In this document: positions 1 to 64,000 of the stretch, one piece after another | How positions within the stretch are numbered: position 1 is the stretch's first letter | How the letters are laid out: each line of letters opens with the position of its first letter | Assembly: GCA_035529315.1 (NCBI GenBank) | Contig: DATKWZ010000034.1 | Span: forward strand, 62,001 to 126,000 | DNA: 64,000 bases | Reading direction: 5' to 3' | Origin: Anaerolineae bacterium | GTDB taxonomy: Bacteria > Desulfobacterota > Desulfobacteria > Desulfobacterales > ETH-SRB1 | The notes under the pieces: model-generated | What the model was told of the DNA's origin: nothing | The model's input: only the letters and a program-made list of their open reading frames with translations | Database searches by the model: none | Position numbers and translations under genes: made by a program

Positions 1-324
1 GCGTTTTATCGATTGGTTCAGAACATTGAAACAGACCAGAAAAAGGAGCAGAGCAATGCCTGTTGAGCTCAGGCTCTCATACTTGGCATGACCGTAAGGA
101 TGGCGTTCGTCTCTGGGTCTGGAGGCCATCCATATGCCGAACAAGCCGATAATGTTGGATGAACCGTCAGAGAATGAATGATAGCCATCTGCCATGATGC
201 TGGCGCTATTCGTCAGCCAACCATAAAAAAGCTTGGCAGCTGCAACGCCAAAGTTCAGGATCAAGACAATCCATAAGACCCTGCTGATCCGGCGAAACCT
301 GTCTTGTTCTGTAATATGTTCCAT
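1..324 (-). CDS. Cation diffusion facilitator transporter, N-terminal part (cut by window edge)
   Basis: The first 108 codons of a membrane transporter that continues beyond base 1. CDF proteins export divalent metals (Zn, Fe, Co, Ni, Mn) from the cytoplasm by proton antiport. Visible are a hydrophobic helix at about residues 16-37 and a second segment with the CDF metal-site pattern MADGYHSFSD, where H49 and D53 form the HxxxD pair expected in helix 2. The sequence PYGHAKYE further on fits the loop before helix 3 in this family. The ATG at 324 begins MEHITEQD. The metal cannot be predicted from this part. The family call is firm; the C-terminal cytoplasmic domain is not visible. Confidence 0.88.
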   Translation of the reverse strand, partial: MEHITEQDRFRRISRVLWIVLILNFGVAAAKLFYGWLTNSASIMADGYHSFSDGSSNIIGLFGIWMASRPRDERHPYGHAKYESLSSTGIALLLFLVCFNVLNQSIKR

Positions 325-417
325 TCTTATGGTTGAATACTCCCGGCCCTGCTGTGGCATAGTTCAGCCACAAAGATTATAATATAATTTTGTAAACGGT
401 TACTTATATTTAAACCT

Positions 418-446
418 ATCTGCGTTCATCTGTGTAAATCTGTGGC
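418..446. repeat. Dispersed intergenic phrase (TCTGCGTTCATCTGTG type)
   Basis: This short AT-rich stretch carries the TCTGCGTTCATCTGTG ... TCTGTGGC wording that recurs as non-coding filler in many bacterial genomes. It resembles the CACAGAG/CACGAAG phrases found in other gaps of this window. It lies in the 457-base gap between the divergent CDF and zinc-ribbon genes, which otherwise holds only the hairpin repeat at 506-556 and a promoter at 646-674. Confidence 0.4.
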
Positions 447-505
447 TAAACAATTACAAACAATATTTAAAGTTTATTAATTTTACAATAAAAATAACAG
501 GATTA

Positions 506-556
506 AACCGCAAAAGCGAGCGCATTTTCCGTAGCTTGTCGGAGCAAAGCGGAGAT
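506..556. repeat. Repeat family A, degenerate copy 1
   Basis: It begins AACCGCAAAAGCGAGCGCAT and continues with an imperfect hairpin around a GTAGCTTG core. It matches better-preserved copies at 5861-5911 and 8026-8077. A partial echo (AGCGAGCGCAT) follows at 582-592. Confidence 0.7.
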
Positions 557-645
557 TTCGTTTTAGTGGGGCTGAGGGGTTAGCGAGCGCATACAACCGA
601 ATATTTTGGTCATGGCTGTGAGCAATCTTAATTTTGTCATTGTTA

Positions 646-674
646 TTGACCTGTTTGATCAAAGGGGGTATTAT
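646..674 (+). promoter_or_regulatory. Sigma-70-type promoter for the zinc-ribbon/kinase/UspA group
   Basis: A TTGACC -35 box at 646-651 is followed by a 17-base spacer and a TATTAT -10 box at 669-674. Transcription would start near 681 and give a leader of about 100 bases before the ATG at 782. The spacing is ideal and each box has only one mismatch, but this is a sequence match only. Confidence 0.6.
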
Positions 675-781
675 ATAAAATGTTGGGATTGGAGGTAATA
701 TATTGATTGCAGTGAGTTTGTTAGATCCCATCAGGAAAATAAAATAAAGATTAATCTGGATTCAAATTTAGAGGAAAATCA

Positions 782-1459
782 ATGAATTTTGAAACAAAGG
801 AACAAGTTTTAGAAAAGGTACTATCTCAGGAAAAACCAAAATGCCCTCATTGCGGTAAAGAGATGAGCTTATGGGAGGTGCCTTCTATTCCTATGGGCGA
901 CGGCCTTGGATGGGGTGAACCTTACCTGTTTGTATGTTTTAATGATGAATGTTCATTGTATGCCAAGGGGTGGGATAAAGTGCAGGAGGATTATGGCCAC
1001 AATGCTTCTTACAGGTGCATGTGCTATCCCCGTTCAGGGAAGTTCGAATGTATGCCTGTGTTCAGCCAATCCGGAGCAACAGGGCAGGTTGTTGATGAAC
1101 AGATCCTTGTGCAGGAGGAGATGTTGAAAGAGGCTACAAAGAAAGGGTTTTCAATTCTTGCCGGCTGTTATGTGGAAAAGGATGACGTCACAATATTAAG
1201 GTTGCTTTTAGATGCAACAGAGCCGGCAAAGGTCCGGCTTAAAGCAGCTGAAATGATTGGTGATATTGGGGTGCTGGAGGCAATCGATCCAATCAGAAAT
1301 GTAAAATTCGGCAATGAGATTATTCAAAAACAGGTCGATGAATCTATAAAAAAGATACATGAAAGACATTATACGCGGGAATGTCCGTTCTGCGCTGAAA
1401 TAATCAAAAAGATAGCCAAAATCTGCAAGCATTGCGGCAAAGAGGTTGCGGGGCTGTGA
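782..1459 (+). CDS. Zinc-ribbon and HEAT-like repeat protein
   Basis: A 225-residue cytoplasmic protein of unknown specific role. Residues 20-23 carry CPHC, followed by more cysteines (CFNDEC), giving an N-terminal zinc-binding module. The middle (about 140-195) is helical and reads like one or two HEAT-type repeats (PAKVRLKAAEMIGDIG). The C-terminus has a second classic zinc ribbon, CPFCAE ... CKHCGKEV. Two zinc ribbons flanking a helical repeat suggest a protein- or nucleic-acid-binding adaptor. The ATG has a good GAGGAAAA ribosome site. It is first in a plus-strand run with the kinase and UspA genes. No signal peptide is visible. Confidence 0.75.
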   Translation: MNFETKEQVLEKVLSQEKPKCPHCGKEMSLWEVPSIPMGDGLGWGEPYLFVCFNDECSLYAKGWDKVQEDYGHNASYRCMCYPRSGKFECMPVFSQSGATGQVVDEQILVQEEMLKEATKKGFSILAGCYVEKDDVTILRLLLDATEPAKVRLKAAEMIGDIGVLEAIDPIRNVKFGNEIIQKQVDESIKKIHERHYTRECPFCAEIIKKIAKICKHCGKEVAGL

Positions 1460-1552
1460 TTATTTTTTCTTTGTTTCCCCCAAAAGAGGTTTTTGAAACC
1501 TTCCAGAGAGCGCATTCCCACCGGCCGGCTTTTTAATAACATAGAAGTAGTT

Positions 1553-2545
1553 ATGGCAAAATCTATATCTCAAGAGACCGTTAATCAAATGGTTGCGCAA
1601 TGGACATCTCCTCGTCCTGAAGGTTATCGGTTTAAAATTTATAAAGATACCTCGGATTTTTTCCGTGTCAAATATGGGGATGTAGTCGTTCTTAATGAAA
1701 AGCCATTTCTAATTTTGCATAATACAAAGGAAGGACGTTTCGGGCTTGATGATGAGGAAAAATTCTGGGTGAAGAGATCTATTGACCTGACTGATGGGTG
1801 CAGGAAGATCATAAAGCTTGTTTTTCATGAAAAGTTTACGGCTAATATAGCAGGCATTCCGTTCGAGTGCTTTAGAAGCCCCAAAAAAGAGGCGCGCATA
1901 TTGAAGCTGGTAGCCGGTCATAAAAATTTCATGCATGGATATGCGGTAGAGGATGAAAAGGGGAATATTGTTAGAGTATTAGACATAGTTAATGGGAAAA
2001 CTATTCATGATTATGTGCAAAATTTAAATCTTGATCATCAGGCTTATTTTTATGAGCTGTTTCCGGACATTTTAAGTAAATATATTGAGTGTATTAAGGC
2101 TGTTAAATTTTTACACGAAAATAATGAGAAACACGGTGATATCCGTAGAGATCATATTTTAATTGACAGGAACAGCGGAGATTTCCGCTGGATAGATTTT
2201 GACTATAATTACCGCCAGAGAGAGAACATATATGGTTATGATCTCTTTGGTTTGGGTAATATCTTAATATTTCTGACAGGAATGGGCGATTTAATGATGA
2301 CCGACCTTAGGAAACAAAACCATCCTGCTTTAAGTTTGCTGACAGATGATGATGTTAATATTGTTTTTCACAATCGCGTGGCAAATTTAAAAAAGGTTTA
2401 TCCCTATATACCTGAAACCCTTAACAGGGTGCTAATGCATTTTTCACGAGGTGCCAACTGGTTTTATGATAACACAAGTCAGTTGCTGGAGGATTTAGAA
2501 GAGTTTATACAGAAGCACTTGCAAGGAGAAAAAGAGCATGAATAA
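1553..2545 (+). CDS. Divergent serine/threonine protein kinase-like protein
   Basis: A 330-residue protein with a eukaryotic-like kinase fold. Visible parts are a candidate ATP-binding lysine in RKIIKLVF, a KKEARIL segment that may be helix C, a catalytic loop HGDIRRDH (H194, D196), the metal-binding IDFD in place of DFG (D215), and YGYDLFGLG with the late conserved Asp. The catalytic-loop Asn that normally binds Mg is His201, so activity is uncertain. I start at the ATG at 1553 because the upstream in-frame TTG at 1493 reads through a repeat-like stretch. The gene overlaps the UspA start by 8 bases, which implies coupled translation and a shared signalling role. Confidence 0.72.
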   Translation: MAKSISQETVNQMVAQWTSPRPEGYRFKIYKDTSDFFRVKYGDVVVLNEKPFLILHNTKEGRFGLDDEEKFWVKRSIDLTDGCRKIIKLVFHEKFTANIAGIPFECFRSPKKEARILKLVAGHKNFMHGYAVEDEKGNIVRVLDIVNGKTIHDYVQNLNLDHQAYFYELFPDILSKYIECIKAVKFLHENNEKHGDIRRDHILIDRNSGDFRWIDFDYNYRQRENIYGYDLFGLGNILIFLTGMGDLMMTDLRKQNHPALSLLTDDDVNIVFHNRVANLKKVYPYIPETLNRVLMHFSRGANWFYDNTSQLLEDLEEFIQKHLQGEKEHE

Positions 2546-3005
2546 AGAGCATACTTTTAATAAGAATATCCTTATCGCGGTTGATGAGTCAGAGAACGCC
2601 TGTCGTGCGGTTTTATATGTGGCTCAACTTCTGGAAGGGGCTAAGGGCTTCAGGATATCTGTTCTGCATGTAATTCCTGAACCTGAAGAAGATTATTTTC
2701 CTACTTCGGAAGAGAGAGACAAATGGCTCGACCAGTATAAAAAGAAGGTTGATAAAATGCTTGAAGACTACCGCCAGATATTGATAAAAAGCGGTTTTGA
2801 TCCCAGCGTGGTTTCGGTTCGCTCTATAATGCGCTTTTGTCCTTCCATGGCAAAATGCATTCTGGAAGAAAGAGACGAGACCGAATACAGCACCGTAGTT
2901 GTTGGAAGACAAGGGCTTTCACGAAGCCAGGAATTTCTCTTCGGCAGTGTTTCCAGCAAGATCGTTAACTATGCGCGCAATTGCACGGTCTGGGTGGTTG
3001 AATAA
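2538..3005 (+). CDS. Universal stress protein, UspA family (ATP-binding type)
   Basis: A single-domain 155-residue Usp. The N-terminus KNILIAVDESENACRAV is the usual first strand and loop. The C-terminus has the exact ATP-binding pattern G-2x-G-9x-G-S (G123, G126, G136, S137) of the ATP-binding branch. These proteins bind ATP and modulate survival under starvation or stress; the precise target is unknown. The start has AAGGAG 9 bases upstream, inside the end of the kinase gene. The tight overlap suggests that the kinase-like protein and this Usp act together, possibly as enzyme and substrate (inference). Confidence 0.9.
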   Translation: MNKEHTFNKNILIAVDESENACRAVLYVAQLLEGAKGFRISVLHVIPEPEEDYFPTSEERDKWLDQYKKKVDKMLEDYRQILIKSGFDPSVVSVRSIMRFCPSMAKCILEERDETEYSTVVVGRQGLSRSQEFLFGSVSSKIVNYARNCTVWVVE

Positions 3006-3034
3006 GAAAAATTGGATTAAAAAATCGGGCAATT

Positions 3035-3340
3035 ATGAAATTACATATATACAAGGCAGTTATTATTTCTCATGAACGCATGATTAAAGCACCATCTGCT
3101 CTGGCAGCCGCTGTATTCTTTGGAAAACATGCAAATAAAAGCGCCGAACATGGAGCATTAATTTATGAAAAAGACGGAAAGCCTTATACTGGAAAATGCT
3201 TTTGGATTAAATGGCAGTTGAAAATGGAAGAACCTTCCGAAGAGCATCTGGCACAAATAGAAAAGGAACTTCCCTTTTGTGAATTTGTGGATGAAGGAAT
3301 TAATATCCTGGGAAAAGTGCCAAAACTTATTATACCATAA
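3035..3340 (+). CDS. Small hypothetical protein (101 aa), has a broken paralogue downstream
   Basis: I do not recognise this family. The protein is soluble-looking, with an N-terminal strand (KLHIYKAVIIS), a central GALIYEKDGKPYTGKCF segment, and an acidic C-terminal half ending GKVPKLIIP. It lies between UspA and glycogen phosphorylase in the same direction, 29 and 38 bases from its neighbours, so it is probably cotranscribed. A decayed copy of its 3' half and downstream flank is present at 6489-6645, which supports this being a real coding unit. No clear SD is seen before the ATG. Confidence 0.6.
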   Translation: MKLHIYKAVIISHERMIKAPSALAAAVFFGKHANKSAEHGALIYEKDGKPYTGKCFWIKWQLKMEEPSEEHLAQIEKELPFCEFVDEGINILGKVPKLIIP

Positions 3341-3378
3341 AAAAAAACAAATATCTGATATAGCTAAAAAGAGACGGC

Positions 3379-5853
3379 ATGGCCCAAAAACAAATAAACA
3401 GAAAAAGCATATCTCATGACAATATTTTCAAGCCAAAATCCTTCGAACAGGATATTGAAAGGCATATAATGCTGACCCTGGGTGATGATTATTTAGCTCC
3501 TACAAGTTCTTTGTATTATAAGGGCCTTGCATATGGTGTACGTGACAGGCTTGTAGAGAGATGGCTAAAAACCCAGCGTTCCTATTACGATAAAATTACC
3601 AAGAGAATATATTATCTTTCCCTGGAATTTCTTCCTGGCCGCTTTCTAATGAATTATATTGTCAATATGAATATTAAAGACGAATGTAACAAAGCCTTGG
3701 AAAAAGCCGGATTCACCCTTGAAGATCTTGAAGAAGAAGAGCGGGATGCTGGTCTTGGTAACGGAGGCTTGGGAAGGCTTGCGTCCTGTTTTATGGATTC
3801 AATTGCAACCCTTAAGATACCTGGATATGGTTACGGCATTCGATATGATTACGGTATTTTTTTTCAGACCATAATAAATGGCTATCAGGTTGAACGATGC
3901 GACAACTGGATCAGAGACGGGAATCCCTGGGAGATAAAGCGCGGGAGTTCTCTCTATGAGGTTAAATTTTACGGGCGTTCAGAACCTTACATGGGAAATG
4001 ATAGAAGACTCAAATACAGATGGGTAGATACTGACAATGTTATGGCAATGGCCTGTGATATATTCATTCCCGGATATGGCAACGACAATGTTAACAATAT
4101 GCGTCTGTGGGCTGCTACTTCCAGTCGTGAATTTAACCTGGAATATTTTAATCAGGGTGACTATATCGGGGCAATAGAAGCCAAAGTAATGAGTGAAAAT
4201 ATCTCAAAGGTTCTATATCCAAGTGATGACAAGGAGTATGGTAAGGAACTAAGACTTAAACAACAATACTTTTTTGTTTCCGCTACATTTCAAGACATTA
4301 TGCGCAGGTTCAAAAAAAAAAATTCTATCCTTGATAAATTACCGGATGAGGTGGGAGTCCAACTTAATGATACACATCCATCTATAAGTATTCCCGAGCT
4401 AATGCGCATCCTAATGGATGACGAAGGACTGGGATGGGATGAGGCATGGAATATTTGCACTCGTATTTTTGCTTATACAAATCACACCGTGCTTCCTGAG
4501 GCTCTTGAAACATGGCCTGTAGATCTTTTTGGAAAAATGTTTCCAAGGCATTTGGAAATAATTTATGAAATAAATCACAGGTTTCTGAAAAAAGTTAAAG
4601 AGCTTTATCCTGGGAATCAAGAGATGCTGTCCGGATTATCGCTTATTCAGGAAGGTCAGGAACGCAGTATACGTATGGCTCATTTGGCTATAGTGGGAAG
4701 CCATTCTGTTAATGGTGTTTCAAGACTTCATACTGATATTATAAAAAATGGTTTATTTAAAGACTTCGATAAGTTATTCCCAGGGCGTATAAAAAACATT
4801 ACCAATGGAATTTCCCCAAGGAGATGGCTTCTTCAGGCTAACCCTGCCTTATCCCAACTGATTACTTCGGTAATTGGTTCAGGCTGGATAACGGACTTGT
4901 ATATATTAAAAGAACTTATCCCCTATGCTGATGATCCTGAATTTTGTGTTGCCTGGCAGAAGGTAAAAAAAGAAAACAAAGAGAGGCTTGCCAACTATGT
5001 TATGCATAAAGTCGGCATTGACATAAACCCGGACACTCTTTTCGATGTCCATGTGAAGCGCATACACGAATACAAGCGCCAGCTTTTAAATATTTTACAT
5101 GTTATAACTCTTTATAATAGGTTAAAAGAAAAACCTGAATTACAACTTGTTCCCAGGACGATTATATTCGGCGGTAAGGCTTCACCCGGTTATTTTTTAG
5201 CTAAGCTTATAATTAAGCTGATTAATTCTGTTGCTGAAATAGTAAACAATGATCCTGATGTTAATGAAAAACTTAAAGTAATTTTTTTGCCGAATTACTG
5301 CGTTTCCAAGGCGGAAAAAATTGTCCCGGCAACTGATTTATCCGAACAAATATCTACAGCAGGCACAGAAGCATCCGGTACTGGAAATATGAAATTTGCC
5401 CTTAATGGAGCTCTTATAATTGGTACATTGGACGGTGCTAACGTAGAAATAATGGAAGAGGTAGGCGAGAAAAATATATTCATCTTTGGATTGAATCAAG
5501 AAGAAGTTAAAAAGCTGAGGAGCGGAGGTTATAATCCTTATAATTATTATCTGAACGATCCAGAATTAAAAAAGGCTTTGGATATGATTAATTATGGATA
5601 TTTTTCGCCGGAGCAGCCCAGGCTTTTCTGGCCTATTCGAGAAGCTCTTCTTGATAATGGGGACAAATACTTTGTGCTTGCTGATTATCGCCAGTATGTT
5701 CAAAAACAGGAGGAAGCAAGCAGTATATATTATAATCCCATGGAATGGGCTAGGCGGACAATATTGAATACTGCAAATATGGGAAAGTTTTCCAGTGATC
5801 GGGCAGTGCTTGAATATGCTAGAGAAGTTTGGGGTTTGAGAAATGAGGGTTAA
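3379..5853 (+). CDS. glgP: Glycogen/starch phosphorylase
   Basis: An 824-residue PLP enzyme that releases glucose-1-phosphate from alpha-1,4-glucans in the cytoplasm. The length is normal for bacterial GlgP. Signature segments are GLGNGGLGRLA, VQLNDTHP, RIHEYKRQ and the PLP site EASGTGNMKFALNG with the Schiff-base lysine at K672. It is the last gene of the plus-strand run that starts at 782. No glycogen synthase or branching enzyme is in the window. Its placement beside UspA and a kinase-like gene suggests reserve mobilisation under stress (inference). The identification is secure. Confidence 0.97.
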   Translation: MAQKQINRKSISHDNIFKPKSFEQDIERHIMLTLGDDYLAPTSSLYYKGLAYGVRDRLVERWLKTQRSYYDKITKRIYYLSLEFLPGRFLMNYIVNMNIKDECNKALEKAGFTLEDLEEEERDAGLGNGGLGRLASCFMDSIATLKIPGYGYGIRYDYGIFFQTIINGYQVERCDNWIRDGNPWEIKRGSSLYEVKFYGRSEPYMGNDRRLKYRWVDTDNVMAMACDIFIPGYGNDNVNNMRLWAATSSREFNLEYFNQGDYIGAIEAKVMSENISKVLYPSDDKEYGKELRLKQQYFFVSATFQDIMRRFKKKNSILDKLPDEVGVQLNDTHPSISIPELMRILMDDEGLGWDEAWNICTRIFAYTNHTVLPEALETWPVDLFGKMFPRHLEIIYEINHRFLKKVKELYPGNQEMLSGLSLIQEGQERSIRMAHLAIVGSHSVNGVSRLHTDIIKNGLFKDFDKLFPGRIKNITNGISPRRWLLQANPALSQLITSVIGSGWITDLYILKELIPYADDPEFCVAWQKVKKENKERLANYVMHKVGIDINPDTLFDVHVKRIHEYKRQLLNILHVITLYNRLKEKPELQLVPRTIIFGGKASPGYFLAKLIIKLINSVAEIVNNDPDVNEKLKVIFLPNYCVSKAEKIVPATDLSEQISTAGTEASGTGNMKFALNGALIIGTLDGANVEIMEEVGEKNIFIFGLNQEEVKKLRSGGYNPYNYYLNDPELKKALDMINYGYFSPEQPRLFWPIREALLDNGDKYFVLADYRQYVQKQEEASSIYYNPMEWARRTILNTANMGKFSSDRAVLEYAREVWGLRNEG

Positions 5854-5860
5854 CTTTATT

Positions 5861-5911
5861 GAACCGCAAAAGCGAGCGCATTCCCCGCTGCTTGTGGCGG
5901 GGAGCTTCAAT
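5861..5911. repeat. Repeat family A, copy 2 with hairpin
   Basis: It begins GAACCGCAAAAGCGAGCGCA and continues into the hairpin CCCCGC (5883-5888) / GCGGGG (5897-5902). It starts 8 bases after the glgP stop. It could act as a terminator or mRNA end-stabiliser, or simply be a REP-like palindrome. Confidence 0.8.
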
Positions 5912-5921
5912 TATCAGCTAA

Positions 5922-5963
5922 CATGAGTCAAGAGCAGACTTGCCGCCTGTTTCTTGACCCATG
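5922..5963. repeat. Strong inverted repeat between convergent glgP and SWIB genes
   Basis: The arms CATGAGTCAAGAGCAG (5922-5937) and CTGTTTCTTGACCCATG (5947-5963) pair over about 15 bases with a short loop. The element lies between the 3' ends of two convergent genes, so a bidirectional transcription-ending or mRNA-protecting role is plausible. It has no strong U tract. Confidence 0.6.
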
Positions 5964-6023
5964 TTTCTGCTCACGGGCTGTTGCTCAAATGCATTATTCA
6001 TATGCAGGCCCGACACTTTAAGG

Positions 6024-6350
6024 TTATTCTATGTTTGCGCCGACAACAGCGGCCATCTGCATCATGTTGATCGTCTGGCCTTCTTTCAGCTTTGTAAGGT
6101 CAGTGACATTGCCTGATTTGCTTTTGGATTTTGTGTTTTTGAAGATCGGGAGCAAACTCGCATCAGCCACAATGAACTTTCCTGCGTTCTCAGGTTTTCC
6201 ATTTTCAGTCTTTGTCTGAAGTTTATTTGCTTTAATGTAGTCCCATAGTTTTTTTGTGATCTCTGTCCTGGGAAGTTCTCTTGCTCCCAGAAACTTTGCC
6301 AAGTCACTTTTCAGCTTTACCGGTTTCATCAATCCTTTTGCTTCTGCCAT
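6024..6350 (-). CDS. SWIB/MDM2-domain protein
   Basis: A 108-residue protein made almost entirely of one SWIB domain: MKPVKLKSDLAKFLG, then LPRTEITKKLWDYIKANKLQ, then GKFIVADASLLPIF, which match the conserved helices. SWIB domains are best known from eukaryotic chromatin remodellers and from chlamydial topoisomerase I tails; stand-alone bacterial versions exist and are thought to bind protein or DNA. The ATG follows a clean AAGGAG site. It stands alone, convergent to glgP, with no obvious partner gene. The domain call is firm and the function unknown. Confidence 0.88.
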   Translation of the reverse strand: MAEAKGLMKPVKLKSDLAKFLGARELPRTEITKKLWDYIKANKLQTKTENGKPENAGKFIVADASLLPIFKNTKSKSKSGNVTDLTKLKEGQTINMMQMAAVVGANIE

Positions 6351-6488
6351 TTTTAACTCCTTTACATTTAAATTTATTGATTAATTGTTGCATTTCCTGG
6401 TTTTATTTACCACATAACGTCGCGCACCTAAAACCATGTCATATAACAGACAAAATAGAAACTTATAATTTCAGGGGCGTCTCGGAAG

Positions 6489-6612
6489 TTTTAATTTATG
6501 AAAAAGACGGAAACCATTATACTGGAAAATGCTTAGGGAGCTTCCCTTTTGTGAATTTGTGGATAAAGGAATTAATATCCTGGGGAAAGTGCCGAAAGCT
6601 ATCATACCATGA
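6489..6612 (+). pseudogene. Decayed partial copy of the 101-aa hypothetical gene
   Basis: The DNA from TTTAATTTATGAAAAAGACGG onward is nearly identical to the 3' half of the gene at 3035-3340. It lacks roughly 60 bases after GGAAAATGCTT, which shifts the frame, and it has no 5' half. Similarity continues past the stop into flanking DNA (AATATCTGATATA, about 6617-6645), as it does after 3340. This indicates a segmental duplication followed by decay, not an independent gene. Confidence 0.85.
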
Positions 6613-6710
6613 AAAAACGAATATCTGATATACTTAAAAAAGGGCATAGAAGTTTAAGAATTTGGTTTTACAGTTTCGAGAGGACATTCTGCTTCCACTA
6701 ATGTGCTAAT

Positions 6711-6750
6711 CAAGATTTGACACCGAGCCCCAAGATTTGACACCGAGCCC
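6711..6750. repeat. Perfect 20-bp tandem duplication
   Basis: Two identical adjacent 20-base units, each reading CAAGATTTGACACCGAGCCC. They sit between the decayed 101-aa gene copy and the gpmI-tail copy. No gene function is evident. Confidence 0.9.
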
Positions 6751-6756
6751 CAGATA

Positions 6757-6983
6757 GAATGAACGTTTTTTGCCAAAGTTTGCAGTCAATACAGGTCAGT
6801 TTTCAGTGGAGGATGAGAATCAGAATCAGAATGCTCAGCTTGAGATGAGGATCAGGTTTATTCCACTTTTATAATTTTGTAATAATATCAGTTAGTAGTT
6901 TTTATGTCAATAAATGACAGGCCAAGGGGATTTTTTGCGAGTTTATCTGTCCGGGTTTTTGAAGACGATCAGAGAATTTCCGG
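6757..6983. repeat. Degenerate copy of the gpmI 3' end and its downstream region
   Basis: This stretch is a shortened and mutated copy of 8190-8535. Matching blocks include TTGCCAAAG, TACAGGTCAGTTT, TATCAGTTAGTAG and GTTTATCTGTCCGGGTTTTT. The last block is the reverse complement of the final codons of gpmI. The rest of the 6351-7000 gap holds only this copy, the 101-aa pseudogene and the 20-bp tandem repeat. Confidence 0.85.
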
Positions 6984-7000
6984 TGCATGAAAATACCGAC

Positions 7001-7921
7001 CTATTTCTCACGATGTTTGCGAAAATATTCTATTGCCCTGCGGGTAAAAAACTCAAGTTTTTTAATAATGAGCATAAAAACACCCAATCCAAGGAAAATA
7101 CCTTTTATTATCAAAGGCTTTAAACGATCCCATTTTTTCCACTCAATAACACGATGCCACGCTATTTTTAAGCACTCTAAGCCTGATTCTTTAAGCTTTG
7201 AGATCCTTTCTTTTCGGAGTTCTTGACCCTGAATAAACGATATATTGTTATCTGTACTAACCTTCACAACCTCCGGCTTCAAAATTGCCGCGTAAGATTT
7301 CCGGGGTTTTGGTTCCTTACAAATTCTGAGAGATCCATATTGGCCCCATGCAAAAGTTTTGTCCCATTGCGGCAGCTTTTTGAGCCCATTTAAAAAATAT
7401 TGTCTGCTTTGACCTTCATCTAATTCATCTTCCTTAGGACCTATAAAAAGGATTCCTGATTCGGTAAAGCATTTTCCGGTAATCGTTTTGTTAAATTCTC
7501 CTATGGTTTGCCATGAAATGAGGCTGTTTTCGCTGACAATAATTTTGTATCGACTGAGCCGGAATGTGTCCGGTACATTGATGCCGGCTGCTCTTACGCC
7601 AGTTTTGTCGATTGACAACTGCTCTATCAGATAACTTTTAAGGCTTTGTTCAGTACCAATTTTGCTAAGACTGGAAGCAAAACAATAATAGCGGGTCTTG
7701 TTCCATGCCGGCAATTTCATCAAATGTTGATGGAACTCCAATTTCAAGTAGCCAGCCTCTTCACGGTCCCAGGGTTCAATTACAAGAACATTACCACCGA
7801 TAAAGCATCTCCCGCTTCGCTGTGCGCCCAGACCTATATTCATTTCCCAGGTAAACAAGAACCTGTCATACTCTGTGATGATAAATTCGCCCAGTCTGTA
7901 TTTAATCTCATTCATCATCAT
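7001..7921 (-). CDS. Hypothetical protein with two internal repeats and a C-terminal membrane helix
   Basis: I do not recognise this family. Two stretches repeat each other: GRCFIGGNVLVIEP ... LMKLPAWNKTRYY, and GKCFTESGILFIGP ... LKKLPQWDKTFAW. Each spans about 70-80 residues, so the protein has two copies of one unknown domain. Near the C-terminus LIIKGIFLGLGVFMLII is a likely membrane helix, followed by a basic tail, giving a tail-anchored look. I chose the ATG at 7921 (first of three in a row); an in-frame TTG at 7981 would add 20 residues, and neither has a clear ribosome site. The gene lies between two degenerate direct repeats. Confidence 0.6.
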   Translation of the reverse strand: MMMNEIKYRLGEFIITEYDRFLFTWEMNIGLGAQRSGRCFIGGNVLVIEPWDREEAGYLKLEFHQHLMKLPAWNKTRYYCFASSLSKIGTEQSLKSYLIEQLSIDKTGVRAAGINVPDTFRLSRYKIIVSENSLISWQTIGEFNKTITGKCFTESGILFIGPKEDELDEGQSRQYFLNGLKKLPQWDKTFAWGQYGSLRICKEPKPRKSYAAILKPEVVKVSTDNNISFIQGQELRKERISKLKESGLECLKIAWHRVIEWKKWDRLKPLIIKGIFLGLGVFMLIIKKLEFFTRRAIEYFRKHREK

Positions 7922-8025
7922 ATATAACCAGTTATTATATGGTTTTTGGCTATTCCCACCGATTTCATGATAGTTGTCCAAAAATTAGTAAAAACAGTTT
8001 TTTTAGATGTATATTACAAAAATTT

Positions 8026-8077
8026 GAACCGCAATAGTGAGCGCATTCCCTGTAGCTTGCTACAGGGAATCTTCAAT
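8026..8077. repeat. Repeat family A, copy 3 with perfect hairpin
   Basis: It begins GAACCGCAATAGTGAGCGCA and forms a perfect 12-base stem, ATTCCCTGTAGC (8045-8056) with GCTACAGGGAAT (8059-8070). It is the best-preserved hairpin of the family, as expected if structure is selected. Confidence 0.85.
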
Positions 8078-8186
8078 ATTAAACAGAAAACCGGATAAGC
8101 CTTCGAAGGCTTTTTCGCCGGACGTTTTGAAGTTCAGATGTCTTCTCAATATCATAATGTGCTGGAAGATTGGGACAACTAAATGA

Positions 8187-8495
8187 TCTTCAAGAATGAA
8201 CATTTCTTGCCAAAGCTTGCAGCCGGTACAGGTCAGTTTCCAGTGGGAAATGAGAATGCTCAATTTGAGATTAGGATGTTGATATCAATATATTGTGACC
8301 GACAATTTAAACAGTAATACTCGCTTTTATCTCAGGTTTATTACAGATTTCTTTATATATTCAGAATATTATCAGTTAGTAGCCTTTATATCAATTTTTT
8401 AAGAATTATGCAATCTTGATGGATTTGTATTGAAAAGATAAGATTTCTCCCTGCGGTCGAAATGACACATTAGATGAATCCGACTTTTTACGAGT
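8187..8495. repeat. Region downstream of gpmI, source-like copy of the 6757-6983 repeat
   Basis: This non-coding stretch after gpmI shares ordered blocks with 6757-6983 and is longer, so it looks closer to the original. It also contains ATTTCTCCCTGCGGTCGAAA (about 8444-8465), half of the dispersed palindrome seen at 45231-45329, and a stop-codon palindrome at 8473-8500. The gap 7982-8495 has no supported gene. Confidence 0.75.
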
Positions 8496-10058
8496 TTATC
8501 TGTCCGGGTTTTTGAAGACGATCAAAGAATTTCCGGTCATCTCTTCTGGTTTGTCAATCCCTAAGATATTCAGGATGGTGGGGGCGACATCCGCAAGGAT
8601 TCCGGATTTTAATTCAGCATTTTTGTAATTATCGTCAACTAATATAAAAGGAACAGGATTGAGTGTATGGGCGGTATGGACATGGTTGTTTTCATTTATC
8701 ATTTTTTCCGCATTACCGTGATCTGAGATAATCAGAATAACGCCACCTATCAGCCGCATTTCATCTGCTATTTTCCTTACACATTTGTCAACTGTTTCGC
8801 ATGCTTTGATTGCAGCCTCAAGAACCCCTGTATGACCCACCATATCCATGTTGGCAAAGTTTAGAATAATCAGGTCATAGCTGTTTGATTTCAAGCGTGA
8901 AATAATCTCTTCAGTCACCAGCGGGGCGCTCATTTCAGGCTTTAAGTCATAGGTTGCAACCTCGCGTGGCGACGGGATGAGACATCGATCCTCGAGTGAG
9001 AAAGGCTTTTCTTCCCCGCCGTTAAAAAAATAGGTTACATGGGCATACTTTTCTGTTTCCGCAATTCTGAGCTGTCTTAATCCCTGCTCGCTTATTACCT
9101 GTCCCAGGATTTTATCCAGATGAACAGGGGAAAAGGCCAGAGGCAAAGTAAACTTTTCATCGTATATGGTCATGCAGAGATATTCGCAAAGCTCTGGCAG
9201 AGGTTCTCTTTTAAATTGATCAAAAACAGGGTCTGTAAAGACTTTGGTTATCTGTCTGGCGCGGTCGGCGCGAAAATTGAAAGATATAATTCCATCACCA
9301 TCTTTTATTGTTCCCAGAGCCTTATCATCCTTGCCTGTAATTACGGTTGGGCGGATAAATTCATCTGTTTCCTTCCGCATATATGCATTTTTTACCGCTT
9401 CTACAGGGCTTTTTTCTTTTATTCCTTCACCCAGCGTGTACAAACGGAAAGCCTTTTCCGTACGGTCCCATCTGCTATCCCTGTCCATGGCATAGAAACG
9501 GCCGCAAATGGTTGCAATAAAGCCAAAATTGATGGAGTCGATATAATCCTGCAGCTCTTTCACATATCCTGCTCCACTGTCGGACAGTGTATCGCGGCCA
9601 TCTGTTATGACGTGTATATAAACCCGTCTGAGCCCCTTTTGTTTAGCCATATTCAGAAGGGCAAACAGATGATTAATATGGCTGTGCACACCTCCGTCTG
9701 AAACAAGCCCCATCATATGAAGCGTGGAATTATTAGCCTTTACTTTAGATATTACGGAGTTTATGGCCTGATTTTCGTAAAATGATCCATCATTAATTGC
9801 CGTGTTTATTCTGAGTAAATCCTGAAAGACTATCCTTCCTGCCCCAATATTTAGATGACCAACCTCGGAATTACCCATTACGCCCTCTGGAAGCCCCACA
9901 GCTTCACCAGAACACAGGAGGCTGGTATTAGGATATTCTTTCTTCAGCATGTCCAGGCAGGGGGTTTTTGCAAGATAAACAGCGTTTCCGTCATGGTTGG
10001 GGTTGATTCCCCATCCATCCAGAATCATCAACATGCAGGGTTTTTTATTCCTTGTCAT
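8496..10058 (-). CDS. gpmI: 2,3-bisphosphoglycerate-independent phosphoglycerate mutase
   Basis: A 520-residue cytoplasmic Mn-dependent enzyme interconverting 3- and 2-phosphoglycerate in glycolysis and gluconeogenesis. The N-terminus MLMILDGWGINP holds the first metal Asp. GNSEVGHLNIGAGR contains the catalytic serine that is transiently phosphorylated. HVITDGRDT, FNFRADRARQ, ANMDMVGHTG and ISDHGNAE complete the metal and substrate sites. Length is normal. It is the last gene of a minus-strand operon, 6 bases after rsfS, and its stop codon lies inside a dispersed palindrome. A fragment of its tail is duplicated at 6.9 kb. Confidence 0.97.
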   Translation of the reverse strand: MTRNKKPCMLMILDGWGINPNHDGNAVYLAKTPCLDMLKKEYPNTSLLCSGEAVGLPEGVMGNSEVGHLNIGAGRIVFQDLLRINTAINDGSFYENQAINSVISKVKANNSTLHMMGLVSDGGVHSHINHLFALLNMAKQKGLRRVYIHVITDGRDTLSDSGAGYVKELQDYIDSINFGFIATICGRFYAMDRDSRWDRTEKAFRLYTLGEGIKEKSPVEAVKNAYMRKETDEFIRPTVITGKDDKALGTIKDGDGIISFNFRADRARQITKVFTDPVFDQFKREPLPELCEYLCMTIYDEKFTLPLAFSPVHLDKILGQVISEQGLRQLRIAETEKYAHVTYFFNGGEEKPFSLEDRCLIPSPREVATYDLKPEMSAPLVTEEIISRLKSNSYDLIILNFANMDMVGHTGVLEAAIKACETVDKCVRKIADEMRLIGGVILIISDHGNAEKMINENNHVHTAHTLNPVPFILVDDNYKNAELKSGILADVAPTILNILGIDKPEEMTGNSLIVFKNPDR

Positions 10059-10064
10059 AGGATT

Positions 10065-10466
10065 TTAAGTGTCCTTTGTTGCGTAGTTTACACTTTTCAA
10101 GGTTGGTTCTTCAGCCATACTTTCGGTTATTACCCTTTTTGCATCTGTCCATAATCCCTCAAGGTCATAGAAACCGCGCAAAGGTTCATAAAAAACATGA
10201 ATGATAATATGGCCGTAGTCGAGCAAAACCCAGCGCCCTTCCTTTATACCCTCCACGTTAAGCGTCTTTATTCCATGCTTTTTGAGATCAACCTTAATAG
10301 ATTCGGCAATCGCCATAACCTGGCGGGTTGAACTGCCGCTGCAAATGATAAAAAAATCCGCGATAGAAGTCAGCCCCCGGACATCAAGAACTACAAGATC
10401 GGTTGCCTTTTTCCCCATAACTGCTTTAACATAATGAGCAAGAAGCCCATCAAGATCATTGATCAT
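10065..10466 (-). CDS. rsfS: Ribosomal silencing factor RsfS (Iojap family)
   Basis: A 133-residue protein that binds ribosomal protein L14 and blocks subunit joining when nutrients are low. The family signature is visible in TDLVVLDVRGLTSIADFFIICSGSSTRQV and in the EGIKEGRWVLLDYGHIIIHVF stretch. Its ATG overlaps the TGA of nadD (ATGA), the usual pairing of these two genes. A short C-terminal extension ends NYATKDT. Confidence 0.95.
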   Translation of the reverse strand: MINDLDGLLAHYVKAVMGKKATDLVVLDVRGLTSIADFFIICSGSSTRQVMAIAESIKVDLKKHGIKTLNVEGIKEGRWVLLDYGHIIIHVFYEPLRGFYDLEGLWTDAKRVITESMAEEPTLKSVNYATKDT

Positions 10467-11140
10467 AGATAAAGTCCTTTTGTTTTAATAAATTCTTCCA
10501 CCTTTTCAGGAACTAAAGATTTAATAGACATGCCCTGGTTGATAAGTTTGCGTATTTTTGTTGATGAAATATTTATCGGGCTTATATCAAAGAAAAAAAC
10601 AGGCTGTTTATCAGCATGGATAAAGCATGATTGCGAAAAAGAATAGTCATAATCGTGAGATATGGTCTTTTTTAGATAATTTTCAATGGATTTCAGGATA
10701 ATGGTCTTATCAGAGCTCCACGCCCCCGGCCTGGGAATTACAATAAAGGAGGTAAGCATGAAAATGTCCATATAAGATTTCCATGTGTCTATCTCAAGGA
10801 AAGCATCAAGGCCGATGATAAGATAAAGCCGGCTTTTTTTCGGTGATATGGATTTGAAATGGCAAACAGTGTCGATTGTATATGAAGGCCCGGAACGTTT
10901 CAGTTCAACATCGGAAACAGTGACCGCTTTCATAAGGGCGGGGCGGCTTGCAACAGCGAGGCGTATCATCTCCATACGGTTTTTTGCGTCAGCAAGATTT
11001 TTTTGCTCTTTATGCGGGGGAAGGGCGGATGGAATAAGATGGATTTCATCTAAAGAAAACCCTTTTTGCACCTCTTCGACAGCTCTTAGATGTCCATTAT
11101 GAATCGGATTAAATGTACCGCCAAAAAGTCCTATATGCAT
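10463..11140 (-). CDS. nadD: Nicotinate-nucleotide adenylyltransferase
   Basis: A 225-residue enzyme joining nicotinate mononucleotide to ATP in NAD synthesis. The nucleotidyltransferase motif GGTFNPIHNGHL is at the N-terminus, and the ISSTKIRKLI motif near residue 195 completes the T/HxGH-ISSTxxR pair. IPSALPPHKE is also typical. It sits between proA and rsfS in a minus-strand operon, with 3 bases to proA and an ATGA overlap with rsfS. Confidence 0.96.
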   Translation of the reverse strand: MHIGLFGGTFNPIHNGHLRAVEEVQKGFSLDEIHLIPSALPPHKEQKNLADAKNRMEMIRLAVASRPALMKAVTVSDVELKRSGPSYTIDTVCHFKSISPKKSRLYLIIGLDAFLEIDTWKSYMDIFMLTSFIVIPRPGAWSSDKTIILKSIENYLKKTISHDYDYSFSQSCFIHADKQPVFFFDISPINISSTKIRKLINQGMSIKSLVPEKVEEFIKTKGLYL

Positions 11141-11143
11141 TAT

Positions 11144-12400
11144 TTAAAGCCTTATCTGCCCATCTCCGAAAACTACAAACTTGGTGGCGGTAAGCTCTTT
11201 CAAACCCATTGGTCCAAAGGCGTGAAGTTTAGAAGTACTTATGCCGATTTCAGCTCCTAATCCGAGCTGCCCCCCATCGTTGAAGCGTGTTGAAGCATTT
11301 ACAAGAACAACCGAAGAATCCACCTCGCGGACAAAGCGCCTTGCTCTATTATAATCTGATGTAACAATAGCTTCCGTATGGCTGGAACCGTATCTTGCTA
11401 TGTGTGCGATGGCCTGATCCATATTATCCACCACCTTTACAGCAATAACGAGGCCCAGGTATTCAGCTGGCCAGTCTTCTTCCGATGCCTTTATTGTTTT
11501 TGGCAGGATACGGCATGTTTCAGGGCAACCCCTGATTTCAACCCCGGCCTTAACAAAGCGTTTTTCGATAGCTGGCAAAAATTCCTGAGCCACCGATTTG
11601 TGAACAAGCATTGTTTCCATGGCATTACATACGCCGGGGCGCTGAACCTTTGCATTGAAACATATCTCTTCGGCCATAAACAGCTCCGCGCTATCATCAA
11701 CATATACATGGCATACGCCTTTATAATGTTTTAATACAGGTATCTTTGAATTTTCCACTACAAAACGGATCAAACCCTCGCCGCCACGCGGTATAATAAG
11801 ATCAACAAATTTCTCCTGCTTTAACAGCGCATTAACGGCAGCCCTGTCTCTAACCGGCACAACATTAACCGCAGATTCAGGAAGACCATTTTCAAGAAGA
11901 GCGTTGCCTATAATTCCGGCTAATGCCTGATTTGAATGGAATGCCTCGGAACCGCCGCGAAGTATAACCGCATTTCCGGCTTTCAGGCAAAGGCCGGCAG
12001 CATCCACGGTAACATTTGGCCTTGACTCATAAATTATGCCGATAACGCCCAAAGGTATGCGCATACGTGCCACCTGCAAACCGTTGGGTCTTATCAATGT
12101 CTTGCTCATGGAACCGACAGGGTCGTCAAGCTGCGCTACTTCTCTCAGCCCATCAGCCATGGATTTTATGGTTGAATCATATATGGTAAGCCGATCAATC
12201 ATTGCACTTGAAAGCCCCATCTCCTTTGCACGTGAAAGATCCTTATTGTTTTCTTCCTTTATATATGAAGCTTCTGTTTCTATTTTACCGGCAATTCCAA
12301 GAAGAACCCCGTTTTTTTTAATTGACGGGCATTTTGCCATTTCTATTGAAGCAGATTTTGCGGCTTTTGCTATCTCCAGAACCGTTAATTCAACAGACAT
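11144..12400 (-). CDS. proA: Gamma-glutamyl phosphate reductase
   Basis: A 418-residue NADPH-dependent enzyme that reduces glutamyl-5-phosphate to the semialdehyde, the second step of proline synthesis. The catalytic cysteine lies in [14 protein letters not shown], and [17 protein letters not shown] and [25 protein letters not shown] are family signatures. I chose the ATG at 12400 because AAGGAGGAAAA stands just upstream; a longer reading to 12436 is unsupported. proB is upstream on the same strand, so both steps are encoded together. Confidence 0.97.
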
Positions 12401-12511
12401 TTTTCCTCCTTGAATTTTTTTTACCACGAAGAGCACGAAGAAATTATAAAACCATCAAAGTATTAAGGGTTTGACAAAACAACAAATTGCTTTAACCTAA
12501 CACCTAATGTG

Positions 12512-13648
12512 TTAATCATAATATGTAATAGCCAGGTTGTCTCTATGTATAACTTCGTCGTAAGGCTTATATCCGAGACGCTCCTTAATCTTGCTTGACT
12601 TGAGCCCCATGATCTTGCGTATATCGGCTGCGCTGTAATTGACAAGGCCTGTCCCCAATTTCCTGTTATCCTCCATTTGAAATTCTACAGGTGCTCCCGC
12701 ACTGAATTTACCTTCTACACCAATTATACCGCCTGGAAGAAGACTCTTCCCCTTTTTAAGTATCGCGGTTGCGGCACCGTTATCAATTCTGATAACCCCC
12801 TTAGGCTTCAAACTATAGGCAATCCAGCATTTACGTCCTGCAAGCTTTTCCTTTTTCGGAACAAAAAAGGTTCCATACTCTTTTCCGGAAAAAATCTTTT
12901 TCAAAATATCCGATTTTGCACCACCCGCAATTATCATAGGTATTCCAGCTGCAGTAACCTTCTTTGCAGCATTTATCTTTGCCATCATTCCCCCGGTTCC
13001 GAGGGCGCCTGGAATATCACTCGCAAGTTTTTCAATGCTCTTTTTTATTGTGGATACAACCGTAATCAGTTTTGCATCTGGATTGTTGCGAGGATCTTTA
13101 TTATAAAGCCCGTCAATATCGGTAAGATTAATTAGAATATCGGCATCCATCAGCATTGTAATCATGGCGGCAAGATTGTCATTATCTCCAAATTTAATCT
13201 CTTCCACTGCAACAGTATCATTTTCGTTAATAATCGGAACAAACTGCCATGACAACAACGTGCTTAAAGTGTTTCGAGCATTTAAGTATCTTTTTCGGTT
13301 GCTGAGATCTTCGCTGGTTAGAAGAATCTGAGCTACTCTTTTCCCATATCTGGCAAATGCCTTTTCATACGCCATGATAAGTCCGGCCTGACCAACAGCG
13401 GCAATTGCCTGCCTTTTGGGAATTTCATCAGGTCTTCTGGAAAGTCCGACTTTCCTTAACCCTGATGCCATAGCCCCGGATGAAACAAGGATAATCTCCA
13501 TTCCCGCGTCAATAAGATAACAAATTTGCCTGCTGATGGATCTGATAGTTTTTAGATTCAACCCGTTATCTTCGGTGAGAACTCCACTGCCGACCTTGAC
13601 AACAACACGCTTTGCGCTATTAAAACAAGATGTTCGGTTTTTATTCAT
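12512..13648 (-). CDS. proB: Glutamate 5-kinase with PUA domain
   Basis: A 378-residue enzyme that phosphorylates glutamate with ATP, the first and proline-inhibited step of proline synthesis. The amino-acid kinase domain shows VVKVGSGVLT, ILVSSGAMASG, INENDTVAVEEIKFGDNDNLAA and GTGGMMAKINAA. A C-terminal PUA domain (about 280-365) begins at GVIRIDNGA. Its start overlaps the end of obg by 8 bases. The order obg-proB-proA is conserved in many bacteria. A 111-base gap before proA contains an ACCACGAAG-type phrase. Confidence 0.97.
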   Translation of the reverse strand: MNKNRTSCFNSAKRVVVKVGSGVLTEDNGLNLKTIRSISRQICYLIDAGMEIILVSSGAMASGLRKVGLSRRPDEIPKRQAIAAVGQAGLIMAYEKAFARYGKRVAQILLTSEDLSNRKRYLNARNTLSTLLSWQFVPIINENDTVAVEEIKFGDNDNLAAMITMLMDADILINLTDIDGLYNKDPRNNPDAKLITVVSTIKKSIEKLASDIPGALGTGGMMAKINAAKKVTAAGIPMIIAGGAKSDILKKIFSGKEYGTFFVPKKEKLAGRKCWIAYSLKPKGVIRIDNGAATAILKKGKSLLPGGIIGVEGKFSAGAPVEFQMEDNRKLGTGLVNYSAADIRKIMGLKSSKIKERLGYKPYDEVIHRDNLAITYYD

Positions 13649-14657
13649 ACGTTTTATCTAATAGCTCAAGTATCCGTAATATTAAATGGTTAACCCCTTT
13701 TCCGGTAATGGCGGAAATTAATACTATGTTTTTTTCCTTGGCAGCGGATTGAAATATATCTGCCGCTTCTTTGGCGCCTGGAATATCAAGTTTATTCAAT
13801 ACAACAACCTGAGGCTTTTTTGCAAGATTCTCGCTGTATAGCGCAAGTTCCATGTTTATAGTATTATAAGCATCAAGGGGATGGTTCGTGTCAATAGAGG
13901 ATATATCGATAAGATGAACAAGGATCCGGGTTCGCTCTATGTGTTTTAGAAAGCTTATACCCAGCCCGGCCCCTTTATGTGCTCCTGATATCAATCCGGG
14001 TATATCGGCTACAACAAAAGGTTCTCCCCGAAAAGGCTCTTTCAGGTCTGTTTGAACTACGCCGAGGTTGGGTGTAAGTGTTGTAAAGGGGTAATCGGCT
14101 ATTTTGGGCCGCGCAGAAGAAATTACGCTGATAAGGGTGGATTTTCCTGCATTGGGAAGACCTATGATTCCCACATCCGCAAGGAGTTTGAGCTCTATCT
14201 TTAGATTCAGTGTTTCGCCGGGTTCACCGGGCTGGGCAAACCGCGGGCTGCGGTTTGTTGACGATTTAAACCGTGTGTTTCCCAGGCCGCCTCTACCGCC
14301 TTTTGCTATAACAAAAGCTTCGCCTGCTTTAACAAAATCTTTTATCAGGAGTCCGGTTTCGGCATTAAAGACCAGGGTGCCAATGGGAATTTCTATTTTA
14401 AGATCTTCACCATTTTTGCCTTTCTTTTGTCTGCCCTGTCCGTAAACGCCGTTTTTAGCTTTCAGTTGCTTTCTGTATCGAAACTGATACAGGGTGCGTT
14501 TCCCTGATGTCGCCACAAAAACAACATCCCCGCCTTTTCCGCCGTCCCCTCCATCCGGTCCTCCGTGGGGTATAAATTTCTCACGTCTGAAACTTACACA
14601 CCCGCTGCCTCCATCTCCGGACTGAACAGTAATAATTGCTTCATCAATGAATTTCAC
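13641..14657 (-). CDS. obg: GTPase Obg (50S assembly)
   Basis: A 338-residue ribosome-associated GTPase for large-subunit maturation and stress control. The N-terminal Obg fold is glycine-rich ([26 protein letters not shown]). The G domain shows the P-loop GLPNAGKST, switch [20 protein letters not shown] and a late SAITGKG. The variable C-terminal OCT domain is essentially absent, so this is the short form. The start is GTG, overlapping the rpmA stop as GTGA, which implies coupled translation. Confidence 0.97.
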
Positions 14658-14908
14658 GCTGCATAAACGCTTACTTTCTTTTGTGAACGGCCCTTTCGTT
14701 CATAAGCAACAATCCCGTCAATGGTGGCAAATAATGTATAATCTCGACCCATTCCAACATTATCTCCTGGATGAATTTTTGTCCCAAGCTGGCGAACCAG
14801 TATATTTCCGGCTACGACCTTTTCTCCGCCATATCGTTTAACACCACGCCTTTGTGCATTGCTGTCGCGACCGTTTTTTGAACTGCCGCCGGCTTTTTTA
14901 TGTGCCAT
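14654..14908 (-). CDS. rpmA: 50S ribosomal protein L27
   Basis: An 84-residue ribosomal protein near the peptidyl-transferase centre. The N-terminus [16 protein letters not shown] is the canonical form without a cleaved leader. The ATG at 14908 has AAGGAG upstream, so in-frame extensions further upstream are rejected. It follows rplU after 135 bases and overlaps obg, the standard rplU-rpmA-obg order. Confidence 0.98.
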
Positions 14909-15043
14909 TATTTCTACTCCTTGCGTAATAATTCTGCCACCAAGACGCCAACTTGTCTGCGGCAGGCAGGGGTTATAATACAAACAATATCCCTTTGTCG
15001 CGCTTTTGTGTCTTAGAGGCTAACCTGTTATAAATATTATTAT

Positions 15044-15355
15044 TTATGCTTCAATATTATCTATCATAACAGCAGTAAGCTGCTGGCGATGACCTTGCTT
15101 TTTGCGGTATCTTTTTCGTTTCTTATACTTGAAGACAATTATTTTTTTTGTTTTTTCCTGCTGAATAATATGTCCCTTAACCACTATATTATCAAGAAGC
15201 GGTCTGCCGATATTTACAGTTTTACCATCTGAAAACATGAGGACTTTATCAAAAGAAACAAAGTCACCAGTCTCTCCTGGAATTTTTTCAACCCTTAAGG
15301 TTTCCCCCTCATGAATTTTATATTGTTTTCCACCTGAAGCAACTATAGCGTACAT
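15044..15355 (-). CDS. rplU: 50S ribosomal protein L21
   Basis: A 103-residue ribosomal protein. MYAIVASGGKQYKI is the family N-terminus, and YKKRKRYRKKQGHRQ near the C-terminus is the RNA-binding basic patch. It is first of the minus-strand operon reaching gpmI. An AGGGGAG-type ribosome site lies about 10 bases before the ATG. A promoter-like TTGACA is about 110 bases upstream. Confidence 0.98.
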   Translation of the reverse strand: MYAIVASGGKQYKIHEGETLRVEKIPGETGDFVSFDKVLMFSDGKTVNIGRPLLDNIVVKGHIIQQEKTKKIIVFKYKKRKRYRKKQGHRQQLTAVMIDNIEA

Positions 15356-15441
15356 CTGATTTAGCTCCCCTCTTAATTTTAACGACTTTCAATATTAAAC
15401 ATTTGACTTATTATGAAACTTTCAACTAATAAAAACAATGA

Positions 15442-15470
15442 TCTTCTATTTTATTAAACTATTTTGTCAA
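15442..15470 (-). promoter_or_regulatory. Possible promoter of the rplU operon
   Basis: On the minus strand a perfect TTGACA lies at 15470-15465, with only a weak TAGAAG/AGAAGA -10 after 16-17 bases. The -35 overlaps that of the divergent fdhD-like gene, so the two would compete for polymerase. The -10 is poor, hence low confidence. Confidence 0.35.
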
Positions 15471-15492
15471 GTAAAAAATTTTAAACTATATT
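15464..15492 (+). promoter_or_regulatory. Promoter of the fdhD-like gene
   Basis: TTGTCA (15464-15469), a 17-base spacer, then TATATT (15487-15492). Transcription would start near 15499. This places the in-frame ATG at 15500 at the very 5' end of the RNA and supports translation from the TTG at 15512 behind GGAGG. Confidence 0.55.
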
Positions 15493-15511
15493 TTTACACA
15501 TGGAGGTCTTG

Positions 15512-16273
15512 TTGAATACTTTTTCAAATCATCAGGTTGTTTTTATTGATAAAAAACACACAATTTCAGCGCGACACAAACTTATTAATGAAAAGCCTTT
15601 GTCAATTCTGGTTCAGGGAAAACCATACTGTGTTATTATGCGCACACCCGGCAATGAACTTCAGCATGTAGCCGGTTTTAGCCTTTATGAAGAACTCATT
15701 GATATTCCTGGTGATTTAACATCACTATCATTTAAAGATGATGCAGATACCAATGTAGTTGCCATTACCCTTAGCGAATCAAGAAAAAATAAAATATCCC
15801 ATCTTTTCGAGAGGCGGGACATGGTTGACAATTTTTATCAAATCACTCCTCCCATGGCAGATGAAATTATAATAGATGTCAACTCAGCTGTAAATTGTCT
15901 TGAAGGGCTTTCCTGTCATCAACCATTGCGTTTTGATACACATGCAGCTCATGCTGCTGCCCTGTATAATTCAGATTTTGAACTGTTATCCGTTGCCGAG
16001 GATGTTGGCCGTCATAACGCTGTTGATAAGGCTGTTGGGAAGCTCTTTTTGGACAATACGCTCAACAGGGCATCACTCCTTATCCTTTCTTCCCGCATCA
16101 GTTATGAACTTGTCAAGAAGGCTGCAAGGGCAAGAATCCCTGTTATACTCGCAATGTCGCGTCCCACTTCCATTGCCGTAGAGATCGCAACAAAATTAAA
16201 CATGACACTGGCATGTCTTGCCAAAGGTTCCGGCTTATACATTTTCTGCGGCAAACATCGGTTTGGAAAATAA
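15512..16273 (+). CDS. FdhD-family protein lacking the CxxC motif
   Basis: A 253-residue homologue of FdhD, the sulfurtransferase that moves sulfur from IscS to the bis-MGD cofactor of formate dehydrogenase. The C-terminal half matches well: AAHAAALY, then the signature AEDVGRHNAVDKAVG, then SSRISYELVKKAARARIPVI. However, the catalytic CGxCG loop expected before this is absent; the region reads FERRDMVDN, and the usual TGGxHAA is THAAHAA. It may therefore bind cofactor without transferring sulfur. I start at the TTG 15512 because GGAGG is 5 bases upstream; an ATG at 15500 is in frame but has no site. It is monocistronic and convergent to dsrP. Confidence 0.78.
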   Translation: MNTFSNHQVVFIDKKHTISARHKLINEKPLSILVQGKPYCVIMRTPGNELQHVAGFSLYEELIDIPGDLTSLSFKDDADTNVVAITLSESRKNKISHLFERRDMVDNFYQITPPMADEIIIDVNSAVNCLEGLSCHQPLRFDTHAAHAAALYNSDFELLSVAEDVGRHNAVDKAVGKLFLDNTLNRASLLILSSRISYELVKKAARARIPVILAMSRPTSIAVEIATKLNMTLACLAKGSGLYIFCGKHRFGK

Positions 16274-16287
16274 TAAAACTAAAATAT

Positions 16288-16322
16288 AAAAAGGGTCCAT
16301 CGATAAATTATGAACCCTTTTT
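16288..16322. terminator. Bidirectional intrinsic terminator between the fdhD-like gene and dsrP
   Basis: AAAAAGGGT (16288-16296) pairs with ACCCTTTTT (16314-16322) across a 17-base loop. T-rich DNA follows on the plus side and A-rich DNA on the minus side, as expected for a terminator shared by convergent genes. The loop is long, so its strength is uncertain. Confidence 0.6.
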
Positions 16323-16335
16323 ATGTATATTATAT

Positions 16336-16365
16336 TGAGACCTTATTCATTTTTCAAAGGTCTCA
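16336..16365. repeat. Perfect 9-bp inverted repeat after dsrP
   Basis: TGAGACCTT (16336-16344) and AAGGTCTCA (16357-16365) form a perfect stem 18 bases past the dsrP stop. It could be an RNA end hairpin for the dsr transcript. No U tract follows directly. Confidence 0.5.
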
Positions 16366-16382
16366 TACTATAGAACTATTTT

Positions 16383-17543
16383 TTATACCCCGGAAACCTC
16401 TTCCTTAACAGTAACGGCAATCTTGAAAAGCAGGGTTAATACAAAAAAACCGGTTGCCCAAACACCGAGAGATATAACAATCTCCGGCAGCGTTGGGATA
16501 TATTCGGTAACATGATGAAGAGGATTAGGCACAAATCCGCCTGAGATCATTCCGAGACCTTTGTCAATCCATGTTCCGATAAACAGTATTACGCACGCAA
16601 AAGCCAGAACAGCTTCATTTTTGCGGGTAACAGGATTAACAAGGAGAATAATAGATGTCAACATAAACGCCATTGATGCCCACATCCATGGAACCAAAGC
16701 GCCATATCCGTGAAACCCGAAAAAAAGGTATTGTATATGAGCCATATGGCTTGGTATTCTGCTGTAAAAGACTACAAATATTTCACAAAGGAAGAAAAAT
16801 ACATTAATTATTATTGCATATGTAACAATTTTGGCAAGAGATTGAATCTGTTCTCTGCCCGGATCAAATTTTGTTACCCTCCTGATGATAAGGCACAAAA
16901 GAATTAATAATGCAGGGCCTGCGGCAAAGGCTGAAGCAAGAAATCTCGGAGCAAGAATAGCGGTTAGCCAGAATCCCCTTCCCGGCAAACCACAGTATAA
17001 AAATGCTGTTACAGTATGGATAGCCGGCGCCCATATAATTGAAACAATTGCCAGCGTCTTTACCCAGCCTGGATAATGCACATTATTCCGTTCCGCCTCG
17101 ATCACATTCCAACCCACAATGATATTCAGTAAAAGATACACGTTTAAAACTATCATATCCCAGAAAAGGACAGATCCCGGCGTTGGATAAAGCATAACAT
17201 TAAGAGCGCGCATAGGTTGTCCAAGATCTGCAATAATAAACATAAGACACATGATAACAGCCGCTATAGCTAGGAACTCACCTAAGATAGTAATCCTGCC
17301 GAAAGCTTTATAGTCATGGAGGTAATATGGAAGAACCACCATAACACCCCCTGCCGCAACACCGACAAGGAATGTAAACTGGGCAATATAAAAACCCCAT
17401 GAAACGTCTCTGCTCATACCTGTAATCCCAAGGCCGAAACTAAGTTGCCACAGCCAGAAACCAAAAGCAATGCCCATAACAGCGAGCAGTCCTATAATAA
17501 ATATCCAGTATTTCTTGCCGCCTTTAAGTGCTAATTCAAGCAT
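16383..17543 (-). CDS. dsrP: DsrP, NrfD-like membrane subunit of the Dsr complex
   Basis: A 386-residue integral membrane protein of the NrfD/PsrC family with about ten hydrophobic helices. It is the quinone-interacting subunit of DsrMKJOP. MSRDVSWGFYIAQFTFLVG and the long run of helices match the family. DsrP exchanges electrons between menaquinone and the periplasmic DsrJ/DsrO. The ATG has a GAGGT site. It is the last gene of the operon, 7 bases after dsrO, and is followed by two hairpins. Confidence 0.95.
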   Translation of the reverse strand: MLELALKGGKKYWIFIIGLLAVMGIAFGFWLWQLSFGLGITGMSRDVSWGFYIAQFTFLVGVAAGGVMVVLPYYLHDYKAFGRITILGEFLAIAAVIMCLMFIIADLGQPMRALNVMLYPTPGSVLFWDMIVLNVYLLLNIIVGWNVIEAERNNVHYPGWVKTLAIVSIIWAPAIHTVTAFLYCGLPGRGFWLTAILAPRFLASAFAAGPALLILLCLIIRRVTKFDPGREQIQSLAKIVTYAIIINVFFFLCEIFVVFYSRIPSHMAHIQYLFFGFHGYGALVPWMWASMAFMLTSIILLVNPVTRKNEAVLAFACVILFIGTWIDKGLGMISGGFVPNPLHHVTEYIPTLPEIVISLGVWATGFFVLTLLFKIAVTVKEEVSGV

Positions 17544-17550
17544 AATAACC

Positions 17551-18336
17551 TCATACTATGTAGTAAATGGCCGGTCCTGCACCAAGCTCCGGTTTTCGAC
17601 GAATTGTATAGTTATTTTTCAATAATTTTCTGACTTCAGACTCAGAATCGTGAAGATCCCCAACAACTATTGCTCCGTTTGATGCTTCCGCACAGGCCGG
17701 CATTTTTCCAACAGCCAGCCTTTCAGCGCAAAGATTGCACTTTTCCACAACCCCTTTCATCCTTGTGGGGAATTCTTTGTTCTCCTCCTTGATAAAGGGA
17801 CGTGGATCTCTGAAATTAAAGCTTCTCGATCCGTAGGGGCATGCAGCCATGCAAAACCTGCACCCTATGCAGCGATGAAAGTCCATTAGAACAATTCCGT
17901 CCTCCCGCTTAAAGGTTGCCTTGGTCGGACAGGCTCTGACACATGCGGGTTTCTCGCAATGATTGCAAAGCACCAGGAATGGCAAATGTTTTACCCTGTC
18001 ATCAACAAATTCATGTTCCTGGTTTGTAAAGACATATTTAAATTCGTCAATCCATATCCACATGATTTCGTGTCTTTTGTTTGTATGCTTAGGGATATTA
18101 TGGATCTTGTTGCAAGCCTCAACAATCGGCCCGAGGTCCTCTTCAGACTCGTACTTTCTGGTATCTATAACCATAGCCCATCTTTTTGCTTTTAAAGCAG
18201 CTGGATTTTTCCGGATTTCAGCTTCACGCTTTTCGCTCTGTCCACCAGAAGCAAATGCATTTAGAACAGGCTTTGTCCCTAAACCAAGAGCTGAAATACC
18301 AGCTATTTTTAAGAAGCTTCTTCTGCTGTTTTCCAT
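17551..18336 (-). CDS. dsrO: DsrO, periplasmic iron-sulfur subunit with Tat signal
   Basis: A 261-residue ferredoxin-like protein. The N-terminus has a twin-arginine signal, SRRSFLKIAGISALGLG, so it is exported folded to the periplasm. Cysteine groups CNHCEKPACVRACP, CIGCRFCMAACPYG and CNLCAERL hold [4Fe-4S] clusters. It passes electrons between the DsrJ cytochrome and DsrP. Its ATG shares one base with the dsrJ stop (TAATG). The identification rests on both sequence and operon context. Confidence 0.96.
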   Translation of the reverse strand: MENSRRSFLKIAGISALGLGTKPVLNAFASGGQSEKREAEIRKNPAALKAKRWAMVIDTRKYESEEDLGPIVEACNKIHNIPKHTNKRHEIMWIWIDEFKYVFTNQEHEFVDDRVKHLPFLVLCNHCEKPACVRACPTKATFKREDGIVLMDFHRCIGCRFCMAACPYGSRSFNFRDPRPFIKEENKEFPTRMKGVVEKCNLCAERLAVGKMPACAEASNGAIVVGDLHDSESEVRKLLKNNYTIRRKPELGAGPAIYYIV

Positions 18337-18734
18337 TACTTCTTCTCCTTTGGCGGCTCAATATGACAAGTCCAGCAGTAAGGTCTTACCGATGCATAAT
18401 TGTGGCATTTATCACAAAAATCAGCCTTGCTGGAATGGCATCCAATACATGAATCATCTCCGCCGGCAAGACTCATATTAAAATTTTTGCCTGTTTTGCT
18501 CACATAAACCCTGCTGGCATTTCTTACAACAGCTTCTCTCCAGACATCAAGTATCTGCATGTGCTCTGCCTTCATAAACTCCTTTGGCTCAATGCATTCT
18601 TTTTCGAGTTTTGCCTTGTCGGTCAATTTTGGTTCAGGTACAGGAGATGCTTTCCCCATATTATACCAAAAAGGAAATGTAATAATCACAATAAAGATGA
18701 TTAAACCGGTGATTATCTTGTTTTTATCATTCAT
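18336..18734 (-). CDS. dsrJ: DsrJ, triheme cytochrome c
   Basis: A 132-residue periplasmic cytochrome anchored by an N-terminal helix (TGLIIFIVIITFPFW). Three CxxCH heme sites are visible: CIGCH, CDKCH and CWTCH. The conserved cysteine in KECIEP (C47), known in DsrJ as the unusual axial ligand of one heme, is present. I choose the ATG at 18734, 9 bases after GGAGG, over an in-frame GTG at 18743 that abuts the site. A 76-base gap separates it from dsrK, the only sizeable gap inside dsrMKJOP. Confidence 0.96.
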   Translation of the reverse strand: MNDKNKIITGLIIFIVIITFPFWYNMGKASPVPEPKLTDKAKLEKECIEPKEFMKAEHMQILDVWREAVVRNASRVYVSKTGKNFNMSLAGGDDSCIGCHSSKADFCDKCHNYASVRPYCWTCHIEPPKEKK

Positions 18735-18819
18735 CAACTTCACCCTCCATTAATGCTGAATCAGCCGTCCACTACCAGCCGGGAAAAGCAGGTCGCATAT
18801 AATATCCATCAGGATCGCT

Positions 18820-20442
18820 CTATTTGTCCGGTTTGCCCGGTGTTTCTTCTCCACGCAGGTTAACGGTTCTTTCCTTTTCTCCGGGCAAGATCAGGGCATT
18901 GGCCACCAGTTCATGTGTGCCTGTAACATCCACTTCCGGAACCCAGTACTTCATAAGAGGCGGAAGCACGGCCCTGTCAATTGCGCATATACAGGCCAGC
19001 ATGTTCACATCATGTTTATCATGAACATATTTTACGGCATTAGCCCTTGGCAGACCTCCGGCAAGCCGTAATTCCATATCTTCACTTGCATTCAGGCCGG
19101 ACCCGCTGCCGCAGCAGAATGTCTGCTCCTTTATGCAGTTTCTGGGCATGTCATAAAAATTATTGCACACATTTTTTATAACATACCTTGGCTCATCAAA
19201 CATCCCCATGCCCCTGGAAACATTACAGGAATCATGAAATGTAACCTTTAAATGATCGTTCCTGGAGGGATCAAGATCAAGCTTGCCGTGTTTGATAAGA
19301 TCTGCGGTAAACTCAACAATATGAACCATCTTGGTGGATTTGGCATTCTCGAACTTTGTGCCTGTTATCGGACTAACCGGTTCTTCGAGAAAATCGGCAG
19401 GCCCGTTCATGGTGCTCATGAACTGATTTATAACCCGCCACATATGTCCGCACTCTCCTCCGAGAATCCATTTTACTCCCAGCCTTTTGGCTTCAGCATA
19501 CATTTTTGCGTTAAGCCGTTTCATGGTTTCATTGGAAGTGAAAAGGCCAAAATTTCCGCCCTCAGAAGCATATGTGCTCCATGTAATATTAAGCCCGTAT
19601 TTTTCCTTTAAATAATGATGCAGTATCATATATCCCATACAGGTATATGTGCCGGGATCGCCAAACACATCTCCGGACGGGGTAATAAAAAGAATATCCG
19701 CGCCTTTTTTATTAAATTGAGGGTTTACTCTTACTCCTGTTATTTCTTCAATTTCATCTACAAAGAAATCAAGCATATCTTTAAATGCATGAGGCTGGAT
19801 TCCCATATGATTTCCTGTCCTGTAACAATTTGAAACAGGCGTCGCTATCCAGTCAATGTTAAGGCCAAGAAGATTGAGCAGCTCCCTGCCAAGCATGGTG
19901 ATTTCGGCAGTATCAATGCCGTATGGACAAAAGACCGAGCAGCGCCGGCATTCGGTACACTGGAAAAAATAGTACCACCACTCTTTTAAAACATCTAAAG
20001 TAAGTTTTCTCGCGCCTGCAAGCCTTCCGAGCATTTTCCCGAAGGTTGTAAAATCATTTCTATATACAGATCGTATAAGTTCGGCCCTGAGAACCGGCAT
20101 ATTTTTCGGGTCGCCTGTTCCGATAAAGAAGTGGCATTTGTCGGCGCATGCTCCGCACCGAACACAGATATCCATGAAAATCTTAAAGGACCTGAACCGC
20201 GCCAGCCGATCCTTCATCCCTTCATAAATTATCTCTTTCCAGTTTTCTGGAAGCAGCCAGTCCTCATGTTTAGGATTCCATTCCCTGGGGTAGGGGAGAC
20301 CAAGTGTTTCAACGCTTTTAGGTTTAGCGGCATAACAAAACATCCCGTCTCTAATTACCGTAGGGGTATCCATCCATCCGCTTTGTGGCGGATTATAATT
20401 AATTTTCGAAAATAATTCATCTGATTTGGGAAGTTCAGCCAT
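18820..20442 (-). CDS. dsrK: DsrK, HdrD-like cytoplasmic iron-sulfur subunit
   Basis: A 540-residue cytoplasmic subunit resembling HdrD of heterodisulfide reductase. Two [4Fe-4S] sites are visible (CVRCGACADKC and CTECRRCSVFCPYG). A C-terminal CCG-type site follows (HDSCNVSRG ... QTFCCGSGSG), which binds the catalytic special cluster. It is thought to reduce the DsrC trisulfide made by sulfite reductase. Its ATG shares one base with the dsrM stop (TAATG), so DsrM and DsrK are translated together. Confidence 0.97.
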   Translation of the reverse strand: MAELPKSDELFSKINYNPPQSGWMDTPTVIRDGMFCYAAKPKSVETLGLPYPREWNPKHEDWLLPENWKEIIYEGMKDRLARFRSFKIFMDICVRCGACADKCHFFIGTGDPKNMPVLRAELIRSVYRNDFTTFGKMLGRLAGARKLTLDVLKEWWYYFFQCTECRRCSVFCPYGIDTAEITMLGRELLNLLGLNIDWIATPVSNCYRTGNHMGIQPHAFKDMLDFFVDEIEEITGVRVNPQFNKKGADILFITPSGDVFGDPGTYTCMGYMILHHYLKEKYGLNITWSTYASEGGNFGLFTSNETMKRLNAKMYAEAKRLGVKWILGGECGHMWRVINQFMSTMNGPADFLEEPVSPITGTKFENAKSTKMVHIVEFTADLIKHGKLDLDPSRNDHLKVTFHDSCNVSRGMGMFDEPRYVIKNVCNNFYDMPRNCIKEQTFCCGSGSGLNASEDMELRLAGGLPRANAVKYVHDKHDVNMLACICAIDRAVLPPLMKYWVPEVDVTGTHELVANALILPGEKERTVNLRGEETPGKPDK

Positions 20443-21443
20443 TAGCTCTCCTTTTCCACTGGAAGTCCAGCTTCTATCATTTTTTCCCTGAAGTCATCTT
20501 CATACTCTTCGTATGTATGAACCTTGACAACGGGATTCCAGGGGTTGATATGTCTTTCAGCGCGGGTATTGTTCGGCAGATTCCTGGTAGGGCTCAAAAA
20601 CACACCTCCCATATGCATAAGTTTGCTGAAAGGGAAATATGCAAAAAGAACACTTACAAGAAACAGATGGACATAAAAAATACTTCCTATGCCATCAGGA
20701 ACAGTTGGATGAAGTGTTGCTAAACCCATTGCAAACTCTTTAACGCCTACGACGTTCACCTTTGTGAAATAACGCATGAGAATGCCGGTAATAGCTATGC
20801 TGATAATAAGGAAAAGTGGAAAAAAATCGGCAGCAAGGGAAATATATCTCACCTGCGGAATATAGATTCTTCTTAAAAATAGAAAGACTACAGATGCCAG
20901 AAGAACCGCGCCGGACAGGAAGAGCCCGGGCAATCCGACCTGGAAGAAACTATCGACATTTTCCAGCAACTGCAAACATGCAGGCACGGGCTCAAGAAAA
21001 AACCGCAGATGCCTTATCAGCACGGTAAGAAAAGAATAGTGGAATGCCAATGCCGCAAGCCACAACCACTTTTCCCATACATATGAGATTTTAGTTCCTT
21101 CATTCAATCTGCACTTGGTGTTCCTGAATAATGAGCGGAAAAAAAGTATTTCAAAAAACATCCGCACAATTACGCCGCCGGCAGTAAACGGGTTGTCTAT
21201 CTTGGAATGTTTGATCCAGGGGAGTGATTTCTGCTGACCGCATGTAGAGGGAATACGGAATGGAACAGGTGAATTCGCCCAGTCCATTACACGATATATA
21301 AACCCCACGATAAAGATGAGTACGGCTATATAAGGTATTATGATGCCAAAAAGAACCTGAAGTCCAGCCGCCTCAACTCCCACATAGGCTAACGAAATCA
21401 GCACAATAACCGCTATGAGGGAAAATAAGTACTTTACATTCAT
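20442..21443 (-). CDS. dsrM: DsrM, NarI-like membrane cytochrome b
   Basis: A 333-residue membrane protein with about six helices and a NarI-like heme b domain. Histidines in LAFHYSFLTVLIRHLRFF and in LHPTVPDG ... FYVHLFLVSVLFAYFPFSKLMHM are likely heme ligands. DsrM oxidises menaquinol and feeds electrons to DsrK. A GAGGT site precedes the ATG. Only 52 bases separate it from the upstream RsbRD-like gene and no terminator is seen there. Confidence 0.96.
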   Translation of the reverse strand: MNVKYLFSLIAVIVLISLAYVGVEAAGLQVLFGIIIPYIAVLIFIVGFIYRVMDWANSPVPFRIPSTCGQQKSLPWIKHSKIDNPFTAGGVIVRMFFEILFFRSLFRNTKCRLNEGTKISYVWEKWLWLAALAFHYSFLTVLIRHLRFFLEPVPACLQLLENVDSFFQVGLPGLFLSGAVLLASVVFLFLRRIYIPQVRYISLAADFFPLFLIISIAITGILMRYFTKVNVVGVKEFAMGLATLHPTVPDGIGSIFYVHLFLVSVLFAYFPFSKLMHMGGVFLSPTRNLPNNTRAERHINPWNPVVKVHTYEEYEDDFREKMIEAGLPVEKES

Positions 21444-21495
21444 TTAACATTACCTCGCTGTGTAGCCCAAAATATATTAAAATACGTATCTGAAA

Positions 21496-22026
21496 TTAAT
21501 CGCACGGTCTGTTATCTTCGATTTCGGTTACAAGGCCGGCCCTTTCAAATGCTCTGAAGGTTCTGTTTCTTTCATCGGTTGCCTTAATCGCGTAAATTTG
21601 TTCCCTGCATTTAATAAAAACATCAAAGGCCATTAATCCAAGTTCATCGATCTTTGACTCGAACAGCAACAACTCATTTAAAATCTTATTATCGCAAAGT
21701 TCTTTTTTTAAATTTTTTCTAATTGCTTGTTTCAAGGAAAAGATAAAGGCAACAGCTTGTGAGGGAGAAAACATTACCTGGACAGCTCTGATTTTGAGGA
21801 TGGGTTCCAAAAACGATGTTATTATTGTTTGATCCATTTTATTGATTAATTCATCAAATAGAGGCCCAATGCCCTGCGAAATGGTGTTTCCAACAGGATT
21901 GGCAAAAGGATCTTTCTGGTCCTTGAGAAACCGGGAGGTGTCGTGAGGATAAGTATTAACCACCATGTCAAACCATTGTTTAACAATTGCGGCTTTTTTT
22001 TGCTTCAGTAAATCGTTTAGCCTCAT
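21496..22026 (-). CDS. RsbRD N-terminal-domain protein preceding dsrM
   Basis: A 176-residue helical protein matching the RsbRD N-terminal (globin-like sensor) domain: LLKQKKAAIVKQWFDMVVNTYP at the start, then a helical bundle with FSPSQAVAFIFSLKQAIR. In RsbR proteins this domain senses signals for the stressosome, but here the STAS output domain is missing. A good promoter lies just upstream and no terminator separates it from dsrM, so it is probably the first gene of the dsr transcript. Proteins of this type are known beside dsrMKJOP in other sulfate reducers. The role is unproven. Confidence 0.85.
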   Translation of the reverse strand: MRLNDLLKQKKAAIVKQWFDMVVNTYPHDTSRFLKDQKDPFANPVGNTISQGIGPLFDELINKMDQTIITSFLEPILKIRAVQVMFSPSQAVAFIFSLKQAIRKNLKKELCDNKILNELLLFESKIDELGLMAFDVFIKCREQIYAIKATDERNRTFRAFERAGLVTEIEDNRPCD

Positions 22027-22096
22027 TCCCAGTATCGTTTCCTTATTAATATTAACACATGAAAATCAGCATATAAAGTTTGATTTTAAGGTTGAG

Positions 22097-22125
22097 CTTA
22101 TAAACAACCTGCAAAATTTTGTCAA
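22097..22125 (-). promoter_or_regulatory. Promoter of the rsbRD-dsrMKJOP operon
   Basis: On the minus strand, TTGACA (22125-22120), a 17-base spacer and TATAAG (22102-22097). The start would be near 22090, giving a leader of about 64 bases. This is one of the best sigma-70 matches in the window, consistent with constitutive high expression of the Dsr complex. Confidence 0.65.
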
Positions 22126-22272
22126 GAATAAAAGAAAGAAACAGCTTAAAAATATATTGTTAAATTTCAATTGACGATTGGTAAATTTTAGTTTTTAACA
22201 AAAATTTACGGTTCAATCTTAATCGTCCTCTAACCGTGAATCCTGAATCTCTGAAACGTGGAAGGAAAAGAT

Positions 22273-24978
22273 ATGACAGCATGCAAAAACAGTTTTGGAA
22301 CAAGGTCGATTCTCAACACATCTGATGGTCCTTTTGTATACTATGATCTGAAAAAAATTGCAGATTCGGGTTTTGCCGATATCGATTATTTTCCTTTTTG
22401 CATAAAGATACTTTTGGAAAACCTGCTCAGGAATGAAGACAATATTGTCGTGAATGCCGATGACGTAGAAAATATGGCAAGATGGAATCCAAAGGTTTCC
22501 GGAAACAATGAGGTTCCTTTCATGCCTGCCCGAATCCTGCTCCAGGATTTCACAGGGGTTCCGGCTCTTGTTGATATGGCTGCTATGCGAGATGCCGCAA
22601 ATCGCCTTAATATCGATCCCATGAAAATCAATCCTAACATCCCTGTTGAACTGGTAATTGATCACTCGGTTCAGGTTGACTCTTTCGGTTCTGCAAGATC
22701 CTTTGAGTATAATGTTAAAAAGGAGTTTCAACGTAATTCAGAGCGTTATGCCTTTTTGCGCTGGGGGCAGAAAAATTTTAAAAATTTTAATGTAGTGCCT
22801 CCGGCAACAGGCATTATTCATCAGGTTAACCTGGAATACCTGGCAAGGGTAATATTCATAAAGACAGAAAATGGGCAAAGGATCGCTTTCCCGGACAGCC
22901 TTGTCGGCCTTGATTCCCACACCACGATGATTAACGGAATCGGTGTGCTCGGTTGGGGTGTCGGCGGTATTGAGGCCGAGGCCGTGATGTTAGGCAACCC
23001 TTATTTTATGCTTACTCCACGGGTAGTCGGATGTTGCCTGGACAACACTCTTCCTGACGGAGCCACGGCCACAGATCTTGTGCTTACCATAACCGAGCTG
23101 CTTCGGAAAAAAGGGGTGGTCGGCAAATTTGTTGAATTCTACGGGCCAGGCGTAAGGAGCCTGAGCTGCGAAGATCGGGCGACAATATCCAATATGGCTC
23201 CAGAGTACGGAGCAACCATGGGTTTTTTCCCTGTAGATGATGAAACAATCAAGTACCTTCGTCTATCGGGTCGGTCACAAAAAAATATCGCCCTTGTTGA
23301 AAACTATTGCAGAGCCCAGGGCCTTTTCAGAACAGAGACAATGCCGGACCCGATTTACAACGATAGTATCCATCTGGATATGAGCGCTATAGAATCGAGC
23401 CTGGCAGGCCCAAAGCGTCCTCAGCAGCGGATCCCTCTTTTAAAAATGAAACAGTGTTTTATTAATGACTTTAAGGAATCATTTGCAAACATCAGTTCCC
23501 CAAATCAGCAAAGCGCAAAACCTGTTGAGATCAGAATTGATGGGGATACATTTAGTATTGACCACGGTTGTGTGGTTATAGCGGCAATAACAAGCTGTAC
23601 TAATACCTCAAATCCCTCGGCTATGGTTGGGGCAGGGCTGCTGGCAAAAAAGGCTGTTGAGCGCGGACTTTGTACTAGGCCATGGGTTAAAACCAGCCTG
23701 GCGCCCGGTTCCAGGGTGGTTACGGAATACCTTGAGAGTGCGGGGCTGATGCAATATCTTGATACGTTGCGCTTCAACCTCGTTGCCTATGGATGCGCGT
23801 CCTGTATCGGCAACAGCGGGCCCCTTCTGGAATCTGTGGCAAGTGCTATAAGGGAGCACAACCTCGTGGCTGCGTCTGTTATAAGCGGCAATCGTAATTT
23901 TGAAGGAAGGGTTTCTCCCCTGACCCGGGCCAACTTTCTTGCATCACCTCTACTGGTTGTTGCTTATGCCATTGCAGGGAGGGTGGACATTGATTTTGAA
24001 AAAGAACCCATATCGATTGATTCCAGCGGAAAGCCGGTATATTTGAGTGAAATATGGCCCGGCATGGAGGAGATTGAAAAGGTTGTTAAAAAGACCATAA
24101 AACCGGAAATATACAGAAAAGCATATGCAACGGCGTTTGAAGGATCAAGTCTGTGGCAATCGATTCCGACTCCTGAAGGAGCGATTTACAAATGGGATTC
24201 AAAATCAACCTATATTAAGGAGCCGCCTTTTTTTAAGAAAATAACGCGTGAGGTTTCAAAACTTCAGGATATCAAGGGAGCAAGGATTCTGGCTCTTCTT
24301 GGAGACAGCGTTACAACAGACCATATTTCACCTGCGGGCGCAATCCCTGCTGACGGTCCGGCAGGCGTATATCTTGCTAAGCATGGCGTAACGCCCTTGG
24401 ATTTTAATTCCTTTGGATCCCGGCGCGGAAACCATGAAGTTATGCTGCGGGGCGCATTCGGCAATATCCGTCTTCAAAACAGGCTTGTGCCCGGCATAGA
24501 GGGTGGATGGACCATCTGTTTGCCGGAAGGAAAAGAAATGTCTATCTATGAAGCAGCCATGCGGTATCAAAAGAAAAGGACGCCCCTGCTGATTATAGCC
24601 GGCAGCGACTACGGCACCGGTAGTTCTCGAGACTGGGCAGCCAAAGGAACGGCCTTGCTTGGAGTTAAAGCTGTAATTGCTGAAAGTTTCGAGCGCATAC
24701 ACAGGAGCAACCTTGTGTGCATGGGGATTTTGCCTCTTCAGTTCAAATCCGATGAAAATGCCGGATCGCTTGAACTGGATGGAACCGAACTATATAATAT
24801 AACAGGTATTGAAAACAAACTAAAACCCGGGGGGGAACTTTTGGTTTGCGCTGATCGGAAAGACGGCGAAAAGATCGAATTTATGGTTACTGCCAGGATC
24901 GACTCTCCAATAGAATTGAGTTATTACAGACATGGCGGAATACTGGCCTATGTTATGAGACGTCTGAAAACGGATTAA
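22273..24978 (+). CDS. acnA: Aconitate hydratase (AcnA/IRP type)
   Basis: A 901-residue [4Fe-4S] enzyme interconverting citrate and isocitrate. Cluster cysteines are in ITSCTNTSNPS and YGCASCIGNSG. DSHTTMINGIGVLGWGVGG, LGDSVTTDHISPAGAIP, SFGSRRGNHEVM and GSDYGTGSSRDWAAKGT are further active-site signatures across the first three domains and the swivelling domain 4. I use the ATG at 22273, which has AAGGAAAAG upstream, instead of a GTG at 22258. In sulfate reducers that oxidise acetate it may serve a TCA cycle. It is divergent from the dsr operon. An inverted repeat built on GGATTAAGG/CCTTAATCC follows the stop. Confidence 0.97.
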   Translation: MTACKNSFGTRSILNTSDGPFVYYDLKKIADSGFADIDYFPFCIKILLENLLRNEDNIVVNADDVENMARWNPKVSGNNEVPFMPARILLQDFTGVPALVDMAAMRDAANRLNIDPMKINPNIPVELVIDHSVQVDSFGSARSFEYNVKKEFQRNSERYAFLRWGQKNFKNFNVVPPATGIIHQVNLEYLARVIFIKTENGQRIAFPDSLVGLDSHTTMINGIGVLGWGVGGIEAEAVMLGNPYFMLTPRVVGCCLDNTLPDGATATDLVLTITELLRKKGVVGKFVEFYGPGVRSLSCEDRATISNMAPEYGATMGFFPVDDETIKYLRLSGRSQKNIALVENYCRAQGLFRTETMPDPIYNDSIHLDMSAIESSLAGPKRPQQRIPLLKMKQCFINDFKESFANISSPNQQSAKPVEIRIDGDTFSIDHGCVVIAAITSCTNTSNPSAMVGAGLLAKKAVERGLCTRPWVKTSLAPGSRVVTEYLESAGLMQYLDTLRFNLVAYGCASCIGNSGPLLESVASAIREHNLVAASVISGNRNFEGRVSPLTRANFLASPLLVVAYAIAGRVDIDFEKEPISIDSSGKPVYLSEIWPGMEEIEKVVKKTIKPEIYRKAYATAFEGSSLWQSIPTPEGAIYKWDSKSTYIKEPPFFKKITREVSKLQDIKGARILALLGDSVTTDHISPAGAIPADGPAGVYLAKHGVTPLDFNSFGSRRGNHEVMLRGAFGNIRLQNRLVPGIEGGWTICLPEGKEMSIYEAAMRYQKKRTPLLIIAGSDYGTGSSRDWAAKGTALLGVKAVIAESFERIHRSNLVCMGILPLQFKSDENAGSLELDGTELYNITGIENKLKPGGELLVCADRKDGEKIEFMVTARIDSPIELSYYRHGGILAYVMRRLKTD

Positions 24979-25025
24979 GGATTAATCCTTACCCCTTAAT
25001 CCTCTAATCCTTTTGTCCAGTTCCG

Positions 25026-25107
25026 GTCATTGCGAGGCACAAAGTGCCGCGGCAATCTTGTGGATTATTAACATGTTGTGAGATTGCTTCGCTTCGCTCG
25101 CAATGAC
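25026..25107. repeat. Dispersed palindromic repeat (GTCATTGCGAG family)
   Basis: The ends GTCATTGCGAG (25026-25036) and CTCGCAATGAC (25097-25107) are perfect inverted repeats, with inner GGCAATC and GATTGC also complementary. This is a MITE-like non-coding palindrome of a wording common in Desulfobacterota. It lies between convergent acnA and the hybrid kinase gene, and the 172-base gap holds no gene. Confidence 0.8.
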
Positions 25108-25150
25108 GATACTGGTGTTATAAAAAGTTCTCTGCACAAACAATCCTCTT

Positions 25151-26371
25151 TCAAGGATTTTGTTTTTTATGGGGAATCGGCGCAGTTTGTGAGAGCTGGC
25201 CGACAAGAGGGAGCTCTATTACAAAGCAAGCTCCTTTTTGTTTGTCACTGGCCACAAAGATATCACCATTATGTTTTTTGATGATTTCATGGCAAACACT
25301 TAAACCGAGCCCTGTGCCTTCATCTCTTTTTTTTGTGGTAAAAAGCGGTTCAAAAATCTTATGGAGATTTTTTTTGGGGATGCCAGGCCCGGTATCAAGG
25401 AAACTGATGCGTATTGTTTTTTTATCAAATTCGCTCTTAATGGTCAGCGTTCGCGTCTCCGCATCCATTTTCATTGCCTGGTGCGCATTATTGATCATGT
25501 TCAGAAATACTTGCTGGAGTTCGTAGAAGTCAGCCATTGTATTAGGCATATTATCTGCTAATTGTCTGACCACCTGAACGCTATCTACTCTGAAATCATA
25601 CTGTTTAAGGTCAAGGGTGCTTTCAATAACTTGATTGATCCGGATATATTCCAGTTTTGATTCCTCTTTTCTGGAAAATGAAAGCAGCTTTTTAACGATA
25701 TTTTTGCAAAGTAGAGAGTTTTTGTTTATTCTTTCCAGATAGTTTCGGATTATATCAGGTGAGCATTCTCTCGCAAGAAGAAGTTCTGAGAAACCAATGA
25801 CCGCGGCCAAGGGGTTGTTTAATTCATGGGCAACTCCGGACAAAAGTTGCCCGATAGCGGAAAATTTTTCCGACTGCATCAACTGTGCCTTGACAAACGC
25901 AAGCTGTTCTTTGGTTTTTCCCGCTCCCATTGCATTTCTTCGGCGTTTCACACCTTTGTAGAATGCTGCAATTAATTCAGCATTATCGAATGGTTTGTTA
26001 ATGTAATCATAAGCTCCAAATTTGAGAGCTCCTTTTGCTGATTCAAGATCTGAATGGGCTGTAACGATTAACACTTCCGTAGAAGGGCTCAATTGTTTTA
26101 TAGCTTTGAGCGATTCAATGCCTGACAGCCCGGGCATTTGCAGGTCCAATGAAATCACATCAAAATCCATGCCCTGTTGGATCTTTTCAATTGCTTTATC
26201 GCCACTTTTTACTGTGGTAACATCAAACTTTGATTTAAGCACTAAAGACATGGCCCGCAGAATGTTTGGCTCATCATCTGCCACCAAAACACGCGGCTTT
26301 TCCTCGCGCTTGTTGTTTTGATTTCCATTCTTTTGCAGCGGATTTATTTTCAACACCTTTTCATTCGGCAA
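25151..26371 (-). CDS. Response regulator-histidine kinase hybrid
   Basis: A 406-residue cytoplasmic signalling protein with the receiver domain first. Residues 26-145 are a REC domain (acidic ADDEP, phospho-acceptor D76 in SLDLQMPG, K126 in INKPF). A HisKA domain follows with H182 in GVAHELNNPLAA, and an ATPase domain with MINNAHQAM, LDTGPGIP and GTGLGLSV. No membrane segment or output domain is present, so it probably receives phosphate or a signal from another protein and relays it. The start is a TTG at 26371 with AGGAA upstream. The upstream gap carries a pair of CGTCA palindromes. Confidence 0.92.
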   Translation of the reverse strand: MPNEKVLKINPLQKNGNQNNKREEKPRVLVADDEPNILRAMSLVLKSKFDVTTVKSGDKAIEKIQQGMDFDVISLDLQMPGLSGIESLKAIKQLSPSTEVLIVTAHSDLESAKGALKFGAYDYINKPFDNAELIAAFYKGVKRRRNAMGAGKTKEQLAFVKAQLMQSEKFSAIGQLLSGVAHELNNPLAAVIGFSELLLARECSPDIIRNYLERINKNSLLCKNIVKKLLSFSRKEESKLEYIRINQVIESTLDLKQYDFRVDSVQVVRQLADNMPNTMADFYELQQVFLNMINNAHQAMKMDAETRTLTIKSEFDKKTIRISFLDTGPGIPKKNLHKIFEPLFTTKKRDEGTGLGLSVCHEIIKKHNGDIFVASDKQKGACFVIELPLVGQLSQTAPIPHKKQNP

Positions 26372-26577
26372 AATGTTTATTTCCTATTCTGGTTTATTCC
26401 CTCATCTGTGTTGCTTTTCTTGAACTCGAATTCCGCTTGAGCGGAAAAGGTTTTTCAAGGTTCCCGCTGTTTTTATTTGATAATAATACCAAAGAACAAA
26501 CATTAAAACAATACTTGAAATCACTTATGGGTTCAGCGTGTTGTATATTCCTTATTCTTCACCGCAAAATCCTGTTT

Positions 26578-26595
26578 TCGTCAAATAAATGACGA
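26578..26595. promoter_or_regulatory. Candidate operator palindrome, copy 1
   Basis: TCGTCA-AATAAA-TGACGA, a perfect 6-base inverted repeat with a 6-base spacer. An almost identical site is centred 83 bases away at 26661-26678. Both lie in the 599-base gap between the divergent hybrid kinase and acyltransferase genes. The regulator is unknown. Confidence 0.45.
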
Positions 26596-26660
26596 TATGA
26601 GTTCAGTGTTTTCTACATTTCCTATTATTCACAACAAAATATCACCACAAAGTCTTGTTT

Positions 26661-26678
26661 TCGTCAAATAAATGACGC
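26661..26678. promoter_or_regulatory. Candidate operator palindrome, copy 2
   Basis: TCGTCA-AATAAA-TGACGC, differing from copy 1 only in the last base. The flanks are also similar (CTTGTTTTCG before it), so it arose as a diverged tandem repeat of about 80 bases. The remainder of the 26372-26970 gap shows no gene. Confidence 0.45.
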
Positions 26679-26970
26679 GGCAGATGGGCAAAAGTATGCA
26701 CGTTTGCTAAGATTGATATAATTTATTTCGTTATATTTGTCTTGATATTCAAACACAGGGTTTTAAGCATGTTGCGCATCATATTGGTGTTAAATGCCTA
26801 TGAAACAGCAATTGGCGTAATGATAAATTTAAAATATCAGGAAGAGCAGCCCTTGTTTTGACTGTGCAATGAATCAGATCTTTCTTGGCATGTATTTTGA
26901 ATGAAGTGGAAAGTTTATTGGGTTTATAGGCATAATCATTAATTATAATAAATCGTAGGAGGTAATTATA

Positions 26971-27948
26971 ATGAAGATAAACTTAAGTTCCTTTTTGCAA
27001 TTAAGGTTTAACATTTTTATGTGCAGGAAACTTGGGTGGAGAATTACCTTTTTTTATATAACCATGTTAGGGAAATTATATTTTTTCTTTAAAAGAAAGG
27101 AAAGGCAAAAAATAAAAAATTCTGTTAAGGAGGTATTTGCCGGCGGGAAAAGTAGATTTGAGATAAGGTCGATTACCAGGGATATTTTTCGTGGGATAGT
27201 ATATCATTATTATGAAAAATTTTTTAACGCGTATTCTTCTCCTGCAACGCTCAGAGCTTTTATAAGAACACAAATGGAAAGTACAGGCATAGAAGCCATA
27301 AAAAAAGGGCTTTCCAATGGCAGGGGCGTTTTGTTAATTACCAGCCACGTTGGAGGCCTTGAACTGATTCCGGCTTTTCTCGGAGATAAAACATGTCCTG
27401 TAACTATAGTGGCAAGATTTTCTTCAAGCAACATGCGTGATGCATGCATTAAGCAGGCTAATAACTTTTCAACAAGAGTTATCGATGCTAATAATACACC
27501 TAATGTTATAAAGGCTATTTTTGATAACCTGAGAGAAAATCGTGTGGTAATTACTCAGTGTGACGAGATAGATGAATGGAGGCTTTCCAGTAAAAGCAGA
27601 ATGTCCTTTCTGGGTAAAGAGATAAACCCAGATAGAACGATAAACATTATTTCACAAAGGGGCGGCGCTTTTGTGGTGTTCGGCATTATGCATAGAGATC
27701 ATAATAATCGGTATAAATTTATTTCAGCTTCAATGGAAGAAATAAAAAAACGGTTTAAACAATTAACAGATGCATCAGTCGGAGAGATCGTGTTAAAATA
27801 TCTGGAGCAATATATTTACAATCACCCCGAAGGATGGTACCAGTGGAAACAATATCCGTCTATCGAACAGGTTCCATTGTCCGGCGAAATGACTGAAAAA
27901 TCATTATATCTGCCACAGCTTAACCCCTCTTTTGGCAACGTCGCATAG
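26971..27948 (+). CDS. Lipid A biosynthesis-type acyltransferase (LpxL/HtrB family)
   Basis: A 325-residue acyltransferase of the lysophospholipid/lipid A late-acyltransferase family, expected at the cytoplasmic face of the inner membrane. The HX4E catalytic motif is ITSHVGGLE (about 125-133). NPDRTINIISQRGGAFVVFGIM and HPEGWYQWKQYP fit the substrate region and family C-terminus. There is no obvious N-terminal membrane helix, and the protein is divergent from E. coli LpxL, so the acceptor (lipid A, ornithine lipid or a secondary product) is unknown. A strong AGGAGGT site precedes the ATG. It may be cotranscribed with the downstream kinase gene, 42 bases away. Confidence 0.85.
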   Translation: MKINLSSFLQLRFNIFMCRKLGWRITFFYITMLGKLYFFFKRKERQKIKNSVKEVFAGGKSRFEIRSITRDIFRGIVYHYYEKFFNAYSSPATLRAFIRTQMESTGIEAIKKGLSNGRGVLLITSHVGGLELIPAFLGDKTCPVTIVARFSSSNMRDACIKQANNFSTRVIDANNTPNVIKAIFDNLRENRVVITQCDEIDEWRLSSKSRMSFLGKEINPDRTINIISQRGGAFVVFGIMHRDHNNRYKFISASMEEIKKRFKQLTDASVGEIVLKYLEQYIYNHPEGWYQWKQYPSIEQVPLSGEMTEKSLYLPQLNPSFGNVA

Positions 27949-27990
27949 AACCGGATAAGTACTTGATGCAAACACAATGAGGCATGTTGC

Positions 27991-29994
27991 ATGGAAAAGG
28001 AAGTAAACTGTATAAATTCCGGGATCGTTATAAATTATATAAAGGCTCATAATAACGGTGATTGCTCTGAACTGTTATATGAGCTTGACCCTGAAATAGA
28101 CTCCCTTTCCGACCCTGAAAGTTTTTTAAAGGATCCGAACAACTGGGTTTCAAGCTCTGTAATTTCTAAATTATTTAAAAGGGCAGGATCGATTCTGCAT
28201 GATGAAAGGGTTGCTTATAAGATTGCAAAATATTCTATTGAGAATTCATCTCTTGGCTATATTCAAAAGATATTTGTTAAGGCATTCTGGTCTTCAAAAA
28301 AGAGTTTCAAACACGCCCAGGCAATCAATGATAAATTTAACCGGAACAAAAAGGTGGAAGCCGTGAAGTTATTGGGGAATGAAGCCGTGGTTCGTCTCCA
28401 CTGGAACCCCGCAATGAAATCTTCTAAAGTTTTATGCCTTTTCAATCAAGGTATTTATACATTTTTTCCAACTATCTGGTCAGGAAAGCCTTATACATTA
28501 AAAGAGGAATGTTGCTATTTTGACGGCGCTCCATATTGCGAGTACCATATAAGATGGCGCTTTCAAAACAGAGTTCGTGAATATCTTTCCAGATTTTTTA
28601 TGTCCAGAGCAATGCTGAAGGATATCATTACCGAACAGGAGAAGGACAAGGAGCTTATTGAACAAAAATATGATGAAGTTAACCGCCTGAATGTTAGTCT
28701 TAATTATAAAATCAAACAGCTTTTAGCCATACAGGATACAGGCAAGGCTATTGTTTCCACGCTTGACTTAAAACAGCTTTTGACCGTTATTATGAATATT
28801 TTGTCAAATATATGTCACATAAACCGGGCTATAATCATGCTTGTAAATGAGGAGAAAGGATGCCTTCAATATATGCATGGAGTTGGTTTTGATGGTGAAG
28901 CTCCGGAAGATGTCAAAAATTACACTATTCCCCTGAACCATTTGAGCAACATAATGGCAAGGGTTGCCAGCACAGGACGGCCCGAGTATATTCCTGACAT
29001 AAAAAAATCAATTCTGAGAAAGGAAAATATTGTTTTAAAGCTTACCAATCCCACCTCGGTATTTGTTGTTCCTCTTATAACAAGATCCAGGGTAATCGGG
29101 ATAATTGCAACAGATGCTGTGGATGGAGAGGGGGTCCCAGAGGTAACAAGGGAAACCCTGGAAATCTTTGCTCCACAGATCGCTATCGCAATAGAAAACG
29201 CAAAGCTATACAACAAACTCAAAGAGCAGATGGAGGAGCTGAAAAGATCCCAGACCCTTTTGGGCAGGGCTGAAAAGCTTTACTTTCTCGGCAATATGGC
29301 GGCAAGGCTGGCTCATGAGATTAAAAATCCAATGACCGCCATAGGAACATTCATCCAGATGCTGCCTCAAAAATATGATGATGAAGAATTCAGAACCGAG
29401 TTTTATGAAATCGCAATGGAGGAAACAGCAAGAATAAATAATCTTATTATCGAACTCATGGACTTGGCTAAAACAAGAGAATCACACTTTGAGCTAAACG
29501 ATGTTAATGAACTGATAGATAAGATGATTCTTCTTACTTCACCTCATAGCAAGGCAAAACAGATAGATATTGTTCGTAATTATGATTCCGGCATGGGGCC
29601 GGTGTGGATGGATTCGGAAAAGATGAAGCAGGTTGTTTTAAACCTGCTTGCAAATGCCATAGATTTTACTCCTGATAAAGGAAAAATTGAATTAACAACA
29701 AAAAAGGTTATGGAAAACGGAAAACAGGAGGTTGTTCAGATAGAAATCAAAGATAATGGCACTGGAATACCTGAATCTTTAATTGACAAAATATTCAACC
29801 CATATTTTACCACAAGGCATAAAAGTAGCTTGCACAGCGGTACAGGATTGGGCCTGTTTATCGCGCATAAAAACATGCAGGATCATGGCGGAACCATTGA
29901 AGTAAAAAGCAAGGTAAATGAGGGCACTATATTTATCCTGTCTTTTCCCAATACTTATACCGGTCATGCCCCGGTATCATCGGATAAAGATTAA
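27991..29994 (+). CDS. GAF-domain sensor histidine kinase with an N-terminal V4R-like domain
   Basis: A 667-residue cytoplasmic kinase. Residues 1-195 form an unrecognised sensory module; its end, KEECCYFDGAPYCEYHIRW, resembles the Cys-containing tail of V4R/heme-NO-type domains. A coiled coil at about 205-245 leads to a GAF domain (about 255-405). HisKA carries H442 in RLAHEIKNPMTA, and the ATPase domain has VLNLLANAIDFTP, IKDNGTGIPE and GTGLGLFIAH. No membrane helix or receiver is seen, so a separate response regulator is needed. The ATG follows GAGG. It sits 3 bases before the enolase-superfamily gene, so the two are probably cotranscribed. Confidence 0.88.
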   Translation: MEKEVNCINSGIVINYIKAHNNGDCSELLYELDPEIDSLSDPESFLKDPNNWVSSSVISKLFKRAGSILHDERVAYKIAKYSIENSSLGYIQKIFVKAFWSSKKSFKHAQAINDKFNRNKKVEAVKLLGNEAVVRLHWNPAMKSSKVLCLFNQGIYTFFPTIWSGKPYTLKEECCYFDGAPYCEYHIRWRFQNRVREYLSRFFMSRAMLKDIITEQEKDKELIEQKYDEVNRLNVSLNYKIKQLLAIQDTGKAIVSTLDLKQLLTVIMNILSNICHINRAIIMLVNEEKGCLQYMHGVGFDGEAPEDVKNYTIPLNHLSNIMARVASTGRPEYIPDIKKSILRKENIVLKLTNPTSVFVVPLITRSRVIGIIATDAVDGEGVPEVTRETLEIFAPQIAIAIENAKLYNKLKEQMEELKRSQTLLGRAEKLYFLGNMAARLAHEIKNPMTAIGTFIQMLPQKYDDEEFRTEFYEIAMEETARINNLIIELMDLAKTRESHFELNDVNELIDKMILLTSPHSKAKQIDIVRNYDSGMGPVWMDSEKMKQVVLNLLANAIDFTPDKGKIELTTKKVMENGKQEVVQIEIKDNGTGIPESLIDKIFNPYFTTRHKSSLHSGTGLGLFIAHKNMQDHGGTIEVKSKVNEGTIFILSFPNTYTGHAPVSSDKD

Positions 29995-29997
29995 TCC

Positions 29998-31149
29998 ATG
30001 CAAATAGACAAGGTAAATATTTATCAGGTATTACTGCCTTTTACAGGCGATTTCACTCATTCTTTAAGAAAAAGATCATCAGCAAAGAATATCGTGGCTG
30101 AAGTTATAGACAAACAGGGGGAAATTAAAGGCTATGGAGAAAGCGCTCCACGATCATACGTAACAGGGGAATCACAAGAAAGCGTTACCAGAAGTCTAAA
30201 GGGTCTCGTCAAGCAGAATAATTTCCCGTGGGAATTACATGATGTTTCCCAGATATGGGAGTTTGTTGACAGCCTTCCCCGTGACAAGGCACATCACTGT
30301 GCATTATGCGCAATTGAAACCGCTCTTTTGGATGCTTTAGGCAAGAACCAGAATAAATATATCATAGACTATTTTCCAGGGGATTTCCGAACAGACAAAA
30401 TCTATTATGGAGCATTAATTCCTATGGATAATAAAGAAAGAATCAGGGAAATCTGTGGATTGATCAAGAAAATGAAAATCAATAAATTTCGTGTTAAGAT
30501 AGGCAAAGATTTTGACCAGAACAAGGAAATTATTGATACAGTAAGCCGTATGTTTACAGGCAGTTATGACCTGAGGGTAGATATAAATGGAGCAGCAGAT
30601 TTCGAACTTGCCTTAAAGCATATGCAGCTCATGAAGGAACACAATGTCAGTGTTATTGAACAACCCATGATGCCGGATGATCCGAACATCGCTGATTACG
30701 CGGAATCAGCGCAAACCTATGGTATGATTTTAATGGCTGATGAGTCTGCATGCTCTCTGCAGGACGTAAAAAGGCTTTATAGAGAGGGTTTCTACAAGAT
30801 GATAAATGTAAGATTGTCAAAATGCGGCGGATTTAGAAATTCTCTTAAAATAATTGATTATCTGCGGTTAAATAAAATACCTTTCCAGATCGGTTGTCAC
30901 CTGGGCGAATCAGGCATCCTTTCTGCTGCAGGGAGAATTTTATCCCTTCTATGCAGCGATGCTCTGTATTATGACGGCTCCTATGATAAGTTTTTGTTAA
31001 AAAAAAACATTACTTGTGAAAATGTTTCCTTTGGGCTAGGCGGTGAAGCAGGCTCCTTGGAGGGTCCTGGACTGGGTGTCAAAATTAACAGACAAAACCT
31101 GTTGTTTTTATCCGATTCTTCAAAAACCGTTACTATTATGAGGCCTTAA
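29998..31149 (+). CDS. Mandelate racemase/muconate lactonizing-type enzyme (enolase superfamily)
   Basis: A 383-residue Mg-dependent enzyme of the MLE subgroup. The catalytic set is complete: K167 in RVKIG, metal ligands D195 (DINGA), E221 (IEQP) and D248 (ADES), and the second lysine K275 in RLSKCGG. The first residue of the usual KxK pair is Arg165. Family members include dipeptide epimerases, o-succinylbenzoate synthase and muconate cycloisomerase; none can be chosen from sequence alone. No menaquinone or peptidoglycan-recycling neighbour helps. It begins 3 bases after the kinase stop. Confidence 0.85.
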   Translation: MQIDKVNIYQVLLPFTGDFTHSLRKRSSAKNIVAEVIDKQGEIKGYGESAPRSYVTGESQESVTRSLKGLVKQNNFPWELHDVSQIWEFVDSLPRDKAHHCALCAIETALLDALGKNQNKYIIDYFPGDFRTDKIYYGALIPMDNKERIREICGLIKKMKINKFRVKIGKDFDQNKEIIDTVSRMFTGSYDLRVDINGAADFELALKHMQLMKEHNVSVIEQPMMPDDPNIADYAESAQTYGMILMADESACSLQDVKRLYREGFYKMINVRLSKCGGFRNSLKIIDYLRLNKIPFQIGCHLGESGILSAAGRILSLLCSDALYYDGSYDKFLLKKNITCENVSFGLGGEAGSLEGPGLGVKINRQNLLFLSDSSKTVTIMRP

Positions 31150-31217
31150 TTTTATCCTGAAAAATATCTGCGACGAATTTTTTGAGATAAAAGTGGTTTT
31201 GCGACAAAAAGACCAGG

Positions 31218-31829
31218 TTACATAAAAATACTCACATCGCCTATACCTTCGCGAACAACCTCAGGCATATCGTCTATAAGGGAGATTACACTTGAGGGTT
31301 TTCCCGCGACAGCGGTTTGCCCGTCAATTACAATATCAATTCTTGAATTGAAAAAATCGTGGATAAGGGATGGGTCATTGATAATGCTTCCGTCCGGCAT
31401 TGTTGCGCTTGTTGTGATAATCGGATTGCCCAACTCTTCCACAAGCGCCAGGCAAATCTGATTGTCAGGCACACGTATGCCCGCGGTTTTTCGCTTGGTC
31501 AACATGATTGTGGGCACAAGTTTTGATCCTGCCAGAATGAAAGTATAAGGCCCTGGCAAAAGCCGTTTCATGGTTTTATACGCATAATTTGAAATTTTGG
31601 CATAATCGCTGATATTTTTGAGCCCTGAACAGATAAAACTAAACGGCTTGCTTTTATTTCGCTGCTTTAACTGGTAAATCTTCTCAATAGCCCTTTTGTT
31701 CATAATATCACAACCTATCCCGTAAAAGGTATCTGTTGGATAGGCGATTATCCCACCTTTTTTGAGCGTTTCAACGGTCTTTGTGATGAGACGCGCCTGT
31801 GGATTTTTTGAATTTATTTTAATAAGCAT
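31218..31829 (-). CDS. Threonylcarbamoyl-AMP synthase-like protein (Sua5/YrdC/YciO)
   Basis: A 203-residue protein of the Sua5/YrdC family, which makes threonylcarbamoyl-AMP for the t6A37 modification of tRNA. GGIIAYPTDTFYGIGCD at about residue 30, KQRNKSKPFSFIC, LPGPYTFIL, RVPDN and TTSATMPDGS are the conserved segments. The length fits the short YrdC/YciO form; YciO proteins share these motifs with less certain function. It is monocistronic and convergent to the enolase-superfamily gene. Confidence 0.88.
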   Translation of the reverse strand: MLIKINSKNPQARLITKTVETLKKGGIIAYPTDTFYGIGCDIMNKRAIEKIYQLKQRNKSKPFSFICSGLKNISDYAKISNYAYKTMKRLLPGPYTFILAGSKLVPTIMLTKRKTAGIRVPDNQICLALVEELGNPIITTSATMPDGSIINDPSLIHDFFNSRIDIVIDGQTAVAGKPSSVISLIDDMPEVVREGIGDVSIFM

Positions 31830-32039
31830 AATAATGGGTTGATTTGTTTTAAAGCAACTTCTTAATAAGTTTTATTTTAAATGGTTATGCAACGATTTTC
31901 ATTTATTATGGATACTATCAGGTTGTCAATGCAACAAATAAAAGATTGATAAAGGTAAATCCATTTGCTATTTTGATTTTATAATTTTAGATAATATTTT
32001 AGTATTATGTGACAAACCATCTTAAATCGTAAAAAACTT

Positions 32040-32142
32040 TACCACAGAGCTCACAGAGCGCACTGAGATTCTCTATAATCCGCAATCCGCCACCGTACTT
32101 TGGCAGATTCTGTGATCTCTGTGTGCTCAGTGGCGAAAATAG
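32040..32142. repeat. Dispersed CACAGAG-type inverted repeat before guaB
   Basis: ACCACAGAGCTCACAGAGCG on the left is answered by TCTGTGATCTCTGTGTGCTC on the right, giving an imperfect inverted repeat. The wording recurs at 47.8-48.3 kb and 49.8 kb. The rest of the 31830-32158 gap is AT-rich and shows no gene. Confidence 0.6.
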
Positions 32143-32158
32143 AAGAAAGGCGAAACTT

Positions 32159-33622
32159 ATGATAAAAATACCACCTGAAGAAACCTTTTCTTTTGATGAT
32201 GTTTTGATAATTCCGAACTATTCCGATGTGCTGCCGAAGGATGTTAATACCGCAACCATGTTGACAAGAAATATTGCGCTTAACATTCCGATTGTAAGCG
32301 CTGCCATGGATACAGTAACAGAAGCGTATACATCTATCAGCATGGCCCGTGAAGGGGGAATAGGTTTCATACACCGCAATATGAGTATCAAAAGCCAGGT
32401 TGTGGAGGTTGACAAGGTTAAAAAATCTGAAAGCGGTATGATTATTGATCCGATTACAATCCGTCCCGACCAATTGATACATGAAGTGCTGAAGCTGATG
32501 GAACAGTATCGCATTTCCGGGATTCCGGTTACAATAGGGGATAAGCTGGTCGGTATCGTGACCAACAGGGACCTGCGATTTGAAACAGACCTGCAAAAGA
32601 AAGTCTCTGAAGTTATGACAAAGGAGAATCTTGTAACGGTTTCGGAAGGAATTACTCTGGAAGAATCCAAGAGGCTGCTTCATAAACACAGGATTGAAAA
32701 GCTTCTTGTGGTTGATAAAAATGGCCGGCTCAAGGGGATGATAACAATAAAGGACATTGAAAAAATAAAAAAATATCCAAACTCCTGTAAAGACAGTATG
32801 GGCAGGCTCAGGGTTGGAGCGGCAGTCGGAGTCGGTCAGGATATGGAGGAACGAGCGGAAGCTCTTCTTAAAGCAGGGGCGGATGTTATATTAATAGACA
32901 CATCTCATGGACATTCAAAAAATGTTATTGATGCAGTAAAAACATTAAAAGGCAATTTCAAAAATATTGAATTGATTGCCGGCAATGTCGGCACGGCAAA
33001 AGGGGCTGAAGATCTTGTTAAGGCAGGTGTTGACGGAGTAAAAATCGGAATCGGGCCTGGGTCAATATGCACCACGCGTATCATTGCCGGCATAGGTATA
33101 CCCCAGTTGACCGCAATAATTAATTGCAGGTCAATATCCAGCAAAACCGGCGTTCCTTTAATTGCTGATGGAGGCATCAAGTTTTCCGGCGATATTACAA
33201 AGGCTATAGGTGCCGGAGCACATACGGTAATGATAGGCGGACTTTTTGCCGGAACAGAGGAAAGCCCGGGCGAATTAATCCTTTTTCAGGGCCGCAGCTA
33301 CAAGGTATACAGGGGTATGGGTTCAATTGAGGCAATGAAAAAGGGCAGCAAGGACAGGTATTACCATGCTGAAGTGGTTGAGAACAACAAGCTGGTTCCG
33401 GAAGGCATTGTCGGGCGCGTTCCGTATAAAGGTTCTCTTACAGCTAATATTTTTCAGCTTATTGGAGGATTAAAAGCCGGCATGGGGTATGTTGGGTGCC
33501 GAACCCTGGGAGAACTCAGGGAAAAGGCTCGCTTTATAAAGATAAGCGCGGCAGGTATGCGTGAAAGCCATGTCCATGATGTAATAATTACCAAAGAAGC
33601 CCCGAATTACCAGCTTGACTAA
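32159..33622 (+). CDS. guaB: IMP dehydrogenase
   Basis: A 487-residue enzyme oxidising IMP to XMP with NAD, the committed step of GTP synthesis. [15 protein letters not shown] is the N-terminal signature. Two CBS domains occupy about residues 95-210. The catalytic loop [17 protein letters not shown] carries the active Cys, and [26 protein letters not shown] and the YRGMGS flap follow. I use the ATG at 32159 with GAAAGG upstream; upstream in-frame codons lie in repeat DNA. guaA is not in the window. Confidence 0.98.
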
Positions 33623-33628
33623 GATGTC

Positions 33629-33746
33629 GTCGTAAAAAGTCCCATCTACTGCGTTGTAGTATTTTTTCAGACCCTCGACATACTATTTGTATGCCTTCGG
33701 TCCTGAAAAAATACTACGCCTTGTATATGAAACTTTTTACTTAGCC
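33629..33746. repeat. Long palindromic intergenic repeat between guaB and dnaE
   Basis: GTAGTATTTTTTCAG (33656 on) pairs with CTGAAAAAATACTAC near 33702-33716, and the outer GTAAAAAGT and ACTTTTTAC also match. The whole 118-base element can fold as one long hairpin. It may terminate guaB, but its form (outer arms, inner arms, variable loop) is that of a dispersed palindrome. Confidence 0.75.
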
Positions 33747-33786
33747 ATCAACTTTGATGAACTTGTAAAAAGCAAATCTATCTGAA

Positions 33787-36700
33787 ATGACAAATCCTGC
33801 ATTCGATTTTATCCATCTGCATGTTCACACGCAATACAGTCTTCTTGACGGCGCCATAAGGATCGATGCCCTGTTAAAACGGGCATCCGATTTTGGCATG
33901 GATTCTGTGTCCATTACCGATCATGGCACAATGTTCGGAACTATTGAATTTTATGAAAAGGCTGTAAAGGCTGGAATAAAACCGATAATAGGGTGTGAAT
34001 GCTATGTGGCTCCGCAAACCATTAATGATAAAACCCCGTTTGACCACAAGGGGCTTTCCCATCTTGTCATTTTAGCCGAAAATCTCGAAGGTTACCGCAA
34101 TTTATGCCAACTGGCCACCATTGCACAGCTTAAAGGCTTTTACCATAAACCCCGTATCGACAGAGAAATTCTAAGAGAATACAGCAAGGGCCTTATCGGT
34201 CTTTCAGCATGTATGCATGGCGAAATTCCCAGGCTTATTATTGGAAACGCTATTGATAAGGCGGATGAAGCCGCACGCGCCTACCTTGAAATTTTTGGAG
34301 AGGGCAACTTTTTCCTTGAAGTCCAAAGTAATGGAATCGCAATACAGGAAAAGGTTAACCAGTCTCTTCTTGATATGAGCAAAAGGCTTTCAATCCCTCT
34401 TGTAGCCACAAACGACTGTCATTATCTTGATAAAGAGGATGTCCGCGCACATGAAGCGCTTTTGTGCATACAGACCGGAAAGACGATCCATGATCCGGAT
34501 CACTTCAAATTTTCAACCGATCAACTCTATTTTAAATCAAAAGAGGAGATGCATTCATCTTTTTCCCTTTATCCCGGAGCTCTTAACAACGCTGTAAGCG
34601 TTGCAAAAAGGTGCAATGTTGAATTTGACTTTCTGTCAAAATCAAGCAGCACATATCACTTTCCGAAATTTGGTCTTTCCCCTGGCCAGACTGCTGATGA
34701 AGTTTTCGAGCAAAAGGTCAGGCAGGGATACGCAAACATATTACAGCGTATAAAAACAAAGAACCCGGATATTGATGAGAAAATTTATAATGACCGTCTT
34801 GATTATGAAATTTCCATCATAAAGGATATGGAGTTTTCGAGCTATTTCCTGATTGTTGCCGATTTTATACATTATTCAAAAGAAAATAATATTCCGGTGG
34901 GCCCGGGAAGAGGATCCGCAGCCGGAAGTCTTGTTGCCTATAGCCTGGGAATTACAGAGCTGGATCCCATAGAGCATGGTCTTATTTTTGAACGTTTCCT
35001 TAATCCTGCAAGAAAAAGTATGCCGGATATTGATGTTGATTTCTGCATAAACGGCAGGGAAGAGATTTTTAAATACATAGTATATAAATACGGTGGCGGC
35101 GATTATGTTGCCCAGATCATAACATTTGGAAAGCTCAAAACCAGAGCCGTTATACGTGATGTCGGCCGCGCCCTTGGAATACCGCTGCGCGAGGTGGATT
35201 CAATCGCCAAGATGGTGCCTGATGTTTTGAATATAAGCCTTGATGAGGCGCTTAAACAGGAGCCAAAGATTAAGCTTCTTGCAGAAAAGAATCCTGAAGT
35301 AGCGGAGCTCATAAAGATATGTCGTGTTCTCGAAGGGCTGCCCAGGCATGCATCAACACATGCCGCAGGTGTTGTGATAGCAGACAAACCTCTTGTGGAA
35401 TATTTGCCGTTATGCAGAGGCAAAAAAGGGGAGGTGGTAACTCAGTTTGACATGAAATGTGTTGAGAAAATCGGGCTGGTAAAATTTGATCTTTTAGGCC
35501 TTCGCAACCTTACAGTTATCGCCAAAACCCTTTCTCTTATTACCGAACGTGGCAGCGTTCCTCCTGATTTCGCAAGTCTTGATTTTAAAGACCCCGATAC
35601 TTATAGACTTTTAGCATCAGGCGATACAACCGGAGTGTTTCAGCTTGAAAGTTCAGGCATGAAAGATCTGCTTGTGAGACTTCAGCCGGAATGCTTTGAC
35701 GACATCATAGCCCTTGTCGCTCTTTACCGTCCCGGTCCGCTTGAAAGCGGAATGGTGGATGATTTTGTTGAAAGAAAGCACGGAAGAAAATCTGTTAAAT
35801 ACGCTATCCCCGAGCTGGAACCTATTTTAAAAGAAACTTACGGGGTTATTGTATATCAAGAGCAGGTTATGAAGATTGCAGGGGTGCTGGCAAGCTATTC
35901 CATGGCAGAGGCCGATGATTTACGCAAAGCAATGGGGAAAAAATTACCGGCAATTATGGCTAAGCACACTCTGCGTTTTATACAGGGAGCAAGGGACAAT
36001 GGCATTGCTTCCGACAAGGCAAAAAAAATATTTGAGCTTATAGAAAAATTTGGCGGATACGGATTTAACAAATCCCACAGCGCTGCATATTCTCTTATCG
36101 CATACCGGACCGCGTTCCTTAAAGCTCACTTTCCTGTAGAGCTTATGGCTTCATTGCTTACAAGTGAAATTCATTCCATTGACGGCGTGGTAAAATATAT
36201 CGCCGAATGCCGAAGTCACGCAATAGATGTTTTTCCTCCTGACATAAATGAAAGCAGCAAGGAATTCACCACAGTTGGTTCAAAAATAAGATTTGGGCTT
36301 GTAGCGGTTAAAAATGTAGGGGAAGGGGCGATTGAATCTATAATTGATGCCAGAAAAAAGGGAAGATTTTCTTCCCTGTATGATTTTTGTGAGCGTGTGG
36401 ATTTACAAAAGGTTAATAAGAGGGTTATTGAAAGTCTTATAAAATGCGGGGCCTTTGATTCCACCGGCGCCGGTCGCAGCCAGATGATAGAATCCCTGGA
36501 AGATGTTCTTGATTATGGCCAAAGGGTGCAAAAGGAAAGATCATGTTCACAGATAAGCCTGTTTAATTCCAGCGTAAGCGAGTTGCATCCTCCTATGCCG
36601 GCAATTGACGAATGGGATGAGAAAAAGATTTTAGCCTTTGAGAAAGAGTCGCTCGGTTTTTATATAACCGGCCATCCTTTAACCAGGTATGAGGCTCTGC

Positions 36701-37326
36701 TTGATAAGTTCACCAATGCAAATTCTATTTTAGTAAAGGAAAAAAATGATGGTGAAACAGTCAGGATCGGAGGCATTGTAAGAAACACCAAGACCATTAA
36801 TACAAAAAAAGGGGATTTAATGGCCTTTGTAACAATAGAGGACCTTCTGGGTTCTATCGAAGTTACGATTTTTTCTTTGGTTTATAAAAAAATACAGGAT
36901 TTTTTAGTAGATGATAATCCAATTGTTCTCGAGGGAAGGGTGCAAAAGGATGAAAACTCGGTAAAAATACTGGTCGATTCCCTAATTCCTATTGATAAGG
37001 CTGAAGAAACCTGGACTGCAAGCATCCACTTTAATTTGGATATAACGAGGATCGAAAGAGAGAGGCTTGTCAAGCTTTATGATATTATCAACAAACATCA
37101 CGGCTTATGCCTGGCTTATATCCATCTGCGTGATCCTGATAAAACAGAGACAATAATTGCTTTGCCTGATACCATGAAGCTTAAGGCCGGTTCGGCATTA
37201 ACAAGCGAGGTAAACAGATTCCTTGGTTATAATGCCGTGGAAACGGTTTGCGGAGAAATTGCCGCTTCTCAACACCCTAATAATTTTAGAAACAACGGCA
37301 AAAGAAAGAGAGTTAGAAGTGTCTGA
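33787..37326 (+). CDS. dnaE: DNA polymerase III subunit alpha
   Basis: A 1179-residue replicative polymerase. The N-terminal PHP domain starts FIHLHVHTQYSLLDGA. GPGRGSAAGSLVAYSLGIT and MPDIDVDF hold catalytic residues of the polymerase core. GEVVTQFDMK, ALYRPGPLESGMV and GFNKSHSAAYSLIAYRTAFLKAHFP are strongly conserved. An OB fold follows (VRIGGIVRNTKTI, about 995 on). It ends in a basic tail (GKRKRVRSV) shortly after the OB region, at normal DnaE1 length. The next gene starts within its last codons, so the two are likely cotranscribed. Confidence 0.98.
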   Translation: MTNPAFDFIHLHVHTQYSLLDGAIRIDALLKRASDFGMDSVSITDHGTMFGTIEFYEKAVKAGIKPIIGCECYVAPQTINDKTPFDHKGLSHLVILAENLEGYRNLCQLATIAQLKGFYHKPRIDREILREYSKGLIGLSACMHGEIPRLIIGNAIDKADEAARAYLEIFGEGNFFLEVQSNGIAIQEKVNQSLLDMSKRLSIPLVATNDCHYLDKEDVRAHEALLCIQTGKTIHDPDHFKFSTDQLYFKSKEEMHSSFSLYPGALNNAVSVAKRCNVEFDFLSKSSSTYHFPKFGLSPGQTADEVFEQKVRQGYANILQRIKTKNPDIDEKIYNDRLDYEISIIKDMEFSSYFLIVADFIHYSKENNIPVGPGRGSAAGSLVAYSLGITELDPIEHGLIFERFLNPARKSMPDIDVDFCINGREEIFKYIVYKYGGGDYVAQIITFGKLKTRAVIRDVGRALGIPLREVDSIAKMVPDVLNISLDEALKQEPKIKLLAEKNPEVAELIKICRVLEGLPRHASTHAAGVVIADKPLVEYLPLCRGKKGEVVTQFDMKCVEKIGLVKFDLLGLRNLTVIAKTLSLITERGSVPPDFASLDFKDPDTYRLLASGDTTGVFQLESSGMKDLLVRLQPECFDDIIALVALYRPGPLESGMVDDFVERKHGRKSVKYAIPELEPILKETYGVIVYQEQVMKIAGVLASYSMAEADDLRKAMGKKLPAIMAKHTLRFIQGARDNGIASDKAKKIFELIEKFGGYGFNKSHSAAYSLIAYRTAFLKAHFPVELMASLLTSEIHSIDGVVKYIAECRSHAIDVFPPDINESSKEFTTVGSKIRFGLVAVKNVGEGAIESIIDARKKGRFSSLYDFCERVDLQKVNKRVIESLIKCGAFDSTGAGRSQMIESLEDVLDYGQRVQKERSCSQISLFNSSVSELHPPMPAIDEWDEKKILAFEKESLGFYITGHPLTRYEALLDKFTNANSILVKEKNDGETVRIGGIVRNTKTINTKKGDLMAFVTIEDLLGSIEVTIFSLVYKKIQDFLVDDNPIVLEGRVQKDENSVKILVDSLIPIDKAEETWTASIHFNLDITRIERERLVKLYDIINKHHGLCLAYIHLRDPDKTETIIALPDTMKLKAGSALTSEVNRFLGYNAVETVCGEIAASQHPNNFRNNGKRKRVRSV

Positions 37327-38695
37327 TCATAAAATCGGCGGTAATATAAATCTATATGCCATTCTGTTGGCAGGCGGAACAGGCACACGTTTATGGCCTG
37401 TATCAAGAGAATTATATCCCAAGCAGCTTGTAAAGTTTATCGGCAGCGATTCTCTTGTGCAAAGTACTGTAAAAAGGTTATCTCCTGTTATAGATACGGA
37501 AAATATCAGAATTGTTTGCGGTCAGGAACATTTTCACGAAATTACGCGGCACATGGCGGAAATAGGTGCGCAGTTTAAAGGGAAAATAATTTGTGAACCA
37601 TGCGGCCGGAATACCGGGCCGGCAATTCTTCTTGGAGCGCTGAATATTCTAAAAACCGATTCAGATGCAGTCTTATCTGTTTTTCCGGCAGATCATGTAA
37701 TCAGGGATGTTAAAGGGTTTCATAAGAGCATTAAAACAGCTATAAAGCTTGCCGACATCGGCCATATTGTCACTTACGGTATTAAACCCGATTACCCTGA
37801 AACAGGTTACGGATATATTGAGGGGGCTGAAGAGTTATTCGGCAATGCATTAACCATAAGGAGGTTTGTTGAAAAGCCTGATAAATCCTTTGCGCAAAAG
37901 TATATCGAGTCCGGCAATTTTTACTGGAACAGCGGAATGTTTACCTTTAAAGCTTCTGTTGTTATTGAAGAGTTTAAACGCTTTCAGCCCGAACTTCTGG
38001 AAAGCATGAAGAATCTGGTTTTTAGAGAAAAAGCCATCACCATAAATGAGTATGAAAAACTCCCGGATATTGCCTTTGATTGCGCTATAATGGAAAAAAC
38101 CGACAAAGGGGTTGTTCTGCCGTCCGATTTTGGATGGAGCGACATCGGCTCATGGAAATCTCTTTATGACTTTCTTCCAAAGGATGAAAACAACAATGTT
38201 ATTGATGGAGATGTAATTGCAAAGGATACGAAAAACTGTTTTATAATGGGCCGCGACAGGCTGATCGCAACCAACTATCTTAATAATATGGTGGTTGTTG
38301 AAACACCTGATTCCGTATTTGTTTCAAATATTGATAACAGCAGAGATGTAAAGTCTATTGTGTCACAGCTTAAGGAAAAGGGTAGAAAGGAATATCACGA
38401 GCATAATACGCTGCATCATCCATGGGGAGTTTTGACTCTATTGGAGCAACAGGATGATTTTACAGTGTCTAAATTAATCATATATCCTGGTTCAATGTTG
38501 CAGGTTAAAGTTGAGGCATCAGCAATAAAGCATCTGCTTATAATAAAAGGCCGCGCAAATATTAAATCAGATAAACAAACAAGGCCCTTTGAAAAAGGGG
38601 AAGCAATTCTTGTTTCTAATAAGGACACCGTTGAAGTGAGCAACCTGGAAAGCAGGCTGCTTTATATTATTCAGGTGCAGATGAGCTGTAAGTGA
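37319..38695 (+). CDS. Mannose-1-phosphate guanylyltransferase / mannose-6-phosphate isomerase
   Basis: A 458-residue bifunctional-type enzyme making GDP-mannose. The nucleotidyltransferase domain starts ILLAGGTGTRLWPVSRELYPKQ. FPADHVI, NSGMFTF and FGWSDIGSW follow. A C-terminal cupin of the type-II isomerase (about 350-455) shows HHPWGVLTLL and PGSMLQVK. I choose the GTG at 37319, overlapping the dnaE stop by 8 bases, because the reading frame further upstream only shadows dnaE. The product would feed polysaccharide or LPS synthesis, consistent with the aminotransferase gene downstream. Confidence 0.93.
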   Translation: MSDHKIGGNINLYAILLAGGTGTRLWPVSRELYPKQLVKFIGSDSLVQSTVKRLSPVIDTENIRIVCGQEHFHEITRHMAEIGAQFKGKIICEPCGRNTGPAILLGALNILKTDSDAVLSVFPADHVIRDVKGFHKSIKTAIKLADIGHIVTYGIKPDYPETGYGYIEGAEELFGNALTIRRFVEKPDKSFAQKYIESGNFYWNSGMFTFKASVVIEEFKRFQPELLESMKNLVFREKAITINEYEKLPDIAFDCAIMEKTDKGVVLPSDFGWSDIGSWKSLYDFLPKDENNNVIDGDVIAKDTKNCFIMGRDRLIATNYLNNMVVVETPDSVFVSNIDNSRDVKSIVSQLKEKGRKEYHEHNTLHHPWGVLTLLEQQDDFTVSKLIIYPGSMLQVKVEASAIKHLLIIKGRANIKSDKQTRPFEKGEAILVSNKDTVEVSNLESRLLYIIQVQMSCK

Positions 38696-38707
38696 GGTTT
38701 AATTAAA

Positions 38708-39844
38708 ATGAAAGTACCATTACTTGATCTTAAAAGCCAGTATAAAACCATTAAAGATGATGTCTTAAAGGTCGTTGAAGAAATTTTTGAAAGTCAGTAT
38801 TTTATTTTAGGGCCTCATGTTGAGACACTTGAAAAGGAAATTGCCGACTATTGCCGCACGCGTCATGCAACAGGGGTTTCATCAGGCACGGATGCTTTGC
38901 TTATTTCACTTATGGCCGCCAATATTGGATATAACGACAGGGTAATAACCACGCCATATACCTTTTTTGCAACAGCCGGTGCAATAGCCCGAACAGGCGC
39001 TATTCCGGTTTTTGTCGATATTAATCAAGACACCTATAATATCTCTCCGGAATGCATTGACAGGGCCATGGCTGATATGAGTGAGGAAGAGCGGGCCGGT
39101 GTTAAGGCAATAATTCCGGTTCATCTTTATGGCCAGTGTGCGGATATGCAGAGAATTTTAAACATAGCAAGGAAATATAATCTGATTGTTATTGAGGACG
39201 CAGCGCAGGCCATTGGAGCCGAACATAATGGAATGCGGGCAGGCGCTATGGGTGATTTTGGATGCTTTTCCTTTTTTCCTTCAAAAAATCTTGGAGCTTT
39301 CGGCGATGGAGGAATCGTAACCACAAGTTCCGAGGCCTTGTATGATAAACTGCGGATACTCCGGGTTCACGGTGGGAGCCCAAAGTATTATCATAAAATG
39401 ATCGGCGGCAATTTCAGGCTGGATGCATTGCAGGCGGCAATTGTTTCCTTAAAGCTTTCGCACCTTGACAGCTGGACATCCGCCCGCCAGGAAAATGCCC
39501 GCAGATACAGGGAGCTTTTTGCTGATGCAAATATAGGTGATATGGTAAGCCTACCGGTTGAAAAGGAAAACCGGCATATATATAATCAGTTTGTAATAAG
39601 TATTAAGGAAAAAAGGGATGAGCTTCGCCTGTTTTTAAATGATGCGAAAATAGGAACGGAGATTTACTACCCGGTGCCACTACATCTCCAGGAATGCTTT
39701 TCATATCTTAATTATAAAAAAGGTGACTTTCCTGTAGCTGAATATGCGGCCACGCACACACTTGCCATCCCAATATACCCCGAACTTTCAGATGATCAGC
39801 AAGGCTATGTGGCAGAAAAGATAAAAGAGTTTGTAGCACTTTAG
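38708..39844 (+). CDS. DegT/DnrJ/EryC1/StrS family sugar aminotransferase
   Basis: A 378-residue PLP enzyme that transaminates nucleotide-linked keto-sugars, usually for LPS or capsule. VPLLDLKSQYKTIKDDV and GVSSGTDALLISL are N-terminal signatures. The PLP lysine is in FFPSKNLGAFGDGG, and FRLDALQAAIV is also typical. It lies 12 bases after the GDP-mannose gene. Its TAG overlaps the TAA of the convergent cbiO gene by 3 bases with no terminator between. The exact sugar substrate cannot be told. Confidence 0.92.
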   Translation: MKVPLLDLKSQYKTIKDDVLKVVEEIFESQYFILGPHVETLEKEIADYCRTRHATGVSSGTDALLISLMAANIGYNDRVITTPYTFFATAGAIARTGAIPVFVDINQDTYNISPECIDRAMADMSEEERAGVKAIIPVHLYGQCADMQRILNIARKYNLIVIEDAAQAIGAEHNGMRAGAMGDFGCFSFFPSKNLGAFGDGGIVTTSSEALYDKLRILRVHGGSPKYYHKMIGGNFRLDALQAAIVSLKLSHLDSWTSARQENARRYRELFADANIGDMVSLPVEKENRHIYNQFVISIKEKRDELRLFLNDAKIGTEIYYPVPLHLQECFSYLNYKKGDFPVAEYAATHTLAIPIYPELSDDQQGYVAEKIKEFVAL

Positions 39845-40584
39845 GCGCTGGATTTTTTACTATGCTTATGCGTATATAAGCCGTGAGGGTGGGCATGGAT
39901 ATGCTGATGCAGATGTGCCTCTTTGTCTGAAACAATCCTTTTGTTTTGCATTGTATATATCGAATCGGTTATTTCAAAAAGAAAATCGATTTCATGTGAA
40001 ATTAATATAAAGGAAAGATCAAGATTGGAAAGTATGCTGATAAGCTTTGTCTTTGTTTTATCATCAAGGCCCGCGGTCGGCTCATCCAGGAGAAGGATTT
40101 CAGGCTCCATTGCAAGGATTGTGGCAAGTGAGACAAGCCTTTTTTCTCCTCCGGACAGTTTATAGGTAACCCTGTCTTCAAGCCCGGCCAGATCAAGTGA
40201 CTCCAGAGTCCTTTTGGCGATGTCAACAGCCGCATCCCGGCTCATGCCCAGGTTTAATGGGCCGAAAGCAACATCCTCAAGGACTGTGGGGCTGAATAGC
40301 TGGTCGTCGGCATCCTGAAAAAGCAGGCCGATTTTCCGGCGCACTTCATCAAACTCTTTTTCTTTTGTTACAGGTTTTCCGAATATCTCTATGCTGCCGG
40401 AAGTATGCTTGAGAAGCCCCATGATAATGTGAAACATGGTGGTCTTACCGCTTCCGTTAGGCCCCATCAATCCAATCCGGTCATAACGGAAAAATTTCAA
40501 GCTGAGTTTGTCTAATATGAGCGGGCTGCCGGGGTAGCCAAAGGATATATCTTGAAGATTGACAATCAGGTTATTTGTGTCCAT
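39841..40584 (-). CDS. cbiO: Energy-coupling ABC ATPase for nickel/cobalt (CbiO/NikO) with His-rich tail
   Basis: A 247-residue ATPase of the ECF-type Ni/Co transporter. Walker A is GPNGSGKTT, the Q-loop is FQDADDQLF, the signature is LSGGEKRLV and Walker B is ILLLDEPTAGLDD. The last 25 residues are histidine-rich (HLHQHIHAHPHGLYTHKH), a likely metal-binding tail. I start at the ATG at 40584, within the end of cbiQ (19-base overlap); a longer frame upstream adds residues with no homology. It is the last gene of the uptake operon. Confidence 0.93.
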   Translation of the reverse strand: MDTNNLIVNLQDISFGYPGSPLILDKLSLKFFRYDRIGLMGPNGSGKTTMFHIIMGLLKHTSGSIEIFGKPVTKEKEFDEVRRKIGLLFQDADDQLFSPTVLEDVAFGPLNLGMSRDAAVDIAKRTLESLDLAGLEDRVTYKLSGGEKRLVSLATILAMEPEILLLDEPTAGLDDKTKTKLISILSNLDLSFILISHEIDFLFEITDSIYTMQNKRIVSDKEAHLHQHIHAHPHGLYTHKHSKKSSA

Positions 40585-41324
40585 TCCAGTATTCCAAGTA
40601 TCAGGATAAAGGCTGCCATCAGAATAAATGCAATTATATCCGTCCGGCTGATTGAAAAGCTGCTCAGGCTGTAAAGCTTTCCGCTGAAGCCGCGGCAAAT
40701 CATGGCATTGTGAACCCGCTGCGACCGGTCGAAACCCCTTACCAGAAGCATTCCAACCAGATTAGCGTAGCTTTTGTAGGTATGCAAATCGGTTTTTGGT
40801 TTAAAACCTCTAATTTTCATGGAATTGACCAGACGGGTATATTCTTTAAATATTACATGGAGATATCTGTATGTAAAGAAGAAAAGGTGCACAAGTTTTT
40901 TAGGCATACCCAATTGATGCATGGCATGGCCTATAGTAAATATAGGAGTTGATGCGGTCAGCGAGATCAGCATCAGCATGATGGCATTTGATTTAATGGT
41001 TATTCTAAAAGCAAACAGCACGCCTTCACGTGTTCCTGTCAGGGAGCTGATTGAAAAGAGATGCTCACCGGCAAATGTAAAGGGCAGGAAAAGCCACAGG
41101 AAAATAAGGAGGGTGTTTACAGGAATCAGCCGTTTGAATACCTCTTTTATCTGTATCCTTGCAGAAAACAGTATAATAATGCCCGCAACAAGGGCTGAGA
41201 TTAAAACCACAAACCGGTTTGACACGGCTGCTAAAACGGAAAAAAGAAAAACCATTACGATTTTAATGCGGGGATCAAGGCGATGGATAATGGAATCGCT
41301 GTTCGATATTTCTTCGATAATCAT
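40566..41324 (-). CDS. cbiQ: Nickel/cobalt ECF transporter transmembrane protein CbiQ
   Basis: A 252-residue membrane protein, the T component linking CbiM to the ATPase. The N-terminus SIIHRLDPRIKIVMVF, hydrophobic helices, and the coupling motifs VNSMKIRGF and HNAMICRGFSGKLY are characteristic of CbiQ/EcfT. It comes after the NikL-like gene across a 265-base gap filled with repeats, so a separate transcript start or a long spacer inside the operon is possible. Confidence 0.94.
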   Translation of the reverse strand: MIIEEISNSDSIIHRLDPRIKIVMVFLFSVLAAVSNRFVVLISALVAGIIILFSARIQIKEVFKRLIPVNTLLIFLWLFLPFTFAGEHLFSISSLTGTREGVLFAFRITIKSNAIMLMLISLTASTPIFTIGHAMHQLGMPKKLVHLFFFTYRYLHVIFKEYTRLVNSMKIRGFKPKTDLHTYKSYANLVGMLLVRGFDRSQRVHNAMICRGFSGKLYSLSSFSISRTDIIAFILMAAFILILGILEWTQIT

Positions 41325-41329
41325 TTTTT

Positions 41330-41580
41330 ACCATGAATACAGAGTAAATTAATCACGAAAACACGAAAAAAATATTTGCCACGAAGAACACTAAGATCAC
41401 GAAGAAAACCATGAAAAAAAGTATCATGAACTCGTAAAAAGCCATTCTATTCCCACGTCAAGTGCAGTACCTCGTAGGGACGGGTTTACCCCGCCCCTAC
41501 TCTATATCTTTAGGCGCTTATAACTTCTATTTCTTCGTGTTCTTCGTGGTACAACACTACTTTTCTGCGATCTCTGTGGT
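41330..41580. repeat. Cluster of CACGAAG-type phrases between cbiQ and the NikL-like gene
   Basis: ATTTGCCACGAAGAACACTAAGATCACG near 41375 and TTCTTCGTGTTCTTCGTGGT near 41533-41552 are inverted copies of one short wording. The ATGAACTCGTAAAAAGCC stop-codon-type sequence lies at 41425-41443. No gene is seen in this 265-base gap. Confidence 0.6.
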
Positions 41581-41589
41581 TAATAAAAC

Positions 41590-42249
41590 TTATAATTTTT
41601 TGCGGCGGTTTGTAAAATAGAGGGCTACGCCGACAAGGCCGAATATATAACCTATGCCGCCCATTACTTCGCTTATTCCAGGATCTTGATCCTGAGAGTC
41701 CGCCAGCATATTTATAATCGGGCTGAGCTTTTGATCCAGGGACTCGTCAATCAGGCGCCTGATTTCCTCTTTTTGCAAGCTGGTGGGGCCGGGAATCGGC
41801 TGTTTAGCGTCTGCTTCACTGCCGCTGAGGTTTGATGGCGATGTAATATCGCTTATTATGCAGGCTTCGGGAGTTTTATTTTGTGATGCCTGTGACGCAG
41901 CGATTTCCTCTACAGGTATTTTCCATTCAGCCATATGGCCCATAGATGCCTTTAAGACAACCTTAAGACCGGTCTTTTGGGGGATTTTAAAGGAGCACTC
42001 CCCCTTTTCGTTGGTTGTGCCTTCAAGAAGTTTGTTTCCTTCCATGTCAGAAAGCGTAACAAGCGATCCTTTGGCTTTTCTTCCTTTGCTGAATTTGCTT
42101 TGAGTGTATATTGTATCCCCTTCAACCCAGGCAAAGATAGTAACCTTGTGCGCAAAAGCAGGCGCTGCGGCAAAGGTTATCAACAGAATCAACAGGGATA
42201 GATATAAAAATGGGATTAGTTTGCAAAGATCTTGATTTTTTTTAAACAT
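41590..42249 (-). CDS. NikL-like periplasmic protein with C-terminal membrane anchor
   Basis: A 219-residue protein. An N-terminal signal ends APAFA, so the mature protein would begin HKV, with His first. Residues 35-115 form an Ig-like domain of the kind found in NikL/CbiL (TFxWVEGD, a turn with NEKGECSF, then MGHMAEW). A linker and a helix (GGIGYIFGLVGVALYF) followed by RRKKL anchor it to the inner membrane. In Ni/Co ECF systems such proteins assist CbiM. The gene overlaps cbiM by 8 bases. Confidence 0.82.
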   Translation of the reverse strand: MFKKNQDLCKLIPFLYLSLLILLITFAAAPAFAHKVTIFAWVEGDTIYTQSKFSKGRKAKGSLVTLSDMEGNKLLEGTTNEKGECSFKIPQKTGLKVVLKASMGHMAEWKIPVEEIAASQASQNKTPEACIISDITSPSNLSGSEADAKQPIPGPTSLQKEEIRRLIDESLDQKLSPIINMLADSQDQDPGISEVMGGIGYIFGLVGVALYFTNRRKKL

Positions 42250-42853
42250 TTATTTCCTCCAAAAGTTCCGGTCTTACCTTTTTGAGAAACACCGCGCAGG
42301 CCGCTGTAACGATTCCTTCAATTATCATTACAGGCAGGTGCGCGGCAACTATAAGTTTTGCCGCAGGCGAAAAGGCCTCTCCGGTAAGATACAGGCAAAA
42401 CCCAACAAGTATACTGGAAACAAGTACCGCGCAAAAGCCGGAAGCAAAAGCAGCGGTTATGAATACAGATTGTTTTATGCTGCTTTTTGTGCTCCATCCA
42501 AACAGGTAGTAGCATATTATGGCAGGAAGGGCCATGTTCATGGTATTTACCCCGAGAGTCGTAATGCCGCCAAACTGAAAAAGCAGAGCCTGGAGCCCCA
42601 GAGCAACCAATATTGCTGGAAAGGCCTTCCAGCCGAGGATGAAACCAAGGAGGCCGTTTAATATCATGTGAACCGATGCAGGCCCCACAGGCACGTGGAC
42701 AAGTGAGGCTACGAAAAAGGCTGCTGAAAGTATCCCCATCTTTGGGATATCTTTATTATCAACCCCCTTCAGGCCGATAGCCGCCCCTGCCATTGTAACA
42801 ACAGCGCCCCCTATAAGTATGGCCGGTGATAATACTCCTTCAGATATATGCAT
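42242..42853 (-). CDS. cbiM: Nickel/cobalt ECF substrate-binding membrane protein CbiM
   Basis: A 203-residue membrane protein, the S component giving metal specificity. The N-terminus MHISEGVLSP is diagnostic: the amino group and His2 chelate the metal in NikM/CbiM structures. Further helices include HVPVGPASVHMILNGLLGFILGW with conserved histidines. Nickel and cobalt cannot be told apart from sequence alone. It sits between the porin and NikL-like genes. Confidence 0.95.
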   Translation of the reverse strand: MHISEGVLSPAILIGGAVVTMAGAAIGLKGVDNKDIPKMGILSAAFFVASLVHVPVGPASVHMILNGLLGFILGWKAFPAILVALGLQALLFQFGGITTLGVNTMNMALPAIICYYLFGWSTKSSIKQSVFITAAFASGFCAVLVSSILVGFCLYLTGEAFSPAAKLIVAAHLPVMIIEGIVTAACAVFLKKVRPELLEEINV

Positions 42854-42862
42854 ATGTTTTCC

Positions 42863-44146
42863 TTAAAATTCTATTCCCATTCTCATGTTATATTCATTGG
42901 CTGTTTTTTCATGAGACAAACCGGCCGTAGCCTTTTCCTGAAGCCTGCGATACTCACCCATGAGGGTAACGCTGTCAAGTAGTTCATAATTTGCGCCAAG
43001 AGTTAAGGTATAATCGATGTCTCCATCTAAATCGGTATCACGGCCATTGTCAAAGGTTTCATATCTGGCCGCAATTTCAAGAGGCTCTGTGATCTTGTAG
43101 GCCAGCCCTGCCGCCCATGCTTTTTCCTTGTATGTTTTATTATCTGAGAATTTTTCTCTCTTTACGGCGGCAAAATACTCGCAGTCAAGGGTAAACCCGG
43201 CTAATGAATATTCCGCAAATGCATTTACAGTATTATTGCGGCTTTCATATCCAGGTTCTGAGTTAAAAGCAGCCCCAATGGTCAAACCATCTACAGGCTG
43301 CAAAGACAGGTTTGCTATGTGTGACTCCACATCATCGGTTTCGACGTGGGTTGGGCTTGTATTGCGGACCGGGGCACTTGTGCTTCCAATTCCCGCTACC
43401 TGACCTATCAACTTTTCGCCTTTATACAAAGTAAATGAAAGATCCAGGCCATAAAGATCCGCAGGGGCATAACCCATGGTAACCCCTGTTGTTGCAATTT
43501 CGTACGCGCTTTTTGTGATTGGGTCGCTTATTGTGTGTGTGAAAAAGTTGCCGAACGGCTGGCCACGCTTTCCAAGAACCGCATAAAACGGGCATTTTTC
43601 CTGATTAAATATGGTTATGATTGCCTCGTCAACGGCTACCCTTTCAGGATCGCCGGTGACTTCGTTAGCGTCGTCGTTGTTACTCTTGTCAATATCCTCT
43701 GCTTTTAAAACAAAGTTTGCTGTGGCTGATTCATTAACCACGGCTTCGATCCCAAGCTCCACGGTCGAAATATAAAGATCAGATGTACCATCGCTGTTTT
43801 TATCAGCTCTGTTCCTGTGATCAAGATACTGGTAATCAACCTCAACCTTTCCGCTTATGGTTAAATTGTCTTGAATGCCGGCTAACAAGCCTCCCTCGGT
43901 TTTCAGCTCATCTGTGATCTCCTGCTTGATTTCCGCCTTGATGGCTTCTTTGTCTGTTGCCTTTGGAGCAGCGGCCTCAATCTCCTGCTTCAGGGCGCGC
44001 GCATCATCTGTTGTTATAACCCCCTTTTTTTCAAGAAGCTTCAAAAGCAGCTCTGTTTCAGGGCTTAATGCATGGGCGCTCAGGTTAAAAAAGAACACCG
44101 ATAATAATATAGTTATCCCAATTATTATTCTATTACGATTTATCAT
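42863..44146 (-). CDS. Outer-membrane porin (LbtU-like) in the Ni/Co operon
   Basis: A 427-residue beta-barrel protein. A signal peptide (ILLSVFFFNLSAHA) is followed by a helical segment LLLKLLEKKGVITTDDARALKQEI and a charged coiled region (about 45-85), then alternating strands to a terminal Phe (YNMRMGIEF), the outer-membrane insertion mark. It resembles LbtU-type siderophore porins, which work without TonB. Placed 9 bases upstream of cbiM, it probably lets Ni/Co or a complex of them cross the outer membrane (inference). DNGRDTDLDGDIDYT is a Ca-type acidic loop. Confidence 0.8.
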   Translation of the reverse strand: MINRNRIIIGITILLSVFFFNLSAHALSPETELLLKLLEKKGVITTDDARALKQEIEAAAPKATDKEAIKAEIKQEITDELKTEGGLLAGIQDNLTISGKVEVDYQYLDHRNRADKNSDGTSDLYISTVELGIEAVVNESATANFVLKAEDIDKSNNDDANEVTGDPERVAVDEAIITIFNQEKCPFYAVLGKRGQPFGNFFTHTISDPITKSAYEIATTGVTMGYAPADLYGLDLSFTLYKGEKLIGQVAGIGSTSAPVRNTSPTHVETDDVESHIANLSLQPVDGLTIGAAFNSEPGYESRNNTVNAFAEYSLAGFTLDCEYFAAVKREKFSDNKTYKEKAWAAGLAYKITEPLEIAARYETFDNGRDTDLDGDIDYTLTLGANYELLDSVTLMGEYRRLQEKATAGLSHEKTANEYNMRMGIEF

Positions 44147-44252
44147 ATTAAAAGCTCTAAGTATGTATAAGTGTTAGGTGTTATGGGATTAAGGATTAGG
44201 TGGTTGATAAGATAAAGAATTGCTTTAACCTGATCCCTAATCCCTGACCCCT

Positions 44253-44280
44253 GATGAATTCGATTTTTTACGAATTCATC
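44253..44280. repeat. Stop-codon palindrome, copy at the DUF4198 gene end
   Basis: GATGAATTCG (44253-44262) and CGAATTCATC (44271-44280) are perfect arms around a T-rich loop. The element directly abuts the TAA stop at 44281-44283. A near-identical copy ends the PPDK-like gene at 60033-60060. Confidence 0.85.
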
Positions 44281-45051
44281 TTATTTCATATCATGAAATT
44301 CAACCCAGATAATCGCTCCAAGCTCGACATCCTTTTCCTTGCCGTTGTAGTTCATTTTTTTGTCCGATGGATTAAGAGCGGAAAACCCCCACCAGCCGGC
44401 CTTTGGCGCTGCGTATGTAAACACTCCGTTTTGATCCGCCTTGATGGACTGGGTTACCATGTAGTCTGTAGGGGCTTTTAACTTTCCGCCCTGGTTGTAG
44501 TATTCTATTTCCACGTCAGCATATGGAACAGCCTTGCCGTCGAGTTTGACAATTCCCTGGAAAACATTTCCGGCATACAATCCGAACGGTTTTGACAGCG
44601 GAATGATTTCTGTTTTCAGGCCGATTTCCTCATCCCATCCTTCGTCATCCCCGAAAGCAGCGACAACCGTTTTTGTATAATGCACGATAAAACAGTCTTC
44701 CGATGGTTCCCAGTAAGGTTTTGGCTCCATGTAAAACATATATATGCCGGGCCTGTTGATCGAGTAGTCAACCTGCCATGCGCTATGCTCCATGACCTTT
44801 ATCTTTTTCAGGTTTCCAAGCAGATCTTTTTTTGCGCTGTTTGCCATAACTGAAAATACGTTTGGCTTAACCATCTCCATCCCAACTACTTCAAAAGGAT
44901 GGGAAAAGGAAAGCTTTAAGCTTACGGTTCTGTTATCATCCTGCATGACCATGGAATCTGACGGGATCAGCATCCCGAAATGTGCAAACACAGGCACGGC
45001 TGTAAAAAAAGTAAAGCAAAGAATCAAAACCAAAATAGTTCCTTTTTTCAT
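44281..45051 (-). CDS. DUF4198 periplasmic protein heading the Ni/Co operon
   Basis: A 256-residue exported protein of the DUF4198 family, commonly linked to Ni/Co transport. The signal peptide ends AVPVFA, leaving a mature N-terminus HFGMLIPS with His first. Two beta-rich domains follow (about 25-130 with [10 protein letters not shown], and 140-250 with [10 protein letters not shown]). I start at the ATG at 45051 behind GGAGG. It is the first gene of the uptake operon, preceded by a leader with an intrinsic terminator. A periplasmic metal-binding or metallochaperone role is likely but unproven. Confidence 0.85.
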
Positions 45052-45069
45052 AATTACCTCCATCATTGC

Positions 45070-45126
45070 AAAAAAAAACCACGAGAGATCAAGTATCTTC
45101 CTGATACCGAATACCTTCGTGGTTTT
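45070..45126 (-). terminator. Leader terminator/attenuator before the Ni/Co operon
   Basis: On the minus strand AAAACCACGA (45126-45117) pairs with TCGTGGTTTT (45084-45075), enclosing a second stem GTATC/GATAC, and a run of nine T follows. The T run ends only a few bases before the GGAGG of the DUF4198 gene. A terminator placed between promoter and first ribosome site is the layout of an attenuator or riboswitch. No B12-box or NiCo-riboswitch consensus was recognised. Confidence 0.55.
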
Positions 45127-45189
45127 ATTTGCTGAATTTTATTGATTTCTTAGATATGCAACAGGCTTCAGCCCGTAGTTTTTTCATCC

Positions 45190-45216
45190 ACTATATTTAA
45201 AAAAGGTTCATGTCAA
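45190..45216 (-). promoter_or_regulatory. Possible promoter of the Ni/Co operon
   Basis: On the minus strand TTGACA (45216-45211) is followed after 15 bases by TATAGT (45195-45190). The boxes are good but the spacer is short. Transcription from here would give a leader of about 130 bases that includes a small ACGGGC-TGAA-GCCTGT hairpin (45155-45170 region) and the terminator. Confidence 0.45.
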
Positions 45217-45230
45217 TATAAAATTAACCC

Positions 45231-45329
45231 TGCAACGTCATTTTGAGAAGAGAGGCCACGGGAAATCTTACACCAAAAACTTATAATTAAGGATTTCTCC
45301 CTTTGCTCGAAATGATCAGCGTTGTTGCA
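45231..45329. repeat. Dispersed palindromic repeat (GTCATTTTGAG family)
   Basis: TGCAAC-GTCATTTTGAG at the left end is complementary to CTCGAAATGATCAGC-GTTGTTGCA at the right, with inner GGGAAATCTTA and AAGGATTTCTCC also paired. It is a MITE-like palindrome related to those at 25026-25107 and 8436-8470. It lies in the 427-base gap between the divergent DUF4198 and argS genes, which holds no other gene. Confidence 0.7.
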
Positions 45330-45478
45330 GAATTAATAAGATAAGGCATAACCCCGGCAAAGCTTCTTGACTTGAATATGAAATATAGTTACAGCTTACA
45401 TGTTTGATGGCGTGACCTTTTATGATGCCATCAATTTTGAGCATGTTCTTACCATAATAGATCGGAATTTATAACAAA

Positions 45479-47143
45479 ATGAAACAAAAGATAAAAAATT
45501 TGATACTTAAAGCAGCGTTAAATGCCCATGAAAAAGGGGATCTGCCGTCATCTGAATTTCCGGATGTCGAGGTGGACGCGCCAAGGATTGAGTCCCACGG
45601 TGATTTTTCAACCAATATTGCCATGGTTATGGCATCGGTTCAAAAGATGCAGCCGAAAAGGATTGCAGAGGCGATAATAAAAAATATCGACGACCCCAAA
45701 AAAGTAATCGCCAAAACAGAGATAGCAGGGCCCGGCTTTATTAATTTTTTCATAAACAGTCTGTCATGGCATCCGGTTTTGCGCAGGGTTCATGAAGAAG
45801 ATGACATGTACGGCTCATCAGATATCGGAAGGGGACGTAAAATTCAGGTGGAATTTGTAAGTTCGAATCCGACCGGACCGCTGCATGTGGGGCATGGACG
45901 CGGGGCAGCGGTCGGGGATGCTGTAGCAAACATTTTGCTTTTTTGCGGATATGATGTTGAAAAAGAGTATTATATAAACGATTCAGGCAGGCAGATAAAT
46001 ACCCTGGGACGATCTGTTTTTCTTAGATACAGGCAGCTATTGGGAGAAAATATAGAATTTCCGGATGACTGTTATCAAGGAGATTATATACGGGATCTGG
46101 CAGGGCGGATAAAGGAGGATAAAGGGCGCGTCTTTCTTGATCAAAAGGAGGATGAGGCTGTGTTTTATTGCGCGCAATTTGCCGCAAAAAATATTATTGT
46201 CGGAATCAGGGATGACCTTAAATCCTTTGGTGTGGAGTTTGACAACTGGTTCAGCGAACAGAGCCTTTATGACTCAGGCAAGGTTGATAAGGTTTTAAAT
46301 GATTTTCGCAACCGTGATATTATATATGAAAAGGATGGGGCACACTGGTTTAAAACAAAAGACTTTGGAGATGAAAAGGACAGGGTGGTTGTACGCAATA
46401 ACGGCCAGACCACATATTTTGCGTCTGATATAGCATATCACAAAGACAAGTTTGACCGCGGGTTTGAGCGTGTAATAGATATATGGGGGGCGGATCACCA
46501 CGGCTATATTCCGCGTATAAAAGCTTCAATAGAGGCGGCCGGATACAGCAAAGACCGGTTTGATGTAATTCTGGTTCAGTTTGTAAATCTCCTGCGGGGC
46601 GGACAGCCCGTAGCCATGTCAACAAGGGGAGGTGAATTTATTACCCTTGCTGATGTAATAAGTGAAGTGGGATCTGATGCCGCAAGGTTTATTTTTTTGA
46701 CGCGTCATCATGAAAGCCCGCTTGATTTCGACCTGGAACTTGCAAAGAAAAAGACAAACGAAAACCCTGTTTTTTATGTTCAATATGTTCATGCCAGGAT
46801 ATCCAGTATTATAAGAAAGGGGCGTGAAAAAGGGATAAAGGGTACAGGATGGGATGAGAAGGCGGTCTCCATGCTGAAGGAGCCCGAGGAGATTAATCTG
46901 ATTAAAAGCATGGACAGCTATCCGGAGACGGTAAGATTAAGCGCCGAGTTTATGGAGCCTCATCGCATAACATTTTATCTTATGAACCTTGCATCCTCTT
47001 TTCATACCTATTATAATAAGCACAGGGTGTTAATAGATGATCCATTATTGACTAGCGCGCGGCTGTATCTTGTTCTTGCCGTAAAAAAGGTTATTAAAAA
47101 CGGCCTTACCCTTCTTGGCGTGTCCGCGCCTGAAAAGATGTAG
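45479..47143 (+). CDS. argS: Arginine-tRNA ligase
   Basis: A 554-residue class I synthetase. The HIGH-type motif is [16 protein letters not shown]. The DALR anticodon-binding domain closes the protein. [28 protein letters not shown] and [14 protein letters not shown] are family signatures, the last standing where the KMSKS loop lies. Length is normal. It starts the plus-strand group argS, SPOR, gatC, gatA, with 2 bases to the SPOR gene. Confidence 0.97.
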
Positions 47144-47145
47144 CG

Positions 47146-47808
47146 ATGCAAAAAAGTGAAAAAACATCAGAGAAGAAAAACCCTTTCAAGGAAACCGGCG
47201 GGAAAGGAACAACGACCTGGATCTGTGTGATATCCTTTGTTTCCGCATGGATGTTTGTACTTGGTATCTTTGTGGGAAGGGGGACGGCTCCTGTAAAGTT
47301 TGATATTGAGAATCTTCAAAAGGAGCTGGTTGCCTTGAAAGAGGCTGTTATTAAAGAGGGGCAGGAGCGGTTTAAAATCAGCAGCGATCCTGAAGGCGCT
47401 AAAATGGAGCTCGGTTTTTATGAGGCGTTGAAAGAGGCCACGCCTGGTGCGCTGCATAAAGTTAAGCAGCCTGCGGACAAAAAAACAGTATCGCCTCAAA
47501 AAAAAGCGGAAACCCGGCCCGTGCAAAAGGTCGAAAATTCTGCTTCAAGCGGTAAGCAGATTAAGGACGAGGCAGGTGCTAATTTTACTATTCAAATAGC
47601 GTCCTTGAAAGATATGAAGGTTGCCGTTTCGATGGCGGAAATGTTAAAGAAAAAAGGATATCAGGCATATACGGTTTCAGCGGAAATACCCGATAAGGGC
47701 GCCTGGCACAGGATCAGGATAGGGCATTTTAAAAACGCATCAGATGCCGCTGATATTCTAAGCAGGCTGAAAAAAGATAAATATAGACCGATAGTTATTC
47801 AAGAATGA
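47146..47808 (+). CDS. SPOR-domain inner-membrane protein
   Basis: A 220-residue protein with one membrane helix near the N-terminus (WICVISFVSAWMFVLGIFVG, about 22-41), a charged linker, and a C-terminal SPOR domain (about 145-220: FTIQIASLKDMKVAVSMAEMLKKKGY ... WHRIRIGHF). SPOR domains bind denuded peptidoglycan at division sites, so it is likely a periplasmic-facing envelope or division protein. It follows argS at once, an arrangement frequent in this group. Its TGA lies at the edge of a dispersed palindrome. Confidence 0.9.
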   Translation: MQKSEKTSEKKNPFKETGGKGTTTWICVISFVSAWMFVLGIFVGRGTAPVKFDIENLQKELVALKEAVIKEGQERFKISSDPEGAKMELGFYEALKEATPGALHKVKQPADKKTVSPQKKAETRPVQKVENSASSGKQIKDEAGANFTIQIASLKDMKVAVSMAEMLKKKGYQAYTVSAEIPDKGAWHRIRIGHFKNASDAADILSRLKKDKYRPIVIQE

Positions 47809-47828
47809 TTTTTTACGAGTTCATCAAG
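47806..47828. repeat. Stop-codon palindrome, partial copy after the SPOR gene
   Basis: TGATTTTTTACGAGTTCATC begins on the stop codon itself and matches one arm of the elements at 44253-44280 and 60033-60060. A TTCTTCGTGTTCTTCATGGT phrase and CTGTGTGTTCTGTGTTCTC follow within the 140-base gap. Confidence 0.7.
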
Positions 47829-47948
47829 ATTATTAAGATTAATTTTTTTATTCTTCGTGTTCTTCATGGTAAAATAAAAATTATTTTATAAATAATCCTC
47901 TGTGTGTTCTGTGTTCTCAGTGGTTAATTGTTACAAAAAGAAAATATC

Positions 47949-48239
47949 ATGAAAATAACCAAAGACGAAGTCGTTTACACGGCGGATCTTGCCCGTCTTG
48001 ATCTGGATGAAAACTCTGTTAACAGGTTTGTGGACCAGATAGGCGATATACTCGAATATGTCGATACTCTAAACAGTGTTGACACTGAGGGCATAGCCCC
48101 GACTTCTCATGCTATTTTTCTGTTCAATGTTTTCAGGGAGGATGAGGTAAAAGAATCTATGGGCGCAGATAAAGCCCTTGCAAATGCTCCTGAAAAGGAA
48201 GACGGAAATTTTATAGTTCCAAAGGTAATAAACTCGTAA
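47949..48239 (+). CDS. gatC: Asp-tRNA(Asn)/Glu-tRNA(Gln) amidotransferase subunit C
   Basis: A 96-residue subunit that stabilises GatA in the amidotransferase correcting misacylated tRNAs. MKITKDEVVYTADLARLDLDE and YVDTLNSVDTEGIAPTSH are family signatures. The ATG at 47949 is the typical start; an in-frame TTG upstream is ignored. The stop codon is part of an ACTCGTAAAAA phrase. It precedes gatA by 87 bases; gatB is not in the window. Confidence 0.95.
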   Translation: MKITKDEVVYTADLARLDLDENSVNRFVDQIGDILEYVDTLNSVDTEGIAPTSHAIFLFNVFREDEVKESMGADKALANAPEKEDGNFIVPKVINS

Positions 48240-48326
48240 AAACTTTATATCTCACCGCAGAGACGCCGAGGGCAGATAGAGTTTAAAGTTTGCGGTGAAT
48301 AAAAAAATAGTTAGATGGTAGAAGAT

Positions 48327-49787
48327 ATGAAACTGCATGAACTTACAATACATGAAGCCTGCGGTCTTTTAAAGAAAAGGGATATATCTTCGCAGGAGTT
48401 GACCAGAGCTGTCCTTGACCGGATCGAATCGGTTGAGAAAAAGGTAGATGCCTATATAACGATTGACGCTGAAACAGCGATAAGCCAGGCTGAGCTTGCA
48501 GATAAAGAAATATCCAGAGGCAATATTTCGCCTCTGACAGGGGTACCTCTTTCTGTAAAGGATCTTATCTGCACAAAGGGGCTGCGCACAACCTGCGCAT
48601 CAAGGATGCTTGATAACTTTACGCCCCAATACGATGCCTTTGTCATAAAAAAGCTTAAAAAGGCCGGTGCCGTGATTGTGGGGAAGACGAACATGGATGA
48701 ATTTGCCATGGGATCATCCACGGAAAATTCAGGCATGAAAACAACCCGCAATCCATGGGACTTAACCTGTATCCCAGGCGGGTCAAGCGGTGGATCAGCA
48801 GCAGCGGTCGCAGCTGATATGTGCCTTGGCTCTCTCGGCTCCGATACAGGAGGGTCGATACGCCAGCCAGCCTCTCATTGTGGAGTCGTAGGGATGAAAC
48901 CCACTTATGGAAGGGTTTCACGATTCGGTCTTGTTGCCTTTGCATCCTCGCTTGATCAGATAGGTCCGCTTGCAAAGGATGTTTTAGATTGCGCAATGCT
49001 TATGAATGTTATTGCAGGTTACGATCCTGCAGATTCCACTTCAGTGCCCGAAGATGTTCCGGATTATACATCCTTTTCAAATAAGGGTTTGAGCGGGATG
49101 ACTATCGGAATTCCAAAGGAATATAATGAGATAAAAGGGCTTGATCCGGAGGTTTCAGGCGCAGTTAAAAATGCCGTCAAGGTGATTGAGGATCTTGGAG
49201 CAAAATGCGTTGAAATTACATTGCCTCACACAAAATATGCCGTGGCAGCCTATTATGTTATAGCCCCTTCAGAGGCAAGCTCGAACCTTGCGAGGTTTGA
49301 CGGCGTAAAGTACGGTTTTAGAGACAAAGAGAAAAACAGCCTGATCGATATGTACAGATCCACAAGAACAAAAGGGTTTGGCGCGGAGGTTCAGAGACGG
49401 ATTATACTTGGCACATACTCACTTTCTGCCGGATATTACGATGCATATTACAAAAAGGCTTCCCAGGTGCGGACACTGATCATAGAGGATTTTAAAAATG
49501 CATTTAAATCATGCGACCTGATACTGTCCCCTGTGGCGCCGACTCCTGCTTTTAAAATAGGAGATAAGGTCGACGATCCTCTTACAATGTATTTATCCGA
49601 CATATTTACGCTTTCAGCCAACCTTGCCGGAATACCAGGGATATCGGTCCCATGCGGTTTTTCATCCACAGGCCTTCCGATCGGGCTTCATTTAATGGGC
49701 AGACATTTTGAAGAAAAAAAGATTTTAACGGCTGCTTATAATTTTGAACAGGCCACGGATTTTCATAAGCAAAAAGCGAAAATATAA
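48327..49787 (+). CDS. gatA: Asp-tRNA(Asn)/Glu-tRNA(Gln) amidotransferase subunit A
   Basis: A 486-residue amidase that releases ammonia from glutamine for GatB. The Ser-cisSer-Lys catalytic set is visible: K in [22 protein letters not shown], and [12 protein letters not shown] with the nucleophilic serine. [21 protein letters not shown] is also typical. I use the ATG at 48327 ([11 protein letters not shown]); an ATG 12 bases earlier lacks a site. The 87-base gap before it holds a CGCAGAGACGCCGAGG phrase. Confidence 0.97.
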
Positions 49788-49850
49788 AAGCATATTACAC
49801 AACGGAGAGCACAGAGACCACAGAGAAATAAAAAAACTATTACTATTAGG

Positions 49851-50672
49851 TCATGAAGTTTTTCTTGCAACCCCGGCGTTTTCATTCATTTCAAAATGAT
49901 CTTTGCTTGCTTCCTTAAAAAGAAGCGATTTTAACCATTTAATCCCAAATTCCAGCCGGGCGATTTCATCCTCTTTTATCTTTTCCACAGTTTCGCTATC
50001 AATTTTATATCGATCCAGGAATGAACTCTCAAAGATGAATTTTTTAAATTTATCAGTGTTATAACTTACTAAAAAAAACATCTTCTTGCTCTGTTCCGTT
50101 AACATTACATTTTTTGGAAAGGATCTCTTTCTGACGATCAGATCGGTCCAATCGCCGTTTATTTTGTCATGAATATCAACCCCCTGATCCTTGCGCCATT
50201 CACGAACGGTCCATTCCCTATCCTCTTCAAAACCAAGGCAATGAGGCTCTTGAACAAAAAAATAGAATCCTGTATCATCCGCCCCTTCTTTATGGCTGAG
50301 TGAAGCGACACCAAGCGGATAATAGCGGCATGTAGTGGGCCTGTCTTCATAAATGATACATCCATTCTCTCTGACAAAAGGGCATTTCCTTTTATCAGAC
50401 TCGGATGTTTCATCATCTAAAAGCTTTAAGGTAATTATAGGCAGATCTGTTTTTTCTAAAAGCTGCGGCTCTGTATAAATGGCTAAAAACTCTTCTGATG
50501 AAAGCTGCAGACGATTCTTTAGCCTGATAATGTCATAGGGTGTCAGTATAATATTAATATCCCCGCAACATTTGGTGAAACATTTTACCTTTTTATGACA
50601 TTTGAACTTAAATTTGCTGTCAAGAGTAAGTTTGACAGGATCTATACCGGCCATTGTATTAGGTATGTCCAT
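49851..50672 (-). CDS. YkgJ-family cysteine-cluster protein
   Basis: A 273-residue cytoplasmic protein. The conserved pattern KCFTKCCGDINIILTPYDIIRL at about residues 30-51, followed by KCPFVRENGCIIYEDRPTTCRYYPLG near 110, is the YkgJ (zinc/iron-chelating) signature with at least seven cysteines. Such proteins probably bind a metal or Fe-S cluster; the function is unknown. It stands alone, convergent to gatA and divergent from the PPC gene. Confidence 0.88.
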   Translation of the reverse strand: MDIPNTMAGIDPVKLTLDSKFKFKCHKKVKCFTKCCGDINIILTPYDIIRLKNRLQLSSEEFLAIYTEPQLLEKTDLPIITLKLLDDETSESDKRKCPFVRENGCIIYEDRPTTCRYYPLGVASLSHKEGADDTGFYFFVQEPHCLGFEEDREWTVREWRKDQGVDIHDKINGDWTDLIVRKRSFPKNVMLTEQSKKMFFLVSYNTDKFKKFIFESSFLDRYKIDSETVEKIKEDEIARLEFGIKWLKSLLFKEASKDHFEMNENAGVARKTS

Positions 50673-50907
50673 AGTTTTTTTCTTCCCTTTCTTTTTTAAA
50701 TAATTTTTTTCTTATATCTCAATAAAATATTCAATGTCAATTGCTTGATAATTATTTAGCAAAACACCCACTGTTTTTTGCCGACAATTGTGGGAATTAA
50801 ATCTTGATTTAAGCGTAAGCTTGTTTTACTTTTAGAAAATAAAAACAAGCAAAAGAATTTATCAAATCCTTTTTTATATTCCGGCATATCCGGGTCAGGA
50901 TATTGTG

Positions 50908-51342
50908 ATGAAGAAACTATCCTGTTTTGAATTTCAGCGTGGACGTATTTTCGCAGGCTGTCTTCCTCATGGCAGAGATTTGATTCTTTCTGTCGAGGAG
51001 TTCTGTGAGGATGCTTTGATCCGGATGGCGACATTTTCAGTTATCGGCGCTGTTTCTTCCGCCACTATAGGCACTTACGATCAAAAGCAACAGGTTTATG
51101 TAACCGTTAAAGAGGAAGCGCCATTTGAAATTGTAAGCTGTACAGGTAATGTTTCGTTAAAGGACAACAAACCGTTTATCCATGCTCATATTCTGCTTGC
51201 TGATGAACAGGGGAAAACAACTGGAGGGCATCTTTTTTCTGAAACTATTATTTATGCCGGAGAAATAAACCTGCAGGAATTAACAGGCAAACCAATGGAA
51301 AGAACCTATGATAACGATACAGGACTTATGCTCTGGAAATAG
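50908..51342 (+). CDS. PPC (DUF296) domain protein
   Basis: A 144-residue single-domain protein of the PPC/PCC family, known from plant AT-hook proteins and stand-alone bacterial trimers. The fold marks are GRIFAGCLPHGRDLILSVEEFCED, FSVIGAVSSATIGTYD, and the C-terminal GHLFSETIIYAGEI with its conserved Gly-His. The ATG at 50908 has AGGA 7 bases upstream. It is 14 bases before ilvE and probably cotranscribed. The function in bacteria is unknown. Confidence 0.87.
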   Translation: MKKLSCFEFQRGRIFAGCLPHGRDLILSVEEFCEDALIRMATFSVIGAVSSATIGTYDQKQQVYVTVKEEAPFEIVSCTGNVSLKDNKPFIHAHILLADEQGKTTGGHLFSETIIYAGEINLQELTGKPMERTYDNDTGLMLWK

Positions 51343-51356
51343 CCCAAGGAGATTAA

Positions 51357-52418
51357 ATGCAACTGACAATTACAAGATCAGACTCACTTAAACCCAAACC
51401 TGATAATTCAAATCTCGGTTTTGGGACTATATTTACCGACCATATGTTTAACATGGATTATAATCCTGACAATGGATGGCATAATCCACGAATTGAACCA
51501 TATACCCCTATTGAAATGGACCCTGCAACCATGGTGCTCCACTATGGACAGGCGGTATTTGAAGGGTTAAAAGCTTATAAAACCGATTCGGGTGCTGTCC
51601 GGTTTTTCAGGCCAAAAGATAATTTCAAGCGGCTGAGCCGATCCTGCCAAATGCTTTGTATCCCTGAATTTGACGAGGGCTTTGTCTTTGATGCCATGAA
51701 ACAGTTAATTGCGCTGGAAAAAGACTGGATCCCGGGTGCGCCGGAAACCTCCCTGTACATAAGGCCGACTGTTATTGCAACAGACCCTTTTCTGGGTGTG
51801 CGCGCTTCATATACATACCGTTTCTTTATTATCCTTTCTCCGGTTGGCGCATATTATCCAGAAGGCTTTAATCCGGTTAAAATCTGGGTGACAAAGAATC
51901 ATGTCAGGGCTGTACGCGGCGGAATAGGCGAGGCCAAGGCAGCCGGAAATTATGCGGCAAGTCTATATGCAGGAGAAGAAGCCCACAAAAACGGTTATAC
52001 ACAGGTGCTGTGGCTTGATGGCGTTCACCAGAAGTACATTGAGGAGGTCGGGTCTATGAATATATTTTTTGTCATAGATGATGAGTTGGTGACTCCCATG
52101 TTAAACGGAAGCATTCTGCCCGGCATTACCAGAGATTCTGTAATAATTATGGCAAAAAAATGGAATATAAAGGTCAGTGAACGGCAGATCAGCATAGATG
52201 ATCTGATAGATGCGCACGACTCAGGAAAACTGCAGGAAATTTTCGGGTCAGGAACAGCCGCAGTTATTTCGCCTGTTGGTGAAATGAAATACGGCGACAG
52301 AGTTATAAATATAGGCGGCGGCAAAGTCGGGCCTATGGCAAAGAGATTCTATCAGGCAATAACCGATATCCAGTATGGCAGAACAGAAGACACCATGGGA
52401 TGGATTGAAGAGGTTTAG
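51357..52418 (+). CDS. ilvE: Branched-chain amino acid aminotransferase
   Basis: A 353-residue fold-IV PLP enzyme that interconverts Leu, Ile and Val with their keto acids. HYGQAVFEGLKAYK, SLYIRPTVIATDP and GGIGEAKAAGNYAASL (with the PLP lysine) are signatures. EEVGSMNIFFVID and ILPGITRDSVI follow. Length fits the long bacterial/eukaryotic subgroup. An AAGGAG site precedes the ATG. Confidence 0.96.
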   Translation: MQLTITRSDSLKPKPDNSNLGFGTIFTDHMFNMDYNPDNGWHNPRIEPYTPIEMDPATMVLHYGQAVFEGLKAYKTDSGAVRFFRPKDNFKRLSRSCQMLCIPEFDEGFVFDAMKQLIALEKDWIPGAPETSLYIRPTVIATDPFLGVRASYTYRFFIILSPVGAYYPEGFNPVKIWVTKNHVRAVRGGIGEAKAAGNYAASLYAGEEAHKNGYTQVLWLDGVHQKYIEEVGSMNIFFVIDDELVTPMLNGSILPGITRDSVIIMAKKWNIKVSERQISIDDLIDAHDSGKLQEIFGSGTAAVISPVGEMKYGDRVINIGGGKVGPMAKRFYQAITDIQYGRTEDTMGWIEEV

Positions 52419-52438
52419 ATTTCACCAGGGAGTTTATT

Positions 52439-53833
52439 ATGAAACAAGCTATAACGTCGAACCACCTGCAATCCTTTATTATGAAAATGAAAAAAGAGGA
52501 GCTGCCGCCGGCTGTTATTGATACATTTGCTTATTATTATCAAAAGGTAGTTGCCGGCGGAACAGGTCTTGTGTTTGATAAAGACATAAGGCCTCTAAAT
52601 GCGGACGAAATCAAAAGTGCGGATAATATCGGCCAATATGCCGATGCAGGGACAAAAGTCTTAAAAAATACCGTGATGATAATATTAAATGGCGGACTTG
52701 GCACTACTATGGGCCTTGAAAAGCCAAAATCGATTATCAGAGTAAAAGATGGAAAAAGCTTTCTTGAGATAATATTAAGGCAGGCTGAAATAAACAATGT
52801 CATGCTGTCCTTAATGAATAGCTTTAGCACACATCAGGATACCCTTTCTGCTCTATCGCGAATAAACCTGTCCAGCTTTCCCATAATATTTATTCAGAAC
52901 AAATTTCCCAAGATACTTTGTGACGGGCTTGGCCCTGCGACATGGCCGCAAAATCCGGACATGGAGTGGAATCCACCCGGCCACGGCGATGTCTATACAG
53001 CACTTTATACATCAGGGACATTGCAATATCTGCTTGACAGAGAAATAAGATATGCTTTTATCGCCAATTCGGATAACCTGGGCGCTACAATGGATGCTTC
53101 CCTTCTTGGTTACTTTTCCGAAAACAGGTTTCCCTTTATGATGGAGGTAGCCGAAAGAACGCCGGATGATTTAAAGGGAGGACATATTGCCAGGCATAAA
53201 AACGGCAATTTGATTTTGCGTGAAGCAGCCCAGTGTCCGGGAAATGGATCGGATGCCTTTAGAGATATAAGCAGGTACAGGTATTTCAACACAAACAATA
53301 TCTGGATCAACCTGCCGGTATTAAAGGAGGTTATTGAAGAATATGGGATAATCCGTCTTCCAATGATACTGAACCCAAAGACACTTGATCCAAGGGATGA
53401 ATCCAGCCCAAAAGTATACCATGTCGAAACCGCAATGGGAGCCGCTATATCCCTTTTTGAAGACACACCGGTGATTAAGGTGCCAAGATCACGTTTTTTT
53501 CCTGTCAAAAGCTGCAATGATCTGCTTGCGGTCCGGTCGGATCGCTTTATTTTTTCAGAAGATCAAACGTTGATTCTAAACCCAAATATGAAATCGGATT
53601 TAATCAGGATAAATCTTGATCCAGGATATTATGGGACAAGAGATAAGTTGAATGAAAGATTTCTTATTGATGGGATACCATCCTTAATTGATTGTGAATC
53701 TCTTACAGTAAAAGGGGATATTTTTTTTGAAAAAAACATAACAATAAAAGGAAGGGTTGTAATAACAAACAGCGGCAAATCTCCGGCAACAATAAAGGCA
53801 GGCTCTATTATAGACAGCGACTTGATTCTGTAA
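52439..53833 (+). CDS. UTP-glucose-1-phosphate uridylyltransferase, eukaryotic UDPGP type
   Basis: A 464-residue enzyme making UDP-glucose. The nucleotide loop is ILNGGLGTTMGLEKPKSII, the UDPGP-family form rather than the shorter GalU. NKFPK, HGDVYTAL, FIANSDNLGA and NTNNIWINL complete the site. A left-handed beta-helix closes the protein (LTVKGDIFFEKNITIKGRVV). This type is standard in eukaryotes and less common in bacteria. It is 20 bases after ilvE with an AGGGAG site. It may serve polysaccharide or glycogen metabolism, linking to glgP. Confidence 0.9.
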   Translation: MKQAITSNHLQSFIMKMKKEELPPAVIDTFAYYYQKVVAGGTGLVFDKDIRPLNADEIKSADNIGQYADAGTKVLKNTVMIILNGGLGTTMGLEKPKSIIRVKDGKSFLEIILRQAEINNVMLSLMNSFSTHQDTLSALSRINLSSFPIIFIQNKFPKILCDGLGPATWPQNPDMEWNPPGHGDVYTALYTSGTLQYLLDREIRYAFIANSDNLGATMDASLLGYFSENRFPFMMEVAERTPDDLKGGHIARHKNGNLILREAAQCPGNGSDAFRDISRYRYFNTNNIWINLPVLKEVIEEYGIIRLPMILNPKTLDPRDESSPKVYHVETAMGAAISLFEDTPVIKVPRSRFFPVKSCNDLLAVRSDRFIFSEDQTLILNPNMKSDLIRINLDPGYYGTRDKLNERFLIDGIPSLIDCESLTVKGDIFFEKNITIKGRVVITNSGKSPATIKAGSIIDSDLIL

Positions 53834-53885
53834 TTAGCGGCTGAATGAAAAGACCCCTGTGGCGGTTAAATATGAGCCTTTTTCC

Positions 53886-53914
53886 TTGACATAATATAAT
53901 CATCCCATTAAATT
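53886..53914 (+). promoter_or_regulatory. Promoter of the ffh-rnhB operon
   Basis: TTGACA (53886-53891), a 17-base spacer and TAAATT (53909-53914). Transcription would start near 53921, about 30 bases before the ffh ATG. It is a strong match fitting a highly expressed housekeeping operon. Confidence 0.6.
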
Positions 53915-53949
53915 GAAAGTTTACTAATAATCATTCTTTGGATATATTT

Positions 53950-55278
53950 ATGTTTGATAATTTAACCGACAAGCTTACATTTGTATTTAAAAAGCTAAAA
54001 GGACACGGCAAATTAACGGAAAAAAATATTGAAGAGGGCTTGAAAGAGATCCGTATAGCCCTTCTTGAGGCCGATGTTCACTATAAAGTCGTAAAAAAAC
54101 TGATTGCAGACATAAAGGATCGAGCCATCGGTCAGGAGGTCATGGCAAGTCTGACACCCGGCCAGCAGGTTGTAAAAATAGTTAATGATGAGCTGACACA
54201 GCTTATGGGTTCCAGTTATGAGGACTTGCGCCTGTCTGGTTCGCATCCGGTGTCTATTATGCTGGTGGGCCTGCAGGGTTCCGGCAAAACAACTACAGCA
54301 GGCAAGTTGTCTGTTTTATTAAGGAAAAGAGGGAGAAAACCGTATCTGGTTCCGGCAGATGTTTATCGCCCGGCAGCTATTGATCAGCTAAGAAAAATAG
54401 GAGAGCAACTCGCTATCCCTGTATTCCCGTCAAGCGTGGAAATGGATCCTGTTCAAGTTTGCAGGGAGGCCAGGGCAGCAGCACATAAGGAAGGGTATGA
54501 CACTCTGCTGATAGATACTGCGGGACGCCTGCATATTGATGACAAGTTGATGGCAGAGCTTTTACATATAAAGGAGGCTGTTCAGCCATCGGACATACTC
54601 CTTGTAGCTGATGCAATGACAGGACAGGATGCTGTTAATATCGCAAAATCATTTGATCAGGCTCTTGATGTCAGCGGCGTTATTCTTACCAAGATGGATG
54701 GTGATGCCCGTGGCGGAGCAGCTATTTCCATCAAGTTAATAACAGGCAAACCCATAAAATTCATAGGGGTTGGTGAAAAGCTCAGCGACCTGGAAACCTT
54801 TCATCCGGACAGGGTGTCCTCAAAAATACTGGGCATGGGCGATGTCCTTACAATTATTGAAAAAGCCCAGTCAATGATTGATCATGAAAAGGCGGTTGAG
54901 CTTGAAAAGAAGCTTAGAAAAAGCCAATTTACATTAGATGACTTTTGTGATCAGATGGTTCAAATACGCAAGATGGGCTCACTTGACGATCTTTTAAAAA
55001 TGATGCCGGGTGGCAACAGCAAACAGCTCAAAAATCTTAAGTTAGATGAAAAGGAGTTTGTCAGAGCCGAAGCTATCATTAATTCAATGACGCTTCAGGA
55101 ACGGTGTCAACATACAATAATAAATGGGCAGCGACGAAAAAGAATCGCTAAAGGCAGCGGAACAACTGTTCAGGATATAAACAGGCTGCTTAAAAATTAT
55201 ACCCAGATTATGAAAATGATTAAAAAATACAGCAAAGGCGGTATGCGCGGTATAAGCCGTGGCATGTTGCCGATTTAA
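53950..55278 (+). CDS. ffh: Signal recognition particle protein Ffh
   Basis: A 442-residue SRP GTPase that binds 4.5S RNA and signal sequences. The N domain starts MFDNLTDKLT. The G domain shows GLQGSGKTTTAGKL, DVYRPAAIDQL, DTAGRLHID and TKMDGDARGGAA. The methionine-rich M domain (from about 325) ends MRGISRGMLPI. I take the ATG at 53950; a TTG 12 bases earlier is in frame but unlikely. It starts the ffh-rpsP-khpA-rimM-trmD order. Confidence 0.98.
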   Translation: MFDNLTDKLTFVFKKLKGHGKLTEKNIEEGLKEIRIALLEADVHYKVVKKLIADIKDRAIGQEVMASLTPGQQVVKIVNDELTQLMGSSYEDLRLSGSHPVSIMLVGLQGSGKTTTAGKLSVLLRKRGRKPYLVPADVYRPAAIDQLRKIGEQLAIPVFPSSVEMDPVQVCREARAAAHKEGYDTLLIDTAGRLHIDDKLMAELLHIKEAVQPSDILLVADAMTGQDAVNIAKSFDQALDVSGVILTKMDGDARGGAAISIKLITGKPIKFIGVGEKLSDLETFHPDRVSSKILGMGDVLTIIEKAQSMIDHEKAVELEKKLRKSQFTLDDFCDQMVQIRKMGSLDDLLKMMPGGNSKQLKNLKLDEKEFVRAEAIINSMTLQERCQHTIINGQRRKRIAKGSGTTVQDINRLLKNYTQIMKMIKKYSKGGMRGISRGMLPI

Positions 55279-55290
55279 AGGAGAAAAGAG

Positions 55291-55521
55291 ATGTCGGTTA
55301 AAATCAGGCTGGCCAGGTTTGGCGCAAAAAAAAGACCAATTTATCGAATCGTTGTAGCTGACAGTAAAAGTCCAAGGGATGGCAAGTTCCTGGAAACCGT
55401 CGGCACGTATAATCCATTGCTTGATCCTGTTGAGGTTTCATTCAAGGGTGAGCGTGTAAAGTACTGGATAGATCACGGAGCTATTCTTACAGACACGGTG
55501 AAAAATCTTTTTAAAAAATAA
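55291..55521 (+). CDS. rpsP: 30S ribosomal protein S16
   Basis: A 76-residue ribosomal protein. [24 protein letters not shown] is the family N-terminus. It begins 12 bases after ffh with an AAAGGAG site, and khpA follows after 31 bases. Confidence 0.98.
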
Positions 55522-55552
55522 GATTTTTTTTTGCAAATAAGGAGACGGAGCT

Positions 55553-55783
55553 ATGAAAGATCTGATAAAATACATTGCACAAGCGCTGGTTGAGAATTCG
55601 GATCAGGTAGAGGTTTCAGAGGTAGAGGGTAACCAGACCTCGGTTTTGGAACTTAAAGTAGCTAAAGAGGATTTAGGCAAAGTTATCGGTAAGCAAGGCC
55701 GTACCGCACGGGCAATGCGTACTATATTAAGCGCTGCTTCCGCAAAGATAAAAAAACGCACGGTCCTTGAAATCATAGAATAA
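55553..55783 (+). CDS. khpA: KH-domain RNA-binding protein KhpA
   Basis: A 76-residue single KH-domain protein. [16 protein letters not shown] holds the GxxG loop (GKQG) that contacts RNA. In other bacteria KhpA pairs with KhpB and affects small-RNA stability and cell size. The rpsP-khpA-rimM context is the conserved one. An AAGGAG site precedes the ATG. Confidence 0.95.
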
Positions 55784-55787
55784 AACC

Positions 55788-56297
55788 GTGGAAGAAACCG
55801 ACCTGCTTCTTATTGGAAAGATCGTTGGCCTTCATGGCCTTAAGGGAACCCTCAAGGTCTTTTCCTATGCTGAGTCTTTATCCGCTTTTAAGCCAGGCGG
55901 TTTAATTCTCGTAAGAGATGGTAAAAGCCGGGACAAAACCTATGTAATACAGTGGGTTAAGCCCCATACACGAACTATTCTTTTATCTCTTAAAGGGGTG
56001 GATGACTGTGATATGCCTGAAACCCTTGTCGGGTCCGATCTTTTTATTGAAAAAGCAAAGCTTCCGAAACTTAAAGGCGAGTCATATTACTGGATTGATA
56101 TTATAGGGCTTTCTGTTTATACAATCGATGAAAAATTTATCGGCCGCGTTGAATCGATAATTCCTACAGGAAGCAATGATGTCTATGTCGTAAAAAACAA
56201 TGATGATGAAATACTTATTCCAGGTATCGAATCCGTGGTTAAGGAAATCGATCTTAAACAGAAAATCATGCGGGTTGACCTGCCTGAAGGTTTGTAA
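55788..56297 (+). CDS. rimM: Ribosome maturation factor RimM
   Basis: A 169-residue protein for 30S head assembly that binds S19. LLIGKIVGLHGLKGTLKVFSY is the N-terminal signature, and the PRC-barrel C-terminal half starts YYWIDIIGLSVY. The start is GTG, 4 bases after the khpA stop, with no separate ribosome site, so it is probably translated by coupling. Confidence 0.96.
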   Translation: MEETDLLLIGKIVGLHGLKGTLKVFSYAESLSAFKPGGLILVRDGKSRDKTYVIQWVKPHTRTILLSLKGVDDCDMPETLVGSDLFIEKAKLPKLKGESYYWIDIIGLSVYTIDEKFIGRVESIIPTGSNDVYVVKNNDDEILIPGIESVVKEIDLKQKIMRVDLPEGL

Positions 56298-56312
56298 CGA
56301 GATCTTTGACAA

Positions 56313-57104
56313 GTGATTAATTTTATTGCTCTTACTATTTTCCCGGAAATGTTTGATTCGTTTCGGAGTTATGGGATTATTAGAAGGGGGATAGAACAAA
56401 AGAAGATTAGTGTTTCAACTATAAATATCAGGGATTTTGCAGAAGGCAAACACAGGGTTACTGATGACAGGCCTTATGGCGGCGGTTGCGGAATGGTTAT
56501 GAAGCCTGAGCCCCTGGCAGGAGCTATCCGGGCTGCCAGAAAGAAAGCTCCATCGGCGAAAACCATACTGTTGACTCCTCAGGGGCGTGTTTTTAATCAA
56601 AATATTGCTTGTGAACTTGCATCGTTTGAAGGGCTTATCCTTGTATGCGGTCGCTACGAGGGGATTGATGAACGGATTTGTCACGATTTCATAGATTATG
56701 AAATTTCAATCGGTGATTATGTGCTCACGGGCGGAGAGCCGGCAGCCATGGTTGTTATTGATGCGACGGCAAGATTAATCCCGGGCATGCTTGGCGGCAA
56801 AGATTCAGCGGAAAATGATTCATTTTCAAACGGTCTCCTGGAATATGCGCAATATACAAGACCGAGAACCTTTGAAGGGTCTGAAGTCCCGGAAGTGTTG
56901 CTGTCGGGTAATCACATGGAAATTGAAAAATGGAGGCTTGAAGCATCTTTGATACGCACCTTCCTGAAAAGAAAAGACCTTTTGGAGAAAAGGCCTGTAA
57001 GCAAAAATGAGGTTGAAATTTTAGAAAAATGGCGCCGAGATATTGAAAAAATCATACATGCCAAATCTTTACGTAGCCCTGACGCATTATCCGGTAGTAA
57101 ATAA
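56313..57104 (+). CDS. trmD: tRNA (guanine-N1)-methyltransferase TrmD
   Basis: A 263-residue SPOUT methyltransferase making m1G37, which prevents frameshifting. TIFPEMFDSF, DDRPYGGGCGMVMKPEPL, LVCGRYEGIDER, and SIGDYVLTGGEPAAMVVIDA with the trefoil knot are diagnostic. The start is GTG. Its last 47 bases overlap the next methyltransferase gene, and it carries a short C-terminal tail (HAKSLRSPDALSGSK). Confidence 0.97.
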   Translation: MINFIALTIFPEMFDSFRSYGIIRRGIEQKKISVSTINIRDFAEGKHRVTDDRPYGGGCGMVMKPEPLAGAIRAARKKAPSAKTILLTPQGRVFNQNIACELASFEGLILVCGRYEGIDERICHDFIDYEISIGDYVLTGGEPAAMVVIDATARLIPGMLGGKDSAENDSFSNGLLEYAQYTRPRTFEGSEVPEVLLSGNHMEIEKWRLEASLIRTFLKRKDLLEKRPVSKNEVEILEKWRRDIEKIIHAKSLRSPDALSGSK

Positions 57105-57615
57105 GAATGGCAGCACAATAGTTTCTGCCGTGACAAACCTTGATCTGCACGATATGTCAAGAGCGGCAAAAACATACGGTGTGCAATCATTATATATTAT
57201 AACCCCTCTATCGGATCAGAAGGGGCTTGTTGAGAAGATAGTTTCACACTGGCTAAGCGGATACGGCTCAATATATAATCCCCAAAGGGGGAAAGCCCTT
57301 GAACTGATCTGTATAAAAGACTCATTGGATGATGTCATAGACCATATTTGCAGCAATGGTGAAGGGGCGCCAAAAATCGTTGCTACTTGCGCCAGGGATA
57401 GTCATCGCAGCATAAATTTTGGAAAGTTTCGTGAAATGCTTAAAAGCGGCAAGCCCTATCTGTTGGTTTTTGGCACAGCATGGGGGCTGTCGGAAGATTT
57501 TATTGCCGGCGCCGACTACATACTTGAACCGATTAAGGGTAATACCGGCTACAATCACCTTTCGGTTCGGTCCGCGGCATCCATTATACTTGATAGACTT
57601 ATGGGAGATAATTAA
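57058..57615 (+). CDS. SPOUT RNA methyltransferase, PF09936 family
   Basis: A 185-residue protein of the TrmD-adjacent methyltransferase family found in Desulfobacterota and relatives. LYVALTHYPVVNKNGSTIVSAVTNLDLHD is the characteristic N-terminus. The knot region reads PYLLVFGTAWGLSED and IKGNTGYNHLSVRSAASIILDRL. Its RNA target is not established. I choose the ATG at 57058, which lies inside trmD in another frame. It precedes rplS, so it belongs to the same ribosome/tRNA operon. Confidence 0.9.
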   Translation: MPNLYVALTHYPVVNKNGSTIVSAVTNLDLHDMSRAAKTYGVQSLYIITPLSDQKGLVEKIVSHWLSGYGSIYNPQRGKALELICIKDSLDDVIDHICSNGEGAPKIVATCARDSHRSINFGKFREMLKSGKPYLLVFGTAWGLSEDFIAGADYILEPIKGNTGYNHLSVRSAASIILDRLMGDN

Positions 57616-57685
57616 AAAAATCGTAAAGAAAGAACCGGCTATATACAAAAATCCAAACAGATTATAATTACGGAAGGATATTATT

Positions 57686-58036
57686 ATGCAAACAATAGAA
57701 CAGATAGAAAGAGAAATGATGCGGTTTGATTTGCCTGCTTTTGCTCCAGGAGATACTGTTAAGGTATATGTCAAGATAAAGGAGGGCGACAAAGAGCGCA
57801 TTCAGGCTTTTCAGGGGGTTGTGATAAGCAAACGCAAAGGCAGAAGTAACGCTACATTTACGGTACGCAAGGTTTCGTACGGTATAGGCGTTGAGCGTAT
57901 CTTCCCTTTCCATTCACCGCTTATCGATAAGATCGAGGTTGTTTCCAAAGGCCGTGTGAGGCGTGCAAAGATCTATTATCTGCGTAAACTAAGAGGAAAG
58001 GCCTCCAGAATAAAGGAACGGCGTTTCAACCAATAG
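57686..58036 (+). CDS. rplS: 50S ribosomal protein L19
   Basis: A 116-residue ribosomal protein at the subunit interface. [29 protein letters not shown] and [14 protein letters not shown] are the family signatures, and [13 protein letters not shown] closes it. A GGAAGGA-type site precedes the ATG. rnhB follows after 6 bases. Confidence 0.98.
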
Positions 58037-58042
58037 CCTTAT

Positions 58043-58654
58043 ATGGACTCCATGAAACCGGACCAGTGGTTTTTTGAAAAAAAAAGTATTGAAAAGGGGT
58101 TTGCAACAGTCGCGGGTATTGATGAAGCCGGCCGCGGCCCCCTGGCAGGGCCTGTTGTTTCCGCAGCAGTTATACTGCCCTCCTCTTTTCAGGTTTCAGG
58201 TATAAAAGATTCAAAAAAATTAACGCCGGGGAAAAGAGCCTATCTATATGAAAAGATTTATGAGCATGCAATATCCATAGGTATAGGAATAGTTGACTCG
58301 ATAGAAATAGATCGTATCAATATACTTAAGGCATCACTCATGTCGATGGCAATGTCTGTTGACAATCTTAACCCCCAACCGGATTATCTTCTTATTGACG
58401 GCAAATTCCGAATATCTTCAAACCTGCCACAGGAGCCGGTTATCAGAGGTGATTCTCTGAGCATCTCTATTGCCGCTGCCTCAATTATTGCCAAGGTAAC
58501 CCGAGATCAGCTTATGGTGATATATCACAATTATTATCCGGAGTTTGAATTCGCCAGGCACAAAGGGTATCCAACCAAGGCTCATAAAGAGGCCATCAGG
58601 AAATTCGGCCCCTGTCCCATACACAGACGTAGTTTTAAGGGGGTTCTGAGCTGA
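58043..58654 (+). CDS. rnhB: Ribonuclease HII
   Basis: A 203-residue nuclease that removes ribonucleotides from DNA-RNA hybrids. The catalytic acids are visible in GIDEAGRGPLAGP (Asp, Glu) and LIDGKF, with SISIAAASIIAKVTRDQ and FARHKGYPTKAH. It is the last gene of the ffh operon and its stop abuts the convergent GAPDH gene, leaving no spacer. Confidence 0.97.
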   Translation: MDSMKPDQWFFEKKSIEKGFATVAGIDEAGRGPLAGPVVSAAVILPSSFQVSGIKDSKKLTPGKRAYLYEKIYEHAISIGIGIVDSIEIDRINILKASLMSMAMSVDNLNPQPDYLLIDGKFRISSNLPQEPVIRGDSLSISIAAASIIAKVTRDQLMVIYHNYYPEFEFARHKGYPTKAHKEAIRKFGPCPIHRRSFKGVLS

Positions 58655-59905
58655 TTACATGTTCTCAGCTATTGAAACTATCCTGTCCCCCAGCAGATTA
58701 ACATAGCTGGCCATTTCATTATCATACCATCCATATATAACAGCCTGAGTTACCGGTATTTTGACGACCGTGTTTTTTAGCGAAGATATGATATCTTTTT
58801 CCAGTTCCGGCGCATTTTTTAGATCTATTGTCACATTTGCCGTGCGGGTATGTGTTTCATGGCCCTCAATAACGGTCGCAACCAGGGGCATGCCGATTAT
58901 ATCCCCGGAAACATTCTGCTTATCCGTATAATAGAGATATCCCCTTGGATCATCTGATGCAGCCTGCCTGTATATATTGTTGATTAATTCCCTCCTTATC
59001 GATTTGCCGGACAATTCCTCATGGAGATTAAGAACAAGAATGATAAGGGAGCCTGTATTGGTGGGTATTCTAACCGACTCCGCAATTAATCCTATCTGCT
59101 CCATTTCAGGCATAACAAGCCTGAGTGTATTGACGGCGCCGGTTGTGGTAAGGATAATGTTATTCATTACGCTTCTGTTTTTTCTCAGATCAATTGATCC
59201 TGTTTTCGGCAGCCTGTCAAGGACCTGCTGTGAACCGGTGGCCGCGTGTACACTAGCCATTGAGGCTGAGAGTATCTTGTTGGCGCCGAAATAATTGAGA
59301 AGAGGTTTTATCATATGGGCAAGGCATGTAGTAGTACAGGATGCATTTGATACAATCTTATGGCGCCTTGGATCATAATCATCATCATTTATACCCATTA
59401 CGGTTGTCACTGCATCCTCGGGCATGGCAAGCCCTTTATCCTCGATGTTAAAGGGGGCGGAGACTATCACCCTTTCTGCCCCTGATTCGATATGTCCGCG
59501 CACCGACCCTTTGGGATGTTCCGGCGGAAGAGTCGGATCAATAAATTGTCCGGTAGTATCTACCACCAGCTTTACTCCGTGCTCTCTCCAGTTTATTTCG
59601 CCCGGATTTCTTGCGGTTCTTAAAAACTTTACCTTTATCCCATCGATTATCATCAAGCCGCTTTTTTCATCCAGATTTTCAATAAAAGGTTTGGCCTTAT
59701 AACCGTACAAGTAGACATGAAATAAGCCGTAAGTTGAATCTCTTTCCACATAATGCGCAATATCCTCAAGGGATGTGCCGACCTTGCGACCAACATTTAC
59801 CACAATTTCATTAAAATATTTTCGCCCGATATTATGCCATAAGGTAAGCTTTCCAATTCTGCCAAAGCCGTTTATCCCAAGCTTTAACCCTTTGTCCTCG
59901 TACAT
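58655..59905 (-). CDS. Divergent glyceraldehyde-3-phosphate dehydrogenase
   Basis: A 416-residue enzyme, longer than the usual ~335. GINGFGRIGKLT is the NAD(P) site. The catalytic Cys190 lies in SNASCTTTCLAH and the base His220 in SVHAATGSQQVLD. The residue after CTT is Thr193 instead of the near-universal Asn, and the ribose-binding Asp after strand 2 is replaced (VVNVGRKVG), which may favour NADP. Insertions around 95-170 and 325-345 explain the length. AAGGAGG precedes the ATG. A second, standard GAPDH may exist elsewhere; this one could be specialised (inference). Confidence 0.88.
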   Translation of the reverse strand: MYEDKGLKLGINGFGRIGKLTLWHNIGRKYFNEIVVNVGRKVGTSLEDIAHYVERDSTYGLFHVYLYGYKAKPFIENLDEKSGLMIIDGIKVKFLRTARNPGEINWREHGVKLVVDTTGQFIDPTLPPEHPKGSVRGHIESGAERVIVSAPFNIEDKGLAMPEDAVTTVMGINDDDYDPRRHKIVSNASCTTTCLAHMIKPLLNYFGANKILSASMASVHAATGSQQVLDRLPKTGSIDLRKNRSVMNNIILTTTGAVNTLRLVMPEMEQIGLIAESVRIPTNTGSLIILVLNLHEELSGKSIRRELINNIYRQAASDDPRGYLYYTDKQNVSGDIIGMPLVATVIEGHETHTRTANVTIDLKNAPELEKDIISSLKNTVVKIPVTQAVIYGWYDNEMASYVNLLGDRIVSIAENM

Positions 59906-59936
59906 TCATCCCTCCTTGATTGTCTATCCCTTAACT

Positions 59937-60060
59937 TTGACGAATTCGTAAAAAGTCAAAACATCACTTTTTACAAGACGTGTTAAGTATTTGATATTAA
60001 AGTTAAATGTCTTATCTTAACACTTAACACCCGATGAATTCGGCTTTTTACGAATTCATC
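59937..60060. repeat. Stop-codon palindrome pair before the PPDK-like gene end
   Basis: GACGAATTCGTAAAAAGTC at 59939 on and the full palindrome GATGAATTCG ... CGAATTCATC at 60033-60060 belong to one family. The second overlaps the first base of the TAG stop of the PPDK-like gene. The 154-base gap 59906-60059 holds no gene. Confidence 0.8.
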
Positions 60061-63000
60061 TAACCTTCTTTGATATCAATAAGATCATGATAAACAGAGC
60101 CTTCACGGCCGTCAATGCTTATATAATCACCGGCTGTTAATGATATCTTGTTAAACAAGCAGTTTTTTTTCTTCTCATTACAGATAAGATCCACGCATCC
60201 AACCACACATGTTTTGCCAAGCCGGTGAGCCACTACAGCGGCGTGGGATGTTAACCCTCCACGCGCGGTAAGCAGGCCGTCGGAGGCATATATCTCCTGA
60301 ATATCATCTGGAACAGTATCTGCTCTGAGAAGGATTAAAGATGTTTCCGGCTCCAGTTTTCTCCATTTATCTATTTCATCCAGGCTGAAAACCACCCGGC
60401 CGCTCATTGCCCCGCCGCTGACTCCGATACCGTGCCCTAAATATTTGTCTTCCGATATTTTCTCTGGATAAAAGGTTAAAACCTTTTTCCTCTCTCTCAT
60501 GGTCATATCTCTGGCCTGGAGCAGATAGAGATCCTTTATTGAAGGGCTTTCAAATGTAAATTCGATTTCCTGAGGGCTCCAACCTTTTTTATAGACTAAT
60601 TCACTTGACCAATCTTTCAATGCTTTGAAAATAAGCGGAAAATGTGATTCAAGGGTTATGTCGGTCTGTCTCATTTCAATATCCTGCTGATTGATTGAAA
60701 TCGGCATGGTATTGACAAGCCCTGAAACCACATCTTCACCCTGATTTCCGAGCGTAAAATCGCCCCACAACCTTAAGATATCCCCGGACCATCTCGGATT
60801 ATGGGTAAAAAAGACTCCTGAACCCGACTGTCGGCCAAGATTGCCGAAAACCATTTTCTGAACAGTAACGGCCGTGCCCCAGTCATCTGATATGCCCATA
60901 ATTTTACGGTAAGCTTTGGCTTTTGATTCTTCCCAGGATCCGAGGACGCTTTTTATTGCCATATACAGTTGTTCGAACGGATCTTCTATAATGTTAATCC
61001 CGGCATCCCTTATCATATCCTTATAAGCCAGAGCCACTTTTCTCATCTCTTGGCCGGGGAACCCTCTTTTATAAGGGATACTCAGGCGTTGCTTGAACTC
61101 ATTAATAATTGCGTCAAAATCATTCCTCTCAAGATTATATGACATACCATAACACTGGAGAAACCTGCGATAATTATCCCATGCAAACCAGCTGTTGTTG
61201 GTTTGCATGGCAATTCCGGCTGCAATCTCCTCATTTAATCCGACATTAAGGAAGCTATACATCATTCCGGGTTGTGAAACAGCCCCTCCGCTTCTAACAG
61301 AAATGAGCAAAGGGTTTTTCGGGTCTCCAAACTTTTTTTCCGTAACCTTTTCCAGGTCGCATATCTGGCTGTAAAGCTGTTTTTTGAAATACTCCCGTGC
61401 CGGAGGAAAATTGTCGATCACCTCTCTTGAACGAAACACCTCCGTGGTTATAATAAAACCCGGAGGCACCGGCAAACCGTAATTTATCAGCTTAATTATG
61501 TTAAACCCTTTGTTGCCTAAATATATCAAGCCAAAAACCTTTTTATTTACCGGCACAAAAGGGCTTAAAGCCCGTTGAGGATCATAGTTGAGAAGCTGGT
61601 GGAGCTTATCTTTAGGCAGTTTGTCTGACTGGTGAAAAAGTGTGTTCAGTATTCGACCTAAAAACAGGTCAAGCTGCTGAAGCCCTAATGACAGCGCCAG
61701 CCTGTCGCGGAAAAAGATTTCCGACACCCTTTGCGCTATCTCTTCAGAGTTAATCACTCCCTCTTTGGGAAGATATTTCTCTGAAATACGGTCAATAGGG
61801 GTTTGAGCCAGTATTACGGTCAGATTCTGTTCGTGGATATTATGAAAATAATCATTAATTATATTTTTTACAGCGAGCGTAACCCCCTTGAATATATCAA
61901 CATACTGGGTAAAGGTAAAACCCCTTACTTCGAGCAGATGGGCTAAAAGATCAAGTTGACGCTCCATTTCGATTGATGAGATTCCATTTAACTGCAACGC
62001 CCTGTTAAACAATAGTAACCGGTCGTAAATCTGATAAAAAGTGGCTCTGGTGATAATGCTGAGATCAATGCTTTCAATAAATTCCTCAAACAATGCATTG
62101 ACTATCGATTCTATCCGAAAGGTAAGCCCAAGCGCATCAAATTTTCTTTCGTGGTAAAACCCGTATATAGACGGTATATCAACAGCAAAATGTCTTTTCT
62201 TATAAATATCTTCCCTAATCTCATACGATTTTGAAGAAATTATGATTTTTTTGAGCAGATCAAGATAATCAAGCAGCATGCAAAGCTTTTTCTTTAAATC
62301 AGGTTCAATAAGAGCCTTTTTAAGCGCGTCTATATCCGGAAATGCATCGATTTTAAATCGTGAAAGATAATGGTCGATTTCGCTGTCTGATTTTAAGCTG
62401 AATATGAGGTCGTATTTTTGATGTAAAAGTTTGTAAAAGGATATGGTCATTTTCACCCGCTTAATATCTTTTTCAGACACCTTTGAAATATCTGCTGCAT
62501 GGCTTTGCAGTTCTTTTTCATTTAAAGCAATGAGGTCGTCCGGTAAATATAGCTTCTTTGCTTTAAGGTGTAACATTACCCTGTGAACGCCATCAATATA
62601 AGGGCCTCGGGTATGGATTTGATCAAAAATACCGGGTGGGATAAAAGGCTTTAGAATCTCCCTGTTTTTGGTTTGCCAGAAATTAATAACCGCTTCCATA
62701 AAGCCGATCATCCTGCTGCTGCTTTCAACATGGCTCTGTTTTCGCAGAAAATGTATAAGAACATCCTTTTGGTGTGTTAATTCATCGAGCTGTGTTGATA
62801 TATCCCTTAGCATTCCTTCAGCGCCTATATCATTAAAATATACAGGAAAGAGCCTTGCGAGCTGTTTTGCAAGATTATATACAGATCTGATATCGCTGTT
62901 TAAAAATCGTGTAATATCGCGGGGAAACAGGTCGGTATCCTTGATAAAAACACCGCATAGAGACAGATGAATCGTCAGGTGGGAAATAAGCCTTGTTGAC

Positions 63001-64000
63001 CATTTGGGGTTAAGCTCGATAAGCTCCAGCCAGGTCCTTATATTTTGCATGTGTGAGCTGTTGACCTGTATCTGCCAGTCGCTTCCGACCCCTTTTATCA
63101 TTGGTGACTGAAAACCAATGGCAACCAGGTGATCAATAAAAAAATTCACAAGGTCGATTTGATCTGTTTTATATACTCCCTTACCCATATTAAGGACGCA
63201 GTTTAAAACAGTGGCAGGAAATTTATCGGCCAGCCCTCTTAATATGGAAAAGGTTTTCTCTATCAGTTTGTGGATATTCCCGCCTTTTTCATGCTCTATA
63301 AGCTGGGAAAGGGTTCTGTTGATATCTCTTAAAGCTTCTTCGTAAATGATTGAAAGTCCGGGTGTCTTCATTGTGTGGAAAAGAAATATAAGTTTCCACA
63401 GGTTGCCTTTGCCGGTTTTCGCTCCTGCTTCAACCAGTCTTTGTGGGATCTCCTTGTATATTTCAACAATCTGACTGTATGCCGGCAGTTCTAACAGGTT
63501 TTGTAAAATTTTTTTAGAGTCAATACCATTTTGCAGGGCGATTTTGCCTGTAATTGACTGCCATTTGTTAATTTGCTTATGAGATATATATTTAAAAATT
63601 TCATCAAACGGTTCTTTGTCGTCAATATCACCAGCCTCGTTTTTAAACCAGTCAAACGGATCCTCCTCGCTTAGCCAGTAAGAATATGTATGCTTGAAAT
63701 ATTTTAACAAAACCAGGTTGATTGCCCGGTAATCTACATTTGTGAGATCATGCGTATGATTTAGAATTGCTTTGGCCAGTCTTTTTATCTGATAGAAGCT
63801 TTTAACAAACAGAAAGAAACCATCTTTTTTATAATTCCTGATGCTGTCAAAGGAGCTATCGATTACAGGCATGAACCTTTTGATATCCGGACCGGAATCT
63901 TTTATGATTTTTTGCAGGAAAAGAAGAAGATTGTCTACGGCATCGGCTTTGATCTTAATATTGTTTTCAGATATAATAGCATGGTTAAAGATATTTACTA
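60060..64000 (-). CDS. PPDK-like ATP-grasp/phosphohistidine protein without PEP domain (5' end outside window)
   Basis: At least 1,312 codons; the frame is open from an internal ATG at 63872 to the window edge with protein-like sequence (KADAVDNLLLFLQKIIKDSG), so the start lies outside. Numbering from that ATG, the first ~760 residues are helical and unrecognised. Residues ~770-1130 are a PPDK-type nucleotide domain (GNKGFNIIKLINYGLPVPPGF, SVRSGGAVSQPGMM, SGSGVFFTHNP, LGNQGEDVVSGL). The swivelling phosphohistidine domain has H1210 in TARGGLTSHAAVV. The protein ends 60 residues later, with no C-terminal PEP/pyruvate barrel, unlike PPDK or PEP synthase. The phosphate acceptor is therefore unknown. 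Confidence 0.82.
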   Translation of the reverse strand, partial: VNIFNHAIISENNIKIKADAVDNLLLFLQKIIKDSGPDIKRFMPVIDSSFDSIRNYKKDGFFLFVKSFYQIKRLAKAILNHTHDLTNVDYRAINLVLLKYFKHTYSYWLSEEDPFDWFKNEAGDIDDKEPFDEIFKYISHKQINKWQSITGKIALQNGIDSKKILQNLLELPAYSQIVEIYKEIPQRLVEAGAKTGKGNLWKLIFLFHTMKTPGLSIIYEEALRDINRTLSQLIEHEKGGNIHKLIEKTFSILRGLADKFPATVLNCVLNMGKGVYKTDQIDLVNFFIDHLVAIGFQSPMIKGVGSDWQIQVNSSHMQNIRTWLELIELNPKWSTRLISHLTIHLSLCGVFIKDTDLFPRDITRFLNSDIRSVYNLAKQLARLFPVYFNDIGAEGMLRDISTQLDELTHQKDVLIHFLRKQSHVESSSRMIGFMEAVINFWQTKNREILKPFIPPGIFDQIHTRGPYIDGVHRVMLHLKAKKLYLPDDLIALNEKELQSHAADISKVSEKDIKRVKMTISFYKLLHQKYDLIFSLKSDSEIDHYLSRFKIDAFPDIDALKKALIEPDLKKKLCMLLDYLDLLKKIIISSKSYEIREDIYKKRHFAVDIPSIYGFYHERKFDALGLTFRIESIVNALFEEFIESIDLSIITRATFYQIYDRLLLFNRALQLNGISSIEMERQLDLLAHLLEVRGFTFTQYVDIFKGVTLAVKNIINDYFHNIHEQNLTVILAQTPIDRISEKYLPKEGVINSEEIAQRVSEIFFRDRLALSLGLQQLDLFLGRILNTLFHQSDKLPKDKLHQLLNYDPQRALSPFVPVNKKVFGLIYLGNKGFNIIKLINYGLPVPPGFIITTEVFRSREVIDNFPPAREYFKKQLYSQICDLEKVTEKKFGDPKNPLLISVRSGGAVSQPGMMYSFLNVGLNEEIAAGIAMQTNNSWFAWDNYRRFLQCYGMSYNLERNDFDAIINEFKQRLSIPYKRGFPGQEMRKVALAYKDMIRDAGINIIEDPFEQLYMAIKSVLGSWEESKAKAYRKIMGISDDWGTAVTVQKMVFGNLGRQSGSGVFFTHNPRWSGDILRLWGDFTLGNQGEDVVSGLVNTMPISINQQDIEMRQTDITLESHFPLIFKALKDWSSELVYKKGWSPQEIEFTFESPSIKDLYLLQARDMTMRERKKVLTFYPEKISEDKYLGHGIGVSGGAMSGRVVFSLDEIDKWRKLEPETSLILLRADTVPDDIQEIYASDGLLTARGGLTSHAAVVAHRLGKTCVVGCVDLICNEKKKNCLFNKISLTAGDYISIDGREGSVYHDLIDIKEG

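Follow-up and report, generated by a model that had tools for sequence, protein, structure and literature searches.

DsrT, a globin-like single-domain protein encoded before dsrM, as a possible non-haem sensor acting on DsrMKJOP

The small gene directly before dsrM in the 64-kb stretch of DNA analysed here (the window) is, judged by homology and position, dsrT, a dsr gene already named in the literature, whose mechanism we infer. The last step of microbial sulfate respiration receives its electrons through DsrMKJOP, a complex that DsrT accompanies in nearly every genome that we sampled. Our preferred reading, which we put forward tentatively as quite possible, is that DsrT is a non-haem, globin-like sensor of the RsbR type that would act in trans on the reductive-type complex, with no sigma-factor partner switch. 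Read as a non-haem sensor domain with no output, dispensable in a lineage that carries xsc, DsrT would offer a testable ligand, partner and sulfate-dependent phenotype. As far as a search of the open literature goes, the additions made here are a DsrT with neither stressosome-type output nor conserved haem ligation, a DsrT-specific motif, unlinked copies of the gene, and a DsrMKJOP that occurs with no DsrT in lineage members carrying a sulfonate gene.

Identity, gene order and transcription of dsrT

The initial annotation described this gene as RsbRD-like and missed both its name and the existing literature. In the window, dsrT occupies 21496-22026 of the minus strand (ATG at 22026, stop at 21496) and encodes a single RsbRD_N-type protein of 176 amino acids. 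On the same strand there follow a 52-base spacer (21444-21495, with GAGG upstream of the dsrM ATG), dsrM (20442-21443; NF038037, 576 bits), dsrK (18820-20442; NF045796, 725 bits), dsrJ (18336-18743; NF038038, 177 bits), dsrO (17551-18336; NF045797, 314 bits) and dsrP (16383-17543; NF045798, 485 bits), all five far over the NCBIfam cut-offs.

The same arrangement was seen in four samples. In the order sample (58 genomes), 51/53 DsrM genes that pass the cut-off are preceded on their own strand by a homologue (247-581 bases between matches); the figures are 66/71 in 148 Desulfobacterota genomes (55-408 bases), 30/32 in 100 genomes of Nitrospirota, the phylum of the named Nitrospirae record L142 (53-192 bases), and 75/80 among named loci. 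Detection was by an RsbRD_N match in the order sample and by a DsrT profile in the others. Loss of the gene beside dsrM in most relatives, named beforehand as refuting its tie to the complex, is thus not what these genomes contain. Most dsrM genes with no adjoining dsrT touch contig ends. The exceptions in the order are G050, near contig ends on both sides, and G006, where the gene is relocated. Among Desulfobacterota, the DsrM of G147 and of G127 lies close to the start of its contig, with DsrT on a different one; in G168 DsrM is incomplete and stands at a contig end; and G087 and G124 have no DsrT. Weak DsrT matches (40 bits or less) in G075, G153 and G134 were left uncounted. In Nitrospirota, where a weak match of 30 bits in G290 was likewise uncounted, DsrM is cut at a contig start in G274 and lies in two pieces in G236, with a DsrT fragment at a contig end. 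Four of the five named loci that lack an adjoining homologue (L076, L087, L091, L099) have too little upstream DNA; one of their genomes has DsrT at a contig end, and searches of the other three found none. At the fifth, L097, none adjoins dsrM and DsrT lies elsewhere in the genome.

The order dsrC-homologue-dsrM is found at L141 and at eight Nitrospirota loci, where 83-219 bases separate dsrC from the homologue. It matches the order dsrC, dsrT, dsrM tabulated for Thermodesulfovibrio yellowstonii and uncultured Nitrospirae in the available part of PMC5812927, and dsrT is placed beside dsrM in portions of further papers (PMC10504309, PMC13047784, PMC6338057). It is on this agreement of homology and position that we identify the gene as dsrT. 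Our search of the open literature found no paper linking RsbRD with dsrM or with sulfate reducers, nor an RsbT co-antagonist with sulfite reductase. At two loci (L125 and L149, base 7004) the dsrT stop overlaps the dsrM start in ATGA, which suggests translational coupling in Nitrospirota.

Upstream of dsrT, a 70-base leader (22027-22096, minus strand, with AAGGAA upstream of the start) runs from the end of a -10 box to the ATG, and a putative sigma-70-type promoter occupies 22097-22125, with TTGACA at 22125-22120, a 17-base spacer and TATAAG at 22102-22097. The assignment draws on a pattern count and on relatives: TTGACA-N16-18-TATAAK has two matches in the window against 0.06 expected, and three relatives (L070, L071, L032) have the same two hexamers at the same spacing, while the leader outside the hexamers differs from the window by substitutions and indels. 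The other match in the window, TTGACA-N18-TATAAG, lies at 50711-50740 on the minus strand. The promoter described in the initial annotation is therefore present and kept, but the adjective strong is not established, because the -10 box ends in G, not T, in the window and in all three relatives; our promoter scanner demands a final T, and hence this promoter is missing from its list.

The absence of a terminator before dsrM, also claimed initially, was confirmed on the minus strand of the 52-base spacer, which holds no terminator-like and no promoter-like match; one promoter-like match (9/12) lies there on the plus strand. Across relatives, terminator-like sites occurred in the dsrT-dsrM spacer at three of the 60 loci scanned (out of 74 with a full DsrT reference), a count made with no shuffle control. 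Since the next large frame upstream, at 22258-24978, is divergent, the transcript most likely has dsrT as its first gene. Promoter, spacing and conserved order together support, at the level of sequence, a dsrTMKJOP operon led by dsrT, in agreement with the initial annotation. The divergent plus-strand gene is aconitase-like by eye and shares a 231-base intergenic region with dsrT. A single sub-threshold plus-strand match to an RNA element near dsrT was taken as chance.

Domain, predicted fold and the haem question

The RsbRD_N domain (PF14361) covers amino acids 3-106 of DsrT (21709-22020, minus strand) at 65.3 bits against a cut-off of 24.3, and no other Pfam family was found at E 0.1. An AlphaFold2 model built from 75 aligned sequences (pLDDT 94.3, pTM 0.84) has seven helices, the last of them long (amino acids 113-162; 21541-21690, minus strand) and containing Cys140. 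The best structural match of the model was pXO2-61 (Z 11.0, rmsd 3.1 over 126 residues), followed by pXO1-118 (Z 10.7, rmsd 4.2 over 140 residues) and the RsbR N-domain (Z 10.5, rmsd 3.2 over 130 residues). Haem globins and phycobiliproteins score Z 9-10, and Foldseek alone returned no match at E 0.001 or below; the affinity to RsbR therefore rests on the Pfam and sequence family more than on the Z scores. We are confident in the prediction of a globin-like fold, and the globin-like RsbRD sensor domain of the initial annotation agrees with both the Pfam score and the model. Among solved structures, sequence searches gave for DsrT a single row, at chance level (E 0.38), and for DsrK no relative at E 1e-20; among PHROGs, DsrT had one weak match of unknown function (E 0.0084).

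Conservation was read from 137 DsrT sequences, thinned at 90% identity from 143 after leaving out three repeats (L150, L151, L167) and L179, which is weak and not dsr; L113, which has no start, was left out of alignment A2. W18, N43 and P44 are invariant (137/137), F41 and Q83 are each kept in 135, Y26 in 133, K99 in 132 and Cys140 in 117. Two stretches, F41-x-N43-P44-V45-G46 and R80-A-V-Q83, form the DsrT motif. The 11 other RsbRD_N proteins of the order all keep W18, and F-x-N-P-V and RAVQ are absent from all 11. A universal redox cysteine was considered and is weakened by the replacement of Cys140 in 20/137. Selenocysteine at this position was considered because some DsrT matches, Nitrospirota ones among them, carry an in-frame TGA, and it was rejected: in G127 (L170), the only case read, the stops fall where the match ends and a normal cysteine codon specifies Cys140. 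Two small genomes with no AprA over the cut-off, G119 and G081, encode short, divergent DsrT proteins (L174 and L175, 50-62 bits) that adjoin dsrM and have lost Cys140 and RAVQ.

Haem binding was implied by the spectroscopy proposed in the initial annotation. A DsrT that binds haem and senses oxygen or NO would be in keeping with the globin-like predicted fold, and a haem-bound RsbR is described for Vibrio brasiliensis in the available text of PMC4976288. However, the proximal histidine is kept in the Vibrio RsbR proteins of the same source, whereas the window DsrT has one histidine, His28, at the start of a helix, and the best histidine column of the DsrT alignment reaches only 22/137. Cys140 might serve as a thiolate ligand, but the 20 sequences mentioned above lack it. 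Because no histidine column is conserved among the 137 sequences, we rejected the haem hypothesis and consider it very improbable.

Association of DsrT with the complex

Across genomes, DsrT and DsrM go together. With DsrM counted over the cut-off, the 148 Desulfobacterota genomes comprise 68 with both, three with DsrM only, one with DsrT only and 76 with neither, and the 100 Nitrospirota genomes comprise 31 with both, one with DsrM only, one with DsrT only and 67 with neither. The Desulfobacterota genome counted as DsrT only, G061, has DsrT directly before a DsrM that is cut by a contig end and so falls below the cut-off. In ten Nitrospirota genomes every DsrM match scores low, and none of the ten has DsrT. 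Together with the adjacency to dsrM, this co-occurrence upholds the tie to the Dsr complex proposed initially; that the protein senses or tunes the complex, as was also proposed, we likewise infer. A second DsrT copy or fragment lies away from the dsrM-linked one in G239 and G279 (both Nitrospirota) and in G061, and G270 has DsrT with no DsrM match.

Two kinds of exception bear on how DsrT might work. In G006 and G306 other genes stand upstream of dsrM and a strongly scoring DsrT lies on another contig. Retention of an unlinked gene means that DsrT probably acts in trans, if the binning is right; both are draft genomes, for which misbinning is possible. The second kind is G087 and G124, two genomes of one family that are 100% and 99% complete; DsrT gave no match in either, and each encodes M, K, J, O and P over the NCBIfam cut-offs. 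Since they keep all five subunits, DsrT is not obligatory for the complex. In G087, dsrP is followed by ackA and then by xsc, for sulfoacetaldehyde acetyltransferase (847 bits; cut-off 676). The xsc-like gene of G124 contains an assembly gap and scores 569 bits, below the cut-off, and no ackA stands between. AprA over the cut-off is absent from both. We suggest that this family is probably a sulfonate-respiring lineage. Its dsr clusters (L183/L172, G087:C25:234000-248000; L184/L173, G124:C94:5000-17500) also contain a cobyrinate-synthase-like gene, dsrN by position, and combine dsrMKJOP with dsrC and a second dsrM/dsrK-like pair, the last two recognised by eye.

Among the 71 DsrM-bearing genomes, a strong DsrT is found in 59/59 with AprA against 7/12 without, a contrast whose nominal p ignores relatedness and which rests on two families and one incomplete genome. 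The five AprA-free genomes with no strong DsrT are G087, G124, the degenerate pair G081 and G119, and the incomplete G168; the AprA-positive tally includes G133, with AprA in two pieces, and G192, whose AprA lies close to a contig start and does not reach the cut-off. We regard the association as a lead, not a proof. A DsrT that is strong in all 59 genomes with AprA and absent or degenerate in four of the 12 without would be explained if an RsbR-type sensor domain lacking STAS output had turned into a ligand-gated regulatory subunit of this respiratory membrane complex, one that sets the flow of electrons from menaquinol to DsrC according to a sulfate-activation metabolite; we think this specific version unlikely.

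The rate at which DsrT evolves is, on sequence distances, unlike that of a structural subunit: its median distance is 1.03 against 0.26 for DsrK, about four times faster. An attempt to find a partner by co-evolution of distance matrices singled out none: in 56 operons, the window included, DsrT gave weak partial correlations (0.2 or less) with every one of M, K, J, O and P. In the available part of PMC13047784, dsrT is among the lower-expressed sulfur genes of Desulfurivibrio alkaliphilus, and therefore DsrT may not be stoichiometric with the complex. As an alternative to a sensor, DsrT could help to assemble or mature DsrMKJOP, for instance by inserting a cofactor into DsrK, and a fast-evolving, all-helical product of the first gene of the operon that travels with reductive-type complexes would suit such a role. 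We nevertheless find it doubtful, given the five subunits encoded with no DsrT in G087 and G124 and a predicted fold that matches ligand-sensing domains.

Output, proposed mechanism and known relatives

As the initial annotation stated, DsrT has no STAS output: none of 75 homologues has a STAS match at E 0.001, and all 75 are single-domain proteins. This matters for the proposal that DsrT is a transcriptional regulator that controls dsrMKJOP expression by RsbR-like partner switching. The RsbRD_N homology favours such a role, and the literature leans towards it: accessible text of PMC10504309 says that DsrT may regulate dsrMKJOP expression, 'based on homology', and a regulatory role is stated in parts of PMC12948486 and PMC13047784. 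In the window genome, moreover, a gene with PP2C-like and ATPase parts (architecture by eye) adjoins a STAS gene. However, according to the portion of PMC4976288 available, the core of the stressosome is built through a STAS domain at the C-terminus of RsbR proteins, and DsrT lacks this domain; nor did the Pfam search find a DNA-binding domain in DsrT. No RsbS or RsbT partner gene lies beside dsrT in the window. In the window genome RsbRD_N is matched once and STAS twice, no RsbR-S-T row was seen around either STAS gene, and no HATPase_c_2 match falls in an RsbT-sized frame, the matching frames being of 481 amino acids or more; a lone RsbS-like role for one of the STAS genes is possible. Rows of RsbRD_N-STAS, STAS and HATPase genes do occur in the order, at L228 and L230 of two other genomes (G005 and G011), at loci apart from dsr. 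We therefore judge transcriptional control by partner switching improbable. In G005 and G011 the stressosome-like module is present alongside DsrT, and elsewhere in the order RsbRD_N is also found on histidine kinases (L234, L238).

For the sensor acting in trans that we prefer, the following sequence may be imagined. DsrT would be placed on the cytoplasmic side of the reductive-type DsrMKJOP, at DsrM, at DsrK or where DsrC encounters DsrK; it would bind a small ligand or respond to a redox-state signal; and it would thereby raise or gate the delivery of electrons to the DsrC trisulfide. Its action would be on the complex itself and not by way of a stressosome or a sigma-factor partner switch.

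Several known systems invite comparison. The first is DsrT of sulfate reducers and green sulfur bacteria: homologues of the window protein take the place of dsrT in the order dsrC-dsrT-dsrM at the Nitrospirota loci and L141 described above, and no difference was found from the DsrT of sulfate reducers. With the RsbR and RsbRD stressosome sensors it has in common the RsbRD_N domain and the globin-like fold, but unlike them it has no STAS domain and no RsbS or RsbT neighbours, and it carries its own F-x-N-P-V-G and RAVQ motifs. The two best structural matches, pXO2-61 and pXO1-118 of Bacillus anthracis, are stand-alone domains with no output domain. DsrT is predicted to be likewise a single globin-like domain with no output domain, as in stand-alone non-haem globin sensors of the pXO2-61 type. 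Identity to the two Bacillus proteins (3PMC, 3PMD) is 12-15%, and according to the title of the structure entry they inhibit sporulation, whereas DsrT is linked to respiration. Finally, DsrT may be likened, by description, to DsrD, another small accessory protein of the reductive Dsr pathway, which is a different protein with a different target and which is presented in the available part of PMC13047784 as an allosteric activator of DsrAB.
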